Shown piece by piece: positions 1 through 64,000 of a stretch of DNA of 64,000 nucleotides. The translations under genes were made by a program, and so were the position numbers. Source of the DNA: Mesorhizobium sp. B2-1-1 (GTDB lineage: Bacteria; Pseudomonadota; Alphaproteobacteria; Rhizobiales; Rhizobiaceae); NCBI RefSeq assembly GCF_006442975.2, contig NZ_CP083954.1, forward strand, positions 3,417,501-3,481,500, in the 5' to 3' direction. Position 1 is the stretch's first letter. Each line of letters opens with the position of its first letter. The notes beneath the pieces are model-generated. The model saw only the letters and a list, made by a program, of their open reading frames with translations, did no database searches and was not told the origin of the DNA.

Positions 1-2511
1 GCGCTTGGGCTCGGATTCGGTCGGTTCCACCATCAGCGTGCCGGCGACCGGGAACGACATGGTCGGCGCATGGAAACCGTAGTCGATCAACCGTTTGGCG
101 ATGTCCTCGACACTGATGCCGGCGCTCTCCTTGAGCACGCGGGTGTCGAGGATGCACTCATGGGCAACGCGGTCGCTCCTGCCCTTGTAAAGGAGCGGGA
201 AGTGTGGGGCGAGCCGCGTCGCGACGTAGTTGGCCGAAACGATCGCCGTCTCGGTCGCCTGCTTCAGGCCGGAAGCGCCCATCATGCGGATGTACATCCA
301 GGTGATGGGCAGGATGGAGGCACTCCCGAAAGGTGCGGCGGCCACGGCATGCGCGGAGCCTTCGGTAACATGGCCCGGCAGATAGGGCTTCAGATGCGCC
401 CTGACGCCGATCGGGCCGACACCCGGGCCGCCGCCGCCATGGGGGATGCAGAAGGTCTTGTGCAGGTTCATGTGGCAGACGTCGGCGCCGATGTCGCCCG
501 GGCGGGCGAGGCCGACCAGGGCGTTGAGGTTGGCGCCGTCGAAATAGACCTGGCCGCCATGCTCATGGATGAGGGCGCAGAGATGTCGCGCGCCCTCTTC
601 ATAGACGCCATGCGTCGAGGGATAGGTGAACATCAGCGCCGCGAGATTCCTGGAATGCTCGTTGGCCTTGGCCCTCATGTCGTCCATGTCGATATTGCCG
701 TCCTCCAGGCAGCGAACGACGACCACGCTCATGCCGGCCATCGCCGCGCTCGCCGGATTGGTGCCGTGCGCGGAGGACGGGATCAGGCAGACCGTGCGAT
801 GGCCCTCGCCGCGCGAGCGGTGATAGGCGCGGATGGCCAGCAATCCGGCATATTCGCCCTGGCTGCCAGCGTTGGGCTGCAGGCTTACCGCATCGAAGCC
901 GGTAATCTCCGAAAGCCAGCCTTCCAGATCGTCGATCATGGCGCGGTAGCCTGCGGAGTGCGCGGCCGGCGCGAAGGGATGCATGTTGGCGATTTCAGGC
1001 CAACTCACAGGCATCATCTCGGCCGCGGCATTGAGCTTCATGGTGCAGGACCCCAGCGGGATCATCGCGCGGTCGAGGGCCAGGTCCTTGTCGGCCAGCC
1101 GGCGCAGGAAGCGCATCATCTCGGTTTCCGACTTGTTCTCGTGGAAGACGGGTTGGGTAAGAAACTCCTTGCCGCGTGGCTTGCCGGGCATGGCGGCGGC
1201 GGCCTCCGCGCTCGGCTTGGCCCCAAACAAGGCGGCAATGGCTTCCAGGTCGGCTTCGTCAGAGGTCTCGTCGAAGGCGATGCCGACACGGTCGGCGTCG
1301 ATGACGCGCAGAAGCCGGCCGCCCTTTTCGGCGGCGGCGGCGATCTGCGCGGTCTTCCCCTTCGTCTCCACCGTCACCGTGTCGAAGCGGCTCGTGCCGA
1401 TCACCGGCAAGCCTGCCGCCTTGAGCCCGGCTGCCAGGCGGCTGGCCAGCGCGTGGATGCGCCCGGCGATTGCCTGAAGGCCGGCGGGGCCGTGCCAGAT
1501 CGCGTAGGCTGTCGCCATGTTGGCAAGCAGCGCCTGCGCGGTGCAGATGTTGGACGTCGCCTTGTCGCGGCGGATGTGCTGCTCGCGCGTCTGTAGGGCA
1601 AGCCTGTAGCCTGGACGGCCCTTGCTGTCGGCCGACTGGCCGACCAGGCGGCCGGGCATCAGCCGGGTCAATTTGTCGGCAACGGCGCAGTAGGCGGCAT
1701 GCGGGCCTCCAAAGCCCATCGGCACGCCAAAGCGCTGCATCGGACCGACGGCAATGTCGGCGCCGAGCCTTGCCGGCGTGTCGGTCAGTGTCAGGCCGAG
1801 CGGGTCAGCGATGAAGACGACCAGAGCGCCGGCCGCGCGCGCCTTGTCGATGGCCGCCTTGTGATCACCATAGACGCCGAAAGTGTCCGGCCAGGAGACG
1901 AGCAGGGCGGCTGTGTTGTCGTCGATCGTCTCGCCGTCGATCTCGATGCCGAGCGGCTCGGCGCGGGTGCGCGCCACATCCAGCGTCTGCGGGTGCGGCG
2001 TGCCGGCGAGAGCCACCTTGGTGCGCTTGTCGCGGTGATGGCGCAATGCGATACCGATCGCTTCGGCGACCGCTGTCGCTTCGTCGAGCAACGAAGCCGA
2101 CGCCACAGGCAGGCCGGTCAATTCCGCAACCAAGGTCTGGAAATTGAACAGCATTTCCAGGCGGCCCTGGCTGATCTCCGCCTGGTAGGGCGTATAGGCC
2201 GTGTACCAGGCCGGGTTCTCGAACAGGTTGCGCTGGACGACCGGCGGCACGTGCACGCCGTGATATCCGGCGCCGATGAAGCTCTTCAGCACCGTGTTCC
2301 GGGCCATGGTCGCCGACAATTCGGCCAGCGCTTCGGCTTCGCTGGCCGGCGCGGGCAGGGACAGCGGCTGGTCGAGGCGGATCGATCTCGGCACAGCCTG
2401 GCTGATCAGCGTCTCGACCGAGGGCACGCCGATGACGGCCAGCATGGCTCTCACATCGGCAATGCCGGGTCCGATATGGCGGGCCGAGAAGGGGTAGGGT
2501 GCTGCGGTCAT
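1..2511 (-). CDS. gcvP: Glycine dehydrogenase (decarboxylating), GcvP, P-protein (3' part outside window)
   Basis: P-protein of the cytoplasmic glycine cleavage system: PLP-dependent decarboxylation of glycine and transfer of the aminomethyl group to the lipoyl arm of GcvH. The minus strand is open from the ATG at 2509-2511 to the window edge, giving 837 codons of a family that is usually about 940-960 residues, so only the C-terminal end is missing. The PLP-lysine motif [16 protein letters not shown] is present, with the lysine codon at 457-459 (about residue 685). It is the last gene of gcvT-gcvH-gcvP, 17 bp after gcvH, and should share the riboswitch upstream of gcvT. It is a single-chain P-protein of the type found in Proteobacteria, not split into two subunits. 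Identification is secure; the end cannot be seen. Confidence 0.97.
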
Positions 2512-2528
2512 GTCAATGCGTCCTGATT

Positions 2529-2897
2529 TCAGCCGATATGGGCTTTGTAGGCGGCCTCATCCATGAGGCTGGCGAGCTGGCTTTCGTCGGCAAGCTTCAT
2601 TTTCCATAGCCACCCGGCGCCGGTCGCCGCCGAATTGACCAGCGACGGATCGGACGACAGCGTTGCGTTGGCCTCGGTGATCTCGCCGTCGACCGGCGCG
2701 TAGACGTCGGAGGCCGCCTTGACGGATTCGACCACGACGGCGGTGTCGCCCTTGGCGAGCTTCTTGCCTGTTTCGGGCAGTTCGACGAAGACGAGGTCGC
2801 CCAGCTGCTCCTGCGCGTAGTCGGTGATGCCGACGGTGGCGATGCCACCCTCGACGCTGAGCCACTCGTGATCGGCGGTGAAATAGGTCTTTGCCAT
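2529..2897 (-). CDS. gcvH: Glycine cleavage system H protein
   Basis: A 122-residue lipoyl carrier that shuttles the aminomethyl group from GcvP to GcvT. The lipoylation motif [11 protein letters not shown] is intact, with the modified lysine near residue 60. The reading frame is open further upstream (to about 3023), but that extension lies inside gcvT and is not H-protein-like. The ATG at 2897 giving [12 protein letters not shown] matches the family start and length. It lies 7 bp after the gcvT stop and 17 bp before gcvP, so the three genes form one operon. Confidence 0.97.
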
Positions 2898-2904
2898 ATG
2901 AAAA

Positions 2905-4002
2905 TTATCCTTTGCGGTAGCGATGCGGGAGGAAAGGCAGGGAAGAAACGTCGACGGGAATCTTCGTTCCGCGCACGTCGGCGAAAATCCGAGTTCCGGG
3001 TTTCGCCAAGGGCGTCGGGACATAACCCATGGCGACGGGATGGCCGGCAGACGGGCCGAAACCGCCCGAGGTTACGTGGCCGGCGGGATTGCCGTCGGCG
3101 TCAAAGAGCGTGGCGCCGGCGCGCACTGGCTGGCGGGCATCCGGCCTCAGGCCGACGCGCTTCTGAGCGGAGCCGCGCTCGACGGCGGCGCGCAGCGCGT
3201 CGGCGCCGATAAACGTGCCGTTGGCGCGGATGTCCTTCGGGATGGCCCACATCAGCGCCGCGCTTGCCGGATCGGTTTGCGCGGTGATGTCCTGGCCGTG
3301 CAGGCAGAGGCCGGCTTCCAGCCGCAGGCTGTCACGGGCGGCAAGGCCGATCCACAGCACGCGCTCGTCTTCGAGCAGCTTCGCCACGAGACCGCGCGCG
3401 TCTGCCTCAGGCAGGCCGATCTCAAACCCGTCCTCGCCGGTGTAGCCGGACCGGCTCATGAACCAGTTCTTTCGCGGTTCGATGCCATGCATGAACAGCA
3501 GCGACCCGGTCTCGATACCGGCGCGGGAAAGCGCCGCCCAGGCCTCGGGACCCTGGATGGCGAGGAAGACCCGGTCGAGCGGTTCGACCTTGACGTCGAA
3601 GCCGGTCGCAAGCTCGCGCAAATGCTTCTCGTCGGCGATCGCGTTGCCGGCATTGGCGACGACCATGAAGTTGGTATCGCCCAGCCGGGTGACGATCAGA
3701 TCGTCCAGGATGCCGGCGGCCTCGTTCAGGAAAAACGTCAGCTTCGACTGGGAGATTTCGAGCGCGCCCGCATCGAGCGGACAGGCACGGTCGAGCAGGA
3801 GAACCGCGCCCGGCCCGCTGACCCTGAACAGTTTCATGTGCGAGATGTCGAACAGGCCCGCATGTTCGCGGGTGTGAAGATGCTCCTTCATGACGCCGGC
3901 CGGGTAGGTCAGCGGCATCGACCAGCCGGCAAAGGCGCCAAAGCGCGCACCGGCAGCTGCGTGGACGTCTTCGAGAGGAAGGTGTTTGGTGTCGCCCGTC
4001 AT
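2905..4002 (-). CDS. gcvT: Glycine cleavage system T protein (aminomethyltransferase)
   Basis: A 365-residue T-protein that transfers the methylene group from the lipoyl arm of GcvH to tetrahydrofolate and releases ammonia. The ATG at 4002 ([14 protein letters not shown]) is chosen because the family is about 365 residues long. The longer open frame up to 4269 runs through the riboswitch and is non-coding. GcvT-type motifs include [12 protein letters not shown] near the N-terminus and [18 protein letters not shown] in the middle. First gene of gcvTHP, with a tandem glycine aptamer about 50 bp upstream. Confidence 0.97.
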
Positions 4003-4049
4003 GTGTTCTCCAGAGTCGCACGCAATCGGTCGCGAATGGCGACCAGTCC

Positions 4050-4229
4050 GTGCCCCTCTGTCTGAAGCCTGAGAGACTCGCGCCCCGTAACTCTGTCGGC
4101 AGCGCTTACACCTTCGGCGCGGGGGCAGGCCCCGACTTTCCAGAGTGTCTTTCCCGTCTACGGTTCTTTTGCCTGAGAGATTTCGGGCGATTTCCCCTTC
4201 GGCGACAGCTCTCGCTGCTCTCTCCCGCA
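4050..4229 (-). promoter_or_regulatory. Tandem glycine riboswitch upstream of gcvTHP
   Basis: Read on the minus strand, two glycine aptamers lie in tandem. The first (about 4229-4140) starts with a GCGGGAGAG-type 5' stem and has the CCGAAGGGG element (near 4194-4204) and the conserved CTCTCAGGC segment (4172-4179 region). The second (about 4135-4050) has CGCCGAAGGTGTAAG (near 4107-4119), a second CTCTCAGGC (4067-4075) and the closing CAGAGGGG (near 4053-4060). This is the classic cooperative double aptamer that turns on glycine catabolism when glycine is high. The ATG of gcvT is about 48 bases downstream. I see no obvious intrinsic terminator in that gap, so control at translation initiation is as likely as attenuation (inference). 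Confidence 0.93.
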
Positions 4230-4459
4230 AACAGGTAGGGCTCGCAAAAGCCCTCGACTCGTTATCCATAGCCCGTCAACGACAGATTGTCACCTGCCGG
4301 CGACGTGTTGCCGACAGTCTTCGCCAACCAGGCTGTTTGCTGGGCAAGACACGGCCGATATCACTGGGATTGCGAGGCTGTGCGGGCCGGCCCAGCTCTT
4401 GACGACGAGGCAAGGCCGCTTAGGCAATGCCTGGCTCGGTAGCAGCGTGCCGATTGCGA
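4230..4459. other. Intergenic region between the gcv leader and the molybdoenzyme gene
   Basis: About 230 bases with no supported gene. It should hold the gcvT promoter on its left side and the 3' end of the molybdoenzyme transcript on its right. Short open frames here are high-G+C noise. No clear terminator hairpin with a T tract was seen. Confidence 0.5.
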
Positions 4460-5251
4460 TCAGATCCCGCCATACCAGTCGTAGCCGTTGTCTTCCCAAT
4501 AACCGCCACGTCCCGCTCCTACGGCGGCGAAGCCGTCGACCAGCTCGATCTTGTAGAGATATTTCGGCATCTTGTAGCCGAGCTGGCGCTCGACCCGGAC
4601 ACGCAGCGGCGCGCCGTTCTCGACCGGCAGCGGCTTGCCGTTGACGCCGTAGGCCAGGATCGTTTGCGGGTGGCGGGCGTCGATGAGGTCGATGCTGCCG
4701 TAATATTTGATGTCGCCCGAAAGGCTGCGGTCGATCGTGTCCAGGCAATGGAACATGACGTAGCGCGCCTCGGGTTTGACCACCGCCTGGTCGAGCACCA
4801 GCGACAGCGGCGTGCCGGTCCATTTGGCGATACAGCTCCAGCCTTCGACACAATCATGGCGGGTGATCTGCGTTCGGCTCGGCATGTTCACGAGCTGCTC
4901 GCGGGTCAGCGACAGCGGCTTTTCGACCAGACCCGAAACCTCCAGTCGCCAGTCGGCGAAGTTGTTGGCGAGCAGGGTCTTGTAGGTATCGTCGTCGGGT
5001 GACGTCACCCCGTTGGGGCGCATCGGCTGACGGATATCGGCTTCAGTGAACTCCGGCGCCAGCGAATCGCGGCCCGCGAGCAGACGTTGCGCGTGGTGTG
5101 TGAGATCGTTGGCGTTTTCGAGGAAGCTGCGCAGGCCGTCGCCCACGCCGAGCTGGCTGTCGAAGGCATCGCAGCCTGAAAGCGTGATACCGGAAAGGCC
5201 AAGGCTGGCCGCGGTCAGGAATTTCCTGCGGTTGATCTCGAATTTTGCCAT
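4460..5251 (-). CDS. Tat-exported molybdopterin-dependent oxidoreductase, sulfite-oxidase/MsrP-like
   Basis: A 263-residue periplasmic molybdoenzyme of the sulfite oxidase fold. The N-terminus MAKFEINRRKFLTAASLGLSG is a twin-arginine signal, followed by a Cys (SGCDAF) that could be a lipobox. The Moco-ligand region HDCVEGWSCIAKW contains the conserved cysteine expected in the family. The ATG at 5251 is preferred because a GGAG box sits 8 bases upstream; an in-frame start at 5284 lies inside the upstream gene. The start is separated by a single base from the stop of the cytochrome b gene (TGACATG), so the two are translationally coupled and probably form an electron-transfer pair. The substrate is unknown: methionine sulfoxide (MsrP) is possible, but the partner is not an MsrQ-type protein. 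Confidence 0.85.
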   Translation of the reverse strand: MAKFEINRRKFLTAASLGLSGITLSGCDAFDSQLGVGDGLRSFLENANDLTHHAQRLLAGRDSLAPEFTEADIRQPMRPNGVTSPDDDTYKTLLANNFADWRLEVSGLVEKPLSLTREQLVNMPSRTQITRHDCVEGWSCIAKWTGTPLSLVLDQAVVKPEARYVMFHCLDTIDRSLSGDIKYYGSIDLIDARHPQTILAYGVNGKPLPVENGAPLRVRVERQLGYKMPKYLYKIELVDGFAAVGAGRGGYWEDNGYDWYGGI

Positions 5252-5252
5252 G

Positions 5253-6185
5253 TCAGGCGCTCCTTTCGGAGGATTTTGCGTCATGATGCGCCGGCGGGTC
5301 GGTCCGATACCATCCGGTGACGATCGAGCGCAGTTCGTTGATCGGGCCGGCGGCGACGATCATCAGAATATGGATGATGAAGAAGCCCACGAGCAGCACC
5401 ATGACGGTGAAATGGATGGTGCGCGCCGTCTGCCGGCCGCCGAGCAGGTCGTTGAGGAACGGCAGCACCGAATTCATGCTTGGCGACATTGCGAGCCCGG
5501 TGAGGATCATCAGCGGCAACAGCACGAACAGCACGCCGCCATAGGCCATTTTCTGCAGCGTGTTGTATTCGCACGTGTGGTGGAACTTCAGCCTGGCGTG
5601 ATTGGCGATATCCTGCGGCAGGCGCCTGAGATCGTCCAGGCGAGGGGCGAGGTCACGTCTGATGTGGCCGTTGACCAGGCTGGCGACCAGCCACACAAGC
5701 AGCGTCGTCGTCAGCACCCAGGCGAAGAAGAAATGCACGACGCGTGCCGTGCCGAGGTCGTAGTATGATGGGATCGTCGCCCAGGACGGGAAGGCGCGGG
5801 GCGTCTCTTGTCCTGCCGGCCCAGACCAGCCGAGCACGCCAGTGGTGTCGAAGCGGTGTCCGAGGATTTCGGTATAGCCGCGCGGCCCGGCATTCGTGTT
5901 CTCGGCGCCGATAGCGAAGACGGTGTTGTTGTAGTCGAAGCCGGACTGCTTGCCGAGATAGAGCTGCGGACGGGCGTTGAAGATCTGGAGGCCGGAAAGC
6001 AGCATGAAGAACAGCGAGATGGCCCACAGCCAGTGCGTCAGCCGCGTCCAGGCCGATTGCCGGTAGATCAATGTCGTGGCCTTCGTAGCGTCACTGTCCG
6101 CGCTGGCGGCGGGTGGGTTCATGGCAACCGATTCCATCTGGTCTCGCTTCCTGGCCGTTCCATCCGGCGCGGCCGCTGTCTGCAT
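5253..6185 (-). CDS. Cytochrome b/b561-type membrane subunit, partner of the molybdoenzyme
   Basis: A 310-residue integral membrane cytochrome b. It has about four to five hydrophobic segments: WLWAISLFFMLLSGLQIF, VHFFFAWVLTTTLLVWLVASLV, a segment around GGVLFVLLPLMILTGLAM, and IHFTVMVLLVGFFIIHILMIV. Histidines in or near these helices (THWLW, VVHFFF, TIHFTV, IHILM) can ligate heme b. It resembles the cytochrome b subunits of formate dehydrogenase, thiosulfate reductase and Ni-Fe hydrogenase. The start at 6185 is chosen because a perfect AGGAGG (6192-6197) lies 6 bases upstream; the open frame to 6227 has no such site. It likely passes quinol electrons to the periplasmic molybdoenzyme encoded one base downstream. 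Confidence 0.82.
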   Translation of the reverse strand: MQTAAAPDGTARKRDQMESVAMNPPAASADSDATKATTLIYRQSAWTRLTHWLWAISLFFMLLSGLQIFNARPQLYLGKQSGFDYNNTVFAIGAENTNAGPRGYTEILGHRFDTTGVLGWSGPAGQETPRAFPSWATIPSYYDLGTARVVHFFFAWVLTTTLLVWLVASLVNGHIRRDLAPRLDDLRRLPQDIANHARLKFHHTCEYNTLQKMAYGGVLFVLLPLMILTGLAMSPSMNSVLPFLNDLLGGRQTARTIHFTVMVLLVGFFIIHILMIVAAGPINELRSIVTGWYRTDPPAHHDAKSSERSA

Positions 6186-6253
6186 CATTCTCCTCCTGAT
6201 ACGTCGCCAGCCAAGCCGATGTTTCATCGATCACGAAAATATCAGATCGAAGC

Positions 6254-6931
6254 TCAAGGGCCGCCCAGGCTGACGGCGAGATTGACGGCGGCGGCGACGA
6301 TGACCGTGTTGAAGAAGAACGACAGGATCGAATGAACAAGCACGACGCGGCGCATGTGGGTTGTCGAGATGTTGGTGTCGGCGGTCTGCGCCGTCATGCC
6401 GATGACCGTCGAGAAGTACAGAAAATCCCAGCCTTCCGGCCGTTTGTCGCCGGGGAACAGCAAGCCGCCGACCGGGATTTTCTTCTTGGTTCCGGCATCG
6501 ACCAGGTCGCCGTCCATCCAGTACACATGCGCATAGTGCAATGCCGCCATGGCGTGGATGGTGAACCAGCCGAGGGGAATCGATAGCAGCGCGAAGCCGA
6601 GCTCCATCGCGTTCGAACTGCCTTTCTGGTTGATCAACTGGAACAGTGCTGTGATGGCAACGCCGACCACGACCAACGTGACGGCGAAGATGACCAGCAC
6701 AGGCTGGTCGGTATCGCGCGCATTCTTGCTGAGATATGTGCCGGTGAATTTGGGCATCTGCGCGACAACCAGCGTGACATAGGCGGCAAAAAAGGCGTTG
6801 GCGCCGATCGAATAAGCGAGCGGCGCGTGAAGCAGCAACGCCAGCAGAAGCGCAAAGACGCCGACGCAAGCCGACACCGCGAACAGCATGTGCCGGTGCA
6901 TGGGCGTCCTGGAGGGGATTTCGGCGGCCAT
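6254..6931 (-). CDS. DUF1345 family membrane protein
   Basis: A 225-residue protein with about five to six hydrophobic segments, for example MLFAVSACVGVFALLLALLL, VLVIFAVTLVVVGVAITALF, LGWFTIHAMAALHYAHVYW and VLVHSILSFFFNTVIVAAAV. The central block FPGDKRPEGWDFLYFSTVIGMTAQTAD and the His-rich HAMAALHYAHVYW are typical of DUF1345, whose function is unknown. It lies between the molybdoenzyme pair and a UPF0178 gene on the same strand with short gaps, so co-transcription is possible, but a functional link is not shown. Confidence 0.82.
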   Translation of the reverse strand: MAAEIPSRTPMHRHMLFAVSACVGVFALLLALLLHAPLAYSIGANAFFAAYVTLVVAQMPKFTGTYLSKNARDTDQPVLVIFAVTLVVVGVAITALFQLINQKGSSNAMELGFALLSIPLGWFTIHAMAALHYAHVYWMDGDLVDAGTKKKIPVGGLLFPGDKRPEGWDFLYFSTVIGMTAQTADTNISTTHMRRVVLVHSILSFFFNTVIVAAAVNLAVSLGGP

Positions 6932-6956
6932 GATGGTTCCGAATGGCGCTGGGCTT

Positions 6957-7424
6957 CTACTGCGGTGTGGCGGATTTTAGAGCGCGCCGCAAGATGCGGT
7001 CGAGTTCGCCGAGAAACCGTGAGCGGTCTTGCGGTGCGAAGCTCGCATTGTAGCCCTTGCTTTCGCCGGTCTCGCGCAGATGCTGCTTCAAGTCGCGCAT
7101 TGCCACCGCCATGCCGATCGTTTCCGGCGTGAAGGGACGTCCGGTCGGCCCCAATACATGGGCCCCGAGCGCCACCGTGCGTGCGGCCAGTGGAATGTCC
7201 GCAGTCACCACGATGTCGTTGGGTTTTGCGTTTTCCACGATCCAGTCGTCGGCGGCGTCGGCACCCTTGGACACGACGACATTGCGGATCATTGGGTCGC
7301 GGGAGGGGCGCAGGCCGCCATTGGAAACATAGGTGACGACGACGCCGTGGCGCTCGGCAACTTTTTCGACTTCGGCTTTGACCGGGCAAGCGTCTGCGTC
7401 GACGAGGATGGCGGGTGCGGGCAT
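6957..7424 (-). CDS. UPF0178 (YaiI/YqxD) family protein
   Basis: A 155-residue cytoplasmic protein. The start MPAPAILVDADACPVK with the DADACPVK motif, and the later VTADIPLA and LGPTGRPFTPETIG blocks, are hallmarks of UPF0178/DUF188. The family has a PIN-like fold by later classification and no settled function. The ATG at 7424 gives the usual family length; the open frame to 7469 adds an unrelated 15 residues. It lies 64 bp downstream of gfa. Confidence 0.88.
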   Translation of the reverse strand: MPAPAILVDADACPVKAEVEKVAERHGVVVTYVSNGGLRPSRDPMIRNVVVSKGADAADDWIVENAKPNDIVVTADIPLAARTVALGAHVLGPTGRPFTPETIGMAVAMRDLKQHLRETGESKGYNASFAPQDRSRFLGELDRILRRALKSATPQ

Positions 7425-7488
7425 TGTCTCTCCAAATGAGCATGGGGCCGGCAACCCGTCCGGCCCCATGCCTCAAATCTCATGGTCG

Positions 7489-8058
7489 TCAGGCCGGAAG
7501 CGCTCCCGACCTCTTGGCGGTCCAGGTGGCGATATAGTCCATCAGGCCGGGGTTGAGGCAGTCATAAGGTTCGAGGCCGATCGATTTCAGTTGGCCGCGA
7601 ATGCTGTCCATGCGGCTCGGGTCGACACCGGATTCGATGATCGAGGAGACAAAGGCGGTAAAGCCCGGCGGCGACCAGCCATCCTCCTCGAAGCGCTCGG
7701 GATGGATGAAGGACAGGCCCTTGAACGGATGGTCGCGCTCGACGGGTCCATGCATGTGGACGCCGCAGCCGGTGCAGGCATGGCGCTGGATCAACGCGCT
7801 CGGGTCCACCACCTTCAGCTTGTCGCCGTTGTCGGTGACGGTGACGTCGCCGGTGCCGGCTACGGCCACCACCGAGAACACCGCCCCTTCGGGCTTCCAG
7901 CATTTGGTGCAGCCGCAGGCGTGGTCGTGGGCGATCTGGCCCTTGACCTTCACCTTGACCGGATTGCTGGTACAGGCGCAGACCAGCGTGCCGCCGATAA
8001 AGCTCGCACTCTCCCTGGGCAGACCATTGTCGATTTTCGGATGCAGTTTTTCCGCCAT
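7489..8058 (-). CDS. gfa: S-(hydroxymethyl)glutathione synthase (Gfa)
   Basis: A 189-residue enzyme of the GFA family, proposed to speed the condensation of formaldehyde with glutathione. Zinc-binding cysteine clusters CACTSNP, CGCTKC and [11 protein letters not shown] are all present, and the length matches full-size Gfa rather than the short GFA-domain proteins. It follows the glutathione-dependent formaldehyde dehydrogenase gene by 65 bp on the same strand, the usual arrangement for formaldehyde detoxification. A second, shorter GFA-domain gene occurs at 58637-59056. Confidence 0.93.
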
Positions 8059-8123
8059 GCTTTTCTCCTCCCATTTTTGACCACAGAGGTCGCGGGCCCG
8101 TTGCCCGCGGCGTGTGGCCGCCC

Positions 8124-9251
<1,128 letters not shown>

Positions 9252-9454
9252 CTGGCAATCCTCCAACGCAATTTTGCGCTCAGGCTTTCAGGTTTTGGCC
9301 TGCTCATCAACCGCCAGATGAGACGAAATATCGGCTTTCTTGACGCAGGTAGCATACCCTTGACCGCAGGCGTTCGCGCCCACGCACACGGTACTTGAGA
9401 CATGGCGACATAATCCATAGAACTGGACCGTCCGCCGGAGGGGAATTTGCCCGC

Positions 9455-11467
9455 ATGTTCACCAAAATCCTGATCGCCAACCGTGGCGAGATCGCCTGTC
9501 GCGTCATCAAGACCGCGCGCAAGATGGGCATCGCCACGGTCGCTGTCTATTCCGACGCCGATCGCGATGCCGTGCATGTCGAGATGGCCGACGAGGCGGT
9601 GCATATCGGACCGTCGCCAGCCGCGCAGAGCTATCTCGTGCCCGAGAAAATCATCGCGGCGTGCAAGGCGACCGGCGCTCAGGCCGTGCATCCCGGCTAT
9701 GGCTTCCTGTCCGAGCGTGCATCATTCTGCGAGGCGCTGGAGAAGGACGGCATCGTCTTCATCGGGCCGAAGCCGAAGGCCATCAAGGCGATGGGCGACA
9801 AAATCGAATCGAAGAAATTCGCCAACGCCGCCAATGTTTCGACGGTTCCCGGCTGGCTCGGCGTCATCGAGAACGCCGACCACGCGGAGAAGATCGCCGG
9901 AGAGATCGGCTATCCCGTGATGATCAAGGCCTCGGCCGGTGGCGGCGGCAAGGGCATGCGCATCGCCTGGAACCAGGCCGAGGTGCGCGACGGCTTCGAC
10001 CGCGCGCGCTCGGAGGCCAAGAGCTCGTTCGGCGACGACCGCGTCTTCATCGAGAAGTTCATCGTCGATCCACGCCACATCGAGATCCAGGTGCTGGCCG
10101 ACGCGCATGGCAACGCGCTCTATCTCGGCGAGCGCGAATGCTCGATCCAGCGCCGCAACCAGAAGGTGGCCGAGGAGGCGCCATCGCCTTTCCTCGATGC
10201 CAGGACGCGCAAGGCCATGGGCGAGCAGTCGGTGGCGCTGGCCAGGGCCGTCGACTACCAGAGCGCCGGCACGGTGGAATTCATCGTCGACGCTGAGAAA
10301 AACTTCTATTTCCTTGAAATGAATACACGATTGCAGGTCGAGCATCCGGTGACCGAGCTTGTCACCGGTATCGATCTGGTCGAGCAGATGATCCGTGTGG
10401 CCGCCGGCGAGAAGCTCGCCTTGAAGCAAAGCGACGTGAAACTGAATGGCTGGGCGGTGGAGAGCCGGCTCTATGCCGAGGATCCGTATCGCAACTTCCT
10501 GCCGTCGATCGGCCGCCTGACGCGCTATCGACCGCCGCAGGAAGGGCAAGTCGGCGACGTCGTCATCCGCAACGACACCGGCGTCACCGAGGGATCGGAG
10601 ATTTCGATGTTCTACGACCCGATGATTGCCAAGCTGTGCACCTGGGCGCCGACCCGGCTGGAGGCAATCGACGCGATGTCCGAAGCGTTGGACAGTTTTG
10701 TCGTCGACGGCATCGAGCACAACATCCCTTTTCTGGCGGCGCTCATGCAGCATCCGCGCTGGCGGGAAGGGCGGATTTCGACCGGATTCATCGCAGAGGA
10801 ATATCCCGACGGCTTTGCGCCGATCCTGCCCGACCATGACGACAGGGCCGTGTTGGCGGCGGTCGCCACCGTGGTCGAATTGCTGCGCCGCGACCGGCTC
10901 GACCGGCTGGGCGGGCGCTTGGCGCCGCATTCGGGGGCACTCAAGCGTCACTGGGTGGTGAAGATTGGCAAGGACTATCTGTCCGCGTCCATCCTGGAGG
11001 GCATGATCTCCATTCCGATGGAAGTCGACTTGTCCATCGAGGGCGGCAAGCCGCTGACGGTTTCGTCGGCCTGGCGGCCGGGCGAACTGGTCTGGCGCGG
11101 CAGCGTCGGCGGGCACGAAATGGTGGCGCAACTGCGCCCGGCGCCAAACGGCCTTCGCATCGCCTGGAAAGGGCTTTCGGTGACGGCGCGCGCCATGCTG
11201 CCGCGCATTGCCGTGCTGGAAAGGCTGATGCCGGAAAAGCTGGAGCCCGACACGTCCAACCTGCTGCTATGTCCCATGCCCGGCCTCGTCGTCTCGATCG
11301 CTGTCGCCGAAGGCCAGGAGGTCAAGGCCGGCGAGACTCTGGCCGTCGTCGAGGCGATGAAGATGGAGAACGTGCTGCGCGCCGAGCGCGATCTCGTGGT
11401 GGCGAAACTCAACGTCAAGCCGGGCGACAGCCTGGCCGTCGACGCGGTGATCATGGAATTCGCCTGA
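9455..11467 (+). CDS. pccA: Biotin-dependent acyl-CoA carboxylase alpha subunit (propionyl-CoA carboxylase-like)
   Basis: A 670-residue protein with a biotin carboxylase domain at the N-terminus (MFTKILIANRGEIACR, ATP-grasp loop ASAGGGGKGMR, MNTRLQVEHPVTE), a middle linker domain, and a C-terminal biotinyl domain. The biotin site EAMKMENV puts the modified lysine at residue 636, 35 from the end as usual. The length and inserted middle domain fit propionyl-CoA carboxylase alpha better than acetyl-CoA carboxylase AccC (about 450 residues). The related 3-methylcrotonyl-CoA carboxylase alpha cannot be fully excluded. No carboxyltransferase beta subunit gene is adjacent, which is odd because pccB is often close by. 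The start is set at 9455 by homology; the frame is open from 9395. Confidence 0.88.
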   Translation: MFTKILIANRGEIACRVIKTARKMGIATVAVYSDADRDAVHVEMADEAVHIGPSPAAQSYLVPEKIIAACKATGAQAVHPGYGFLSERASFCEALEKDGIVFIGPKPKAIKAMGDKIESKKFANAANVSTVPGWLGVIENADHAEKIAGEIGYPVMIKASAGGGGKGMRIAWNQAEVRDGFDRARSEAKSSFGDDRVFIEKFIVDPRHIEIQVLADAHGNALYLGERECSIQRRNQKVAEEAPSPFLDARTRKAMGEQSVALARAVDYQSAGTVEFIVDAEKNFYFLEMNTRLQVEHPVTELVTGIDLVEQMIRVAAGEKLALKQSDVKLNGWAVESRLYAEDPYRNFLPSIGRLTRYRPPQEGQVGDVVIRNDTGVTEGSEISMFYDPMIAKLCTWAPTRLEAIDAMSEALDSFVVDGIEHNIPFLAALMQHPRWREGRISTGFIAEEYPDGFAPILPDHDDRAVLAAVATVVELLRRDRLDRLGGRLAPHSGALKRHWVVKIGKDYLSASILEGMISIPMEVDLSIEGGKPLTVSSAWRPGELVWRGSVGGHEMVAQLRPAPNGLRIAWKGLSVTARAMLPRIAVLERLMPEKLEPDTSNLLLCPMPGLVVSIAVAEGQEVKAGETLAVVEAMKMENVLRAERDLVVAKLNVKPGDSLAVDAVIMEFA

Positions 11468-11580
11468 AGCGAGGGCGGGCGGAAGCCTGTGGCCGATGTT
11501 CGTTTGTGCTGGACTGGCATCGCCCGGTGCCGGACAATACATCTTGATCGACTCAAGTCCTTCGGGAAACGCGAAAAACC

Positions 11581-14500
11581 ATGGCGGATGACAGACTTCC
11601 ACGCGACCCCTTGCTGCGCGAAGCGGCAGTGAAGGCGGCGGCGCCAGAAGCGCCGGCGCGTCCTTTCGTGCATCTTCGCGTCCACTCGGCCTATTCGCTG
11701 CTGGAAGGCGCGCTCCAACTCGGCAAGATCGTCGGCCATGCGGTCAAGGACGAGTGTCCGGCAATCGCGGTCACCGACACCAACAATCTGTTCGGCGCGC
11801 TCGAATTCGCGCAGAAGGCGGTGAAGGACGGCATCCAGCCGATCATCGGCTGCCAGATCGCGCTCGCCTTTTCCGGCGAGAACGTCGACGGCCAGCGCGA
11901 CCGCCGGCGGCAGGGGCCCGAGATGCGGCCAGTCGTGCTTATCGCGGCGACCGAGGCCGGCTATTCCAATCTGGTCAGGCTGGTAAGCCGCGTCTATCTG
12001 GAGACGCCGCCCGGCGAGGCGGTGCATCTGACCAGCGAGATGCTGGAGGGCCAGGCCGACGGGCTGATCTGCCTCAGCGGCGGTCCCCGCGGCCCTATCG
12101 GCGCGGCTCTGAAGGAGGATCGACGCGATCTCGCGGAGACCCGGCTGTCGACCCTGAAAGCCCTGTTCGGCGATCGGCTCTATGTCGAACTGGAACGAGT
12201 TTCCGGTTACGACCGGCTGATAGAACATTCCACGATCGATCTCGCCTATGCCCACGAATTACCGCTCGTCGCCACCAACGAGGCGTTCTTCTCCTCGCGC
12301 GACGATTATGACGCGCATGATGCGCTGATCGCCATAGCTGAGGGCTCGGTCGTCGCCGTGGACAATCGCCGCCGGCTTTCACCGGATAACTTCCTGCGTA
12401 GCCAGGCTGAGATGGCAGCGTTGTTCGCCGATCTGCCGGAAGCGATCGACAACACAGTCGAGATCGCGTTGCGCTGCTCCTACTATCCGAAAACCCGCAG
12501 CCCGATCCTGCCGCGCTTTACCGGCGGCGACGCGTCGGACAAGGACGCAGCCGAGAAGGCCGAGGCCGCCGAACTTGCCCGCCAGGCGCGTGAAGGGCTG
12601 GAGGCCCGGCTTGCCGCGCACGGACCGACGCCGGGCTATACGGTCGAGCAATACCGCGAGAGGCTCGAGTTCGAGCTCGGCATCATCGAGAAGATGAAAT
12701 TCCCAGGCTACTTCCTGATCGTTGCCGACTTCATCAAATGGGCCAAGTCGCAAGGCATTCCAGTCGGGCCGGGGCGCGGCTCGGGTGCGGGCTCGCTGGT
12801 CGCCTATTCCACCACCATAACCGACATCGATCCGCTGCGTTTCTCGCTGCTGTTCGAGCGCTTCCTCAATCCGGACCGCGTGTCGATGCCCGATTTCGAC
12901 ATCGACTTCTGCCAGGACCGCCGCGAAGAGGTGATCCGCTATGTCCAGCAGAAATATGGACGCGACCAGGTCGGCCAGATCATCACCTTTGGAACGCTGC
13001 AAGCCCGCGCCGTGCTGCGCGACGTCGGTCGCGTGCTGCAAATGCCTTACGGCCAGGTCGACAAGCTGTCCAAGATGGTGCCGCAGAACCCGGCCAATCC
13101 GGTAAAACTGGCGGACGCCATCGCCAACGAGCCGCGTTTTGCCGAGGAGGCCGAAAAGGAGCCGATCGTCCAGACGCTGCTCGACATGGCACAGAAGCTG
13201 GAAGGGCTTTATCGCCATGCGTCGACGCACGCCGCCGGCATCGTCATCGGCGACCGGCCGCTGTCGGAGCTGGTGCCGATGTACCGCGATCCTCGTTCGG
13301 ACATGCCGGTCACCCAGTTCAACATGAAATATGTCGAGCAGGCCGGGCTGGTGAAGTTCGACTTTCTCGGCCTGAAGACGCTGACGGTGCTGGAGACGGC
13401 GGTGAAGCTGATACGCCGCCGCGGCGTCGACATCGACCTTGCGACGATCCCGCTCGACGATCCCGAAACCTATGCCATGCTGTCGCGCGGCGAAGTGGTC
13501 GGCGTGTTCCAGGTGGAAAGTGCCGGCATGCGCAAGGCGCTGATCGGCATGCGGCCCGACTGCATCGAGGACATCATCGCGCTGGTGGCGCTGTACCGGC
13601 CGGGGCCGATGGAGAACATCCCGACCTACAACGCCAGGAAGCACGGCGAGGAGGAGATGGCGTCGATCCATCCCAAGATCGACCATCTGGTGAAGGAGAC
13701 GCAAGGCGTCATCGTCTACCAGGAACAGGTGATGCAGATCGCGCAGGAATTGTCCGGCTATTCGCTGGGCGAAGCCGACCTTTTGCGCCGCGCCATGGGC
13801 AAGAAGATCCGCGCCGAGATGGACAAGCAGCGGGAGCGCTTCGTCTCGGGCGCGGTCGAGCGCGGCGTGGCCAAGCCGCAGGCCGACTTCATCTTCGACC
13901 TGCTTGCCAAGTTCGCCGACTACGGCTTCAACAAGTCGCACGCGGCCGCATACGCCGTCGTCTCGTACCAGACCGCCTATCTCAAGGCGCATTATCCGGT
14001 CGAGTTCCTGGCGGCGTCGATGACGCTCGACATGGGAAACACCGACAAGCTCGCGGATTTCCGCCAGGATGCGCTGCGCCTCGGCATCGAGGTGGTGGCA
14101 CCGTCCGTGATGACAAGCTTTCGTCCCTTCGAGGTCGGGGAGAACCGCATCTACTATTCGATGGCCGCGCTCAAGGGAGTCGGCGACGCGGCGGTGGAGC
14201 ATATCGTCGCCATGCGCGGCGAGAAGCCGTTCAAGAGCCTGGCCGATTTCTGCGAAAGGGTCGATCCGAAAATCGTCGGCAAGCGCGTCTTCGAAAGCCT
14301 GATCATGGCCGGAGCGCTAGACTGTTTCGGCCATGACCGCGCCGCGATGATGGCTGGCGTCGAGCGGATGATGGGGCTGGCATCGCTGGCGCAGCAGAAC
14401 GCCGTCTCCGGTCAAGCCGATATCTTCGGCGCATCCCTCGGGGCGCAGTCGCAGGCGCTCAACCTGCCGGTGACGGAACCGTGGCTCGCCGCCGACCGCC

Positions 14501-15108
14501 TGCACCGCGAATTCCAGGTGGTCGGTTTCTATCTCTCCGCCCATCCGCTGGACGAGTACAAGGCGGCGCTGCAGAAGATGCGGGTGCAGAACTGGGCGGA
14601 GTTTTCGGCCGCGGTCAAGCGCGGTGCCACCGCAGGGCGCCTCGCCGGCACCGTGACCACCAAGCAGGAGCGCAAGACGCGGACCGGCAACAAGATGGGC
14701 GTGGTGCAGTTCTCGGACACGTCCGGCCAGTATGAGGCGGTGCTGTTTTCCGAAGGACTGGCGCAGTATCGCGACATGCTGGAGCCGGGCCGCTCCGTCG
14801 TTATCACCGTGGCGGCGGAGGACAGGCCGGAGGGCGTCAACCTGCGCATCCAGACCGTGCAGTCGCTTGAGGACGAGGCCAGCCGCATCCAGAAGGCGCT
14901 GCGCATCTTCGTCAGAAACGATGCGCCTGCCTCGATCATTCAGTCGCAGCTTACCCAGCGCGGTGAAAGTCAGGTGAGCATCATCGTTATCAAGGAAGAA
15001 GCGCAGGGCGAGGTGGAGATTGCCCTGCAGGGGGGCTACCGCGTCTCGCCGCAAATCGCCTCGGCGATGCGCGCCGTGCCAGGCGTGGTCGAAGTGGAGC
15101 TGGTGTGA
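11581..15108 (+). CDS. dnaE: DNA polymerase III subunit alpha
   Basis: An 1175-residue replicative polymerase. The N-terminal PHP domain begins at FVHLRVHSAYSLLEGAL. The catalytic acidic motif PDFDIDFCQDRR is in the palm domain. Further blocks typical of DnaE are GRGSGAGSLVAY, HASTHAAGIVI and NKSHAAAYAVVSYQTAYLKAHYP. A C-terminal OB-fold and tau-binding region follow. The length and layout match DnaE1, not the error-prone DnaE2/ImuC. The ATG at 11581 starts 113 bases after the carboxylase gene. Confidence 0.97.
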   Translation: MADDRLPRDPLLREAAVKAAAPEAPARPFVHLRVHSAYSLLEGALQLGKIVGHAVKDECPAIAVTDTNNLFGALEFAQKAVKDGIQPIIGCQIALAFSGENVDGQRDRRRQGPEMRPVVLIAATEAGYSNLVRLVSRVYLETPPGEAVHLTSEMLEGQADGLICLSGGPRGPIGAALKEDRRDLAETRLSTLKALFGDRLYVELERVSGYDRLIEHSTIDLAYAHELPLVATNEAFFSSRDDYDAHDALIAIAEGSVVAVDNRRRLSPDNFLRSQAEMAALFADLPEAIDNTVEIALRCSYYPKTRSPILPRFTGGDASDKDAAEKAEAAELARQAREGLEARLAAHGPTPGYTVEQYRERLEFELGIIEKMKFPGYFLIVADFIKWAKSQGIPVGPGRGSGAGSLVAYSTTITDIDPLRFSLLFERFLNPDRVSMPDFDIDFCQDRREEVIRYVQQKYGRDQVGQIITFGTLQARAVLRDVGRVLQMPYGQVDKLSKMVPQNPANPVKLADAIANEPRFAEEAEKEPIVQTLLDMAQKLEGLYRHASTHAAGIVIGDRPLSELVPMYRDPRSDMPVTQFNMKYVEQAGLVKFDFLGLKTLTVLETAVKLIRRRGVDIDLATIPLDDPETYAMLSRGEVVGVFQVESAGMRKALIGMRPDCIEDIIALVALYRPGPMENIPTYNARKHGEEEMASIHPKIDHLVKETQGVIVYQEQVMQIAQELSGYSLGEADLLRRAMGKKIRAEMDKQRERFVSGAVERGVAKPQADFIFDLLAKFADYGFNKSHAAAYAVVSYQTAYLKAHYPVEFLAASMTLDMGNTDKLADFRQDALRLGIEVVAPSVMTSFRPFEVGENRIYYSMAALKGVGDAAVEHIVAMRGEKPFKSLADFCERVDPKIVGKRVFESLIMAGALDCFGHDRAAMMAGVERMMGLASLAQQNAVSGQADIFGASLGAQSQALNLPVTEPWLAADRLHREFQVVGFYLSAHPLDEYKAALQKMRVQNWAEFSAAVKRGATAGRLAGTVTTKQERKTRTGNKMGVVQFSDTSGQYEAVLFSEGLAQYRDMLEPGRSVVITVAAEDRPEGVNLRIQTVQSLEDEASRIQKALRIFVRNDAPASIIQSQLTQRGESQVSIIVIKEEAQGEVEIALQGGYRVSPQIASAMRAVPGVVEVELV

Positions 15109-15175
15109 TCGCCACTTACGGGGACTGGTGGCAATCCGCCGGGCGGCATCCGCCGCTCAAGTCACCGCAATTGCC

Positions 15176-15979
15176 ATGAAGACGAAAGACAGCGACGGAT
15201 TGCAGGACCGTTCCACAATGGCGTGGCTGCGCGACACGCTGCGCAAGCTCTACCACGGCCGCACGCCGGCGGCTTTTCGGTTTCAGCTGGTTGCGGTCAT
15301 CATCGACCTGGCCATCATTGCCTTCTTCATCGCCACGCCCGTCATCCAGCAGTCGGCCTCATTCCTGTGGCTCGACTATGCGGTGGCGGCTCTGGTCGCC
15401 GCCGACCTGGTTGCCAGGCTGCTTGCCTCGAACGACATGCTGCGGCTGATGAAGCAGCCGACCTCCTGGGTGGACATTTTCATCCTTTTGACGCTGCTGA
15501 TGCCGACGGCGCTCGCCAATCTCGGCTTTCTGCGCATTCTGCGGCTGTGGTCGCTGTCGCGCAGCGGTTCGCTCTGGCGGCATTTCGAGATGCAGGGCCT
15601 GCGGCCCTGGCGCGAAGCGAGCCACGCGGTGATCAATCTCTTGACGTTCCTCTTCGTGATCACCGGTTTCGTCTACACTTTCTTCTTCCGCAGCGGAGCG
15701 GGGCTGGAAAGCTACATCGACGCGCTTTACTTCACCGTCGCGACGGTGACCACGACCGGGTTCGGCGACATCGTGCTGCCGGGAATGGCGGGGAAACTGA
15801 CGGCGATCGTGACCATGATCATCGGCATATCGCTGTTCGTCAGGCTGGCGCAGGCGATCTTCCGACCGGCCAAGGTGTTCTTTCCCTGTCCGCAATGCGG
15901 CCTGCAACGGCACGAGCCGGACGCCGTTCACTGCAAGGCCTGCGGCCACCTCCTCAACATACCCGACAGCGGTGATTGA
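15176..15979 (+). CDS. Ion channel of the voltage-gated superfamily with a C-terminal zinc ribbon
   Basis: A 267-residue membrane protein. Hydrophobic segments resemble S1 to S6: FQLVAVIIDLAIIAFFIATP, LWLDYAVAALVAADLVARLL, WVDIFILLTLLMPTALANL, an Arg-containing stretch LRILRLWSLSRSGSLWRHF, INLLTFLFVITGFVYTFFF and LTAIVTMIIGISLFVRLAQ. The pore loop TVATVTTTGFGD carries a TxGFGD selectivity filter typical of potassium channels. The cytoplasmic tail has two CxxC pairs (CPQCG and CKACG), a zinc ribbon in place of the RCK or cyclic-nucleotide domains more usual there. The start is set at the ATG at 15176; the frame is open upstream into dnaE. It lies 67 bp after dnaE. Confidence 0.8.
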   Translation: MKTKDSDGLQDRSTMAWLRDTLRKLYHGRTPAAFRFQLVAVIIDLAIIAFFIATPVIQQSASFLWLDYAVAALVAADLVARLLASNDMLRLMKQPTSWVDIFILLTLLMPTALANLGFLRILRLWSLSRSGSLWRHFEMQGLRPWREASHAVINLLTFLFVITGFVYTFFFRSGAGLESYIDALYFTVATVTTTGFGDIVLPGMAGKLTAIVTMIIGISLFVRLAQAIFRPAKVFFPCPQCGLQRHEPDAVHCKACGHLLNIPDSGD

Positions 15980-15996
15980 GGGGCGATTGAGGCGCG

Positions 15997-16878
15997 CTAC
16001 GATGCCGCCGCTTGCGCCGGCTTTGGCTGCCGGCGCTGCAGGTTGAGCATATTGCCCATCAGGATCAGCAATGCCCCGCCTGCGGTGAAGGCGTCGATCT
16101 GCTCCTGGTAGAGCAGCCAGCCGATCAATGCCGACAGCGGCACGCGCAGGAAATCCATCGGCGAAATGACGGTGGCATCGGCGTAGCTCAGCGCCCAGGC
16201 CATGCAGAAATGCGACGACATGCCGGTGAAGGCGATCAGCAGGATCCACGGCCACAGCTCGAGCGACGGGTTGCGCCATTCGTAGAGCGCGGGGACCAGG
16301 CCGAGCACCGACTGGATGATCAACATCCAGAAGATGATTCGCACAACGCTGTCGGTCCGCGTCAGCGACTTGACCAGGACCAGCGAGATGCCGAAGCACA
16401 TTGCCGCGCCCAGCACGACCAGATGTCCCGGATCGACCGAGCCGACGCCTGGGCGCACGATGATCACGACACCGATCAGCCCGAGCGCCACGGCGCCGAG
16501 CTTCGGCCGGGTGAGCCTTTCGCCGAGAAAGGTGACCGCAAGGATCGCCGTCCAGATCGGCGTCGTGAATTCGATCGAGATCAGCACCGCCAAAGGGATC
16601 AGCGTCAGGGCGTAGAGCCACGCCGCCTGGCCGGTATAGTGAACCACGTTGCGCGTGACATGGGCGAGGGGGCGCCCAGTGCGCATGGCGGCAAAGCCGC
16701 CATTTTGCATGACCAGCGGCAGCAGGATGAAAAAGCCGATCACCGAGCGCAGCTCCAGCACCTGGAAAACGTTGAGCTCGGCCGTGGTGGCGCGGCCCGC
16801 GACCGACATCGCCAGGAACGAGGCGATCGACAGCGCCATCCAGAACGCGGCCTTGGGGATGGAAGGGGTGGGTGCCAT
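15997..16878 (-). CDS. EamA-type (DMT superfamily) transporter
   Basis: A 293-residue inner-membrane protein with about ten hydrophobic helices and two EamA repeats. The first repeat includes AVLISIEFTTPIWTAILAVTFLGERLTRPKL and the second includes ISPMDFLRVPLSALIGWLLYQEQID, both with the typical E/Q-rich end of helix 4/9. The family exports small metabolites; the substrate cannot be told. MAPTPSIPKAAFW at 16878 is the preferred start; an upstream ATG at 16929 would add 17 residues. Convergent with the channel gene (17 bp gap). Confidence 0.83.
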   Translation of the reverse strand: MAPTPSIPKAAFWMALSIASFLAMSVAGRATTAELNVFQVLELRSVIGFFILLPLVMQNGGFAAMRTGRPLAHVTRNVVHYTGQAAWLYALTLIPLAVLISIEFTTPIWTAILAVTFLGERLTRPKLGAVALGLIGVVIIVRPGVGSVDPGHLVVLGAAMCFGISLVLVKSLTRTDSVVRIIFWMLIIQSVLGLVPALYEWRNPSLELWPWILLIAFTGMSSHFCMAWALSYADATVISPMDFLRVPLSALIGWLLYQEQIDAFTAGGALLILMGNMLNLQRRQPKPAQAAAS

Positions 16879-17057
16879 TTCCGCTATGTCGCAGGCCGTG
16901 GCTTTTGCCGCAACCGCTAGCAGCCGCATTCTTCTGGGCCAGCCGGATGTTGCAAAACAGTCATGTTGAAGGCGGAACCTGGCACGGCAGGGGGCGTTGA
17001 GTTCCGAATATCGGAAGTGCTTCGCAGGTGCCTTTCAATGTCGATAGGAGAATTTCG

Positions 17058-17564
17058 ATGAGATCATTTGCGCAATTTGCGCTTGCTGGCTGCCTGTTGG
17101 TCACGGCAGGCGCGGCACATGCCGACGAGTCCAGATTTCTCCAGTCGTTCAAGGGCAATTTCACCGGCAAGGGCATTGTCAAGGTGACTACCGACGCGCC
17201 GACGGTGAATGTGTCCTGCACGTTCAGGTCAAACGCGACGTCGACCTCATTGTCGCTCGATGGCAATTGCCGAGGGCTTATCGTGGTGACGCGCGCCATC
17301 AGCGCGGACCTGAGGACTGCCGGAGCGAAATATAGCGGCACTTATGTCGGGTCTCGTACCGGGCCTGCGCAATTGAACGGCACCCGTTCGGGCAACGCGA
17401 TCAATCTCGGCATCCGCTGGGCCAAGGAGGTCAATGGTGACCGAAAGGCGCAGATGAAGGTCGAGAAACGAGGCGAGAACGGCATGCGGCTGACGGTGAT
17501 CGACACTGATCCGAAAACCGGCAAGAGCATGGTGACAAGCAGGATCGATCTGCAGCGCACCTAA
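17058..17564 (+). CDS. Secreted protein of unknown function
   Basis: A 168-residue protein with a clear Sec signal peptide (MRSFAQFALAGCLLVTAGAAHA, cut before DES). The mature part is about 145 residues with two cysteines (NVSCTF and GNCRGL) that could form a disulfide in the periplasm. It is Gly/Thr/Ser rich and looks like a beta-structured domain (KGNFTGKGIVKV, AKYSGTYVGSRTG). The ATG at 17058 has GGAG 7 bases upstream; the frame from 17028 has no such support. I do not recognise the family. Tail to tail with dinB. Confidence 0.75.
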   Translation: MRSFAQFALAGCLLVTAGAAHADESRFLQSFKGNFTGKGIVKVTTDAPTVNVSCTFRSNATSTSLSLDGNCRGLIVVTRAISADLRTAGAKYSGTYVGSRTGPAQLNGTRSGNAINLGIRWAKEVNGDRKAQMKVEKRGENGMRLTVIDTDPKTGKSMVTSRIDLQRT

Positions 17565-17587
17565 ATCTCGACAGCTGATATCCAGCA

Positions 17588-18904
17588 TCAGTCTTCCAGC
17601 GGCTCTGGCGGGTGGGTGTCGCGGCCTTTGCCGAACGTATAGCCGGTTTCCACCGCCTTGCGGCCGAACTTGTCGCGCAGTGAATCGATGGCGCCTTCGG
17701 CCATGGCCCGCTTTCGCGACTGGACATCGACCAGATCGGGCGGATCGGCCTTGTCATCGGCGGAAAGATCGCTGACGCCTATGCCGAGCAGCCGGTATTT
17801 GGTGCCGTCGGTTTCCTTGCGCAGCAGCTCGACCCCGGTCGAAAAGATACGGTCGGCGAGCCGGGTCGGGTCGCCGAGCTGGCGGTTGCGGGTGCGGATC
17901 TTGAAATCCTGCGTCTTCAGCTTGAGCACCACCGTGCGCCCGGCGATGCCGGATTTCTTCAGCCGCGCCGAGACCTTTTCCGAAAGGCCCCGCAGCACCG
18001 AGACCAGCTCGTCCAGCGAAGCGATATCGGTGTCGAAAGTGGTTTCGGCCGATACGCTCTTGGCGTCCTGGTCGGGATCGACGCGGCGGACGTCCTCGCC
18101 GCGCGAGAGCCGGTAAAGCCGGTCGCCCATCACGCCATAGCGGCGCATGAGGTCGCCACGGTCCATCTTCTGGAGCTGGCCGATGGTGCGGATGCCGTCC
18201 TGTTCGAGCGTGGCGTTGAATGCCTTGCCGACCCCCCAGATCATGCTCACCGGCTGTACGGCGAGGAAACCCACGGCTTCCGCTTCGCCGATGACCGAGA
18301 AGCCGCGCGGTTTGCGGAAATCCGACGCCACCTTAGCCAGGAACTTGCAGTAGGACAGACCTGACGAAACGGTGATGCCGATCTCCTTCTCGACGGCCAG
18401 CGCGAAACGGGCCAGCACCACCGCCGGCGGCAGGCCGTGCAGCCGTTCGGTTCCGGCAAGGTCGAGAAACGCCTCGTCGATCGAGAGCGGCTCGACCAGC
18501 GGCGTCAGCGCCTGCATCATGGCGCGCACCTCGCGCCCGACGACCACGTATTTTTCCATATTGGGCGGGATAACCACCGCTTCGGGGCAAGCCTCGAGCG
18601 CCTTGAACATGGGCATGGCGGAACGCACGCCCCTTATCCGGGCGATGTAGCAGGCGGTGGAGACGACGCCGCGCTTGCCGCCGCCGATGATCAGCGGCTT
18701 GTCCTTCAGCGCCGGGTTGTCGCGTTTTTCGATTGCCGCATAGAAAGCGTCGCAGTCGATATGGGCCAGATGCAGCCGGTACAGCTCGGGATGACGGGCA
18801 AGCCTGGGGCTGCCGCATCGCTCGCAGCGCCTGGCGTCGCTGCGCTGAAAGGCCAGGCAGTCGCGGCAGAAACCGTGATCAGGATTATTGACAGGAGCCG
18901 CCAT
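17588..18904 (-). CDS. dinB: DNA polymerase IV (Y-family), SOS-type, with N-terminal zinc-binding segment
   Basis: A 438-residue translesion polymerase. Catalytic blocks are [15 protein letters not shown] and [11 protein letters not shown]; the DinB-type [16 protein letters not shown] and the C-terminal little-finger domain follow. Ahead of the palm is a segment of about 35 residues with two CxxC pairs (FCRDCL and RCERCG), a likely zinc knuckle seen in a subset of rhizobial DinB proteins. The start at 18904 is supported by a LexA box 7-21 bases upstream. Starts at 18916 or 18961 would put the box inside the coding region. Expression should rise on DNA damage. Confidence 0.92.
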
Positions 18905-18910
18905 CGCTGC

Positions 18911-18925
18911 GAACATAAAGAGAAC
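18911..18925 (-). promoter_or_regulatory. LexA (SOS) box in front of dinB
   Basis: On the minus strand the sequence is GTTC-TCTTTAT-GTTC, an exact match to the alphaproteobacterial LexA operator GTTC-N7-GTTC. It ends 7 bases before the dinB ATG and lies in the 77-bp divergent gap to the GNAT gene, so LexA could also affect that promoter. Confidence 0.88.
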
Positions 18926-18981
18926 AAACACAATGGTACGACAGTGCAAGGCTAGCGACAAGCTTGGCCTGGGGAGAACGC

Positions 18982-19569
18982 ATGAGCACGACCATAGTGC
19001 CGCTGGCGCCTGAGCTCTGGCGTGAATTCGAAGATCTCTTCGGCAAGCAGGGCGCCTGCTACGGCTGCTGGTGCACGCATTTCCGGCTGGCGCCGGCGGC
19101 TCGGCGCGAAAGCAGCCGCGAACGCAACAAAGACCACATCAGGGCGCGCATCGAAGCAGGCCCGCCACCGGGCATGCTGGCGTTCGAGGACGGCAAGGCA
19201 GTCGGCTGGATGCAGATCGGGCCGCGCGCCGACGTGCCCGAGTGGAACAACCGGGGCCGGGGCTCGGCTCCGGTCGATCCCGCGGACGCATCGGATCCGA
19301 GCGTCTGGGCAATTTCCTGTTTCTTCATCCGCGCCAAGGCACGGGGCCGGGGCATCAGCCATCGCCTGGTCGAAGGCGGCATCGATTTCGCCCGCAGGAA
19401 CGGCGCGCGAATGGTGGAAGCCTGCCCGATAGACCTGTCGAAGGATTCACGCTCCATCGGGCTGTTCGTGGGCTCGTCGCGCGTGTTCGAGAAGGCCGGG
19501 TTCGAGCGGCTCCTGGAACGCAAGGCGGGCCGGCCGTTGATGCGGCTGGTGCTGGAGCCGAGCGCCTGA
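18982..19569 (+). CDS. GNAT family acetyltransferase
   Basis: A 195-residue cytoplasmic N-acetyltransferase. The acetyl-CoA loop is recognisable as [21 protein letters not shown] (R/Q-x-x-G-x-G/A type), followed by the C-terminal strand-helix pair ending [10 protein letters not shown]. Near the N-terminus is an unusual cysteine cluster, [11 protein letters not shown], followed by a basic stretch; it could bind metal. The ATG at 18982 is preferred because GGGGAG lies 5 bases upstream. Divergent from dinB. Substrate unknown. Confidence 0.82.
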
Positions 19570-19654
19570 ACTTCGCCGTCTTGCAGTTGTGACGGTCTTT
19601 CCCTACCAGAAGTAGGAGACGATTTTGCCTTTTCGACCAAACGGAGAATTCTAC

Positions 19655-21166
19655 GTGAACCGGATGTTGCCAATCGCCTTTACCGCGCTTCTGCTCAGCG
19701 CGCCCGCTTTCGGCCAGAGCGTCGACAGCCAGGGTGCGAAGCAGCTATCCGAGAACCTGTCCCGCTATGTCGGCAAACAGACCCTCGACAAGGGCATCCT
19801 GAAGGTCTCGGTCGAAGGCGGCGCCTACAAGATCATGTTCGATTTCAAGGCGCTCGCCGGCACCTTGCCCGACCAGAAGCTGTTGAAATTCGACTTTGCG
19901 CCCTACGCCCTGCTGGTCAAGCCGCGCAGCGACGGGACCTGGGATGTCTCGATGGATCTTTCGCACAGCGCCTCCTTCGAGTTCAACGGGCCGCAGGGGC
20001 TGCAGAGCACGCAATTTTCTATCAAGGACGGCAAGGGTTCCGGTGTCTACGACCCCAATCTGGCGGCCTTTACCAGCGGCACCAGTTCGATGGCGGGCAT
20101 GACGATGGTGTCGCAAGATGCCAAGCAGCACATGGAAGTCAGCGCCGACGGCGGCACCGCGACCATGGCCGCCACCAAGGCTGCCAATGGCGGGGTCGAT
20201 TTCGCGTTGTCGCAAAAAGTGTCGAACTTTGTCGAGTCGATCAAATTCGACGATCCCGAAAGCGGACTGAAATTCCCGGTCACCGTCAAATCACCGGAAC
20301 TGTCGGTGGATGCCAAAGGCAAGGGCGTGCAGACCAAGCCGCTGCTCGATCTCCTGGCATTTGCCGTCGCCAATGAGAATGAAGCCACGCTGAAAGCCAA
20401 CCAGGCGCAGCTCAAATCGCTTCTGCTCGCCGCGCTTCCTGTGTGGGAACGCATCGACGGGACATACGGGTTCAAGAATTTCGCGGTCGAGAGCCCGGTC
20501 GGCACGTTCGGTGCGGCGCAGCTCAGCACCGCCTTCGGAATGGATGGCGTCGCCCAGAGCGGTACGATCGGCTACGGGATCAAGGCATCTGGGTTGACCG
20601 TGCCGCAGCAGCTTCTGCCGAACTGGAGCATGGCGCTGCTGCCGACCGATATCGACCTGAACTTCGGCGGCGCCAATATCGATCTCGACAGCATGGCGAA
20701 GAAGGCAATCGAAGCCTTTGATCTTAACAAGAACCCGCCGCTGTCGGCCGAATTCGGAGAGCAGCTCAAAACCGACTTCATGGCCAAGACGCCGAAGGTC
20801 GTCATTGGCCATAGCACCATCAAGAACAAGGATACCGAAATTGCCTTGGAAGGCGAAATGACTTTTCCTGGCGAGAAGCCGGAAGCCAATGTGACGGTGG
20901 ACGTGGCCGGCTTCGACAAGATCGTCGAGGGCTTGCAGGAAGCGGCGAAATCGGAACCGGAGGTGGCGCAGTACGTGCCTGTGGCCCTGATGGTGAAAGG
21001 GTTCGGCAAGACCTTGACGGACGGCCGCATGGAATGGGTCGTCAACGCCAAGCCGGACGGTTCGGTCATTGTCAATGGCGTCATGCTGAAGCCGGCCGAT
21101 CCTGCCGAGGACGACAGCATTGACGATGGCGGCGACGAGACGGACCAGGCGGATCCGACACCGTAG
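19655..21166 (+). CDS. Large secreted protein of unknown function
   Basis: A 503-residue protein with a signal peptide (about MNRMLPIAFTALLLSAPAFGQS, cut near FGQ/SV). The GTG at 19655 is preferred since GGAG lies 8 bases before it; the ATG at 19664 and a TTG at 19625 are alternatives. The mature protein is long and repetitive in character, with many short beta-type segments (KVSVEGGAYKIMFDFK, GEMTFPGEKPEANVTVDVAGF) and an acidic tail ending in DPAEDDSIDDGGDETDQADPTP-like residues. It has no obvious catalytic motif. It may be a periplasmic or cell-envelope protein; I do not recognise the family with confidence. Confidence 0.72.
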   Translation: MNRMLPIAFTALLLSAPAFGQSVDSQGAKQLSENLSRYVGKQTLDKGILKVSVEGGAYKIMFDFKALAGTLPDQKLLKFDFAPYALLVKPRSDGTWDVSMDLSHSASFEFNGPQGLQSTQFSIKDGKGSGVYDPNLAAFTSGTSSMAGMTMVSQDAKQHMEVSADGGTATMAATKAANGGVDFALSQKVSNFVESIKFDDPESGLKFPVTVKSPELSVDAKGKGVQTKPLLDLLAFAVANENEATLKANQAQLKSLLLAALPVWERIDGTYGFKNFAVESPVGTFGAAQLSTAFGMDGVAQSGTIGYGIKASGLTVPQQLLPNWSMALLPTDIDLNFGGANIDLDSMAKKAIEAFDLNKNPPLSAEFGEQLKTDFMAKTPKVVIGHSTIKNKDTEIALEGEMTFPGEKPEANVTVDVAGFDKIVEGLQEAAKSEPEVAQYVPVALMVKGFGKTLTDGRMEWVVNAKPDGSVIVNGVMLKPADPAEDDSIDDGGDETDQADPTP

Positions 21167-21316
21167 CCACTCGGCTCACCAAAGCGCGTCGCCTTCGAAC
21201 GGATTGGCGCGACGCGCCTCAAGCCTTCGTTTTATACTTGTCGCTCAAAACGGGCGGGCGACAAGAGTCAGACTTCGCTCGACCTGGCGATCGGGGCGCC
21301 GCCTTGGGATCGTCAC

Positions 21317-21616
21317 TCATATGGAATGCTCGTGGTTATCGTCGCCCAGCGGCAGCGCGCGCAACGCCTTGCCGACGGAGGCCGGTGGCGTGCCGGTTTC
21401 CTCAGCAAAACGCAGCAATGTGGGTTCGTGGGCGAGAACGAACTGCAGCACACCGGCCAGAAATCCCGGCTCGCCGGCAGCTTTGCGGATCGAATGCGCC
21501 TCGATGCCGGTGATCGCCAGGAAGCGAGGCAGCAGTTCGGGATCAGAGGCGACGAAGGCCAGAGCCTTCACGGCAATGGTTTCGGCCTCTTCGCGCATTG
21601 ACGCTGCGTTTGCCAT
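21317..21616 (-). CDS. DUF3572 family protein
   Basis: A 99-residue, mostly helical protein (ALAFVASDPELLPRFLAITGI, GFLAGVLQFVLAHEPTLLRFAEETG) that fits DUF3572, a small family of alphaproteobacteria with unknown function. It is encoded divergently from divK; this neighbourhood is common in rhizobia as I recall. The ATG at 21616 follows a GTG in the same frame at 21619. No membrane segment or signal peptide. Confidence 0.75.
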   Translation of the reverse strand: MANAASMREEAETIAVKALAFVASDPELLPRFLAITGIEAHSIRKAAGEPGFLAGVLQFVLAHEPTLLRFAEETGTPPASVGKALRALPLGDDNHEHSI

Positions 21617-21852
21617 CACTACCTTTCAGGGTATGCGGAATGTGAGTCTCTTCCGCAGTAATGGCAAGCGTCGCTTGCGGCAAGTCGTTACCTCTTCAGT
21701 GCGGGACCCGAGGTGGAAACGGAGCAGCTTTTCTCGCCGCAGGTTTCCGTTTCGTCAATCATATTGCCGTAGAGTCGACCAGGGTTTGGTGCGTCCCGGA
21801 AGGGCGCATAACGGCCGCGTTCGAGCGAAACAGCGGCCGGGACGGGATATCG

Positions 21853-22224
21853 ATGCCTAAGAAGGTCATGATCGTCGAGGACAATGAGCTCAACATGAAG
21901 CTCTTTCGGGACCTCATCGAAGCAAGCGGTTACGAGACAGTTCGCACCCGCAACGGTCTGGAAGCGCTCGATCTGGCGCGTCAGCACCGGCCGGATCTCA
22001 TTTTGATGGACATCCAGTTGCCTGAAGTGTCTGGGCTGGAGGTGACGAAATGGCTGAAGGAAGACGACGACCTGCACGTCATCCCGGTCATTGCCGTCAC
22101 CGCCTTCGCGATGAAGGGCGACGAGGAGCGCATCCGCCAGGGCGGCTGCGAGGCTTATATCTCCAAGCCGATCTCGGTGCCGCGCTTCATCGAAACCATC
22201 AAGTCCTACCTGGGTGATTCCTGA
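21853..22224 (+). CDS. divK: Single-domain response regulator DivK
   Basis: A 123-residue receiver-only protein of the alphaproteobacterial cell-cycle pathway, phosphorylated and dephosphorylated by PleC and DivJ and acting on CtrA through DivL/CckA. The acidic pocket VEDNE and the phospho-acceptor [11 protein letters not shown] put the aspartate at residue 53, as in Caulobacter DivK; the Thr/Lys switch residues are in VTAFAMKG and ISKPIS. The frame is open from 21661, but [12 protein letters not shown] at 21853 is the family start. pleD follows 33 bp downstream. Confidence 0.95.
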
Positions 22225-22257
22225 TGCACCTTGCCGCCAAAGCCGGAGCCTTGTGAA

Positions 22258-23631
22258 ATGACCGCTCGGATTCTCGTCGTCGACGACATCCCTGCCAATG
22301 TCAGGCTGCTGGAGGTTCGGCTGCTGGCCGAATATTTCGAGGTGTTGACCGCCACCAACGGGCCGGATGCGATCGAGACCTGCGAGAACGGCAAGGTCGA
22401 CGTCGTGCTGCTCGACGTCATGATGCCGGACATGGACGGCTTCGAGGTCTGCCGCCGCCTGAAGAGCGATCCGGCGACGTCGCATATTCCAGTGGTAATG
22501 ATCACCGCACTCGACCAGGTTTCCGACAGGGTGCGCGGGCTTGAGGTCGGCGCCGACGATTTCCTGACCAAACCCGTCAACGACCTGCAACTGATGACGC
22601 GCGTCAAGAGCCTCGTCAGGCTGAAGTCGCTGACCGACGAGTTGCGGCTGCGCGCTTCGACCACGCGCAACATCGGCATCGAAGAGTTGCTCAGCCGCAA
22701 TTTCGCCTCCGAGGACACGACGCCGAAAGTGCTTCTGATCGATGAGCGCAAATCGTCGATCGAGCGCGTCCAGAAGATGCTGCGCGACTGTGCTGACCTG
22801 GATGTCGCCAGCGATCCGCATGCCGGCTTCTTCCAGGCGGCGGAGACGCCCTATGAATGCGTGATGATCTCGACGAGCTTCGCCGATTTCGATCCGCTTC
22901 GGCTCTGCTCGCAACTGCGCTCGCTCGATCGCACACGCTTCCTGCCGATCATCCTGCTGGCGGAGGAGGGCGAGGAGGAGCGCATCATCCGTGGTCTCGA
23001 ACTCGGCATCAACGACTATCTGATGCGGCCTATCGACCAGCAGGAACTGACGGCGCGGTTGCGCACCCAGGTGCGCCGCAAGCGCTACAACGACCAATTG
23101 CGCGCCAGCGTGACGCAGACGATCGAAATGGCGGTGACCGACGGGCTGACCGGGCTGCACAACCGCCGCTATCTCGACAGCCATCTCCAGACGCTGTTCG
23201 ACCGCGCCGTGGCGCGGCGTCGGCCGCTGTCGGTGATGATCACCGACCTCGATCGCTTCAAGTCGATTAACGACACGCACGGCCATGACGGTGGCGACGA
23301 GGTGCTGCGGGAATTCGCGCGGCGGCTGCGCAAGAACGTGCGCGGCATCGATCTGGCCTGCCGGTTCGGCGGTGAGGAGTTCGTAGTGGTCATGCCTGAC
23401 ACCGATGGAGCGATCGCCGAAAAGGTGGCCGAACGCATCCGCGCCGAAATCGCCCAGATGCCGTTCGTCATCGGGCCTGACGGCAAGGCCATCGAGGTCA
23501 CCGTCAGCGTCGGCGTGTCGTCGGTGCTGAATGGGGTGGATACGGTGGCGGCGCTGATGAAACGCGCCGATCTGGCGCTCTATGAAGCCAAGAGCGGTGG
23601 CCGCAACCGCGTCGTCGCCAAGGCTGCCTGA
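22258..23631 (+). CDS. pleD: Response regulator / diguanylate cyclase PleD
   Basis: A 457-residue protein with two receiver domains followed by a GGDEF domain, the PleD layout and length. The first receiver has the phospho-acceptor LLDVMMPDMDG with Asp53; the second receiver is degenerate. The catalytic motif is GGEEF (FGGEEFVVV). An RxxD inhibitory c-di-GMP site (RGID) lies five residues before it, so product inhibition is expected. It makes c-di-GMP, controlling the motile-to-sessile transition. Co-transcribed with divK. GGAG is 9 bases before the ATG. Confidence 0.95.
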   Translation: MTARILVVDDIPANVRLLEVRLLAEYFEVLTATNGPDAIETCENGKVDVVLLDVMMPDMDGFEVCRRLKSDPATSHIPVVMITALDQVSDRVRGLEVGADDFLTKPVNDLQLMTRVKSLVRLKSLTDELRLRASTTRNIGIEELLSRNFASEDTTPKVLLIDERKSSIERVQKMLRDCADLDVASDPHAGFFQAAETPYECVMISTSFADFDPLRLCSQLRSLDRTRFLPIILLAEEGEEERIIRGLELGINDYLMRPIDQQELTARLRTQVRRKRYNDQLRASVTQTIEMAVTDGLTGLHNRRYLDSHLQTLFDRAVARRRPLSVMITDLDRFKSINDTHGHDGGDEVLREFARRLRKNVRGIDLACRFGGEEFVVVMPDTDGAIAEKVAERIRAEIAQMPFVIGPDGKAIEVTVSVGVSSVLNGVDTVAALMKRADLALYEAKSGGRNRVVAKAA

Positions 23632-24159
23632 CGGACCGGGTAAGAGTATCCGTCAATCCGGCAAGGTTACCCATTTACCTTAATCCAAGCGATTCACGAG
23701 GCTTGGTTAAGAAACTGTTGATTTTCATAAGCTCTTGCGCAAATGTGCGGCCACAGACAGAGCGACGCCGGCACGAGGACAGACAGCCGGGTCGATCAAA
23801 AAATACCCCATGATGCTCAGGTCCGCCGCATCTCCTGGGTCCGTGGGGTCGGCCGGCCGGCGCTGGCACATAGTGGCCTCCTCGTACCGCTGCCAAACGC
23901 CGACCGGCCCCCTTTCAAAATAGCATCAGGATTCTGCGCCAACCTCCGGATATCAGGAGCTTTTTGCGCACAGGATATCGACAGCATTTGGACTGTAAAA
24001 GGCGAGCCACGATGTGGAGAGCTGCGGCGCACGCTCTCTTGCCATCCGGCGGAGGGCGTTGCTCCTCACTTCATACATATGGCGCCCAAGGGGCTTGCTT
24101 CAAGCCCGGGTTCCTCCCGTAAAACCGCGGCCCTAGCCAATAGGAGCGGAGTGACGGGA
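23632..24159. other. 528-bp region without a supported gene, left edge of the accessory segment
   Basis: No convincing coding frame: the open plus frame from 23743 reads into the monooxygenase gene but its N-terminal 139 residues are not protein-like. Two hairpins stand out. One is TTAATCCAAGC (23680-23690) facing GCTTGGTTAA (23701-23710) just after pleD. The other is a 7-bp perfect stem GGGCTTG/CAAGCCC with a 3-base loop (24091-24107) about 50 bases before the monooxygenase start. Neither is followed by a T tract, so they are not classic terminators. Confidence 0.5.
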
Positions 24160-25653
24160 ATGCGTGCACCGACAGATGGATCGCGTCGAAATCATGCGGT
24201 GATTGTCGCCGGGGGCGGCCCGACAGGATTGATGCTGGCAGGCGAACTCGCATTGGCGGGCATCGACGTCGCCATTGTCGAGCGGCGCCCGACCCAGCAG
24301 CTGATTGGCTTGCGCGCGGGTGGCCTGCACGCACGCACAATCGAGGTGCTCGACCAGCGCGGGATCGCCGACCGGTTCCTCTCCCAGGGGCGATGCTTCC
24401 CGACCGTCGGCTTCCACATGATCCGTTTGGACATCAGCGACTTTCCCAGCCGGCACAACTATCTGCTGGCGCTGCGGCAAAACCACATCGAGCGGATATT
24501 GGCCGACTGGATCAGCGAATTGGGGGTGCCGATCCATCGCGGACAGGAAGTCACGGATTTCATGCAGGACGACAGTGGCGTGGATGTGGGGCTTTCCGAT
24601 GGCCGACGGATGAAGGCGCAGTACCTCGTCGGATGCGACGGTGGACGCAGCACGATCCGCAAGGCGGCGGGCATCGAATTCGCTGGATGGGATCCGACGA
24701 TGAGCTGGATGATCGCCGAGGTCGAGATGTCGGAAGAACCGCCATTGGGCTTTCGCAGCGACGCCCACGGAACCCATGCGATAGGCAAGATCGAGGACGG
24801 CGACCGGTTGGGCATCGTGCTGACCGAGAAACGACTGATCATCGGTGGTGAACCGACATTGGACGATCTCCGCGAGGCGCTCACCGTTATCTATGGCACC
24901 GATTTCGGCGTCCACAGTCCGACCTGGCTCTCTCGTTTCACCGATATGACGCGCCAGGCTGCCGCTTACCGCGACAGACGTGTCCTGCTGGCCGGCGACG
25001 CTGCGCATATCCATCCCCCAATGGGCGGACAGGGCCTCAACATCGGCGTGCAGGACGCGGTCAACCTGGGATGGAAGCTGGCCCAGGTCGTCAAACGGGC
25101 ATCACCGGACAGCCTGCTCGACAGCTACCATGCCGAGCGCCATCCGGTCGCCGCCCGTGTGTTGCGCAACACGATGGCACAGGTCGCGCTTCGGCGCATG
25201 GATGACCGCACCAAGGCTCTGGGCGACACCATTGCCGAACTGCTCGGCATGGACGAGCCTCGCAAACGCATCGCGGCCGAAATGTCCGGCCTGGACGTTC
25301 GTTACGGCTTGGGCGAGCGCCATCCGTTGCTTGGGCGGCGAATGCCCGATCTCGATCTGCTCACCGCCAGCGGGCCGGTGCGGCTGTTTACCTTGCTGCA
25401 TCATGCCCGGCCGGTGCTGATCAACCTCGGCACGCCCGGCATGCTGGACATCAAGCCATGGGCGGATCGGGTCCAGCAGGTCGACGCCGTGTACGACGGC
25501 GACTGGGAGCTGCCAGTTCTCGGGGCCGTCGCCAGGCCCGTCGCGGTGCTGATCCGCCCGGACGGGTACGTGGCATGGGTTGGTTCCGGAAGCCAACAGG
25601 GACTGGCCGAAGCGCTGACCACCTGGTTCGGGCCGCGCGTTGATGTGGCGTAG
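24160..25653 (+). CDS. FAD-dependent class A monooxygenase, rifampicin-monooxygenase (Rox)-like
   Basis: A 497-residue flavoprotein hydroxylase of the PheA/TfdB family. It has the FAD-binding GGGPTGLMLAGEL near the N-terminus, the DG motif LVGCDGGRSTIRKAAG, the GD motif LLAGDAAHIHPPMGGQGLN, and a C-terminal thioredoxin-like domain without catalytic cysteines. The block GLHARTIEVLDQRGIADRFL closely resembles actinobacterial rifampicin monooxygenase as I remember it, so it may hydroxylate a large aromatic or naphthoquinone-type compound, but the true substrate is unknown. The start is the ATG at 24160; a GTG at 24151 has AGGAG 4 bases upstream and is possible. It stands alone, about 150 bp before the GntR gene. 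Confidence 0.82.
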   Translation: MRAPTDGSRRNHAVIVAGGGPTGLMLAGELALAGIDVAIVERRPTQQLIGLRAGGLHARTIEVLDQRGIADRFLSQGRCFPTVGFHMIRLDISDFPSRHNYLLALRQNHIERILADWISELGVPIHRGQEVTDFMQDDSGVDVGLSDGRRMKAQYLVGCDGGRSTIRKAAGIEFAGWDPTMSWMIAEVEMSEEPPLGFRSDAHGTHAIGKIEDGDRLGIVLTEKRLIIGGEPTLDDLREALTVIYGTDFGVHSPTWLSRFTDMTRQAAAYRDRRVLLAGDAAHIHPPMGGQGLNIGVQDAVNLGWKLAQVVKRASPDSLLDSYHAERHPVAARVLRNTMAQVALRRMDDRTKALGDTIAELLGMDEPRKRIAAEMSGLDVRYGLGERHPLLGRRMPDLDLLTASGPVRLFTLLHHARPVLINLGTPGMLDIKPWADRVQQVDAVYDGDWELPVLGAVARPVAVLIRPDGYVAWVGSGSQQGLAEALTTWFGPRVDVA

Positions 25654-25775
25654 CAGGGTCGAGGCCGGCCTGGCGCATCGCCCGCAAACGCGTGCTTGTC
25701 ATGCGTTGCGAGCTTTTACGGTGCTAGGTCTCCTGACATCCCGTTGACAGGAGGTACCATCTGTGCAGAAATTGG

Positions 25776-25791
25776 TTGGACCATTGGACCA
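25776..25791. promoter_or_regulatory. Tandem TTGGACCA repeat, possible GntR operator
   Basis: Two perfect adjacent copies of TTGGACCA (25776-25783 and 25784-25791) lie just upstream of the likely GntR start at 25804. FadR-type GntR proteins usually bind short TGGT/ACCA-type half-sites near their own promoters, so autoregulation is plausible. A separate inverted repeat CTCCTG (25730-25735) / CAGGAG (25748-25753) lies upstream. No footprint information is available from sequence. Confidence 0.4.
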
Positions 25792-25803
25792 CTTGGAACG
25801 CGC

Positions 25804-26538
25804 GTGGATCAAAACAGCCTGCCACCTATTCAGACGACGGCGCGTGACGACGCCGTTCTGAAGGCGTTGGTAGGCTTTGTTCGTGCCGAGGCCCTCCAGC
25901 CGGGCGAGCGGCTGCCAACGGAACGCATCCTGGCCGAGCGGCTGAAGGTCAGCCGCAACACGGTGCGCGAGGCGCTGACGCGCTGGGAAGGGCTCGGCCT
26001 GGTCGAGCGCCGGCAAGGCAGCGGCACCTATCTCAAGGCAGCCGTTTCGCCGGACATGTTGCATCTGCCGCTGACGCTTGCGGGCGGCAACGACTTCACC
26101 AGCCTGATGCAGACGCTTGAAATCCGTCGCGCGCTGGAGGCGGAAGCCGCCGCCCTTTGCGCCGAACGCGCGAGCCAGACCGATATCGCCGAAATCGAGC
26201 GCAAGCTCGACATCATGGAGCAGGCGTTCCGCACGCGCGAGGGCATGTCTTCGGAAGAGGACTGGGAGTTCCACCAGGCGATCTACAGGGTTTCCGGCAA
26301 CCCGCTGTTCGAACAGATCATCGCCGCCATGCACGAATTGTTCCACCGCTTCTGGGAGCATCCGCTGGGCGTGCGCGATTTCGGCCACGCCAGTTTTCCC
26401 TATCATCGGACCATTTACGAGCGCATCGCCGCGCGCGACCCGCACGGCGCCCGCGGCGAGGCGCTCAAGCTGATCGCCACCGTCGAGGACGATCTGAAGC
26501 GCGGCGCCGCCAAACTCAAACTTTCGAGCCAGACATGA
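25804..26538 (+). CDS. GntR family transcriptional regulator, FadR/FCD subfamily
   Basis: A 244-residue regulator. The N-terminal winged helix has the GntR signature LQPGERLPTERILAERLKVSRNTVREALTRWEGLGLVERRQGSGTYL-like block (about residues 30-75). The C-terminal FCD domain has metal-ligand candidates in DWEFHQAIYRVSGN, HELFHRFWEH and YHRTIYERI. The GTG at 25804 is the best in-frame start, with GGA 6 bases upstream. Oddly, the strongest ribosome-binding site (AGGAGG, 25750-25755) instead precedes a GTG at 25763 that opens a 32-codon frame overlapping this start. The stop overlaps the ATG of the PLP enzyme gene (ATGA), so it probably controls that gene and the ABC importer in response to the imported or degraded ligand. 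Confidence 0.87.
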   Translation: MDQNSLPPIQTTARDDAVLKALVGFVRAEALQPGERLPTERILAERLKVSRNTVREALTRWEGLGLVERRQGSGTYLKAAVSPDMLHLPLTLAGGNDFTSLMQTLEIRRALEAEAAALCAERASQTDIAEIERKLDIMEQAFRTREGMSSEEDWEFHQAIYRVSGNPLFEQIIAAMHELFHRFWEHPLGVRDFGHASFPYHRTIYERIAARDPHGARGEALKLIATVEDDLKRGAAKLKLSSQT

Positions 26539-27722
26539 ACGAACATCCCTCAGGTTTCGATCACGACTATCTTGCCGAGGCGGCGACGCTTCTGGCGCAT
26601 GACGAACCTTTCCCGGGTGGGGCGGTGGTGCCGCCGATCTACCAGACATCGCTGTTCACCTTCGCCAGCTATGCCGAGATGGCGGATACTTTTGCCGGCA
26701 AACGGAAGCAGCCGATCTATTCGCGCGGCGACAATCCGACGGTGATGGAGTTCGAGGCACGCGTCGCCGCGCTCGAGGGCGCCGAGGCCGCGCGCGGCTT
26801 TTCCAGCGGCATGGCGGCGATCAGCGCCACGGTGCTCGCCTTCGTCGGCGCCGGCGAGCGCATCGTTGCGGTGCGCAATTGCTATGGTGATGCCTATCGG
26901 CTGTTCGAGCGGCTTTTGCCGCGGCTCAACATCAGGGTCGACTATGTCGACGGCTCCGATCCGGATGCGGTGGCGGCGGCCCTTCCGGGCGCCAGGCTGC
27001 TCTATCTGGAGAGCCCGACCTCGATGATGTTCGAGTTGCAGGACCTGGCTCACCTGACCCGGCTGGCGAAGGAGCAGGGCATCGTCACCACGATCGACAA
27101 TTCCTGGGCGACACCGGTGTTCCAGAAGCCGATCACGCATGGCGTCGATCTGGTGCTGCATTCGGCTTCGAAATATCTCGGCGGCCATAGCGATACGGTC
27201 GCCGGCGTGGTGGCAGGCTCGGCCGCCCACATCAAGCACATCAACGAGCAGACCTATTCCTATCTCGGCGGCAAGCTTTCGCCCTTCGAGGCCTGGCTCT
27301 TGCTGCGCGGGCTGCGCACGCTGCCGCTGCGCCTGCCGCATCACATGAAGAGCGGGCTTACCATCGCCGAGCGGCTGAAGGCGCATGGCAATGTCGAGCG
27401 CGTGAACCACCCCGCCTATTCGAACCATCCGGGCAAGGCGACGCTTGCTGGTTACGCGGGGTTGTTCTCCTTCGAGGTCACCGAGGATATCGACATCCCC
27501 GTCTTCGTCGATGCGTTAAAATATTTCCGCATCGGCGTGAGCTGGGGCGGCCATGAGAGCCTGGTCGTGCCGGCCAAGGCGTCGCTGGAGCAGACGCCGG
27601 GACTGAATTCGATGGCGCGCTTCGGCGTCAGCCCCCGAACAATCCGCTTCAATGTCGGATTGGAAAGTGTCGAGGACCTGTGGGCCGACGTGGCGCAGGC
27701 CTTCGAAAAAGCCAGAAAATAA
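26535..27722 (+). CDS. PLP-dependent Cys/Met-metabolism enzyme (cystathionine gamma-synthase/beta-lyase family)
   Basis: A 395-residue fold-type I PLP enzyme. All key elements are present: YSRGDNPTVMEFE (Tyr/Arg binding the PLP phosphate of the neighbouring subunit), FSSGMAAI, CYGDAYRLFE (stacking Tyr), IDNSWATPVFQKP (Asp contacting the PLP nitrogen), SASKYLGGHSD (Schiff-base Lys) and RTIRFNVGLESVEDL (carboxylate-binding Arg). The sequence does not decide between cystathionine beta-lyase, gamma-lyase or a cysteine-S-conjugate lyase. Translational coupling with GntR, and the ABC importer 29 bp downstream, suggest a catabolic role on an imported substrate rather than methionine synthesis. The start is fixed by the ATGA overlap; the longer open frame is a shadow of the GntR gene. 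Confidence 0.88.
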   Translation: MNEHPSGFDHDYLAEAATLLAHDEPFPGGAVVPPIYQTSLFTFASYAEMADTFAGKRKQPIYSRGDNPTVMEFEARVAALEGAEAARGFSSGMAAISATVLAFVGAGERIVAVRNCYGDAYRLFERLLPRLNIRVDYVDGSDPDAVAAALPGARLLYLESPTSMMFELQDLAHLTRLAKEQGIVTTIDNSWATPVFQKPITHGVDLVLHSASKYLGGHSDTVAGVVAGSAAHIKHINEQTYSYLGGKLSPFEAWLLLRGLRTLPLRLPHHMKSGLTIAERLKAHGNVERVNHPAYSNHPGKATLAGYAGLFSFEVTEDIDIPVFVDALKYFRIGVSWGGHESLVVPAKASLEQTPGLNSMARFGVSPRTIRFNVGLESVEDLWADVAQAFEKARK

Positions 27723-27751
27723 CAAGCCGCTTCAAAATGGGAGTCTTGAAG

Positions 27752-29029
27752 ATGAAAAAACTGACCGTCATGCTTGCCACAGCCGCGGGATTGGCGATTT
27801 CCGCCGGAAACGCGCTGGCCGATTCGACCCTGAAAATGGTCGAAGTCATCACCAGCCCGCCGCGCACGGAGTTCCTGAAGAAGCAGATCGCCGAATTCGA
27901 AAAGGCCAATCTCGGCATCAAGGTCGAGCTGATCTCGCTGCCCTGGGGGCAGGCTTTCGAAAAGTTCCTGACCATGGTGCAGGCAGGCGATACGCCCGAC
28001 GTGGTCGAGATGCCGGAACGTTGGATGGGCCTCTACGCCAACAACGCCCAGCTCGAGGATCTCGGCCCGTACATGGCCAAGTGGGACGACGCCAAGACGC
28101 TCGGGGAGCGCGCCAAGCAGTTCGGCTCGACCGTCAATAACACCCAGTTCATGATCCCTTACGGCTACTATGTGAACGCGCTGTTCTGGAACAAGAAGCT
28201 GTTCAGGGAAGCCGGTCTCGACGGCCCGCCGGCCACGCTCGACGAGTTCGTCGCCGATTCCAAGAAGATCTCGGCGTTGCCCGGCAAATACGGCTACTGC
28301 CTGCGCGGCGGGCCCGGCGCCTTCAATGGCATGCACATGTTCATGAACATCGCCGCCGGCAAGGGCGGCTACTTCAACGAAGACGGCACCTCGACCATCA
28401 ACGAGGAGGGCTCGGTCAAGGGCCTGCAGATGCTGGCCGACATGTACAAGCAGGGCCTGGCGCCCAAGGACGCGGTGAGCTGGGGCTTCAACGAAACCGT
28501 CACCGGCTTCTATTCCGGCACCTGCGCCATGCTCAACCAGGATCCGGACGCGCTGCTCGGCATCGCCGACAAGATGAGCGCCGACGACTTCGCCGTGGCG
28601 CCGCTGCCGGTCGGGCCGAGCGGCAAGTCCTATCCGACGCTCGGCTATGCCGGCTGGGCAATGTTCGCCAATTCGCAGCACAAGGACGACGCCTGGAAGC
28701 TGATGGCGACGCTGCTCTCGCCCAAGGACAATCTGGAATGGGCCAAGGAAGTCGGCGTCGTCCCGATCCACAACGGCGCCGACCAGGATCCGCATTTCAA
28801 GACCGAGCAGTTCAAGGGCTGGTTCACGGAGCTCAGCGACAGCGCCAAGTATGAAATGGTGACGCCGCCGACGCATCTGGAGAACCTCGGCAATTTCGTC
28901 GACCAGGTGGCGATCAAGAATTTCCAGGAAGTGCTGCTGGGCCAAAAGACGGCCAAGGAGGTTGCCGACCAATGGGCCGCCTTCCTGACCAAGGAACAGC
29001 AGGACTGGATGGCGAAGAACAAGAAGTAG
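27752..29029 (+). CDS. ABC transporter substrate-binding protein, carbohydrate type (family 1)
   Basis: A 425-residue periplasmic binding protein with a Sec signal peptide (MKKLTVMLATAAGLAISAGNALA, cut before DST). Family-1 solute-binding features are visible: EFLKKQIAEFEKANLGIKVE near the N-terminus, QAGDTPDVVEMPERWMG, and TLGYAGWAMFANSQHKDDAWKLMATLLS. The ATG at 27752 has GGAG 8 bases upstream. Such proteins bind mono- to oligosaccharides, polyols or glycerol phosphodiesters. It is followed by a palindromic repeat and then the two permease genes and the ATPase gene. Confidence 0.9.
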   Translation: MKKLTVMLATAAGLAISAGNALADSTLKMVEVITSPPRTEFLKKQIAEFEKANLGIKVELISLPWGQAFEKFLTMVQAGDTPDVVEMPERWMGLYANNAQLEDLGPYMAKWDDAKTLGERAKQFGSTVNNTQFMIPYGYYVNALFWNKKLFREAGLDGPPATLDEFVADSKKISALPGKYGYCLRGGPGAFNGMHMFMNIAAGKGGYFNEDGTSTINEEGSVKGLQMLADMYKQGLAPKDAVSWGFNETVTGFYSGTCAMLNQDPDALLGIADKMSADDFAVAPLPVGPSGKSYPTLGYAGWAMFANSQHKDDAWKLMATLLSPKDNLEWAKEVGVVPIHNGADQDPHFKTEQFKGWFTELSDSAKYEMVTPPTHLENLGNFVDQVAIKNFQEVLLGQKTAKEVADQWAAFLTKEQQDWMAKNKK

Positions 29030-29037
29030 TTTTTCTT

Positions 29038-29164
29038 CCTTCTCCCCGTTCACGGGGAGAAGGTGGCCCGATAGGGCCGGATGAGAGGCGGCGCTACGTT
29101 CTGTCAGCCTGGCGCTGCCCCTCATCTGCCTGCCGGCATCTTCTCCCCGTATACGGGGAGAAGG
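29038..29164. repeat. RIME-like palindromic intergenic repeat between binding-protein and permease genes
   Basis: Two near-identical palindromes frame the element: 29038-29063 (CTTCTCCCCGTTCACGGGG core) and 29140-29163 (CTTCTCCCCGTATACGGGG core). Between them, GGATGAGAGGCGGCGC and GCGCTGCCCCTCATC are complementary, so the whole 127 bp can fold into a branched structure. The pattern matches the Rhizobium intergenic mosaic element type as I recall it. Its place inside a transport operon, after the gene whose product is needed in excess, parallels the REP sequences in malE-malF: it could stabilise the upstream mRNA or damp read-through (inference). Confidence 0.82.
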
Positions 29165-29209
29165 GTGCTGTCGGCTTCGCCGGCACCCACTCACCACTGT
29201 TGAGCCCAA

Positions 29210-30133
29210 ATGACCTATGCCGTTTCCGAAATACGACCCGCCGGGAGGCCGCGCCGCAAGCGGCTGACGCACGCTGCCACCGAACCCTGGCTTTATCTCA
29301 GCCCGGCGATCATCCTGCTGGTCGTGGTGCTTTTGGTGCCGCTGGTCATCGGCATCAGCTATTCGTTCCGTAAGTTTTCGGCCTTCAAGTCGGAATATGT
29401 CGGGCTCGGCCAGTACCAGGCGATGCTGTCGGATGCCGTGCTCGGCCAGGCGCTGGTCAATACGTTGTGGTGGACGCTCTCCAGCCTGTTCTTCCAGTTC
29501 TTCCTCGGCCTTGGCCTGGCGCTGCTGCTCGACAAGCCGTTTCGGGGCCGCAAGGTGGTGCAGGCGCTGGTGTTCCTGCCCTGGGCGGTGCCGTCCTTCC
29601 TGTCGGGCCTGACATGGGCATGGCTGTTCAATCCGATCATCGGGCCGCTGCCGCACTGGCTGTTCGCGCTGGGGCTGAAGGCCGAGCCGACCAACGTTCT
29701 CTCCGATCCCTCGACCGCCATGTGGGGGCCGATCGTCGCCAATGTCTGGTTCGGCATCCCGTTCTTTGCCATCACGTTGCTGGCGGCACTGAAATCCATT
29801 CCCTCGGAACTGCATGAGGCGGCAGCGATCGACGGCGCCTCGCCTTGGCAACGCTTCACCAAGGTGACGCTGCCGTTCCTGGCGCCGACCATCGCCATCA
29901 CGGTGATGCTGCGTACCATCTGGATCGCCACTTTCGCCGACCTGATCTTCGTCATGACCGAGGGCGGGCCGGCCGGGTCGACCAACACGGTGCCGGTCTA
30001 CATCTATGTCAGTGCCTTCAAGTCGCTGGACAAGGGCTACGCATCGGCGGTTGCCGTGCTGCTGCTCGTCCTGCTCATTGCCTATGCGATTGCGCTGATC
30101 GCCATCCGCCGCTCTCTGGTGAGGCACGTCTGA
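29210..30133 (+). CDS. ABC transporter permease, sugar type (MalF/UgpA-like)
   Basis: A 307-residue inner-membrane protein with six hydrophobic helices beginning LYLSPAIILLVVVLLVPLVIGISY. The EAA loop that docks on the ATPase is ELHEAAAIDGASPWQRFTKVTLPFLAP. It pairs with the next permease (TGATG overlap at 30131-30135) and the ATPase to form a type I importer. About 46 bp separate it from the palindromic repeat. Confidence 0.92.
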   Translation: MTYAVSEIRPAGRPRRKRLTHAATEPWLYLSPAIILLVVVLLVPLVIGISYSFRKFSAFKSEYVGLGQYQAMLSDAVLGQALVNTLWWTLSSLFFQFFLGLGLALLLDKPFRGRKVVQALVFLPWAVPSFLSGLTWAWLFNPIIGPLPHWLFALGLKAEPTNVLSDPSTAMWGPIVANVWFGIPFFAITLLAALKSIPSELHEAAAIDGASPWQRFTKVTLPFLAPTIAITVMLRTIWIATFADLIFVMTEGGPAGSTNTVPVYIYVSAFKSLDKGYASAVAVLLLVLLIAYAIALIAIRRSLVRHV

Positions 30134-30981
30134 TGATTGCGGGACGCTCATCTTCGCAGCGCTTCTTCGGCGGCGTCGGGCTCTATGCGGCCATCGCGGC
30201 CTATGTGATCTTCGCCCTGTTCCCGATCTTCTGGACGCTGAAGATATCGGTTACACCGGAACGGCTTCTCTATTCCGAAGGCATCACCTTCTGGCCGTCG
30301 CAGATGACGTTGCAGAACTTCGTCACCGTGCTCGAGGCGACCGACTTTCCGCGCTATTTCCTCAACAGCGTCATCGTCTCGGTTTCGACGGCTGCACTGG
30401 TGACTGTCATCGCGACGCTTGCCGGCTATGCCATGTCGCGCTTCACCTTTCGCGGCAAGGCGGCACTGGCGCTGATGCTGCTTTTGACCCAGACTTTCCC
30501 GCTAGTCATGGTCATTCCACCGATCTATCGCGTGATGGGCCAGATCGGCCTGATCAACAGCCTGACCGGGCTGATCATCATCTACACCGCCTTCAATACC
30601 GCGTTTGCAACCTTCCTGATGCAGTCCTTCTTCGACGGCATACCGAAGGACCTGGAGGAGGCGGCGATGATCGACGGCTGCACACGCGCGCAGGCGATGC
30701 GCCGGGTGATCGTGCCGCTGACGCTACCCGGCATGGGCGCCACGCTCGGCTTTGTCTTCACCGCTGCCTGGAGCGAACTCCTGTTCGCGCTGATGCTGAT
30801 CTCCAGCGATGACAAGAAGACCTTCGCCGTCGGCCTGCTCACCTTCATCGGCAAGTTCGCCGTCGACTGGGGGCAGATGATGGCGGCGTCGATCCTGGCG
30901 CTGATCCCGGTCTGCATCTTCTTCGGCTTCCTGCAACGCTATCTCGTCACCGGTCTCACCGCCGGCGCCGTGAAGGGATAA
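30133..30981 (+). CDS. ABC transporter permease, sugar type (MalG/UgpE-like)
   Basis: A 282-residue second permease with six hydrophobic helices. It has the MalG-type start [21 protein letters not shown] and the EAA loop [28 protein letters not shown]. Its ATG shares a base with the stop of the first permease. The frame is open from 29845, but that part is antiphase to the first permease and not coding. The ATPase gene begins 3 bases after its stop. Confidence 0.92.
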
Positions 30982-30984
30982 TCG

Positions 30985-32052
30985 ATGGCTTCCGTTACGC
31001 TGGAAAAAGTCCGCAAAGACTATGGTGGCGTGCGTGTGTTGCACGCGGTCGACCTCGACATCGCCGACGGCGAGTTCGTCGTCCTCGTCGGTCCGTCCGG
31101 CTGCGGGAAATCGACGCTTCTGCGCATGATCGCCGGTCTGGAGGAGGTTTCCGATGGCGAGATCCGTATCGGCGAGCGGTTAGTCAACGACGTCGCGCCG
31201 AAGGACCGCGACATCGCCATGGTGTTCCAGTCCTACGCCCTCTATCCGCATATGGACGTGTCTAAGAACATGGGCTTCAGCCTGATGCTGAGGAAGGCAG
31301 AGAAGCAGGCGATCGACGCGCGTGTCGACGGAGCCGCCAGGCGGCTTGGGCTGGACAATTTCCTGCAACGCCTGCCGCGCCAGCTTTCCGGCGGCCAGCG
31401 CCAGCGCGTCGCCATGGGCCGGGCCATCGTGCGCGATCCCAAGGTCTTTCTTTTCGACGAGCCGCTTTCGAACCTCGACGCCAAGCTGCGCGTGCACATG
31501 CGCGCCGAGATCAAGGCGCTTCACCAGCAACTGAAGACCACGTCCGTCTATGTCACGCATGACCAGATCGAAGCCATGACCATGGCCGACCGCATCGTCG
31601 TGATGCATGACGGCGTCGTCCAGCAGGTCGGCGCGCCGCTCGACCTCTATGACCGGCCGGCCAACATGTTCGTCGCCGGATTCATTGGCTCGCCCGGCAT
31701 GAATTTCCTGCCCGCGAGTGTTGAGAAGGGCGGCAAGGCGGATGCAGTGCTGTCCGATGGCCAGAAACTGCGATTGCCTGATGGCCTGCCACTCAGGGAA
31801 GGCGATGCGGTTACCGTCGGTTTGCGGCCGGAGCATATAAGGCTGGCGGATGACGGCCCGCTGCAAGGCGAAGTGGTGGTGGTCGAGCCGCTCGGCCTCT
31901 CGACGCAGTTCTACGTCAAGCTGGCCGGCCAGCAGCTTTGCGTGTTCGCCATGGGCCGCGCCGGCGTGAAGCCTGGCGAGACGGTGCGGCTATCGGCCGA
32001 TCCGGCGGCGCTGCATGTTTTCGACCCGAAAAGCGCCGACCGGGTAGGGTAG
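30985..32052 (+). CDS. ABC transporter ATP-binding protein, MalK/UgpC type
   Basis: A 355-residue ATPase. It has Walker [11 protein letters not shown]-loop [12 protein letters not shown], signature [15 protein letters not shown], Walker [13 protein letters not shown], and switch histidine [13 protein letters not shown]-terminal TOBE regulatory region of about 110 residues follows ([12 protein letters not shown]), as in MalK and UgpC. It completes the importer binding protein-permease-permease-ATPase and is the last gene of the likely operon that starts with the GntR gene. Confidence 0.94.
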
Positions 32053-32626
32053 GGGCGCGGCCGCCGAGCGGCCACTCTGTTGCCCGCTGGGCATATTCTA
32101 GCCATACGGCCTTTTGGCGAGTCGAAACTTGCTTCACCCGGGCCAACCGCTTTGCGGAGCCACATTAATAGAAACCTCCTCCTGCCGCCATCATGTGGCG
32201 TCCTTTCATCAATCAGTTTGGTTCTTGAATCGCCGCAACGCAGCGGGGGGGGGAGATTTATAATGCCTGCGAATAACAACTCCGCCGACGCTCGTATCAC
32301 TGAACCATGCCGGAGAATGACCAGCCTAGGCCGGTGAACCGGTATGTCAGAAGACGGCTTCCGTCTGCCATCACGCTCGGAGACCGGAGAATTGCTTTCA
32401 TACGCAGCGAAATCACGGAACAGATTCAGTCGCGAATTGACGCGTAGCGGACAGCGAGGGCAGCAGTATCAAGCCACGCTCTATCCCAGGGCGGCCGGCA
32501 AAGCAGCCTAAATCTCTTTGAACTCCACCGTCCGCGGCGGGATATGAGCTAGGCTCAGCCGTTTGGTATTCTTGATTTCTGGTCAACTGCCGCCCTACTT
32601 TGGGCCATCATCAGGGACCTAGACGA
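32053..32626. other. 574-bp region without a supported gene
   Basis: The sequence between the ABC ATPase and the mosaic hypothetical gene. Short open frames (for example 32080-32337) lack family likeness and consistent ribosome-binding sites. A run of nine G residues occurs near 32246-32254. On the minus strand a short piece ending in a stop near 32513 reads AHIPPRTVEFKEI, which could be the tail of a lost gene, but only about 23 codons are open and no start exists. It may be a recombination scar at the edge of incoming DNA. Confidence 0.4.
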
Positions 32627-33766
32627 ATGATCTCGGTTTGCGGATACATCGGGGCGGTGATCGGTTGGAAGGCGCTCGAAAATGCCGGCGACATCCTAGA
32701 TAAGATCGGCGAGACGCTGTTTGGCGGACGTTATAAAGCGATCTACGAGGACGTCGCATCCAAGCTGCGCGCTCATACAGGCGCGGTTCCAGCAAACCAC
32801 GATTTGGAGCACGCCATTCGACTCAGTGAACTCACCTCTTCACTCGTGATGGTGCGCATGTATGTCGATACGCAAGAGGCCGACCAGTTGCGGCTTGGCG
32901 GACGGCCGCCGGAGCGTCGCGCGAGGATTCAGTTCGCTAGTGCCGCGCGCCGCTATCTGCATAAGCAGATCGGATTGGGCGGGCCATTCAAGCTAGAATC
33001 CAACAAGGACGTTGTCGATGAAATAGAGACAAACTTGGACGGCGCGCTATCGGCTCGCGACTTTGCAGCGGTCCAGGCGAGTCTGGATGCAGCGTGCAAG
33101 CGCGTTCTGCGCGATCTCATCGCTGGAACGGAGCAGGGAAAGGACCAACTGGCCGTTCCTGCCGATTTCGCGTCATTTTTTCGTGGAAAGGCGACAGATG
33201 ATGAGCCGGGCTGGGCTCTTATTTTCCTTGCCTTCATGCGGGAGGCATTGAAGCAAAATCACAAAGCGGAGGTCGCCTTCGTCGCGTCTCGCCTTGGGTA
33301 TTTGCGCAATTCGCTACCGAAACTCGAAGCCAAATTTGACCAATTTTTGCAGATAGCGAATTCGATAAAGAACGACACATCTGATATTAAAGATGATATA
33401 TCTAAAATCCTAGCGATAGTTCAGAGACGTGAGTCTTATGTAATTGGAGGAATTAATTTTGAATTCCCCATTAAAATTGAAATAGCGATAAATGATCGTG
33501 GAGAGCTTATCATTTTCCACAATCGACCATTTAACGATGATTTGTCTAAACTCGAATTCAATATGGACGAAAATCGACTCTCTCTAATCATGATTAAAGG
33601 GTTCTCTTGTAATATACCAATAAGATCTGAGTTATCTGTGTTTATGAGAAAGTCTACACAGGCTCTAATGGTGCTTGTGAACGAGGAAGGTGGAAATCTA
33701 GTCGAGGGTGACTATGTGCCATTGCATGTCATGAAAAGGTACTTGGAATCACTTTCTTGTGGCTAG
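32627..33766 (+). CDS. Hypothetical protein of mosaic composition; N-terminal part resembles STAND/NLR-associated domain
   Basis: A 379-residue protein. The N-terminal part (about 1-230) is helical, has the block VPANHDLEHAIRLSELTSSL (54-73) and, later, EPGWALIFLAFMREALKQNHK. From memory, similar NHDL-x-RA and GW-x-x-F-x-x-x-EELK blocks occur in the N-terminal region of bacterial NLR-like STAND proteins, but no P-loop NTPase follows here. Residues about 232-268 look like a coiled coil (KLEAKFDQFLQIANSIKNDTSDIKDDISKI). The last 110 residues are beta-rich and unrecognised. Composition is split: 42 of 60 bases are G+C in 32881-32940 but only 19 of 60 in 33421-33480. This points to a recent fusion or horizontal origin. 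The start could be 32627 or slightly upstream. Function unknown; a defence-related role is a guess. Confidence 0.65.
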   Translation: MISVCGYIGAVIGWKALENAGDILDKIGETLFGGRYKAIYEDVASKLRAHTGAVPANHDLEHAIRLSELTSSLVMVRMYVDTQEADQLRLGGRPPERRARIQFASAARRYLHKQIGLGGPFKLESNKDVVDEIETNLDGALSARDFAAVQASLDAACKRVLRDLIAGTEQGKDQLAVPADFASFFRGKATDDEPGWALIFLAFMREALKQNHKAEVAFVASRLGYLRNSLPKLEAKFDQFLQIANSIKNDTSDIKDDISKILAIVQRRESYVIGGINFEFPIKIEIAINDRGELIIFHNRPFNDDLSKLEFNMDENRLSLIMIKGFSCNIPIRSELSVFMRKSTQALMVLVNEEGGNLVEGDYVPLHVMKRYLESLSCG

Positions 33767-34005
33767 GGCAAAGCTGCGTAGAGACAAATTCTCTGGATCC
33801 TTGCTGAGGCGCCGTGGCTTTTGTCGTGGAGATTTATGCGGTGACGACGCGCACGCCTTTCGCGGTTTATGGGAGCCGCTCGACAAGGCCCCTGCCTCGC
33901 GCGGGCTTTGTGGCTATAGCAGCCCTATCGGCAGCGCGATCCACTATGTTGGCCGTTATGCTGGATTTGACTACCAACCAATGAAATCAATGTTTTAGGA
34001 ACAAA

Positions 34006-34030
34006 AAACGCCGCCCGATGGGCGGCGTTT
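34006..34030 (-). terminator. Rho-independent terminator of rpmG
   Basis: On the minus strand, downstream of rpmG, the stem GCCGCCC/GGGCGGC with a short ATC-type loop is followed by a run of T (TTTTTTG), a canonical intrinsic terminator. In the plus direction the trailing T tract is weaker, so it may also partly stop transcripts coming from the accessory region. Confidence 0.88.
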
Positions 34031-34054
34031 CGGCATTTTCTCGGAAAAACCAGA

Positions 34055-34222
34055 TTACTTGATCTTGGTTTCCTTGAACTCGACGTGCTTCTTGGCAACC
34101 GGGTCGTATTTGCGGAACGACAGCTTGTCCGTCTTGGTGCGGCTGTTCTTGCTGGTCACGTAGAAGAAACCGGTGTCGGCGGTCGACAGAAGCTTAATCT
34201 TGATGTTTGCGGCTTTGGCCAT
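34055..34222 (-). CDS. rpmG: 50S ribosomal protein L33
   Basis: A 55-residue ribosomal protein with the alphaproteobacterial L33 sequence ([22 protein letters not shown], ending [10 protein letters not shown]). It has no CxxC zinc pairs, so it is the zinc-independent form. The ATG at 34222 is the family start; the open frame to 34327 is not L33. A strong terminator follows. The insertion sequence begins 122 bp upstream, close enough to sit at or near its promoter. Confidence 0.97.
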
Positions 34223-34327
34223 GGTATCAGTCCGTTTGTTCGTGGGGTTTTGGCCGCTGGAGCACGGGCAAACACCCGGACGCGGGAAACTTGCCGCGAC
34301 ACATAAAGAACGCGCCCGGAAAGTCAA

Positions 34328-34343
34328 GCCCGACGCGCCTTGC
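34328..34343 (+). repeat. Target-site duplication, left copy
   Basis: GCCCGACGCGCCTTGC, identical to 35685-35700 and exactly abutting the left inverted repeat of the insertion sequence. Confidence 0.9.
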
Positions 34344-35684
34344 TGTCGTAAGCAGATGAGTTGTCCGGATTAGGTAGCACGTGAGTTGTCCGGTTTTTTC
34401 GCCAGCGGATGGAGGCTGGGGATGAAGCGGACGGCATGGCTACAGGACCGGAGAATGCAGAAGTTTCGAGACGTATTGAGCCGCTGGAATGGTGGCGATC
34501 TTTCGATGATGGAGGCAGGCGAGTTGCTTGGCATGTCGGAGCGGCAATTCCGACGCTACCGCGACCGGTACGAAGAGGCTGGGGAAGCAGGGTTGCTGGA
34601 TCGGCGCTTGGGCAAGCTTTCGACGCGTCGGGTGCCGGCGGAAGCGATTGAGGAGATGCTGGAGCTTTACCGTCATCGCTACCTCGGCTGGAATGTGAAG
34701 CATTTCCACGAGCACCTGCTGCGCGATCACCATTTCAGCTGGGGCTACACAGTCATCAAGACGCAGCTCCACGCGGCGGGGGCCTTGTGGAACGGGCCAA
34801 GCGGCGCGGTGCTCACCGGCGCAAGCGGGAGAGGAAGCCTTGCGAGGGGATGATGCTGCATCAGGATGGCAGCCGTCATCGATGGCTGGTGGGTGAGCCG
34901 ATGCTGGACCTGATCGTGACGATGGACGATGCGACGAGCACGATCTATTCGGCCTTCCTGATCGAGGAGGAAGGCACGGCGTCGAGCTTTCAGGGCCTTC
35001 TGGAGACATTCGTCGCCAAGGGATTGCCATCGAGCCTCTACAGCGATCGCGGCAGCCACTATTTCGTGACGCTGAAGGCCGGCGAGGCGGTCGACAAAAG
35101 CCGGCTGACCCAGGTCGGCCGGGCGCTCGAGCGGCTGGGTATCGAACATATTCCAGCCTATTCCCCTGAAGCGCGAGGCCGCTCGGAGCGGATGTTCTCC
35201 ACCTTGCAGGATCGGCTGCCGAGGGAGCTGGCGCTGGCCGGAATTGCCGACATCGAGGCCGCCAACCGGTTCATCGCACAGACCTACCTACCAGCTCACA
35301 ATGCCCGCTTCGCCAGGCCGGCCGCGGTCGAGGACAGCGCCTTTGTCGCCGCAGACCCGCAACAACTGGCCCAGATCCTGTGCATCGAGGAGGAGCGCGT
35401 CGTTGCCCGCGACAACACGGTCGCCTTCGCGCGGTTGCGATTGCAGCTGCCATAGAGCCCGATCCGGCATCACTTCGTCAAAGCCACCGTCAAGGTCAGG
35501 CACTACCCGGATGGAACCCTCGCGATCTTTCACGGGCCGCGCCGCATCACTCGCTACAGCTCTGACGGCGCCGCAATCGAAGACACTTGCCCCATCAGGC
35601 AAGCCGCGTGAACCGCTTCGACGCCAAAACAGAAGCGGACAGATCATGTGCTACCAAACCGGACAACTTGATTAGCTACCGACA
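34344..35684 (+). mobile_element. Insertion sequence, IS1202/ISNCY-like, 1341 bp, inactive
   Basis: Imperfect terminal inverted repeats of about 50 bp begin TGTCG on both sides. Shared blocks are GTTGTCCGG and GGTAGCAC (34360-34380 on the left; reverse complement at 35649-35668 on the right) and a second TGTCCG copy just inside each end. The element is flanked by an exact 16-bp direct repeat. Long target duplications and TGT ends are reported for the IS1202 group of former ISNCY elements; assignment to the 15-18-bp-duplication branch is my inference. The single transposase gene inside is broken. Confidence 0.88.
34422..35611 (+). pseudogene. Transposase of the IS1202/ISNCY-like element, frameshifted and with an in-frame amber stop
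   Basis: The first frame starts at 34422 (MKRTAWLQDRRMQKF; GGAGG 6 bases upstream) and encodes a helix-turn-helix region, MEAGELLGMSERQFRRYRDRY. The frame changes within a run of five G near 34776-34782, where three G would restore the expected reading AGLVERAKRRGAHRRK. The second frame carries the DDE catalytic core: VTMDDATSTIY, LYSDRGSHYF and SPEARGRSERMF. A TAG at 35453-35455 interrupts the same frame, after which SPIRHHFVKATVKVRHYPDG continues to a true stop at 35609-35611. Two independent lesions make this a pseudogene rather than a programmed frameshift. Confidence 0.9.
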
Positions 35685-35700
35685 GCCCGACGCGCCTTGC
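35685..35700 (+). repeat. Target-site duplication, right copy
   Basis: GCCCGACGCGCCTTGC, identical to 34328-34343. Joining the two copies restores a plausible uninterrupted sequence between rpmG and the next gene. Confidence 0.9.
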
Positions 35701-35731
35701 GGCCGTCATGGAAGCCAATGCCTGTCGGCAT

Positions 35732-36190
35732 TCACACGTGTTCCGCCTCCAGAACGATGGTTTTCTTCCAATCTCCCGTGGTGTTCCACCAGCGATTCGG
35801 ATTGGCGCGGTCGTCCAGTCCCTTGGAACGGCTGGCAAGGACCGGCTGAATGCGGATCACCGGTTCCTGGTAGCTGTGCGCCTGAAAGATCGCTTCTACG
35901 ACGCGCGCCGCCAATTCCTGGTCATCGGGCAATTCGAACGAAACCTCGACCGTGCCGGGGCGCCGCCGCAATTCGGTCTCGGCGCCGGCGGCTGCGCCGT
36001 CAAGTGGCCGGTAGCGCTCGATGCCATGCGCCGACTGGTAGGCGTTGCGGTCATATTTACCCATGGCCAGCGGCGCCAGCGCCACCACGGCGTCCATGAT
36101 GCGGTCGACATCCGCGGCCGGCGCCTGGAAAGTGACAAGCAGGAGCAGCGTCATCCGCAATGATGTGGTTTCAAAGCCGCTGTCGATCAT
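35732..36190 (-). CDS. Stand-alone CutA/PII-like protein related to the NIF3 insert domain
   Basis: A 152-residue protein. The blocks MGKYDRNAYQSAHGIERYRPLDGA and FQAHSYQEPVIRIQP correspond to the PII/CutA-like domain found inserted in many NIF3 (YqfO-type) proteins, where the usual forms are GxYDxCxWxxxGxGxFRP and AHPYEEPAY. Here that domain stands alone, without the dinuclear-metal NIF3 halves. The function is unknown; such proteins are often wrongly labelled as toxin-related. The ATG at 36190 has GAGGAG 6 bases upstream. Confidence 0.72.
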   Translation of the reverse strand: MIDSGFETTSLRMTLLLLVTFQAPAADVDRIMDAVVALAPLAMGKYDRNAYQSAHGIERYRPLDGAAAGAETELRRRPGTVEVSFELPDDQELAARVVEAIFQAHSYQEPVIRIQPVLASRSKGLDDRANPNRWWNTTGDWKKTIVLEAEHV

Positions 36191-36339
36191 CGGAGTCTCC
36201 TCAACTTCAGGTGTTTTGAGGTCTCCGTATAAACCGTGGCTGCTGACACGGTTCTGTCAGCAGCCAGTCATCCGGGGGTAGCCAGTTATGGGCCAGCCGG
36301 TAGTGGGCGATCGTGAATCCGGTTTGCGCCGGTGGCGGC

Positions 36340-37515
36340 TTACAAGATCTTGCGGACCAACCTGACGCTGGCAAGAACCATGTAGGCGGCGAAGAACAGG
36401 CCGAGCGACCAGCCGAAGCCAGAGGGACCGAACGCATCCATGCCGATGCCTATCGCCTGCGGGCCGAGCACCATGCCGACGCCGTAGCACAGCACGAAGG
36501 CGGCATTGGCGGAAGCCAGTTCATGGCCGGAAAGCTGCGAGCCGAGATGGGCGAGGCCGATCGTGTACATGGCCGCGACCACGCCGCCCCAGACGAACAG
36601 AAGGCCCGCCATCAGGTGCCAGTTGCCGGCCAGATGCGGCATGAAGATCGTACCGGCGAGTCCGACAGTGGCGCAGGCCAGAAGCAGATAGCGGCGGTCC
36701 GAGACGCGATCGCTGATCATGCCGATCGGGATCTGCAAGAGCACGTTGCCGAGGCCGATCATGGTGAGCAGCAAGGCGGCGTCGGCTTCGGAATAGCCGA
36801 TGCGGTTGCCATAGACCGGAAACAGGGCGAAACCGCCCGTTTCGACGGCTCCAAACACCAGTACGGCGGCGGTGGCGGTCGGCACCAGCCAGATATAACG
36901 CAGGAAATTGCTGGTCTCGCCGTCAGATACGATCGTCGGGCTCTCGTTACGCGCCGCCAGCACCGGGATCGCGGCCAGCGCCACCAATGCGATGATGACT
37001 CCGAAAGGCCTGAAGCCGGAACTGCCGAGATGGGCGAACAGCCACGGCCCCGCGGCAAAGCCGAGCGACAGCACGGTGGCGTAGATGCCGAGCACAAGAC
37101 CTCGCCGATGCGGCGGCGCCGAGGTGCTGATCCAGAATTCCGACAGGATGAACAGCACCGTCAGCGCGATGTGCAGCACGACGCGCAGCGGAAACCACAT
37201 CCAGAAATCGGGTGCGAAGTGGAAGCCGACGAAGGCCAGCGCACCGGCGGCAATCATGGCGATCATCGTCCAGGCAACGCCGAAGCGCATGGCGAGCGGC
37301 GTGGCCAGAGGGGCGCCGGCGATCGAGGCCAGGCCGGCGACGGCTGTGTTGAGGCCGATCATCGAGGCCGAATGCCCACGCGTTTCCAGGATGACGCTGA
37401 GCAGGGGCATGCCCAGGCCGATGGCAATGCCGACGACGCTGATCGACGAGATCGCCGCCACCATCGGCAGCCAGTGTACGCGCTCGTCGCCCTTTGGTTG
37501 GGTATCGACCGTCAT
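36340..37515 (-). CDS. Major facilitator superfamily transporter
   Basis: A 391-residue integral membrane protein with about twelve hydrophobic helices. The loop between helices 2 and 3 reads LATPLAMRFGVAWT, and the corresponding loop in the second half is GMISDRVSDRRYLLL (MFS GxxxDRxxRR type). It resembles YcaD-like multidrug/sugar MFS proteins; the substrate is unknown. It lies 23 bp after the NUDIX gene on the same strand, as the last member of topA-rnr-DUF983-NUDIX-MFS. Confidence 0.87.
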   Translation of the reverse strand: MTVDTQPKGDERVHWLPMVAAISSISVVGIAIGLGMPLLSVILETRGHSASMIGLNTAVAGLASIAGAPLATPLAMRFGVAWTMIAMIAAGALAFVGFHFAPDFWMWFPLRVVLHIALTVLFILSEFWISTSAPPHRRGLVLGIYATVLSLGFAAGPWLFAHLGSSGFRPFGVIIALVALAAIPVLAARNESPTIVSDGETSNFLRYIWLVPTATAAVLVFGAVETGGFALFPVYGNRIGYSEADAALLLTMIGLGNVLLQIPIGMISDRVSDRRYLLLACATVGLAGTIFMPHLAGNWHLMAGLLFVWGGVVAAMYTIGLAHLGSQLSGHELASANAAFVLCYGVGMVLGPQAIGIGMDAFGPSGFGWSLGLFFAAYMVLASVRLVRKIL

Positions 37516-37538
37516 GTTATGTCTGAATACTCGATGTT

Positions 37539-38279
37539 CTACAGAATTTCGCGGGTGAAGCGGTTGCGGACAAGCCGGTAGAAGGGCACGGGACCGCCCG
37601 GATGCAACAGCGGATCATGGGCGAGGCGGCTTTCCAGCTCGTCCAGGATCATCCGGGTGATGTCAGGAATGTCGGCTTCCCTGGCCTTGGCAAGCGGCAG
37701 CCAGACCAGTTCCTCGAGTTCGTTGGTCGGACCGCCGCCCGGCAGTTCGACGGCGACGTCGCCTCGCCACGCGCAGAAGAAGCGGGTGTCGAAGCGGCGC
37801 ACCCGGTTGGGCGGCGTGATGGCGCGCGCAATGAAGCGCAGCATGTCCAGGGCAGGTTGCACCCCATGTTCGGCAAAGCCTTGCCAATCAGACCTTGTCG
37901 TGGCGAAGGCGCCTTTGCGACCAATCAGCAGCCCGGCTTCCTCATAGGTCTCGCGGATGGCCGACAAGGCGATGGCGCGGGCACGCGCCTCGCTCGTGCG
38001 GCCGGGACCGGCGATGAGCTTTGCTTCCTGCTCGGGATGCAGCGCGGTGGCGGTGGGGATGCGGCTGTCCGCCGGGTCGGTACGGCCGCCGGGAAAAACG
38101 AACTTGCCTGGCATGAAGGCGTGACCGGCATGACGGCGACCCATCAGGACCCGCAAGTCGTTGGCCTTGCCGTCGAGCAGGATCAGGGTCGCGGCATCAC
38201 GTGGACGAATCGCCCGGCCGCCATGCGTGGCCAGACCCTTGTCGATCCTGTCGACGTCCGCCTTGGTCATTCCTTCCAT
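37539..38279 (-). CDS. NUDIX hydrolase
   Basis: A 246-residue cytoplasmic protein. The NUDIX helix is recognisable as SAIRETYEEAGLLIG (RExxEExG core), with GKFVFPGG ahead of it. The spacing between the FPGG and RE blocks is longer than the classic 23-residue box, as in the RppH-distant CoA/NADH-type subgroup found in rhizobia. Substrate not predictable. MEGMTKADVDR allows starts at 38279 or 38270; GGAAGGA directly precedes the second. Confidence 0.85.
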   Translation of the reverse strand: MEGMTKADVDRIDKGLATHGGRAIRPRDAATLILLDGKANDLRVLMGRRHAGHAFMPGKFVFPGGRTDPADSRIPTATALHPEQEAKLIAGPGRTSEARARAIALSAIRETYEEAGLLIGRKGAFATTRSDWQGFAEHGVQPALDMLRFIARAITPPNRVRRFDTRFFCAWRGDVAVELPGGGPTNELEELVWLPLAKAREADIPDITRMILDELESRLAHDPLLHPGGPVPFYRLVRNRFTREIL

Positions 38280-38352
38280 GCGCAGGACCTAGCGGAAACG
38301 TCTTGCATGCGAAAGTAGCCTTGACGGTTGGCATGTTGCGCCAGCCAGCACC

Positions 38353-38802
38353 TCAGGCACCGGGATGGGGTTCGGCCACGTCGTGTTCGCCAGCAAAACC
38401 GTGCATATAGAATGCCCATTGCAATCCGATGACGGCACCTTTTACCGGCTGCAGCAGTGCAACCGACAGCAGGATCGTCAAGGGTACCCAGATGGCGATG
38501 TGCTGCCAGGTGGAAAGGGTCGACGTCGCCTCCACGCCCATGAAGGCGCCGAGCACGATGTGGCCGACGATGACGATGACCAGATAAGCGGGCAGATCGT
38601 CCGCGCGGTGATGGTGTATCTCCTCGCCGCAGACGCTGCATGTCTCGACGGTCTTGGTGAAGCCGCGAAACAGCTTGCCTTCGCCGCAATGCGGGCAGCG
38701 GCCGAGCATGCCGCGCTTCATCGCCGTCCACAGCGGACGCGCGACCCGGCCCGAGTGATGTTCACCGCCGAAAACCTGTTCTTCCGTGCCTCTTGCCATC
38801 AT
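38353..38802 (-). CDS. DUF983 family zinc-ribbon membrane protein
   Basis: A 149-residue protein with a rubredoxin-like zinc ribbon (CPHCGEGKLFRGFTKTVETCSVCGE, two CxxC pairs) followed by two hydrophobic helices (AYLVIVIVGHIVLGAFMGV and IWVPLTILLSVALLQPVKGAVIGLQW). This is the DUF983 layout. The function is unknown. Two adjacent ATGs are possible (38802 or 38799); the first overlaps the RNase R stop as ATGA, indicating translational coupling. Confidence 0.87.
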   Translation of the reverse strand: MMARGTEEQVFGGEHHSGRVARPLWTAMKRGMLGRCPHCGEGKLFRGFTKTVETCSVCGEEIHHHRADDLPAYLVIVIVGHIVLGAFMGVEATSTLSTWQHIAIWVPLTILLSVALLQPVKGAVIGLQWAFYMHGFAGEHDVAEPHPGA

Positions 38803-41117
38803 CGTCTCCTGCCACGCGAGCCTGGGCGCGATTGTGACGCACGGGCGCGGCCCTTTGCCTTGTGAAACGACCTGACGGAGCCAGGCAGGGGCTTCGGGTC
38901 GGTCAACATCTCAAAGCGCATCGCGCCGGCCATCGGCGCCACTTCGACGAGACGGACCTCGACACGGTCCGCCAGCTGATAACCCTTGCCCGAGCGTTCT
39001 CCGTAGAGCGAGCGGGCCGTTTCGTCATATATATAGTAATCGCCGCCCAGAGTTGACACGGGGATGAAACCATCCGCGCCATACTGCGGCAATTGGACAA
39101 ATAGTCCCGATTTGGTGACGCCGGAAATGCGGGCGTCGAAACGGTCGTCGATGCGCTCGGCGAGATAAGCGGCGATCAGCCGGTCGACCGTGTCGCGTTC
39201 GGCCGCCATTGCACGGCGTTCTGTACCTGAAATCAGCACCGAAACATCCTCGAGCCGCGCTTCCTCCTCCTGCGTCAGGCCCCCTGGGCCTAGGCCGAGT
39301 GCGGCGATAAGCCCGCGGTGCACGATGAGGTCGGCGTAACGGCGGATCGGCGAGGTGAAATGCGCATAACGGTTCAGGTTGAGGCCGAAATGGCCGATGT
39401 TCTTGGGCGAATATTCGGCCTGGCTCTGCGAGCGCAGCACCACCTCGTTGACCAGGCCTTCATTGTCGGCGCCGCGCACGCGCTCGAGAATGCCGTTGAA
39501 CTGGGCGGGCCGCATCTGCGCACCGCGCGCCAGCGACAGGCCCAGGGTTTGCAGAAATTCGCGCAGCGATTCCTGCTTGGCCAGCGAGGGCGCGTCGTGG
39601 GTGCGGTACACCAGCGCCTGCTTCTTCGCCTCGAGTGTCTCGGCGGCGGCGACATTGGCCTGGATCATGAATTCTTCGATGAGTTTATGGGCATCGAGCC
39701 GTTCCGGCACGACGACGCGATCGACAGTGCCGTCGGGCTTCAGCAGGATCTTGCGCTCGGGCAGATCGAGTTCGAGCGGCTGGCGGCCATCGCGTCCGCG
39801 CTTGAGGACCGCATAGGCATCCCATAGCGGCTTCAGCACTGCGTCGAGGATCGGCCCGGTCTTGTCGTCCGGCACGCCGTCGATCGCCGCCTGCGCCTGC
39901 GGGTAGGCGAGCTTGGCCGCCGATTTCATCATGATGCGGTGGAAGGAATGCCTGACCTTGCGCCCGTCCGCCGAGAAGGTCATGCGCACTGCCAGTGCCG
40001 GGCGATCCTGGCCTTCGCGCAGCGAGCAGAGATCGTTGGAGATGCGCTGGGGCAGCATCGGCACGACGCGGTCGGGGAAATAGACCGAGTTGCCGCGCTT
40101 CAGCGCTTCGCGGTCGAGTGCCGTGCCGTAGCGGACGTAAGCAGCCACGTCGGCGATGGCGACCGTGATGACCACGCCGCCGGGGTTCTTCTCATCGAGA
40201 TCGGGCGTAGCGAACACCGCGTCGTCGTGGTCCTTGGCGTCGGCCGGGTCGATGGTGACCAGCGGCAGTTCGCGCCAGTCCTCGCGGTTGGCCATCGTCG
40301 CAGGCTTGACGGCTTCGGCTTCGGCGATGACGTCGGCCGGGAAGACATGCGGAATGTCATGTGCGTGGATGGCGATCATCGAGACCGCCTTTTCGCTGGT
40401 CAGCGAGCCCAGCACGTTGAGCACTTTTGCTCTCGGCAAGCCATAGCGCGAGGCCCGGGCGGGCTCGACCTCGACGAGATCGCCGTTCTTGGCTCCGTTC
40501 TGGAATTCCTTGTCGACGATCAGTTCGGATTGCCGGCGCTCCACCGGCTCGATGCGGAAGCTGCCGTCCTGAAGCACCCGAAAGACGCCGAGAACGGCAT
40601 CCGTGCGCTTCTCGAATATCTTCATCACCCGCCCTGTGTAGGCCGGGCCGCCCAAGGCGACATTCGTGTCGTCGGCGGGAAAGGTCTTGGCCAGCACGCG
40701 ATCGCCAATGCCAGGCGCCGGTCCGCCGCCACTGCGCGACAGGCGGATGGAAACGATGGGGGGCGGTCCATTGGCGGTGTGTTCGGTGGGACGCGCCAGC
40801 AGCACGCCGTCGGCGTCGCGGTCGAAAATATCGAGCACCGTGACATGGGGCAGGGCGCCAACGCGGGCCAGGCGCTTACGCTCCTTGGTCAGGACGCCTT
40901 CGTCCTGCAGGTCGCGCAGGAGATCCTTCAGCCAAATGCGGTCCGGGCCGCGCAGCGCGAACGCCTTGGCGATGTCGCGTTTTCCAGCGCGATCCGGATT
41001 TTCGGCGATGTAGCGCAGGATTTCGTCACGCGAGGGCCTGTAATCGCCCTTGACCTTGGCCGTTGTGTCGGCGGTGCGCGGGTCGCCGTGGGTTGTTGCG
41101 GAGATCCTGCGCGCCAC
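38799..41117 (-). CDS. rnr: Ribonuclease R
   Basis: A 772-residue 3'-5' exoribonuclease. Order of domains: N-terminal helix-turn-helix and cold-shock domains, the RNB catalytic domain with TIDPADAKDHDDAVFA (metal-binding aspartates) and PRRISNDLCSLREGQDR, then an S1 domain near RISGVTKSGLFVQLPQYGADGFIPVS. The basic C-terminal tail ends SQSRPGSRGRRR. Length is in the normal RNase R range. It degrades structured RNA and takes part in rRNA and tmRNA quality control. It lies 6 bp after topA and overlaps the DUF983 gene. Confidence 0.96.
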   Translation of the reverse strand: MARRISATTHGDPRTADTTAKVKGDYRPSRDEILRYIAENPDRAGKRDIAKAFALRGPDRIWLKDLLRDLQDEGVLTKERKRLARVGALPHVTVLDIFDRDADGVLLARPTEHTANGPPPIVSIRLSRSGGGPAPGIGDRVLAKTFPADDTNVALGGPAYTGRVMKIFEKRTDAVLGVFRVLQDGSFRIEPVERRQSELIVDKEFQNGAKNGDLVEVEPARASRYGLPRAKVLNVLGSLTSEKAVSMIAIHAHDIPHVFPADVIAEAEAVKPATMANREDWRELPLVTIDPADAKDHDDAVFATPDLDEKNPGGVVITVAIADVAAYVRYGTALDREALKRGNSVYFPDRVVPMLPQRISNDLCSLREGQDRPALAVRMTFSADGRKVRHSFHRIMMKSAAKLAYPQAQAAIDGVPDDKTGPILDAVLKPLWDAYAVLKRGRDGRQPLELDLPERKILLKPDGTVDRVVVPERLDAHKLIEEFMIQANVAAAETLEAKKQALVYRTHDAPSLAKQESLREFLQTLGLSLARGAQMRPAQFNGILERVRGADNEGLVNEVVLRSQSQAEYSPKNIGHFGLNLNRYAHFTSPIRRYADLIVHRGLIAALGLGPGGLTQEEEARLEDVSVLISGTERRAMAAERDTVDRLIAAYLAERIDDRFDARISGVTKSGLFVQLPQYGADGFIPVSTLGGDYYIYDETARSLYGERSGKGYQLADRVEVRLVEVAPMAGAMRFEMLTDPKPLPGSVRSFHKAKGRARASQSRPGSRGRRR

Positions 41118-41123
41118 GCCGTT

Positions 41124-43745
41124 CTATCCCTTTTTCCTGGCGGTGGACTTCTTGGCCGCCGTCTTCTTGGTAGCGGGCGCCTTGGCCGCCGCCGCTTTGC
41201 GGAAAGGCTTCTTGCCGCCGCCGCCCTTGGCTTCCTTCTCGGCGATCAGCGCCAGCGCATCCTCCATCGTCACCGATTGCGGATCCTTGCCCTTGGGCAG
41301 CGTGGCATTGACCTTGCCGAAATTGACATAAGGCCCGTATTTGCCGTCGCGCACGACGATCTTGCCGCCGCCGTCGGGATGATCGCCAAGCTCCTTGAGG
41401 GCTGCCGCAGTGCCGCCATTACGGCCGCCCTTGCCCTTCAACTGCTTCTCGGCGATCACCGAAACGGCGCGGTTGAGGCCGATCGAGAACACATCCTCGA
41501 TGCTGTCGAGATTGGCGTAGGTGCCGTCATGCAGCACGAAAGGCCCGTAGCGGCCAAGCCCGGCCGAGATCATCTTGCCGGTTTCCGGATGCTTGCCGAC
41601 ATCGCGCGGCAGGGAAAGCAGGGCAAGCGCCTTCTCATGGTCGATCGAATCGGGCGTCCAGCCCTTGGGCAAGCTGGAACGCTTGGCTTCCTTGCCGTCG
41701 CCACGCTGGATGTAGGGGCCAAAGCGGCCGCTGCGCAGCGTGATCTCCTCAGCCGTGTAGGGATCCTTGCCGAGCACCTTGGTGCCGTCCTCGCCGCCGC
41801 CATTCTCGCCATTGGGATTGGCCGCGTCGCCGAGCTGGCGGGTGAAGGAGCATTCGGGATAGTTCGAGCAGCCGACGAAGGCGCCGAACTTGCCGAGCTT
41901 GAGCGACAAATTGCCGGTGCCGCATTTGGGGCAGATGCGCGGATTGGAGCCGTCCTCCCGGGCAGGGAAAACCAGCGGCGCCAGTTCCTCGTTCAGCGCA
42001 TCGAGCACATCGGTGACGCGTAGTTCCTTGATGTCGGCCACGGCGCCGGAAAAATCCTTCCAGAAATCGCGCAGGACGTCCTTCCAGGCGAGCTTGCCGT
42101 CGGAGATCTCGTCGAGCTTTTCCTCAAGCGATGCGGTAAAGTCATATTCGACATAACGCTCGAAGAAGCTTTCCAGGAAGGCCGACAGCAGCCGGCCCTT
42201 TGCCTGCGGCACAAGCCGGCGCTTGTCGATGGTGACGTAGTCGCGGTCCTCGAGCGTCTTCAGGATCGCCGTGTAGGTCGACGGCCGGCCGATGCCGAGC
42301 TCCTCCAGCTTCTTGATCAGCGAAGCTTCGGAATAACGCGGCGGCGGTTCGGTCGTGTGCTGGGTGGCGTTGATCGCCTGGCGGGCAAGCTGCTCGCCGG
42401 CGCGGATTTCGGGCAGGCGGCGGTTTTCCTCGTCCTCGGAATCATCGTCCTTCTGGTCGGTATAGGCGGCGATGAAACCGTCGAAGCGCACGACTGAACC
42501 GACGGCGCGCAACTCGGCCGTGCGCGCGCCGTTGACCGCCTCGATCTCGACCGTGGTGCGTTCGATCTCCGCCGGCTGCATCTGGCTGGCGATGGCGCGC
42601 TTCCAGATCAATTCATAGAGCCGCATCTGGTCGGCATCGAGATATTGCCTAACCGATGCCGGCGTGCGCATGAAGTCGGTCGGGCGGATCGCTTCGTGCG
42701 CTTCCTGGGCGTTCTTGGCCTTGGTCGTGTACAGGCGCGGCTTTTCCGGCAGGTATTTGGGGCCGAATTCCTTGGCGATGGCATCGCGTGCCGCGTCGAT
42801 CGCCTCGGGCGCCATCTGCACGCCGTCGGTTCGCATATAGGTGATCAGGCCGGTGGTCTCGCCGCCGATCTCCATTCCCTCATAGAGGCGCTGCGCCACC
42901 TGCATCGTGCGGTTGGCCGAAAAGCCGAGGCCCGACGAGGCGGCCTGCTGCAATGTCGAGGTGGTGAAGGGCGGGCCTGGATTGCGCTTGGTGGGTTTTG
43001 CCTCGACGGACAGCGCCTTGAAGGCCGCGCCCTCGAGCATGGCCTTGATGTCGTCGGCCTGCGCCTTGTTGGCGATGTCGAGCTTCTGCAACTTCTTGCG
43101 CTCGAAAGCGGTCAGGCGCGCCTCGAAGTTCTCGTTGCGCGGCGTGCCGAGGATGGCAGCGATCTGCCAGTATTCCTCGCGGATGAAGCGTTCGATCTCG
43201 GATTCGCGGTCGCAGACCAGCCGCAAGGCGACCGACTGCACGCGGCCGGCGGAACGGGCTCCGGGGAGCTTGCGCCACAGTACCGGCGAAAGAGTGAAGC
43301 CGACGAGATAGTCGAGCGCCCGGCGGGCGAGATAGGCGTCGACCAGCGGCGCATCGATCTGGCGCGGATTGGCCATCGCCTCGAGCACCGAGCTCTTGGT
43401 GATGGCGTTGAAGACGACGCGGCTGACCGGCTTGTCCTTCAGCGCGCGCTTCTGCCGCAAGACTTCCAGAACGTGCCAGGAAATGGCCTCGCCCTCGCGG
43501 TCCGGGTCGGTGGCGAGGATCAGGCCGTCGGCGTCCTTGACCGCCTTGGCGATGTCGGCGAGGCGCTTGCCGGATGCCGTGTCGACCGCCCAAGACATGG
43601 CGAAATCCTCGTCCGGTCGCACCGAGCCGTCCTTGGCCGGCAAATCACGGACATGGCCGAACGAGGCCAGAACCTTGTAGTTCTTGCCGAGGTATTTGTT
43701 GATTGTCTTCGCCTTGGCCGGCGATTCGACGACGACGACGTCCAT
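41124..43745 (-). CDS. topA: DNA topoisomerase I (type IA)
   Basis: An 873-residue enzyme. The Toprim domain starts VVVESPAKAKTINKYLG and includes LATDPDREGEAISWH. The active-site tyrosine is in GLITYMRTDGVQM. At least one C-terminal zinc finger is seen (CPKCGTGNLSLKLGKFGAFVGCSNYPEC), followed by several topoisomerase C-terminal repeats (KYGPYV, RYGPFV types) and a Lys/Ala-rich tail. It relaxes negative supercoils. First gene of the likely topA-rnr-DUF983-NUDIX-MFS unit; a 19-bp palindrome lies 139 bp upstream. Confidence 0.96.
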   Translation of the reverse strand: MDVVVVESPAKAKTINKYLGKNYKVLASFGHVRDLPAKDGSVRPDEDFAMSWAVDTASGKRLADIAKAVKDADGLILATDPDREGEAISWHVLEVLRQKRALKDKPVSRVVFNAITKSSVLEAMANPRQIDAPLVDAYLARRALDYLVGFTLSPVLWRKLPGARSAGRVQSVALRLVCDRESEIERFIREEYWQIAAILGTPRNENFEARLTAFERKKLQKLDIANKAQADDIKAMLEGAAFKALSVEAKPTKRNPGPPFTTSTLQQAASSGLGFSANRTMQVAQRLYEGMEIGGETTGLITYMRTDGVQMAPEAIDAARDAIAKEFGPKYLPEKPRLYTTKAKNAQEAHEAIRPTDFMRTPASVRQYLDADQMRLYELIWKRAIASQMQPAEIERTTVEIEAVNGARTAELRAVGSVVRFDGFIAAYTDQKDDDSEDEENRRLPEIRAGEQLARQAINATQHTTEPPPRYSEASLIKKLEELGIGRPSTYTAILKTLEDRDYVTIDKRRLVPQAKGRLLSAFLESFFERYVEYDFTASLEEKLDEISDGKLAWKDVLRDFWKDFSGAVADIKELRVTDVLDALNEELAPLVFPAREDGSNPRICPKCGTGNLSLKLGKFGAFVGCSNYPECSFTRQLGDAANPNGENGGGEDGTKVLGKDPYTAEEITLRSGRFGPYIQRGDGKEAKRSSLPKGWTPDSIDHEKALALLSLPRDVGKHPETGKMISAGLGRYGPFVLHDGTYANLDSIEDVFSIGLNRAVSVIAEKQLKGKGGRNGGTAAALKELGDHPDGGGKIVVRDGKYGPYVNFGKVNATLPKGKDPQSVTMEDALALIAEKEAKGGGGKKPFRKAAAAKAPATKKTAAKKSTARKKG

Positions 43746-44091
43746 GAGGGCTCATATCAGCTGTGATGCGGCAGAAGAATTCCGCTGCGCGCGACGAAAT
43801 CTCGGTTCTGTTCGTCGCTCACATGGCCGCGCTTTTGCATCCGGTCAAGGGGAAGCGGCCAAATTGCAAGAGTGCCGGCAGCAATACACTCTAAGAGTGT
43901 ATGGAGAAGATCACATTGTTGAGGGCTAACTAAAACAAATGGCTGGAGCGGTGAGGAGCGGCTCAAATTGGCGCCGATGAGGTCGCCGGCGACCCTGTGG
44001 ACCGAGTCAAATGCCGCGCCAGCGCGTCTGATGCGGACTGCCAGGCGTTGAAGGCACGCCCGGCAGCAACGTCGAAGTTAAGGTGGCAGCC
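43746..44091. other. 346-bp intergenic region upstream of topA
   Basis: It separates topA from the small secreted protein gene, both on the minus strand. A 69-codon open frame (43757-43966, minus) has no family likeness. The notable element is the perfect palindrome listed separately at 43884-43902. In many rhizobia dprA precedes topA; it is not present here. Confidence 0.5.
43884..43902. promoter_or_regulatory. Perfect palindrome ATACACTC-TAA-GAGTGTAT, possible operator
   Basis: Two perfect 8-base arms around TAA, the size and symmetry of a site for a dimeric regulator. It lies in the topA upstream region. The T tract needed for a terminator is absent. No regulator can be assigned. Confidence 0.4.
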
Positions 44092-44469
44092 TTAGTCGGC
44101 CTTGACGATATGCCAGACGCCGCCGACGCCATCACCCGACACATCGCCGGCCTTCTTGTCCTTGATGAATGTGTAGACGGGCTTGCCGTCATAGGCCCAC
44201 ATCTTGGTGCCGTCGGTACGGTCGACGACGGTCCATTCATCGTCCGCTTTGGCGCCGGCCTCGGCCTTCAGCGGCGGCCAGTTTGTGGCGCATTTGTCAT
44301 AGCAGTTGGTCTTGCCCTTCTCGTCCTTGTCATAGGTATAGAGCGTCATGCCGTTGGCATCGGTGTAGATCTTGGTGCCGCCGACCTCGGCCTCCTTCCA
44401 GGCCTCTGCTGCGAAAGACGCGGCGGTGCTGAGCAAAAGCGCGGCCAACCCTAGTGTCACGGTTTTCAT
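44092..44469 (-). CDS. Secreted COG4315-type repeat protein
   Basis: A 125-residue protein with a signal peptide (MKTVTLGLAALLLSTAASFAAE). The mature part holds two copies of the short repeat found in COG4315 'predicted lipoproteins': GTKIYTDANGMTLYTYDKDEKGKTNCYDKCATNWPPL and GTKMWAYDGKPVYTFIKDKKAGDVSGDG. The two cysteines (NCYDKC) are conserved in the family. No lipobox cysteine is seen, so it is probably soluble in the periplasm. Function unknown. GGGAG lies 6 bases before the ATG. Confidence 0.85.
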   Translation of the reverse strand: MKTVTLGLAALLLSTAASFAAEAWKEAEVGGTKIYTDANGMTLYTYDKDEKGKTNCYDKCATNWPPLKAEAGAKADDEWTVVDRTDGTKMWAYDGKPVYTFIKDKKAGDVSGDGVGGVWHIVKAD

Positions 44470-44625
44470 CGAAATCTCCCTGCTGATCCGAGGATGCGCG
44501 GCAATCGCGGCCTCGCTCGATCAACGCGCAGGTACCGACGTTTATTCCCGGGCATGCCAACACAATGGTGATTGGCAGAGGGGCCCGGGCGTCGCTATAT
44601 CGGCCCGTAAAGTCGGAGTTCTGGA

Positions 44626-45372
44626 ATGGCACTCGATATAGGCTATGTCAGCGCGGTCGGGGCAGGGGCGATCTCGTTCCTGTCGCCTTGCGTGCTGCCG
44701 CTGGTGCCGCCCTATCTCTGCTACATGGCCGGCGTGTCGGTCGACGATTTTCGCGGCAATGCCGGGGCAGCCGCGAAAGCCGGCGCCCGCACCGCGCTGC
44801 TTTATTCCTCGATTGCCTTCGTGCTCGGCTTCTCGACCGTGTTCGTCGCGCTGGGCGCCGGCGCCTCGAGCATCGGCCGCCTCCTGCGCGTCTGGCAGGA
44901 GCCGCTGGCAATGGGCGCCGGCGTGCTGATCATCCTGATGGGGCTGAATTTCCTCGGCATCCTGCGCATTCCGCTTTTGTCGCGCGAGGCGCGCTTCCAG
45001 TCGCAGGGCAAACCGGCAAGCGCGGTTGCGGCCTATGTCATGGGACTGGCCTTCGCCTTCGGCTGGACGCCGTGCATCGGCCCGGTGCTGGGGCCGATCC
45101 TGACGCTGGCCGGCGGCCGCGAGACAGTGGGCGAAGGCGCATTGCTGCTCGCCGCCTATTCGCTCGGCCTCGGCATCCCATTCCTGATCGCGGCACTGTT
45201 TTCCGGCGCCTTCATGCGTTTCCTCGGCAAATTCCGCGTCCATCTCGGCCGCGTCGAGAAGGCGATCGGCGCATTGCTGGTCGTCGCCGGCGTGTTTTTC
45301 CTCACCGGCGGGGTGCAGGCCGTGTCGTATTGGCTGCTGGAGAATTTTCCGCTGCTGGGCCGGCTGGGATAA
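44626..45372 (+). CDS. ccdA: Cytochrome c biogenesis protein CcdA
   Basis: A 248-residue membrane protein with six hydrophobic helices. The redox cysteines lie in SFLSPCVLPLVPPYLCYMAG and GWTPCIGPVLGPIL, the two Cys-Pro positions of the CcdA/DsbD transmembrane domain. It passes reducing power from cytoplasmic thioredoxin to the periplasm, for cytochrome c maturation and other thiol partners. Divergent from the COG4315 gene; it appears to be a single-gene unit. Confidence 0.92.
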   Translation: MALDIGYVSAVGAGAISFLSPCVLPLVPPYLCYMAGVSVDDFRGNAGAAAKAGARTALLYSSIAFVLGFSTVFVALGAGASSIGRLLRVWQEPLAMGAGVLIILMGLNFLGILRIPLLSREARFQSQGKPASAVAAYVMGLAFAFGWTPCIGPVLGPILTLAGGRETVGEGALLLAAYSLGLGIPFLIAALFSGAFMRFLGKFRVHLGRVEKAIGALLVVAGVFFLTGGVQAVSYWLLENFPLLGRLG

Positions 45373-45392
45373 GGCTGTCGGTATCGGGTGCG

Positions 45393-45450
45393 CACAAGAT
45401 TGAACCTGTGACCCGCTGATTAAGAGTCGGCTGCTCACCATCTCACCGGA
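45393..45450 (-). other. tRNA-Lys(CUU)-like fragment (degenerate)
   Basis: On the minus strand the sequence reads GAGCAG, then an anticodon-arm-like GCCGA-CTCTTAA-TCAGC (CTT anticodon, one stem mismatch), then GGGTC and a T-arm-like CACAGGTTCAATCTTGTG. The 5' acceptor and the first half of the D-arm do not match a tRNA and cannot pair with the 3' side, so this is not a working tRNA. It may be a tRNA remnant or an old integration (att) scar. Confidence 0.5.
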
Positions 45451-45529
45451 ATTTAACCGCATTGGTGCAGCATGGCGCCCACTGCTAGCATGATTTGATT
45501 CCCAACGCTTTTCCTATGGTTGTCCTTCC

Positions 45530-46888
45530 ATGAACCAGAGAACATGCCTATCCGTCATCCTCGCCGCCGGCGAAGGCACGCGCATGAAGAGCGCGCTGCC
45601 CAAGGTGCTGCACCAGATCGCCGGGCTGCCGATGGTCGCGCATGTGGTCAAGGCGGCCGAGGCAGCGGGCGCCGGCGATCTTGCGCTGGTGATCGGCCAC
45701 GGCGCCGAGGAGATGCGCAAGGCGGCGCAGAAATTCGCGCCGAAGGCAGAGGCTTTCGTGCAGGAAAAGCGCCTCGGCACCGCGCATGCGGTGCTTGCCG
45801 CGCGCGCTGCTATATCAAAAGGTTACGACGATATCCTCGTCATGTTCGGCGATACGCCGCTGATCGATCCGGACGCCCTCACGGCCGCGCGCCTGAAGCT
45901 GGCGCAAGGTGCTGCCGTCGTGGTCATCGGCTTCCGCACGGCGAACCCCACCGGCTATGGCCGCCTGATCGAAAAAGGTGGCAAGTTCGTCGCCATCCGC
46001 GAGGAAAAGGACTGCTCCGACGAGGAGAAGAAGATCACCTTCTGCAATGGCGGGCTGATGGCGATTGCCGGCAGCCAGGCGCTGAAACTGCTCGATGCCG
46101 TCGGCAACAAGAACGCCAAGGGCGAATACTATCTCACCGATATCGTCGAGCTTGCCAGCAACCAGGGCCTCGATGTCGTCGCCACGGAAGCCAGCTTCGA
46201 GAATGCGCTCGGCATCAACAACCGCGCCGAGTTGGCGCAGGCCGAAGGCATCTGGCAGGCACGCCGCCGGCAGGAAGCGATGCTTTCGGGCGTGACGCTG
46301 ATCGCACCAGAAACGGTGTATTTCTCGCACGATACCGAGATCGGCGCCGATACTATTGTCGAGCCGAACGTCTGGTTCGGGCCGGGTGTGAAGATTGCAG
46401 GCGGCGCCAGGATTCACGCCTTCAGCCATATCGAAGGCGCCATCGTCGCCGCTCATTGCGATGTCGGCCCCTTCGCGCGGCTGCGGCCGGGCGCCGATCT
46501 CAAACAGAAAGCCAAGGTCGGCAATTTCTGCGAGGTCAAGCAGGCCGTCATCGAGGAGGGCGCCAAGGTCAACCATTTGACCTATATCGGCGACGCGCGG
46601 GTGGGCGCCGGGGCCAACATCGGCGCCGGCACGATCACCTGCAATTATGACGGCTATCTGAAGCACTTCACCGATATCGGCGAGGGCGCCTTTGTCGGAT
46701 CGAATTCCTCGCTTGTCGCGCCGGTCACCATTGGCAAGGGCGGCTATATCGCCTCGGGCAGCGTCATCACCGAAAGCGTGCCCGACGATGCGCTGGCCTT
46801 CGGGCGTGCCCGCCAGAAGACGATCCCCGGCAAAGGCAAGGAATTGCGCGAGCGCTTCGCGTCGGCCGCGGTTGCCAAAAAGAGGTAA
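45530..46888 (+). CDS. glmU: Bifunctional UDP-N-acetylglucosamine pyrophosphorylase / glucosamine-1-phosphate N-acetyltransferase
   Basis: A 452-residue enzyme that makes UDP-GlcNAc from glucosamine-1-phosphate, acetyl-CoA and UTP. The N-terminal uridylyltransferase domain begins [22 protein letters not shown]; the C-terminal left-handed beta-helix holds the acetyltransferase ([45 protein letters not shown]). It is followed by glmS, so both ends of the hexosamine route sit together, feeding peptidoglycan, lipid A and, in symbionts, Nod factor backbones. Confidence 0.96.
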
Positions 46889-47062
46889 AACCGGTCGTCA
46901 AAAACTGAACGATTGCAGTAACTGGATTGCAAGTGCGCTGTGTCATGATGCATGCGTACGAGACTGTTCCCATTACACGGAACGAAACGCAAAGTAACTT
47001 TCGCGAGAGCCCGGCAATCCGTAGATAGCGCCGGGTTCTGCCGGGGATTGGGGACTGTCTGC

Positions 47063-48886
47063 ATGTGCGGTATCGTTGGAATTGTCGGCCATTCGCAGGT
47101 TGCGCCGCTCATCGTCGATGCGCTGAAGCGGCTTGAATATCGAGGCTACGATTCGGCCGGCGTCGCCACCATAGAGAAGGGGGCGCTTGGCCGCCGCCGC
47201 GCCGAAGGCAAGCTGGTCAATCTCGAGCGCAGGCTGAAGGACGAGCCGCTCGACGGCACGATCGGCATCGGTCACACCCGCTGGGCCACGCATGGCGTGC
47301 CGAACGAGACCAACGCGCACCCGCATTTCTCCAATGGCGTCGCCATCGTCCACAACGGCATCATCGAGAATTTCGCCGAGCTGCGCGACGAACTGATCCG
47401 CGACGGCTATTCCTTCTCGTCGCAGACCGACACCGAGGTCGTCGCGCATCTGGTGGCGCGGGAAGTCGCGAAAGGCTTGAAGCCGGTCGATGCCGCGCAC
47501 AAGGCGCTCAAGCGGCTGGAAGGCGCCTTTGCGCTGGCGATCATGTTCACGGGCGACGAGGACCTCATCGTTGGCGCTCGCAACGGCCCACCGCTGGCGG
47601 TCGGCCATGGCGACGGCGAGATGTTCCTGGGCTCCGACGCCATCGCGCTTGCCCCGTTCACCAATTCGATCACCTATCTGGAAGACGGCGACTGGGCGGT
47701 GGTGCGCCGCAGCGGTGTCGCCATCTTCGACATTGACGGCGAAAAGGTCGACCGCAAGCGCCAGCAGTCGCTCTCGACCAGCTTCATGGTCGACAAGGGC
47801 AATCGCCGCCACTTCATGGAGAAGGAAATCCATGAGCAGCCGGAGGTGATCTCGCACACGCTGGCGCATTATGTCGATTTTGTTTCCGGCGTCTCCAAGC
47901 CGCTCGACCTGCCGTTCGACTTTGCTACGATTAACCGGCTGGCGATGTCGGCCTGCGGTACCGCCTATCTCGCCGGACTGATCAGCAAATACTGGTTCGA
48001 GCGCTACGCTCGGCTCCCGGTCGACATCGATGTCGCCTCCGAATTTCGCTACCGCGAAATGCCGCTGTCGAAGAACGACGCCGCCTTCTTCATCTCGCAA
48101 TCGGGCGAGACCGCCGACACGCTGGCCTCGCTGCGCTATTGCCGCAAGGCCGGCATGAAGATCGGCGTCGTCGTCAACGTGCGGGAATCGACCATGGCGC
48201 GCGAATCCGACGTCATCTTGCCGACGCTCGCCGGGCCGGAGATCGGTGTCGCCTCGACCAAGGCCTTCACCTGCCAGTTGTCGGTGCTGGCCTCGCTCGC
48301 CGTCCGGGCGGGCGTGGCGCGCGGTACGATTTCGCGGGACGAGGAAAAGTCGCTGGTGCGGGCGCTTTCCGAGGCGCCGCGCTATGCCAACCAGGTGCTC
48401 AAACTCGAAGAGCAGATCGAACGGATCGCGCGGGACCTGTCGCGCTACAAGGACGTGCTCTATCTCGGACGCGACACCAATTTCCCGCTCGCCATGGAAG
48501 GCGCGCTGAAGCTCAAGGAGATCTCCTACATCCACGCCGAAGGCTATGCCGCGGGCGAGTTGAAGCACGGGCCGATCGCGCTTATCGACGAGAACATGCC
48601 GGTCATCGTCATCGCGCCGCATGACCGCATCTTCGAGAAGACTGTGTCCAACATGCAGGAGGTGGCGGCGCGCGGCGGCAAGATCATCCTGATCACCGAC
48701 GCCAAGGGCGCCGCGCAGGCGAGCGTGAAGACGATGGAGACGATCATCCTTCCGGACGTGCCGGAAATCATCTCGCCGATCATCTACGCGCTGCCGATCC
48801 AGATGCTGGCCTATTTCGCCGCCGTTTTCATGGGCACCGATGTCGACCAGCCGCGCAATCTGGCGAAATCGGTGACGGTGGAGTAG
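47063..48886 (+). CDS. glmS: Glutamine-fructose-6-phosphate aminotransferase (isomerizing)
   Basis: A 607-residue enzyme making glucosamine-6-phosphate. The start at 47063 is certain because the N-terminal nucleophile must be Cys2 (MCGIVGIVGHSQ); the open frame from 46952 is leader sequence. The glutaminase domain has HTRWATHGVPNETNAHPH. Two SIS sugar-isomerase domains follow (SQSGETADTLASLR), ending in the canonical PRNLAKSVTVE. It is 174 bp after glmU, with possible separate control in that gap. A second, nodulation-type nodM is not in this window. Confidence 0.97.
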   Translation: MCGIVGIVGHSQVAPLIVDALKRLEYRGYDSAGVATIEKGALGRRRAEGKLVNLERRLKDEPLDGTIGIGHTRWATHGVPNETNAHPHFSNGVAIVHNGIIENFAELRDELIRDGYSFSSQTDTEVVAHLVAREVAKGLKPVDAAHKALKRLEGAFALAIMFTGDEDLIVGARNGPPLAVGHGDGEMFLGSDAIALAPFTNSITYLEDGDWAVVRRSGVAIFDIDGEKVDRKRQQSLSTSFMVDKGNRRHFMEKEIHEQPEVISHTLAHYVDFVSGVSKPLDLPFDFATINRLAMSACGTAYLAGLISKYWFERYARLPVDIDVASEFRYREMPLSKNDAAFFISQSGETADTLASLRYCRKAGMKIGVVVNVRESTMARESDVILPTLAGPEIGVASTKAFTCQLSVLASLAVRAGVARGTISRDEEKSLVRALSEAPRYANQVLKLEEQIERIARDLSRYKDVLYLGRDTNFPLAMEGALKLKEISYIHAEGYAAGELKHGPIALIDENMPVIVIAPHDRIFEKTVSNMQEVAARGGKIILITDAKGAAQASVKTMETIILPDVPEIISPIIYALPIQMLAYFAAVFMGTDVDQPRNLAKSVTVE

Positions 48887-48980
48887 GCGTTTTTTAAACA
48901 GGTGCTTTAAAAACTTCGCAGTTCCAAAGCGCCTTCCGGTTCACTAATGTTTGCGCTGCAACTCGCGCCCCGGTGAACCC

Positions 48981-49733
48981 ATGTCAGATGCTCTCAAGAC
49001 CTCCGGCATGACCCGGCTGAGGAACTATTTCCTCACAGGCTTCGTCGTCTGCGCGCCGCTGGCGATCACCGCCTATATCGCGTGGTCCTTCATCGGTTGG
49101 GTGGATTCCTGGGTCAAACCCTATATTCCGGCACGCTACAGTCCCGATACCTATCTGCCGTTCCCGGTTCCGGGGTTCGGGCTGATCGTGGCGCTCGTCC
49201 TCATCACGCTGATCGGGTTCATGACCGCCAATATCGTCGGCCGCGCCATCGTCAATTTCGGCGAGCGCCTGCTTGGCCGAATGCCGCTGGTGCGGGGCAT
49301 CTATCGCTCGCTGAAGCAGATTTTCGAAACCGTGCTGTCGAACAAAGGTGACATGTTCCGCCAGGTCGGCTTGGTCGAATATCCGCGCAAGGGGGTGTGG
49401 TCGCTGGTGTTCGTGGCCAGCGAGAAGGAAACCGAGATCAACCAGAAGCTTGACCAGGAAGGCGATCCGCTGACCGCTGTCTTCATGCCTTGTACGCCCA
49501 ATCCGACGACGGGCTTCCTGATGTATGTGCCGAAGTCGGACATCGTGCTGCTCGACATGACGATCGAGGATGGCGCCAAGCTGATCGTCTCGGCCGGGCT
49601 GGTGGCGCCGGAGGTGAAAACGAAGCTGGTGACACTGAATGGCGAGCCGATCACCGGCACCCTGGCCAATCCGCCGCTCGGGCCTTATCCCGCCCGCAGG
49701 AGCCGCACCGCCTCGTCGCGGCCGAACAAGTAG
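48981..49733 (+). CDS. DUF502 family membrane protein
   Basis: A 250-residue protein with two N-terminal hydrophobic helices (YFLTGFVVCAPLAITAYIAW and FGLIVALVLITLIGFMTANIVG) and a soluble C-terminal region of about 150 residues (RMPLVRGIYRSLKQIFETV and FMPCTPNPTTGFLMYVPKSDI), all typical of DUF502. Function unknown. The ATG at 48981 (MSDALKTSGM) is preferred over 48951. Its 3' end overlaps the 3' end of recG by 49 bp on the other strand. Confidence 0.86.
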   Translation: MSDALKTSGMTRLRNYFLTGFVVCAPLAITAYIAWSFIGWVDSWVKPYIPARYSPDTYLPFPVPGFGLIVALVLITLIGFMTANIVGRAIVNFGERLLGRMPLVRGIYRSLKQIFETVLSNKGDMFRQVGLVEYPRKGVWSLVFVASEKETEINQKLDQEGDPLTAVFMPCTPNPTTGFLMYVPKSDIVLLDMTIEDGAKLIVSAGLVAPEVKTKLVTLNGEPITGTLANPPLGPYPARRSRTASSRPNK

Positions 49734-51793
49734 AGCAGCAGGCGCAGCGCTTCGCCGCGCTCGGTCTGCAGGTCCGGATCCTTTGACAGGATCAGCCTTG
49801 CGTCATCGCGGGCCGCTTCAAGCAGGTCCGCATGCGCCTCGATGCGCGCGACCTGGAAGCCCGGCGTGCCGGACTGACGGGTGCCAAGCAATTCGCCTTC
49901 GCCGCGCAGCTTCAGGTCCTCCTCGGCGATCACGAAACCATCCTCGGTCTCGCGCATCACCGACAGGCGCCGCTTGGCCGTTTCGCCTAGCGGATCCTTG
50001 TAGAGCAACACGCAGGACGAAGGCTTGTCGCCGCGCCCGACGCGGCCGCGCAACTGGTGCAGCTGGGCGAGGCCGAAACGTTCGGCGTGTTCGATGACCA
50101 TGATGGTCGCGTCCGGCACGTCGACGCCGACCTCGATGACGGTTGTGGCAATCAGGATACGTGTCTCGCCCTGCTTGAAGGCGCGCATCGCTTCGTCCTT
50201 CTCGGCGCCCTTCATGCGGCCGTGGACGAGGCCGATCCGGTCGCCGAACAGCGGCTTCAGGGAAGCAAAGCGGTCCTCGGCCGACATCAGCTTTATCTCT
50301 TCGGATTCTTCCACAAGCGGGCATATCCAGTAGATTTTCTGGCCGCCGGCCACCGCTTCCACCATGCGATCGACGAGTTCGTCCAGCCGCTCAAGCGGCA
50401 GCGTAACGGTGCGGATCGGCTGCCGGCCGGCCGGCTTTTCCGTCAGCTTGGAGACGTCCATGTCGCCGAAGGCGGTCAGCACCAGCGTGCGCGGAATGGG
50501 GGTTGCCGTCATCACCAGCATGTCTGGCGCGTCGCCCTTGGCGGTGATGGCAAGCCGCTGGTGAACGCCGAAGCGATGCTGCTCGTCCACGACGGCAAGG
50601 ACGAGGTCGTGGAACGCCACCGTTTCCTGGAACAGCGCGTGCGTGCCGATGACAATGTCGATCTCGCCGCCGGCCAGCCCCGCCAGCGTTTCGGCGCGTT
50701 CGCGGCCCTTTTCGCGACCGGTGAGGATGGCCGTGCGCATGCCTGCCCGTTCCGCCAAAGGGGCGATCGTCGCCAGGTGCTGGCGCGCCAGGATCTCTGT
50801 CGGCGCCATCAGGGCAGCCTGGCCGCCAGCCTCGACGGCACGCGCCATGGCCAGGAGCGCAACGACCGTCTTGCCGGAGCCGACGTCGCCTTGCAGGAGG
50901 CGCAGCATGCGCTCGGGGTCGGCGAGGTCGGCATTGATTTCGGCGAGCGCGAATTCCTGGGACGCGGTCAATGTGTAGGGCAGGGCCGCGCGCAGCTTCT
51001 CGACGACCTGGCCGTCGCCGGTGAGCGGCCGGCCGGACAGCCTGCGAACCCTCGACCGGACCAGGGCGAGCGACACCTGGCCCGCCAGGAACTCGTCATA
51101 GGCGAGGCGCCGCCATGCGGCGCCTTCGATGGCGACATCGATCGGGTCCGCGGGATGGTGGATGCGGGCCAGCGCGTCACCGAAAGACGGGAAACTCTGG
51201 CGGCGCATGAAAGCGCCACCCTGCCACTCGGGCAGCTCCGGCAAACGGCCGAGCGCCTGGCCGATGGCGCGGCGCAGCACCTTGCCGGACAGTCCTGCCG
51301 TGAGCGGATAGACCGGCTCGACCAGCGGCAGGTTTTCGGCGTCGCCGGCTAAGGCGATATGATCTGGATGGACCATGGTCGGGCGACCGTTGAACCATTC
51401 CATGCGGCCGGAGACCACGACATGCTCACCCACCGGCATCGATTTTTCCAGATAGGCAGCATGGGCGTGGAAGAAAGTCAGCGCCACTTCGCCGGTATCA
51501 TCGTGGGCGTAGACCCGGTAAGGCACCGACCTGTTGCCGCGCGGCGGCGGCTGGTGGCGGTCGATGCGCAGGTCGAGCGTGACGATGGCGCCTTCGGCCG
51601 AGCCGGCAATGCCCGGCCGGTTGCGGCGGTCGATGACGGTATGCGGCAGCACGAACAGAAGATCGCCGGCGCGCGCCGCTCGGTCGCCGAGATCGGCCGC
51701 GACGACTTTTTCGATCAGCGCACCGACCTTCGGCCCGACACCGGCGAGCGACGTGATCGGGACGAAAAGCGGGTCAAGGATGGAAGGACGCAT
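49685..51793 (-). CDS. recG: ATP-dependent DNA helicase RecG
   Basis: A 702-residue branch-migration helicase that remodels stalled forks and Holliday junctions. It has an N-terminal OB 'wedge' domain, Walker A GDVGSGKTVVALLAM, the Walker B type box DEQHRFGV, and C-terminal motifs VEVGVDVPDATIMVIEHAERFGLAQLHQLRGRVGRG. Length agrees with the family (about 690-705). Convergent with DUF502; divergent from sdhE (92 bp). Confidence 0.96.
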   Translation of the reverse strand: MRPSILDPLFVPITSLAGVGPKVGALIEKVVAADLGDRAARAGDLLFVLPHTVIDRRNRPGIAGSAEGAIVTLDLRIDRHQPPPRGNRSVPYRVYAHDDTGEVALTFFHAHAAYLEKSMPVGEHVVVSGRMEWFNGRPTMVHPDHIALAGDAENLPLVEPVYPLTAGLSGKVLRRAIGQALGRLPELPEWQGGAFMRRQSFPSFGDALARIHHPADPIDVAIEGAAWRRLAYDEFLAGQVSLALVRSRVRRLSGRPLTGDGQVVEKLRAALPYTLTASQEFALAEINADLADPERMLRLLQGDVGSGKTVVALLAMARAVEAGGQAALMAPTEILARQHLATIAPLAERAGMRTAILTGREKGRERAETLAGLAGGEIDIVIGTHALFQETVAFHDLVLAVVDEQHRFGVHQRLAITAKGDAPDMLVMTATPIPRTLVLTAFGDMDVSKLTEKPAGRQPIRTVTLPLERLDELVDRMVEAVAGGQKIYWICPLVEESEEIKLMSAEDRFASLKPLFGDRIGLVHGRMKGAEKDEAMRAFKQGETRILIATTVIEVGVDVPDATIMVIEHAERFGLAQLHQLRGRVGRGDKPSSCVLLYKDPLGETAKRRLSVMRETEDGFVIAEEDLKLRGEGELLGTRQSGTPGFQVARIEAHADLLEAARDDARLILSKDPDLQTERGEALRLLLYLFGRDEAVRLLRAG

Positions 51794-51885
51794 GATGTCA
51801 GCTTATGTCGCGGCGGCTGCAGCGCAAGGCTGACAGCCCCTTCTATCCACGCTATATGCGCCGCAGCAAGTGAGGATGCGGCACA

Positions 51886-52173
51886 ATGACGGGAACGAAA
51901 CGATCAAGCGAGGGGCTCGACGCCCGCCGCCGCAAGCTCTTGTTCCGCTCCTGGCACCGCGGCATGCGCGAGATGGACCTTATCCTCGGCACCTTCGCCG
52001 ATGCCGAGATCGGCGCCTTGACCGGCGACGAAATCGACCAATATGAAAAACTCCTCGATATTCCCGACACCGAGTTCCTGCCCTTGATCACCGGCGAACG
52101 TCCTGTTCCCGCCGAAATTGATTGTGCGGTCCTGCAAAAAATCATGGCTTCACGCCGGACAATGACCTTTTGA
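51886..52173 (+). CDS. sdhE: FAD assembly factor SdhE
   Basis: A 95-residue protein of the SdhE/YgfY family that promotes covalent FAD attachment to SdhA. The key motif RSWHRGMREMDLILGTF contains the conserved RGxxE and fits the family exactly. Short gap of 11 bp to mfd on the same strand. The recG-sdhE-mfd arrangement is common in rhizobia as I recall. Confidence 0.93.
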   Translation: MTGTKRSSEGLDARRRKLLFRSWHRGMREMDLILGTFADAEIGALTGDEIDQYEKLLDIPDTEFLPLITGERPVPAEIDCAVLQKIMASRRTMTF

Positions 52174-52184
52174 AGAACGCTTCC

Positions 52185-55682
<3,498 letters not shown>

Positions 55683-55818
55683 CCAGCCCGGCCCATTCGC
55701 CAGCGCTGAAATTCCGGTCTAGAATAGGAAATCGGCTTCGTGTATGGAGCCGCCACCCCACATGGGGGCTGGAAATGGCGGGCGAGGGTGCTTGCCGGAA
55801 AGAGCGTTGGGTGCAGCG

Positions 55819-57192
55819 ATGACGAAATGGTCGCCGAATTCGTGGAGGGCAAAGCCGATCAAGCAGGTCCCTGCTTATCCGGACCTTGCCGCGCTGAAGA
55901 ACACGGAGGCCCAGCTCGCCACCTTTCCGCCGCTGGTTTTTGCCGGCGAGGCGCGCAAGCTGAAGAAGCAACTGGCCAGCGTTGCCGCCGGCGAGGCGTT
56001 CCTGCTCCAGGGCGGCGACTGCGCCGAGAGCTTTGCCGAACATGGCGCGGACAACATCCGCGACTTCTTCCGCGTCTTCCTGCAAATGTCGGTGGTGCTG
56101 ACCTTCGCCGGTGCGCAGCCGGTGGTGAAGATCGGCCGCGTTGCGGGCCAGTTCGCCAAGCCACGCTCGTCCGACAACGAGACCAAGGGCGAGGTGACGC
56201 TGCCGAGCTATCGCGGCGACATCATCAATGGCATCGAATTCGACCTCAAGTCGCGCATTCCCGATCCTGCCCGCCAGGAAATGGCGTACCGTCAGTCGGC
56301 GGCAACGCTCAATCTTTTGCGCGCCTTCGCGCAGGGCGGCTACGCCAGCCTGGAGAATGTGCATCGCTGGATGCTCGGCTTCGTCTCCGACAGCCCGCAG
56401 GCCGAAAAATACGAGTCGCTTGCCAACCGCATCACCGAGACGATGGATTTCATGCGCGCGGTCGGCATCACCTCCGAAACCAATTTCGCGCTGCGCGAGA
56501 CTGATTTCTATACCAGCCACGAGGCGCTGCTGCTCGGCTATGAGGAAGCGCTGACGCGTGTCGATTCGACCTCCGGCGACTGGTACGCGACGTCTGGCCA
56601 CATGATCTGGATCGGTGACCGCACCCGCCAGCCCGACCATGCGCATGTCGAATATTGCCGCGGCATCAAGAACCCGCTCGGCCTGAAATGCGGCCCGTCG
56701 CTGACGCCGGACGGCTTGCTGGAACTGATCGACCTGCTCAACCCCGAGAACGAGCCAGGCAGGCTGACGCTGATCGCGCGCTTCGGTTCCGACAAGGTCG
56801 CCGAGCATCTGCCGAAGCTGGTGCGGGCGGTGCAGAAGGAAGGCCGTAGCGTCGTCTGGTCGTCAGACCCGATGCATGGCAACACGATCGAGGCGGCCGG
56901 CTACAAGACGCGGCCGTTCGACCGCATCCTGAAGGAGGTGCAGACGTTCTTCGAGGTGCACCGCGCCGAAGGCACGCATCCGGGCGGCATCCATGTCGAG
57001 ATGACCGGCAAGAACGTGACTGAATGCACTGGCGGTGCCCGCGCCATCACCGCCGAGGAATTGCAGGACCGCTATCACACCCATTGCGACCCGCGCCTCA
57101 ATGCCGACCAGGCCATCGAACTGGCGTTCCTGGTGTCGGACCTGCTCAAGAAAAGCCACCCGGTGCAACACAAGCAGGTCGCCAACGGCTGA
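55819..57192 (+). CDS. aroG: 3-deoxy-7-phosphoheptulonate synthase, class II
   Basis: A 457-residue DAHP synthase of the plant-like class II (AroA-II) type, the first step of the shikimate pathway. Family blocks include [59 protein letters not shown] and [11 protein letters not shown] (metal and PEP sites), and [18 protein letters not shown]. The start [22 protein letters not shown] at 55819 is standard for the family; the frame is open from 55744. The symbol is inconsistent between databases (aroG, aroF, aroA-II). Confidence 0.94.
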
Positions 57193-57238
57193 CCCCCGTC
57201 CAAAGCAGTTCACAGGAAAAGCGCTTCCTGCCGAAAAA

Positions 57239-58309
57239 TCAGTCTTGCTTGTAGAGCAGCCAGCTCTTGCCGGCGCGGCCCGCCATCGTCGAATGCCTGG
57301 TCACGCGGTTACGTCCGCTGACCTTTGAGCGGTAAAGCGCCCGGTCTGCCTTGCTGTAGAGGTCTTCAGGGCCCTCGGCTTCGGATGCCATGCAGATGCC
57401 CATCGAGACGGTGACGGTGCCGTAATTCATGCCGGTCTGGCTGCTGGTGAAAGGCGACTGCTCGATCAGCGCGCGAATGCGTTCGGCGATTTCGTAGGTG
57501 GCGTCCTCGCTTGCGCCCTCGACGATCAGCGCGAATTCCTCGCCGCCGGTGCGGGCGACGAACATGTCGGCGCGAATGCTGGTCTGGAATATATCGGCGA
57601 TGATCTGGAGGATCTTGTCGCCGACGGGATGGCCGTACCTGTCGTTGATGTCCTTGAACCGATCGATGTCGGCGAGGATCAATGCATTGAACAGGATGCC
57701 TTTGTTGCTGTTGTAGATCCTGGTGATTTCCTTGTCGAAGGCGCGACGGTTCCAGATTTGCGTCAGGGGGTCGGTGTCGGCCAGGCGCTTGTATTCCTCG
57801 AGCTTCGACTTGACGCTTTCCAGTTCCTCGGTCTTGTCGCTGAGCGTCGAGGCAACTTGCCGGCCATGATCGATCGTCGAATTGGTGGCGACCGCCATGG
57901 CGTTGACGATCTTCTGCAGAACATCCGGCGACAGCAGGCTGTTTCTGCCGAGTCCGCTCGACGTTTCGTTGAGGATCCTGCCGTATTTCTCGATGTGGCT
58001 GCGCTCGCTCCTCAGCAGCGAAGCGATGTCCTCAAGTTCATTGGCGATGACTTCCCTGGCGTGCTCGACGATGCCGGAGCCATGGTTCTGGGCAAAGAAG
58101 GCGCGTCCGATCTGGTCGATGTCGTCCTGTGTCGGTCGGCCGCTCAGCGACACGACGGCAAGGCTGAGCTCGCGATTGGATCCGCTCAAGGCCTCGTAGA
58201 AGATCTCGTAGTTGCGTGGCAGGCCGAGCACGCCGAGCTGGCGCATTGTGGCGAGGACAGTGCTCGCAATATCGGTGCTTCGTTCGCTCTGGGCGGCTGC
58301 CGGCTGCAT
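57239..58309 (-). CDS. GGDEF-domain diguanylate cyclase without an obvious I-site
   Basis: A 356-residue soluble protein. The first 190 residues are helical with no membrane segment or PAS motif, ending in a coiled coil (SDKTEELESVKSKLEEYKRLADTDPLT). The GGDEF domain carries the active GGEEF (RTGGEEFALIVEGASED) and the metal-binding DIDRFKDINDRYGH. At the I-site position the residues are RADM instead of RxxD, so product inhibition seems lost. The ATG at 58309 is preferred; the frame is open to 58426 with a poor N-terminus. Convergent with the DAHP synthase gene. Confidence 0.87.
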   Translation of the reverse strand: MQPAAAQSERSTDIASTVLATMRQLGVLGLPRNYEIFYEALSGSNRELSLAVVSLSGRPTQDDIDQIGRAFFAQNHGSGIVEHAREVIANELEDIASLLRSERSHIEKYGRILNETSSGLGRNSLLSPDVLQKIVNAMAVATNSTIDHGRQVASTLSDKTEELESVKSKLEEYKRLADTDPLTQIWNRRAFDKEITRIYNSNKGILFNALILADIDRFKDINDRYGHPVGDKILQIIADIFQTSIRADMFVARTGGEEFALIVEGASEDATYEIAERIRALIEQSPFTSSQTGMNYGTVTVSMGICMASEAEGPEDLYSKADRALYRSKVSGRNRVTRHSTMAGRAGKSWLLYKQD

Positions 58310-58636
58310 GTTCTGTTCACTCTTCCCCGGGAACACGCTGCGACATTCGCAGGCATCCAATGTCGCCGACCTGGGGAACGCTGGCCATTCCAGTCCATCT
58401 TGCGAAGAAGGCGCGTCCCCACTCACGACTTTCGCTTGCGAGGATCATAGATGCAGCAGCGCTAAAGTTTCCTTAATCCGCTGAATCCGGCCTGTTTTTC
58501 GCTGATTCCGGCTGGACAGGCCTTTCATCTGTGAACAAACAATTCCCGAGCGTGCCAAATGCATGTCGCATTTTCTTGCGCGCAGCCATCGAAAAGCTGG
58601 GATCCTCTCAGCAGCGATTTCTTTTGGGATGGTGCG

Positions 58637-59056
58637 ATGAGTGAAAATCATACGGGATCGTGTCTATGCGGAGCGGTTCGCTTCAGGACACGAGGGCCGT
58701 TGCGCGGCGTCATCTATTGCCATTGCTCGCAATGTCGCAAGCAGAGTGGACATTTCTACGCCGCAACCAATGTCCCGGACGCCAATATCGATATCGACGG
58801 CGCCGACAACATCACCTGGTATGAGGCGTCCGCCTTCGCCGGGCGCGGTTTTTGCAAGACATGCGGATCGCTGCTTTTCTGGAAACCGCGGGACAACGCC
58901 TATGTTTCGGTTCTGGCGGGATCGTTCGATGAACCGACAGGCCTCGAGGGCCAATGCCACATTTTCGTGGGTGACAAGGGCGATTATTATTCGATCGACG
59001 ACGCGCTGCCTCAATTCGAGAAGTCGACCCCATCGGTGAAGGTCGCCGACGAATGA
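58637..59056 (+). CDS. Short GFA-domain zinc protein
   Basis: A 139-residue member of the glutathione-dependent formaldehyde-activating (GFA) fold. The three cysteine groups are GSCLCGAVRF, CHCSQCRKQSG and FCKTCGS, as in the CENP-V/GFA family. It lacks the extra C-terminal part of the full-length Gfa at 7489-8058 and is a distant paralogue. Most such proteins have no known substrate. The start at 58637 (MSENHTGSC) is the family start; the frame is open from 58559. Confidence 0.85.
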   Translation: MSENHTGSCLCGAVRFRTRGPLRGVIYCHCSQCRKQSGHFYAATNVPDANIDIDGADNITWYEASAFAGRGFCKTCGSLLFWKPRDNAYVSVLAGSFDEPTGLEGQCHIFVGDKGDYYSIDDALPQFEKSTPSVKVADE

Positions 59057-59133
59057 ATTTTGGGCGAGCCAGCTTATTCCATTGATCGGGCCATTGCTTT
59101 ATCCCGTGCCGGTGATTCGCAAAGGGGTTTGGC

Positions 59134-59493
59134 ATGCAGCGGCTGATCGACGCTTATTTCAACTCGCTGCGGGCGTTCCGCAAGCTGGCCGTAACTGAAA
59201 AAGCTTTCCAGCAGGAGCTGGCGCTGCTCGCCCTTGCCCTTCCGATCGGCTGGTTCGTTTCGGTGTCGTGGCGCGGCTACGCGCTGCTGATCGGCGCGGT
59301 GCTGCTCCTGATCATGGTCGAGGTGCTGAACACGGGCATCGAAGCGGCCTGCGATGCCTTTAGCCGCGAATTCAATGTCGACATCCAGCTGGCCAAAGAC
59401 TGCGGTTCGCTGGCGGTACTGATCTCCGTGGCGCTCGTTGCCGGCGTCTGGGGCATCGCGATCATCGAGCGTATCGTCGGGCTGCCGATCTGA
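59134..59493 (+). CDS. dgkA: Diacylglycerol kinase
   Basis: A 119-residue integral membrane enzyme with three hydrophobic helices. The conserved segment EVLNTGIEAACDAFSREF holds the catalytic glutamate, and AKDCGSLAVLISV matches the AKDxGSAAV motif of DgkA. It recycles diacylglycerol to phosphatidic acid, for example after transfer of lipid head groups to periplasmic cyclic glucans or LPS. Small single gene, convergent with the DedA gene. Confidence 0.93.
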   Translation: MQRLIDAYFNSLRAFRKLAVTEKAFQQELALLALALPIGWFVSVSWRGYALLIGAVLLLIMVEVLNTGIEAACDAFSREFNVDIQLAKDCGSLAVLISVALVAGVWGIAIIERIVGLPI

Positions 59494-59515
59494 GCTTTCG
59501 ACCGCCGGCCGACCA

Positions 59516-60103
59516 TCAGTTTTCCCTGGCGCGTTCCTTTCGGGCGAAATGGCGGGCGATGAGCCAGGCGAGTACGGCCACGGCCAAGCCGATAGCCAGG
59601 CCCACCAATATCCGCTCATGGCGAAGCAGCGCCTGGCCGATGAAATGCTCGGCGCCCAACCCGAAGACATAGCCGATGGTGCTGAACAGCACCGCCCAGA
59701 CTGCCGAGGAAATGGCGTTCAAGACGATGAAGCGGGGTGCGGCGATGTTCGACAGGCCGGCCGCGATGCCACCGACCAGGCGCATGCCATAGACGTAGCG
59801 GTTCGACAGCACGAAGATGTTGGGATGGGTGTTGAGCAGACGATAGGCGCGGCGGAAGCCGGGCCGCTTGCGCAACCCGACGACATAGCGATGGTCCGCG
59901 AAACTTCTCCCCAGGATGAAGAAGCAGGTGTCGCCGGCGAAGGCCCCAAGCGCTGCCACGACGACAGTCTGCCAGAGGACGAAGATATGCTGGTGGGCGA
60001 AGAAGCCGCCGAGTATGGCGGCACTCTCGCCCTCGGCGACACAGCCCAGAAAAACGGCGATCAGCCCGTATTGTTCGATGAAATGATGGATCGCGTCGCT
60101 CAT
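59516..60103 (-). CDS. DedA family (SNARE-associated/VTT) membrane protein
   Basis: A 195-residue integral membrane protein. DedA features are CVAEGESAAILGGFFAHQHI (the E..G..P-like reentrant region), AGDTCFFILGRSF and SNRYVYGMRLVGGIAAGLSNI, with the conserved Arg in RYVYGMR. The family takes part in undecaprenyl-phosphate or lipid flipping; the exact substrate here is unknown. Its ATG overlaps the stop of the DUF1003 gene by 4 bases, so the two are coupled. Confidence 0.9.
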   Translation of the reverse strand: MSDAIHHFIEQYGLIAVFLGCVAEGESAAILGGFFAHQHIFVLWQTVVVAALGAFAGDTCFFILGRSFADHRYVVGLRKRPGFRRAYRLLNTHPNIFVLSNRYVYGMRLVGGIAAGLSNIAAPRFIVLNAISSAVWAVLFSTIGYVFGLGAEHFIGQALLRHERILVGLAIGLAVAVLAWLIARHFARKERAREN

Positions 60104-60660
60104 GACGTCGATTGCTGCGACAGCCTGTCGTCGATCCGCTTGACCAGTGCGGCCAACCGCATGATCTCGTCGCGCATGCCGATGATCTGGCCGTGGCGCA
60201 TTTCGTCCAGCTTTTCATGCAGCGCCATGATCTCGATCTCGGCCTTCAGATTGACCTCGTAGTCGTGGGCGGCATCGATGCGGTCGCGCTCGGTCTGGCG
60301 GTTCTGCGCCATCATGATCACCGGCGCCTGCAGCGCCGCGACCATGGACAGGACGAGATTGAGGAAGATGAACGGGTAGGGGTCGAAGGCGTCGCGCGCC
60401 AGAAGCCAGGCATTGGCTGATGTCCAGACGATCAGGAAGGCAATGAAGCCAAGGATGAACGACCAGGAACCGCCGATGCGGGCGATGCTATCGGCAAGGC
60501 GGTCGCCAAAGGTCTGGTGGAAGGCGACGGCCTTGTTGGTGTCCCTGGAGATCGTTGTGCGCTCGAGCGTCGACTGCAGCACCCGGTTCTCCAGGGCACT
60601 GAGACCGTCCGGCTTTCGTCTCAGCCAGCGGTTCGCCAGATCGTCGATTGTCTTGTTCAT
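60100..60660 (-). CDS. DUF1003 family membrane protein
   Basis: A 186-residue protein. Two hydrophobic helices (GSWSFILGFIAFLIVWTSANAWLL and YPFIFLNLVLSMVAALQAPVIMMAQ) are followed by NRQTERDRIDAAHDYEVNLKAE and a coiled coil (IEIMALHEKLDEMRHGQIIGMRDEI), the DUF1003 pattern. Function unknown. The ATG at 60660 has GGAG 6 bases upstream. Overlaps the DedA gene. Confidence 0.88.
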   Translation of the reverse strand: MNKTIDDLANRWLRRKPDGLSALENRVLQSTLERTTISRDTNKAVAFHQTFGDRLADSIARIGGSWSFILGFIAFLIVWTSANAWLLARDAFDPYPFIFLNLVLSMVAALQAPVIMMAQNRQTERDRIDAAHDYEVNLKAEIEIMALHEKLDEMRHGQIIGMRDEIMRLAALVKRIDDRLSQQSTS

Positions 60661-60749
60661 GGCCGTCTCCAAGGGCTTGGCTGGCGATAGAGGTAGAGGC
60701 TGCCGGGCCGCGCGGGAAGTGCTAGATTTGATGGGAACCGGAGGGACTT

Positions 60750-61466
60750 ATGGTCGACTTCAAGAAAATTCGCGCTCGCGCCGCAAAGCGCAAGGGCGGC
60801 GAGGAGGAACTGGTCTCGCTGCTCGGGCCGATTCCCGACAACGCCGCCGTGGCCGACATCGGCGATGACCGTATCCTGTCGACGATGGCCGAGCGCGTCT
60901 TCGCCGCTGGTTTCGTCTGGCGCGTCATCGAGCAGAAATGGCCCGGATTCGAAGAGGCGTTCCTGCGCTTCGAGCCGAAGCGGTTGCTGTTCCAGCCTGA
61001 CGATTTCTGGCATGAACTGGCATCCGACCAGCGCATCGTGCGCAATCCGCAGAAGATCAAATCCGTTCGCGACAACGCTGCCTTCGTCGAGCGCGTGTCA
61101 AAAGAGCATGGCGGCTTCGGCACATTCCTCGCCGAGTGGCCCGCCGACGACCAGGTCGGGCTGATGGCCTATCTCGGCAAGCATGGCAGCCGGCTCGGCG
61201 GCAATACCGGCCAGTATTTCCTGCGCTGGCTGGGTTGGGACGCCTTCGTCATTTCGGCCGACATGGCGGCCGCCCTTCGCGATGCCGGGCTCGATATCGC
61301 CGAAAGCCCGACGTCGAAGAAGGATCTCGACAAGATCCAGGCCCAGGTCAACCGTTGGGTTGCGGATACCGGCCTGCCGCGCCGGCACATTTCGCGCATC
61401 CTGGCGATGTCGATCGGGGAGAACCATTCGCCGCAGGCGCTGCGCGACTATATGGGCAACGACTGA
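60750..61466 (+). CDS. DNA-3-methyladenine glycosylase I (Tag family)
   Basis: A 238-residue base-excision repair enzyme of the helix-hairpin-helix superfamily (Tag/methyladenine glycosylase). Blocks GFVWRVIEQKWPGFEEAFLRFEP and QKIKSVRDNAAFVERVSKEHGGF correspond to Tag's FxqGLSWxxIL..F..aF..f and hxKI.A.i.NA regions. It is a divergent subgroup: the zinc-binding Cys/His set of E. coli Tag is not evident. Divergent from the DUF1003 gene. Confidence 0.8.
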   Translation: MVDFKKIRARAAKRKGGEEELVSLLGPIPDNAAVADIGDDRILSTMAERVFAAGFVWRVIEQKWPGFEEAFLRFEPKRLLFQPDDFWHELASDQRIVRNPQKIKSVRDNAAFVERVSKEHGGFGTFLAEWPADDQVGLMAYLGKHGSRLGGNTGQYFLRWLGWDAFVISADMAAALRDAGLDIAESPTSKKDLDKIQAQVNRWVADTGLPRRHISRILAMSIGENHSPQALRDYMGND

Positions 61467-61528
61467 TGTCGAAATTGGCCCAAGCAAACGCCATTGCGGG
61501 GCGAATTTTGCCGCGCTAAGTCAGCAGC

Positions 61529-63205
61529 ATGACCAAGAAGCCCGACATACTGCGCATCGCCGTTGCCCAGCTCAATCCGACAGTCGGCGACGTTGCCGGC
61601 AATCTCGCCAAGGCCCGCGAGGCGAGGGCGGATGCCGCGCGTCAAGGCGCCGATCTCGTGCTCTACACCGAGCTTTTCCTCGCCGGCTATCCGCCTGAGG
61701 ATCTGGTGCTGAAGCCGGCCTTCCTGAAGGCCTGCGAGCGGGCCGCGCAGGAGATTGCCGCCGACACCGCCGATGGCGGTCCCGGCGTCATCATCGGCAC
61801 GCCGCTGAAGCGCAAGACCGGCACCCACAACTCGATCGTCTTCGCCGATGGCGGCAAGATCATCACCGAGCGCTATAAGGTCGATCTGCCGAATTATGGC
61901 GAGTTCGACGAGAAGCGCGTCTTCCAGGCCGGACCGGAGATCCAGGGGCCCGTCAATTTCCGCGGCGTGCGTCTGGGAATCCCGATCTGCGAGGACATCT
62001 GGGGCGACATCGGCGTCTGCGAGACGCTGGCCGAGAGCGGCGCGGAAATCCTGCTGGTGCCGAACGGCTCGCCCTATTACCGCGCCAAGATCGATGTGCG
62101 CCACCAGGTCGTCATCCGCCAGGTTATCGAATGCGGGCTGCCGATGATCTATGCAAACCAGCTCGGCGGCCAGGACGAGCTGATCTTCGACGGCGCGTCG
62201 TTTGCCATAGGTGCCGACAAGCGGCTTGCTTTCCAGATGAGCCAGTTCGAGGAGGCGGTCGACATCACCACCTGGAGGAGACAAGGCGAAAACTGGGTCT
62301 GTTCGGAAGGACCGATGTCGAAGATCCCCGAACGGGAGGAGGCCGACTACCGCGCCTGCATGCTGGGCTTGCGCGACTACGTCAACAAGAACGGTTTCAA
62401 GAACGTCGTGCTCGGCCTGTCGGGCGGCATCGATTCGGCCATCTGCGCGGCCCTTGCCGTCGATGCGCTGGGCGAGGAGCGGCTGCGCGCGGTGATGATG
62501 CCTTACCGCTATACGTCGAAGGATTCGCTTAAGGATGCTGAAGACTGTGCCCGCGCACTCGGCTGCCGCTATGACATCGTGCCGATCTTCGAGCCGGTCG
62601 AAGGTTTCCTTCATGCGCTGACGCAGCTTTTCGAAGGCACCAAGGAAGGCATCACCGAGGAGAACTTGCAGAGCCGCGCGCGCGGCACCATCCTGATGGC
62701 GATTTCCAACAAATTCGGCTCGATGGTGGTTACGACAGGCAATAAGAGCGAGATGTCGGTCGGCTATGCCACGCTCTATGGCGACATGAATGGGGGCTTC
62801 AATCCGATCAAGGACCTGTACAAGATGCAGGTCTATGCACTGTCGCGCTGGCGCAACAGCCACGTGCCGCCGGGCGCGCTCGGACCGTCGGGCGAGGTGA
62901 TCCCGAAGAACATCATCGACAAGGCGCCGTCGGCGGAACTGCGCGAGAACCAGACCGATCAGGATTCGCTGCCGCCCTATCCGGTGCTGGACGACATCCT
63001 CGAATGCCTGGTCGAGAACGAGATGGGCGTCGACGACATCGTCGCGCGCGGCCATGACCGGGCGACGGTGACGCGCATCGAGCACCTGCTCTACGTCGCC
63101 GAATACAAGCGCCGGCAGGCGGCGCCCGGGGTGAAGATCACCAGGAAGAATTTCGGCCGCGACCGTCGCTATCCCATCACCAACCGGTTCAGGGATCGCG
63201 GCTAG
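61529..63205 (+). CDS. nadE: Glutamine-dependent NAD+ synthetase
   Basis: A 558-residue enzyme making NAD+ from nicotinic acid adenine dinucleotide. The N-terminal nitrilase-like glutaminase has the Glu-Lys-Cys triad in TELFLAGYPPEDL, RYKVDLPNYGEFDEKR and IPICEDIWGD. The C-terminal synthetase domain has the P-loop LGLSGGIDSAICAALAVDALG and TTGNKSEMSVGYATLYGDMNGG. Full length for the glutamine-dependent class. Starts 62 bp after the glycosylase gene. Confidence 0.96.
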   Translation: MTKKPDILRIAVAQLNPTVGDVAGNLAKAREARADAARQGADLVLYTELFLAGYPPEDLVLKPAFLKACERAAQEIAADTADGGPGVIIGTPLKRKTGTHNSIVFADGGKIITERYKVDLPNYGEFDEKRVFQAGPEIQGPVNFRGVRLGIPICEDIWGDIGVCETLAESGAEILLVPNGSPYYRAKIDVRHQVVIRQVIECGLPMIYANQLGGQDELIFDGASFAIGADKRLAFQMSQFEEAVDITTWRRQGENWVCSEGPMSKIPEREEADYRACMLGLRDYVNKNGFKNVVLGLSGGIDSAICAALAVDALGEERLRAVMMPYRYTSKDSLKDAEDCARALGCRYDIVPIFEPVEGFLHALTQLFEGTKEGITEENLQSRARGTILMAISNKFGSMVVTTGNKSEMSVGYATLYGDMNGGFNPIKDLYKMQVYALSRWRNSHVPPGALGPSGEVIPKNIIDKAPSAELRENQTDQDSLPPYPVLDDILECLVENEMGVDDIVARGHDRATVTRIEHLLYVAEYKRRQAAPGVKITRKNFGRDRRYPITNRFRDRG

Positions 63206-63254
63206 ACACCGTACCGACCGAAAATTCGCGTCATGCCGCAGGCGAGGGGTAGCG

Positions 63255-63668
63255 ATGCCCGAGTGTGAAATCAGCTTCGACCTGTCACGGATCGACTTCA
63301 GGGCGACATCCGACCTGTTGATGGCAAGCTATTGGGGCGGCGGGCGCAGTGACGAGACCCACCGCCGCGCCTTCGCGAATTCGCTCTGCGTCGGCGCTTA
63401 TGTCGAAGGCAAACAGGTCGGCTTCGGCCGGGCGATCACCGACCGCACGGTGTTCGCCTATCTGGCCGATATCATCGTCTGGCCGCAGCATCGCGGGCAG
63501 GGCATCGGCTCGCGGCTGGTGCAGGCACTGATCGATCACCCCGAGCTCCGCACCGTTTCGCACTGGAGCCTATCGACCAGCGACGCGCATGGGGTTTATG
63601 AAAGACTGGGATTCAAGGCATCGACCGATGGCCGGTACATGCGCCTCGATCGTAAGCCGATCCGCTGA
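63255..63668 (+). CDS. GNAT family acetyltransferase
   Basis: A 137-residue N-acetyltransferase. The acetyl-CoA motif is IIVWPQHRGQGIGSRLVQALI (RGQGIG), and the C-terminal block GVYERLGFKAS is typical. Compact single-domain GNAT similar to aminoglycoside or amino-acid acetyltransferase-like proteins of unknown substrate. About 50 bp after nadE on the same strand. Confidence 0.85.
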   Translation: MPECEISFDLSRIDFRATSDLLMASYWGGGRSDETHRRAFANSLCVGAYVEGKQVGFGRAITDRTVFAYLADIIVWPQHRGQGIGSRLVQALIDHPELRTVSHWSLSTSDAHGVYERLGFKASTDGRYMRLDRKPIR

Positions 63669-64000
63669 CCAAGCGCCTTTGCCGTTGTTGCAAATTTATC
63701 CCAGTGCTTGGACCAGATGCCGTTTTTGGTGACCGCCAGCCTTGGCGATGCGATGAGGCATCTCTATAAGGGCCTCTCCGCGATTCCCTTTAGGGAGGAC
63801 CGAATGCCAGGATTTGACATCGTTATGCGAGGCCGCGAAGCCTAGGTCCCGACCGGCGCGCCGCAGGGTTTTCACCCTCGGAACGGAGCCGGATCGAGAA
63901 CAGGCCTTTGCCGATGCCGGTCGCCGCCTTCGGGCAAGTGGCCATTCATAACCGAACCTCCGCATTCCCGGGCATTGAGCCCCTTGCGCGGTTTTTTCAA
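63669..64000. other. Right end of window, no supported gene
   Basis: 332 bases with only weak open frames (the 89-codon minus frame 63696-63965 has no family likeness). On the minus strand GGAGG precedes an ATG near 63950 (MNGHLPEGGDRHRQ) that opens only about 25 codons. The region may hold the regulatory sequence of a gene beyond the edge. Confidence 0.45.

Follow-up and report, generated by a model that had tools for sequence, protein, structure and literature searches.

The gene at 32627..33766 (+) of the window, a 64,000-nucleotide stretch of DNA from Mesorhizobium sp. B2-1-1, encodes a modular protein of 379 amino acids that lacks an NTPase. Profile comparisons show that the first ~240 residues of this protein are homologous to a module found before STAND NTPase, TPR or HEAT scaffolds. 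This N-terminal module of alphaproteobacterial NLR-like proteins, the N-domain, is defined here; it is absent from the family libraries that were searched, and occurs in at least five architectures: with an NTPase, with an NTPase and TPR, with TPR, with HEAT, and with a beta-rich end. On balance, the window gene, which encodes no NTPase, appears to stem from domain shuffling of the NLR/STAND style, to have kept an effector or adaptor N-domain and to act in what is likely a conflict setting, a reading that we hold with moderate confidence. Such a natural NTPase-free version makes the function of the module testable alone, in 379 residues, as against proteins of 900-1400 residues.

Organization of the window protein

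Translation of the ORF confirms the 379-residue product (P0001) that had been claimed in an earlier examination of the bare sequence (the sequence-only reading), and places the two motifs pointed out there, NHDLEHAIR and EPGWALIFLAFMREALKQNHK, at residues 57 and 193. A start at an in-frame TTG at 32600 is also possible; the MISVCGY start is the same in P0002, a homologue that is 98% identical over its full length. Pfam gave no NTPase in P0001 at E <= 10 and, at the same threshold, no repeat family of the C-terminal superstructure type (TPR, HEAT, WD40, LRR); the Walker A pattern is absent as well. Among the features that define STAND/NLR-like receptors, the protein lacks the NTPase and the repeats and has the N-terminal effector/adaptor module, the last on the basis of the homologous N-terminal domain in three relatives (L148, L150 and P0008). 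Its best library matches, E 0.12 in Pfam and 0.05 in PADLOC, are not above chance, and NCBIfam and PHROGs gave no match. The only known anti-phage system component of PADLOC-DB 2.0.0 to align with it was the JetC coiled coil (E=0.05).

A structure model computed from 13 sequences (mean pLDDT 61.5) is all-helical over residues 31-220, with ten-residue pLDDT means of 49 to 90 and dips at 52-57 and 118-125. The pLDDT is below 50 over residues 224-280 and 54-66 in the beta-rich tail, and fold comparison of the model gave no trustworthy match. The protein begins with a hydrophobic segment, residues 1-16 (32627..32674, +), which was identified in a Kyte-Doolittle (KD) scan and has a value of 1.33. 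Hydrophobicity of the N-terminus is kept across the N-domain family though the sequence varies. Segments of KD 1.4 or more are present in 8 of 12 members and in 16 of 75 control ORFs from which the family genes had been removed (Fisher p 0.003); with three family genes left among the controls, the comparison is to 18/78 (p 0.004). This excess serves as supporting evidence only, because the members are related and the controls were picked by length and GC3.

The helical part is followed by a coiled-coil-like linker, residues ~226-268 (33302..33430, +), recognized by its periodicity and by a low-confidence helix in the model. Its heptad-like hydrophobic periodicity was reached by 1/500 shuffles, in agreement with the coiled coil that had been proposed; the corresponding counts are 0/500 for P0008, 5/500 for L152 and 11 to 157 of 500 for other members. 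The linker also holds the break in base composition within the gene that the sequence-only reading had reported, from G+C counts (42/60 and 19/60) that proved exact. The best GC3 change-point is at codon 250 (0.63 before, 0.33 after; log-likelihood gain 15.4), a split that was equalled in 0/300 permutations. The same scan of five neighbour ORFs gave gains of 12.9 and 11.4 in two of them, in the opposite direction (5' end low in GC3), which may be due to over-long starts, and gains of 2.6 to 4.4 in the remaining three; the permutations were run for the window gene only.

After the N-domain and linker, P0001-P0003 share an orphan beta-rich C-terminal module, residues ~269-379 (33431..33763, +), the first residues of which are also present in the partial record P0004. 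The unrecognised end of ~110 residues is beta-rich in the structure model, at low confidence, as had been read from the sequence. The homologue P0003 (65% identical) keeps the whole architecture, tail included, with about 70% identity in the N-domain and 59% in the tail. A tail profile matched no PDB sequence at E <= 10, and the tail alone found no relative in viral contigs.

The N-domain family and its partners

The N-domain, residues ~1-240 (32627..33346, +), is predicted to be all-helical and is common to STAND, TPR and HEAT proteins. The proposed family consists of proteins that have, at the N-terminus, a predicted helical domain of ~235 residues with two signatures, PxN[HN]Dx3AxRx3L and Wx3Fx5Ex2K; P0001 has both and belongs to it. 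One or more signature positions deviate in L141, L142, L148, L150 and L152, and the conserved E and D of the N-domain are absent from L152.

A single-sequence search of a set of 5.8 billion proteins returned three homologues only, all from Mesorhizobium: P0002, which represents a 20-member cluster, P0003 and P0004. Profile A1, made from four sequences, added P0005-P0008 with E 1.4e-54 to 2.7e-41 (5.8e9 proteins; 7,999 candidates scored), their similarity to the window protein being confined to its first ~240 residues. Genome contigs provided L141 (Roseiarcus fermentans) and L142 (a Rhodospirillales MAG), two relatives among 48 pattern matches. A search of the class matched 2 of 190 genomes, the window's own and G1273 (L144/L148), and a search of the order of G1273 matched 3 of 17, G1273 included (L146/L149 and L147/L150). 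L152 came from a search of the phylum in which 3 of 59 genomes matched (E <= 0.01), namely the window's own genome, G174 and, by chance, G936. Within the genus, profile A6 matched 1 of 56 genomes, the window's own. The N-domain match starts within the first 40 ORF residues in all ten relatives, and those whose taxon is known here are alphaproteobacterial.

Other searches gave no modular relatives. None was found by the whole protein or early profiles in 146 genus, 394 family, 397 order and 398 phylum genomes, or in the first scan of genome contigs, and a search of longer proteins with residues 1-240 gave nothing at E <= 10. Seven weak genome-search matches (L003, L004, L006-L010) were to unrelated or wrong-frame ORFs and are ascribed to chance. 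Viral contigs and phages yielded no relatives of the window protein. Plasmids, searched with the N-domain, the whole protein, the segment DNA and the L149 linker, yielded none either; a single plasmid place at E=3 was taken as chance, and a plasmid match at E 9e-4 falls outside the N-domain, on residues 287-702 of the L148 fragment.

The homology withstands several controls. An N-domain profile made from Mesorhizobium sequences only gives six relatives 201, 192, 161, 159, 127 and 84 bits; the most distant four score 21.8 (L149), 19.0 (L148), 9.8 (L152) and 6.9 (L150) bits. With this profile the best of 1000 shuffled N-termini reached 4.8 bits, and among 60 genus ORFs with NB-ARC/NACHT hits, of which 59 show a P-loop pattern, the best score was 3.4 bits. 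Profile A5, built without them, scores L149, L152 and L150 at 58.8, 36.2 and 35.8 bits, where shuffles reach 4.7 and the 60 ORFs 3.7; with profile A4, the highest shuffle is at 8.3 bits and the lowest relative, L150, at 16.2. Since the 60 ORFs score at most 3.7 bits, none of them shows the N-domain within the extent of the loci retrieved. By hhalign, the four distant N-domains align to the Mesorhizobium profile over 184 columns at a probability of 97.3%.

On the evidence of sequence comparison, the N-domain is undescribed in the family libraries searched. The 11 N-domain members reached no curated cut-off, the best values being E 0.013 in Pfam and 0.045 in NCBIfam, and PDB sequences searched with the N-domain gave nothing below E 0.5. 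There was no convincing match in PADLOC for the window protein and seven relatives, nor in PHROGs for five proteins. Word searches of the literature, which would miss a domain that is known from its sequence alone, found no description of it.

The partners of the N-domain in the ten relatives are a P-loop/STAND NTPase (3/10), TPR without NTPase in the part seen (4/10) and HEAT (1/10), with nothing recognised in the other 2/10. L150 (974 aa, running off its contig) has a P-loop at 352, AAA_16 (34.7 bits) and NPHP3_N (25.2 bits) both above the Pfam cut-off, NACHT below it, and TPR_12 (E 7e-16) after the NTPase. L148, 1414 aa when read from a TTG, has Walker A at 360, a Walker B-like LIVVDY at 410 and a match to nSTAND_NTPase5 that is below cut-off (E 0.063). 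P0008, encoded in a short frame, has an AAA_16-like P-loop (E 7e-5, below cut-off) with Walker A at 317, close to where the frame ends. The TPR group comprises P0005 (TPR_10, 27.0 bits, just under the cut-off of 27.5), L142 (weak TPR_10, E 0.017, in an ORF that runs off its contig), and L149 and L152, which have TPR arrays and no NTPase in the part seen, the L152 locus ending before the gene does. L141 has HEAT_2 (E 1.5e-20), and Pfam recognises nothing after the N-domain in P0006 and P0007.

The sequence-only reading had likened residues 1-235 to blocks that precede STAND NTPases, and had named as refuting the finding of no similarity to STAND-associated N-termini. That outcome did not occur: the N-domain stands before P-loop/STAND NTPases in P0008, L148 and L150, as in bacterial NLR-like/STAND proteins of the AAA_16, NPHP3_N and NACHT-like kinds. 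Unlike such proteins, the window protein lacks both the P-loop and a repeat scaffold and carries an orphan beta-rich end. The swapping of C-terminal modules suspected earlier is also seen, with STAND, TPR, HEAT, unrecognised and beta-rich ends after one N-domain.

Possible roles of the N-domain

We infer that the window gene probably has a role in conflict or defence signalling, a role that none of its neighbour genes shows. The N-domain would stand where bacterial NLR-like receptors have their effector or adaptor, and control of the window protein would pass to the coiled coil and the beta-rich module. The beta-rich end may sense or bind a trigger or a partner protein, and the coiled coil may self-associate, replacing NTPase-driven oligomerization. 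On activation, the helical N-domain would most likely disturb a membrane via its hydrophobic N-terminus, or recruit a partner, and the cell would be halted. The most likely setting would be a conflict in which phages or other mobile DNA are the opponent.

Known systems offer parallels for both forms of the final step. BELL/HeLo-type proteins have a helical bundle and a hydrophobic helix in an NTPase-less protein with a separate C-terminal signalling part (PMC7889193). The window protein would resemble them in architecture, in that it has no NTPase, is predicted to be helical in part, begins with a hydrophobic segment and ends in a C-terminal module of its own; it differs from that description in the size of its helical part (~240 residues) and tail (~110), and in having an ABC ATPase gene and rpmG as neighbours instead of an adjacent NLR gene (PMC7889193). 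In Caulobacter, LypB is reported to bind the LypA CARD through its N-terminal domain (aa 1-193), which lies ahead of the ATPase and TPR regions (PMC13236601). Compared by description, LypB is like the N-domain relatives: an alphaproteobacterial NLR-like protein with a ~190-aa N-terminal domain before ATPase and TPR-like parts (PMC13236601). The window protein is unlike the LypB system in lacking the ATPase, and inspection by eye of the neighbour ORFs gave no CARD, protease or nuclease partner. The BELL parallel favors an executioner and the LypB parallel an adaptor (PMC7889193; PMC13236601); we lean, tentatively, toward the executioner. A fuller version of this, in which the N-domain would be a new membrane-active helical-bundle executioner of NLR-like receptors, spread by shuffling, and the window gene an NTPase-free one-protein immune device whose beta-rich sensor triggers directly via the coiled coil without a nucleotide switch, is speculative and rather unlikely as a whole.

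Effector-associated domains and TRADD-N share with the N-domain the use of one constant module with many different partners (PMC7159879; PMC8195603). TRADD-N is described as RRM-like; compared with that description, the N-domain is unlike it in being predicted all-helical (PMC7159879; PMC8195603). Pfam gave no TRADD-N/EAD match in P0001 or in the 11 N-domain members.

A possible alternative, to which we give tentative credence, overlaps the favored explanation except in its last step: the N-domain would be a docking module for a separate partner encoded elsewhere, and the window protein a free-standing scaffold or decoy. To our eye, the conserved positions of the N-domain, of which E and D are lost in L152, suggest interaction more than catalysis, and the reported binding of LypA by the N-terminal domain of LypB is a case in point (PMC13236601). 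At L148, a 351-aa gene (2751-3806, -) shares 4 bases with the end of the N-domain/STAND gene; the 351-aa gene has no Pfam match at E <= 0.1 and is a candidate for the partner or effector of that receptor. The window gene, however, has no obvious partner gene adjoining it.

The N-domain could also be a general interaction module of regulatory or metabolic scaffolds outside conflict, its STAND links being of the transcription-regulator type; this we consider doubtful. It would suit the TPR (4/10) and HEAT (1/10) relatives, in which no NTPase is present in the part seen. It would also suit the surroundings of L141, L142, L148, L149 and L150, whose flanks appear by eye to consist of ordinary chromosomal genes and not of defence islands. 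Nevertheless, the patchy distribution, with the window gene present in 1 of 146 genomes of the genus (the window's own), and the exchange of modules are more in keeping with conflict genes than with core metabolism, and Pfam scans of the relatives gave no DNA-binding domain at the thresholds used.

A variable site next to rpmG

The window gene is located between an ORF that we take, by reading, to be an ABC transporter ATPase gene (ending at 32052) and one that we take to be rpmG (34055-34222). The segment from the ATPase gene to the rpmG terminator (32053..33990) is not shared with the relatives compared (40 genus genomes searched for the gene, 17 gap contents compared). rpmG was matched in 143 of 144 genus genomes, and the adjoining region was taken from 40 of these; P0001 had no match in these loci at E <= 1e-10. 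The neighbour of rpmG is the ABC genes in 29 of the 40 and pleD in the other 11. The ATPase-to-rpmG gap, 2002 bp in the window, is about 74-213 bp in 16 of the 29 genomes (the length for L130 being estimated from an incomplete ATPase match); in the other 13 it is longer, about 594-1309 bp. The 17 gaps compared, which include 12 of the 13 long ones, have little in common with the window beyond the last ~75 bases before rpmG, the terminator site. Upstream of the gene, the window's gap also contains a probable Phage_AlpA remnant of 46 aa (32307..32447, +), which matches the C-terminal half of the regulator with 18.2 bits in Pfam (E=0.0023), short of the curated cut-off of 21. Neither attachment-like repeats nor a tRNA turned up. 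The variability of the gap and the AlpA piece therefore place the window gene in a variable spot with a probable mobile-element trace, and the accessory location that had been suspected is confirmed by the gap. That the gene is a decaying STAND gene, which lost its NTPase by deletion and acquired a chance tail, is very improbable: the AlpA remnant adjoins it and its C-terminal part is compositionally foreign, but a chance tail would not be conserved, yet the architecture, including the tail, is kept in P0003 (65%) and in the 20-member cluster of P0002 (98%).

The insertion sequence noted earlier in the vicinity starts 620 bp downstream of the gene, beyond rpmG. Its transposase is encoded in two overlapping frames at 34386-35455, with HTH domains above cut-off and rve at E 0.015, and presumably belongs to the IS481-like family. 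Pieces 89-90% identical to this element are present just past rpmG in at least two other species (L101 and L130), among loci that all extend only ~300 bases beyond rpmG and may therefore miss further cases, so that the element may be a shared resident of the site.

Between pleD and rpmG lies a block of ~8 kb (23743-32052) that contains a FAD-dependent aromatic-ring monooxygenase, as identified by Pfam, and genes that we take, by reading, to be a GntR regulator, a cystathionine-lyase-like gene and a sugar-type ABC transporter. The regulator, lyase and transporter genes are present in 29 of 40 genomes and absent from 11. Within the 29, a single tblastn segment spans at best between 0.1 and 1.0 of the monooxygenase. 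The ABC-rpmG gap of seven loci (L102, L105, L118, L121, L123, L124 and L125) consists of ~1.1-1.3 kb of related sequence with small ORFs. An ORF with MSKK.KAA, which may encode a small membrane protein, is found in the gap of L102, L105, L121, L124 and L125, and the gap of L111 has a 90-aa ORF that we take to be a short DJ-1/PfpI-like one.
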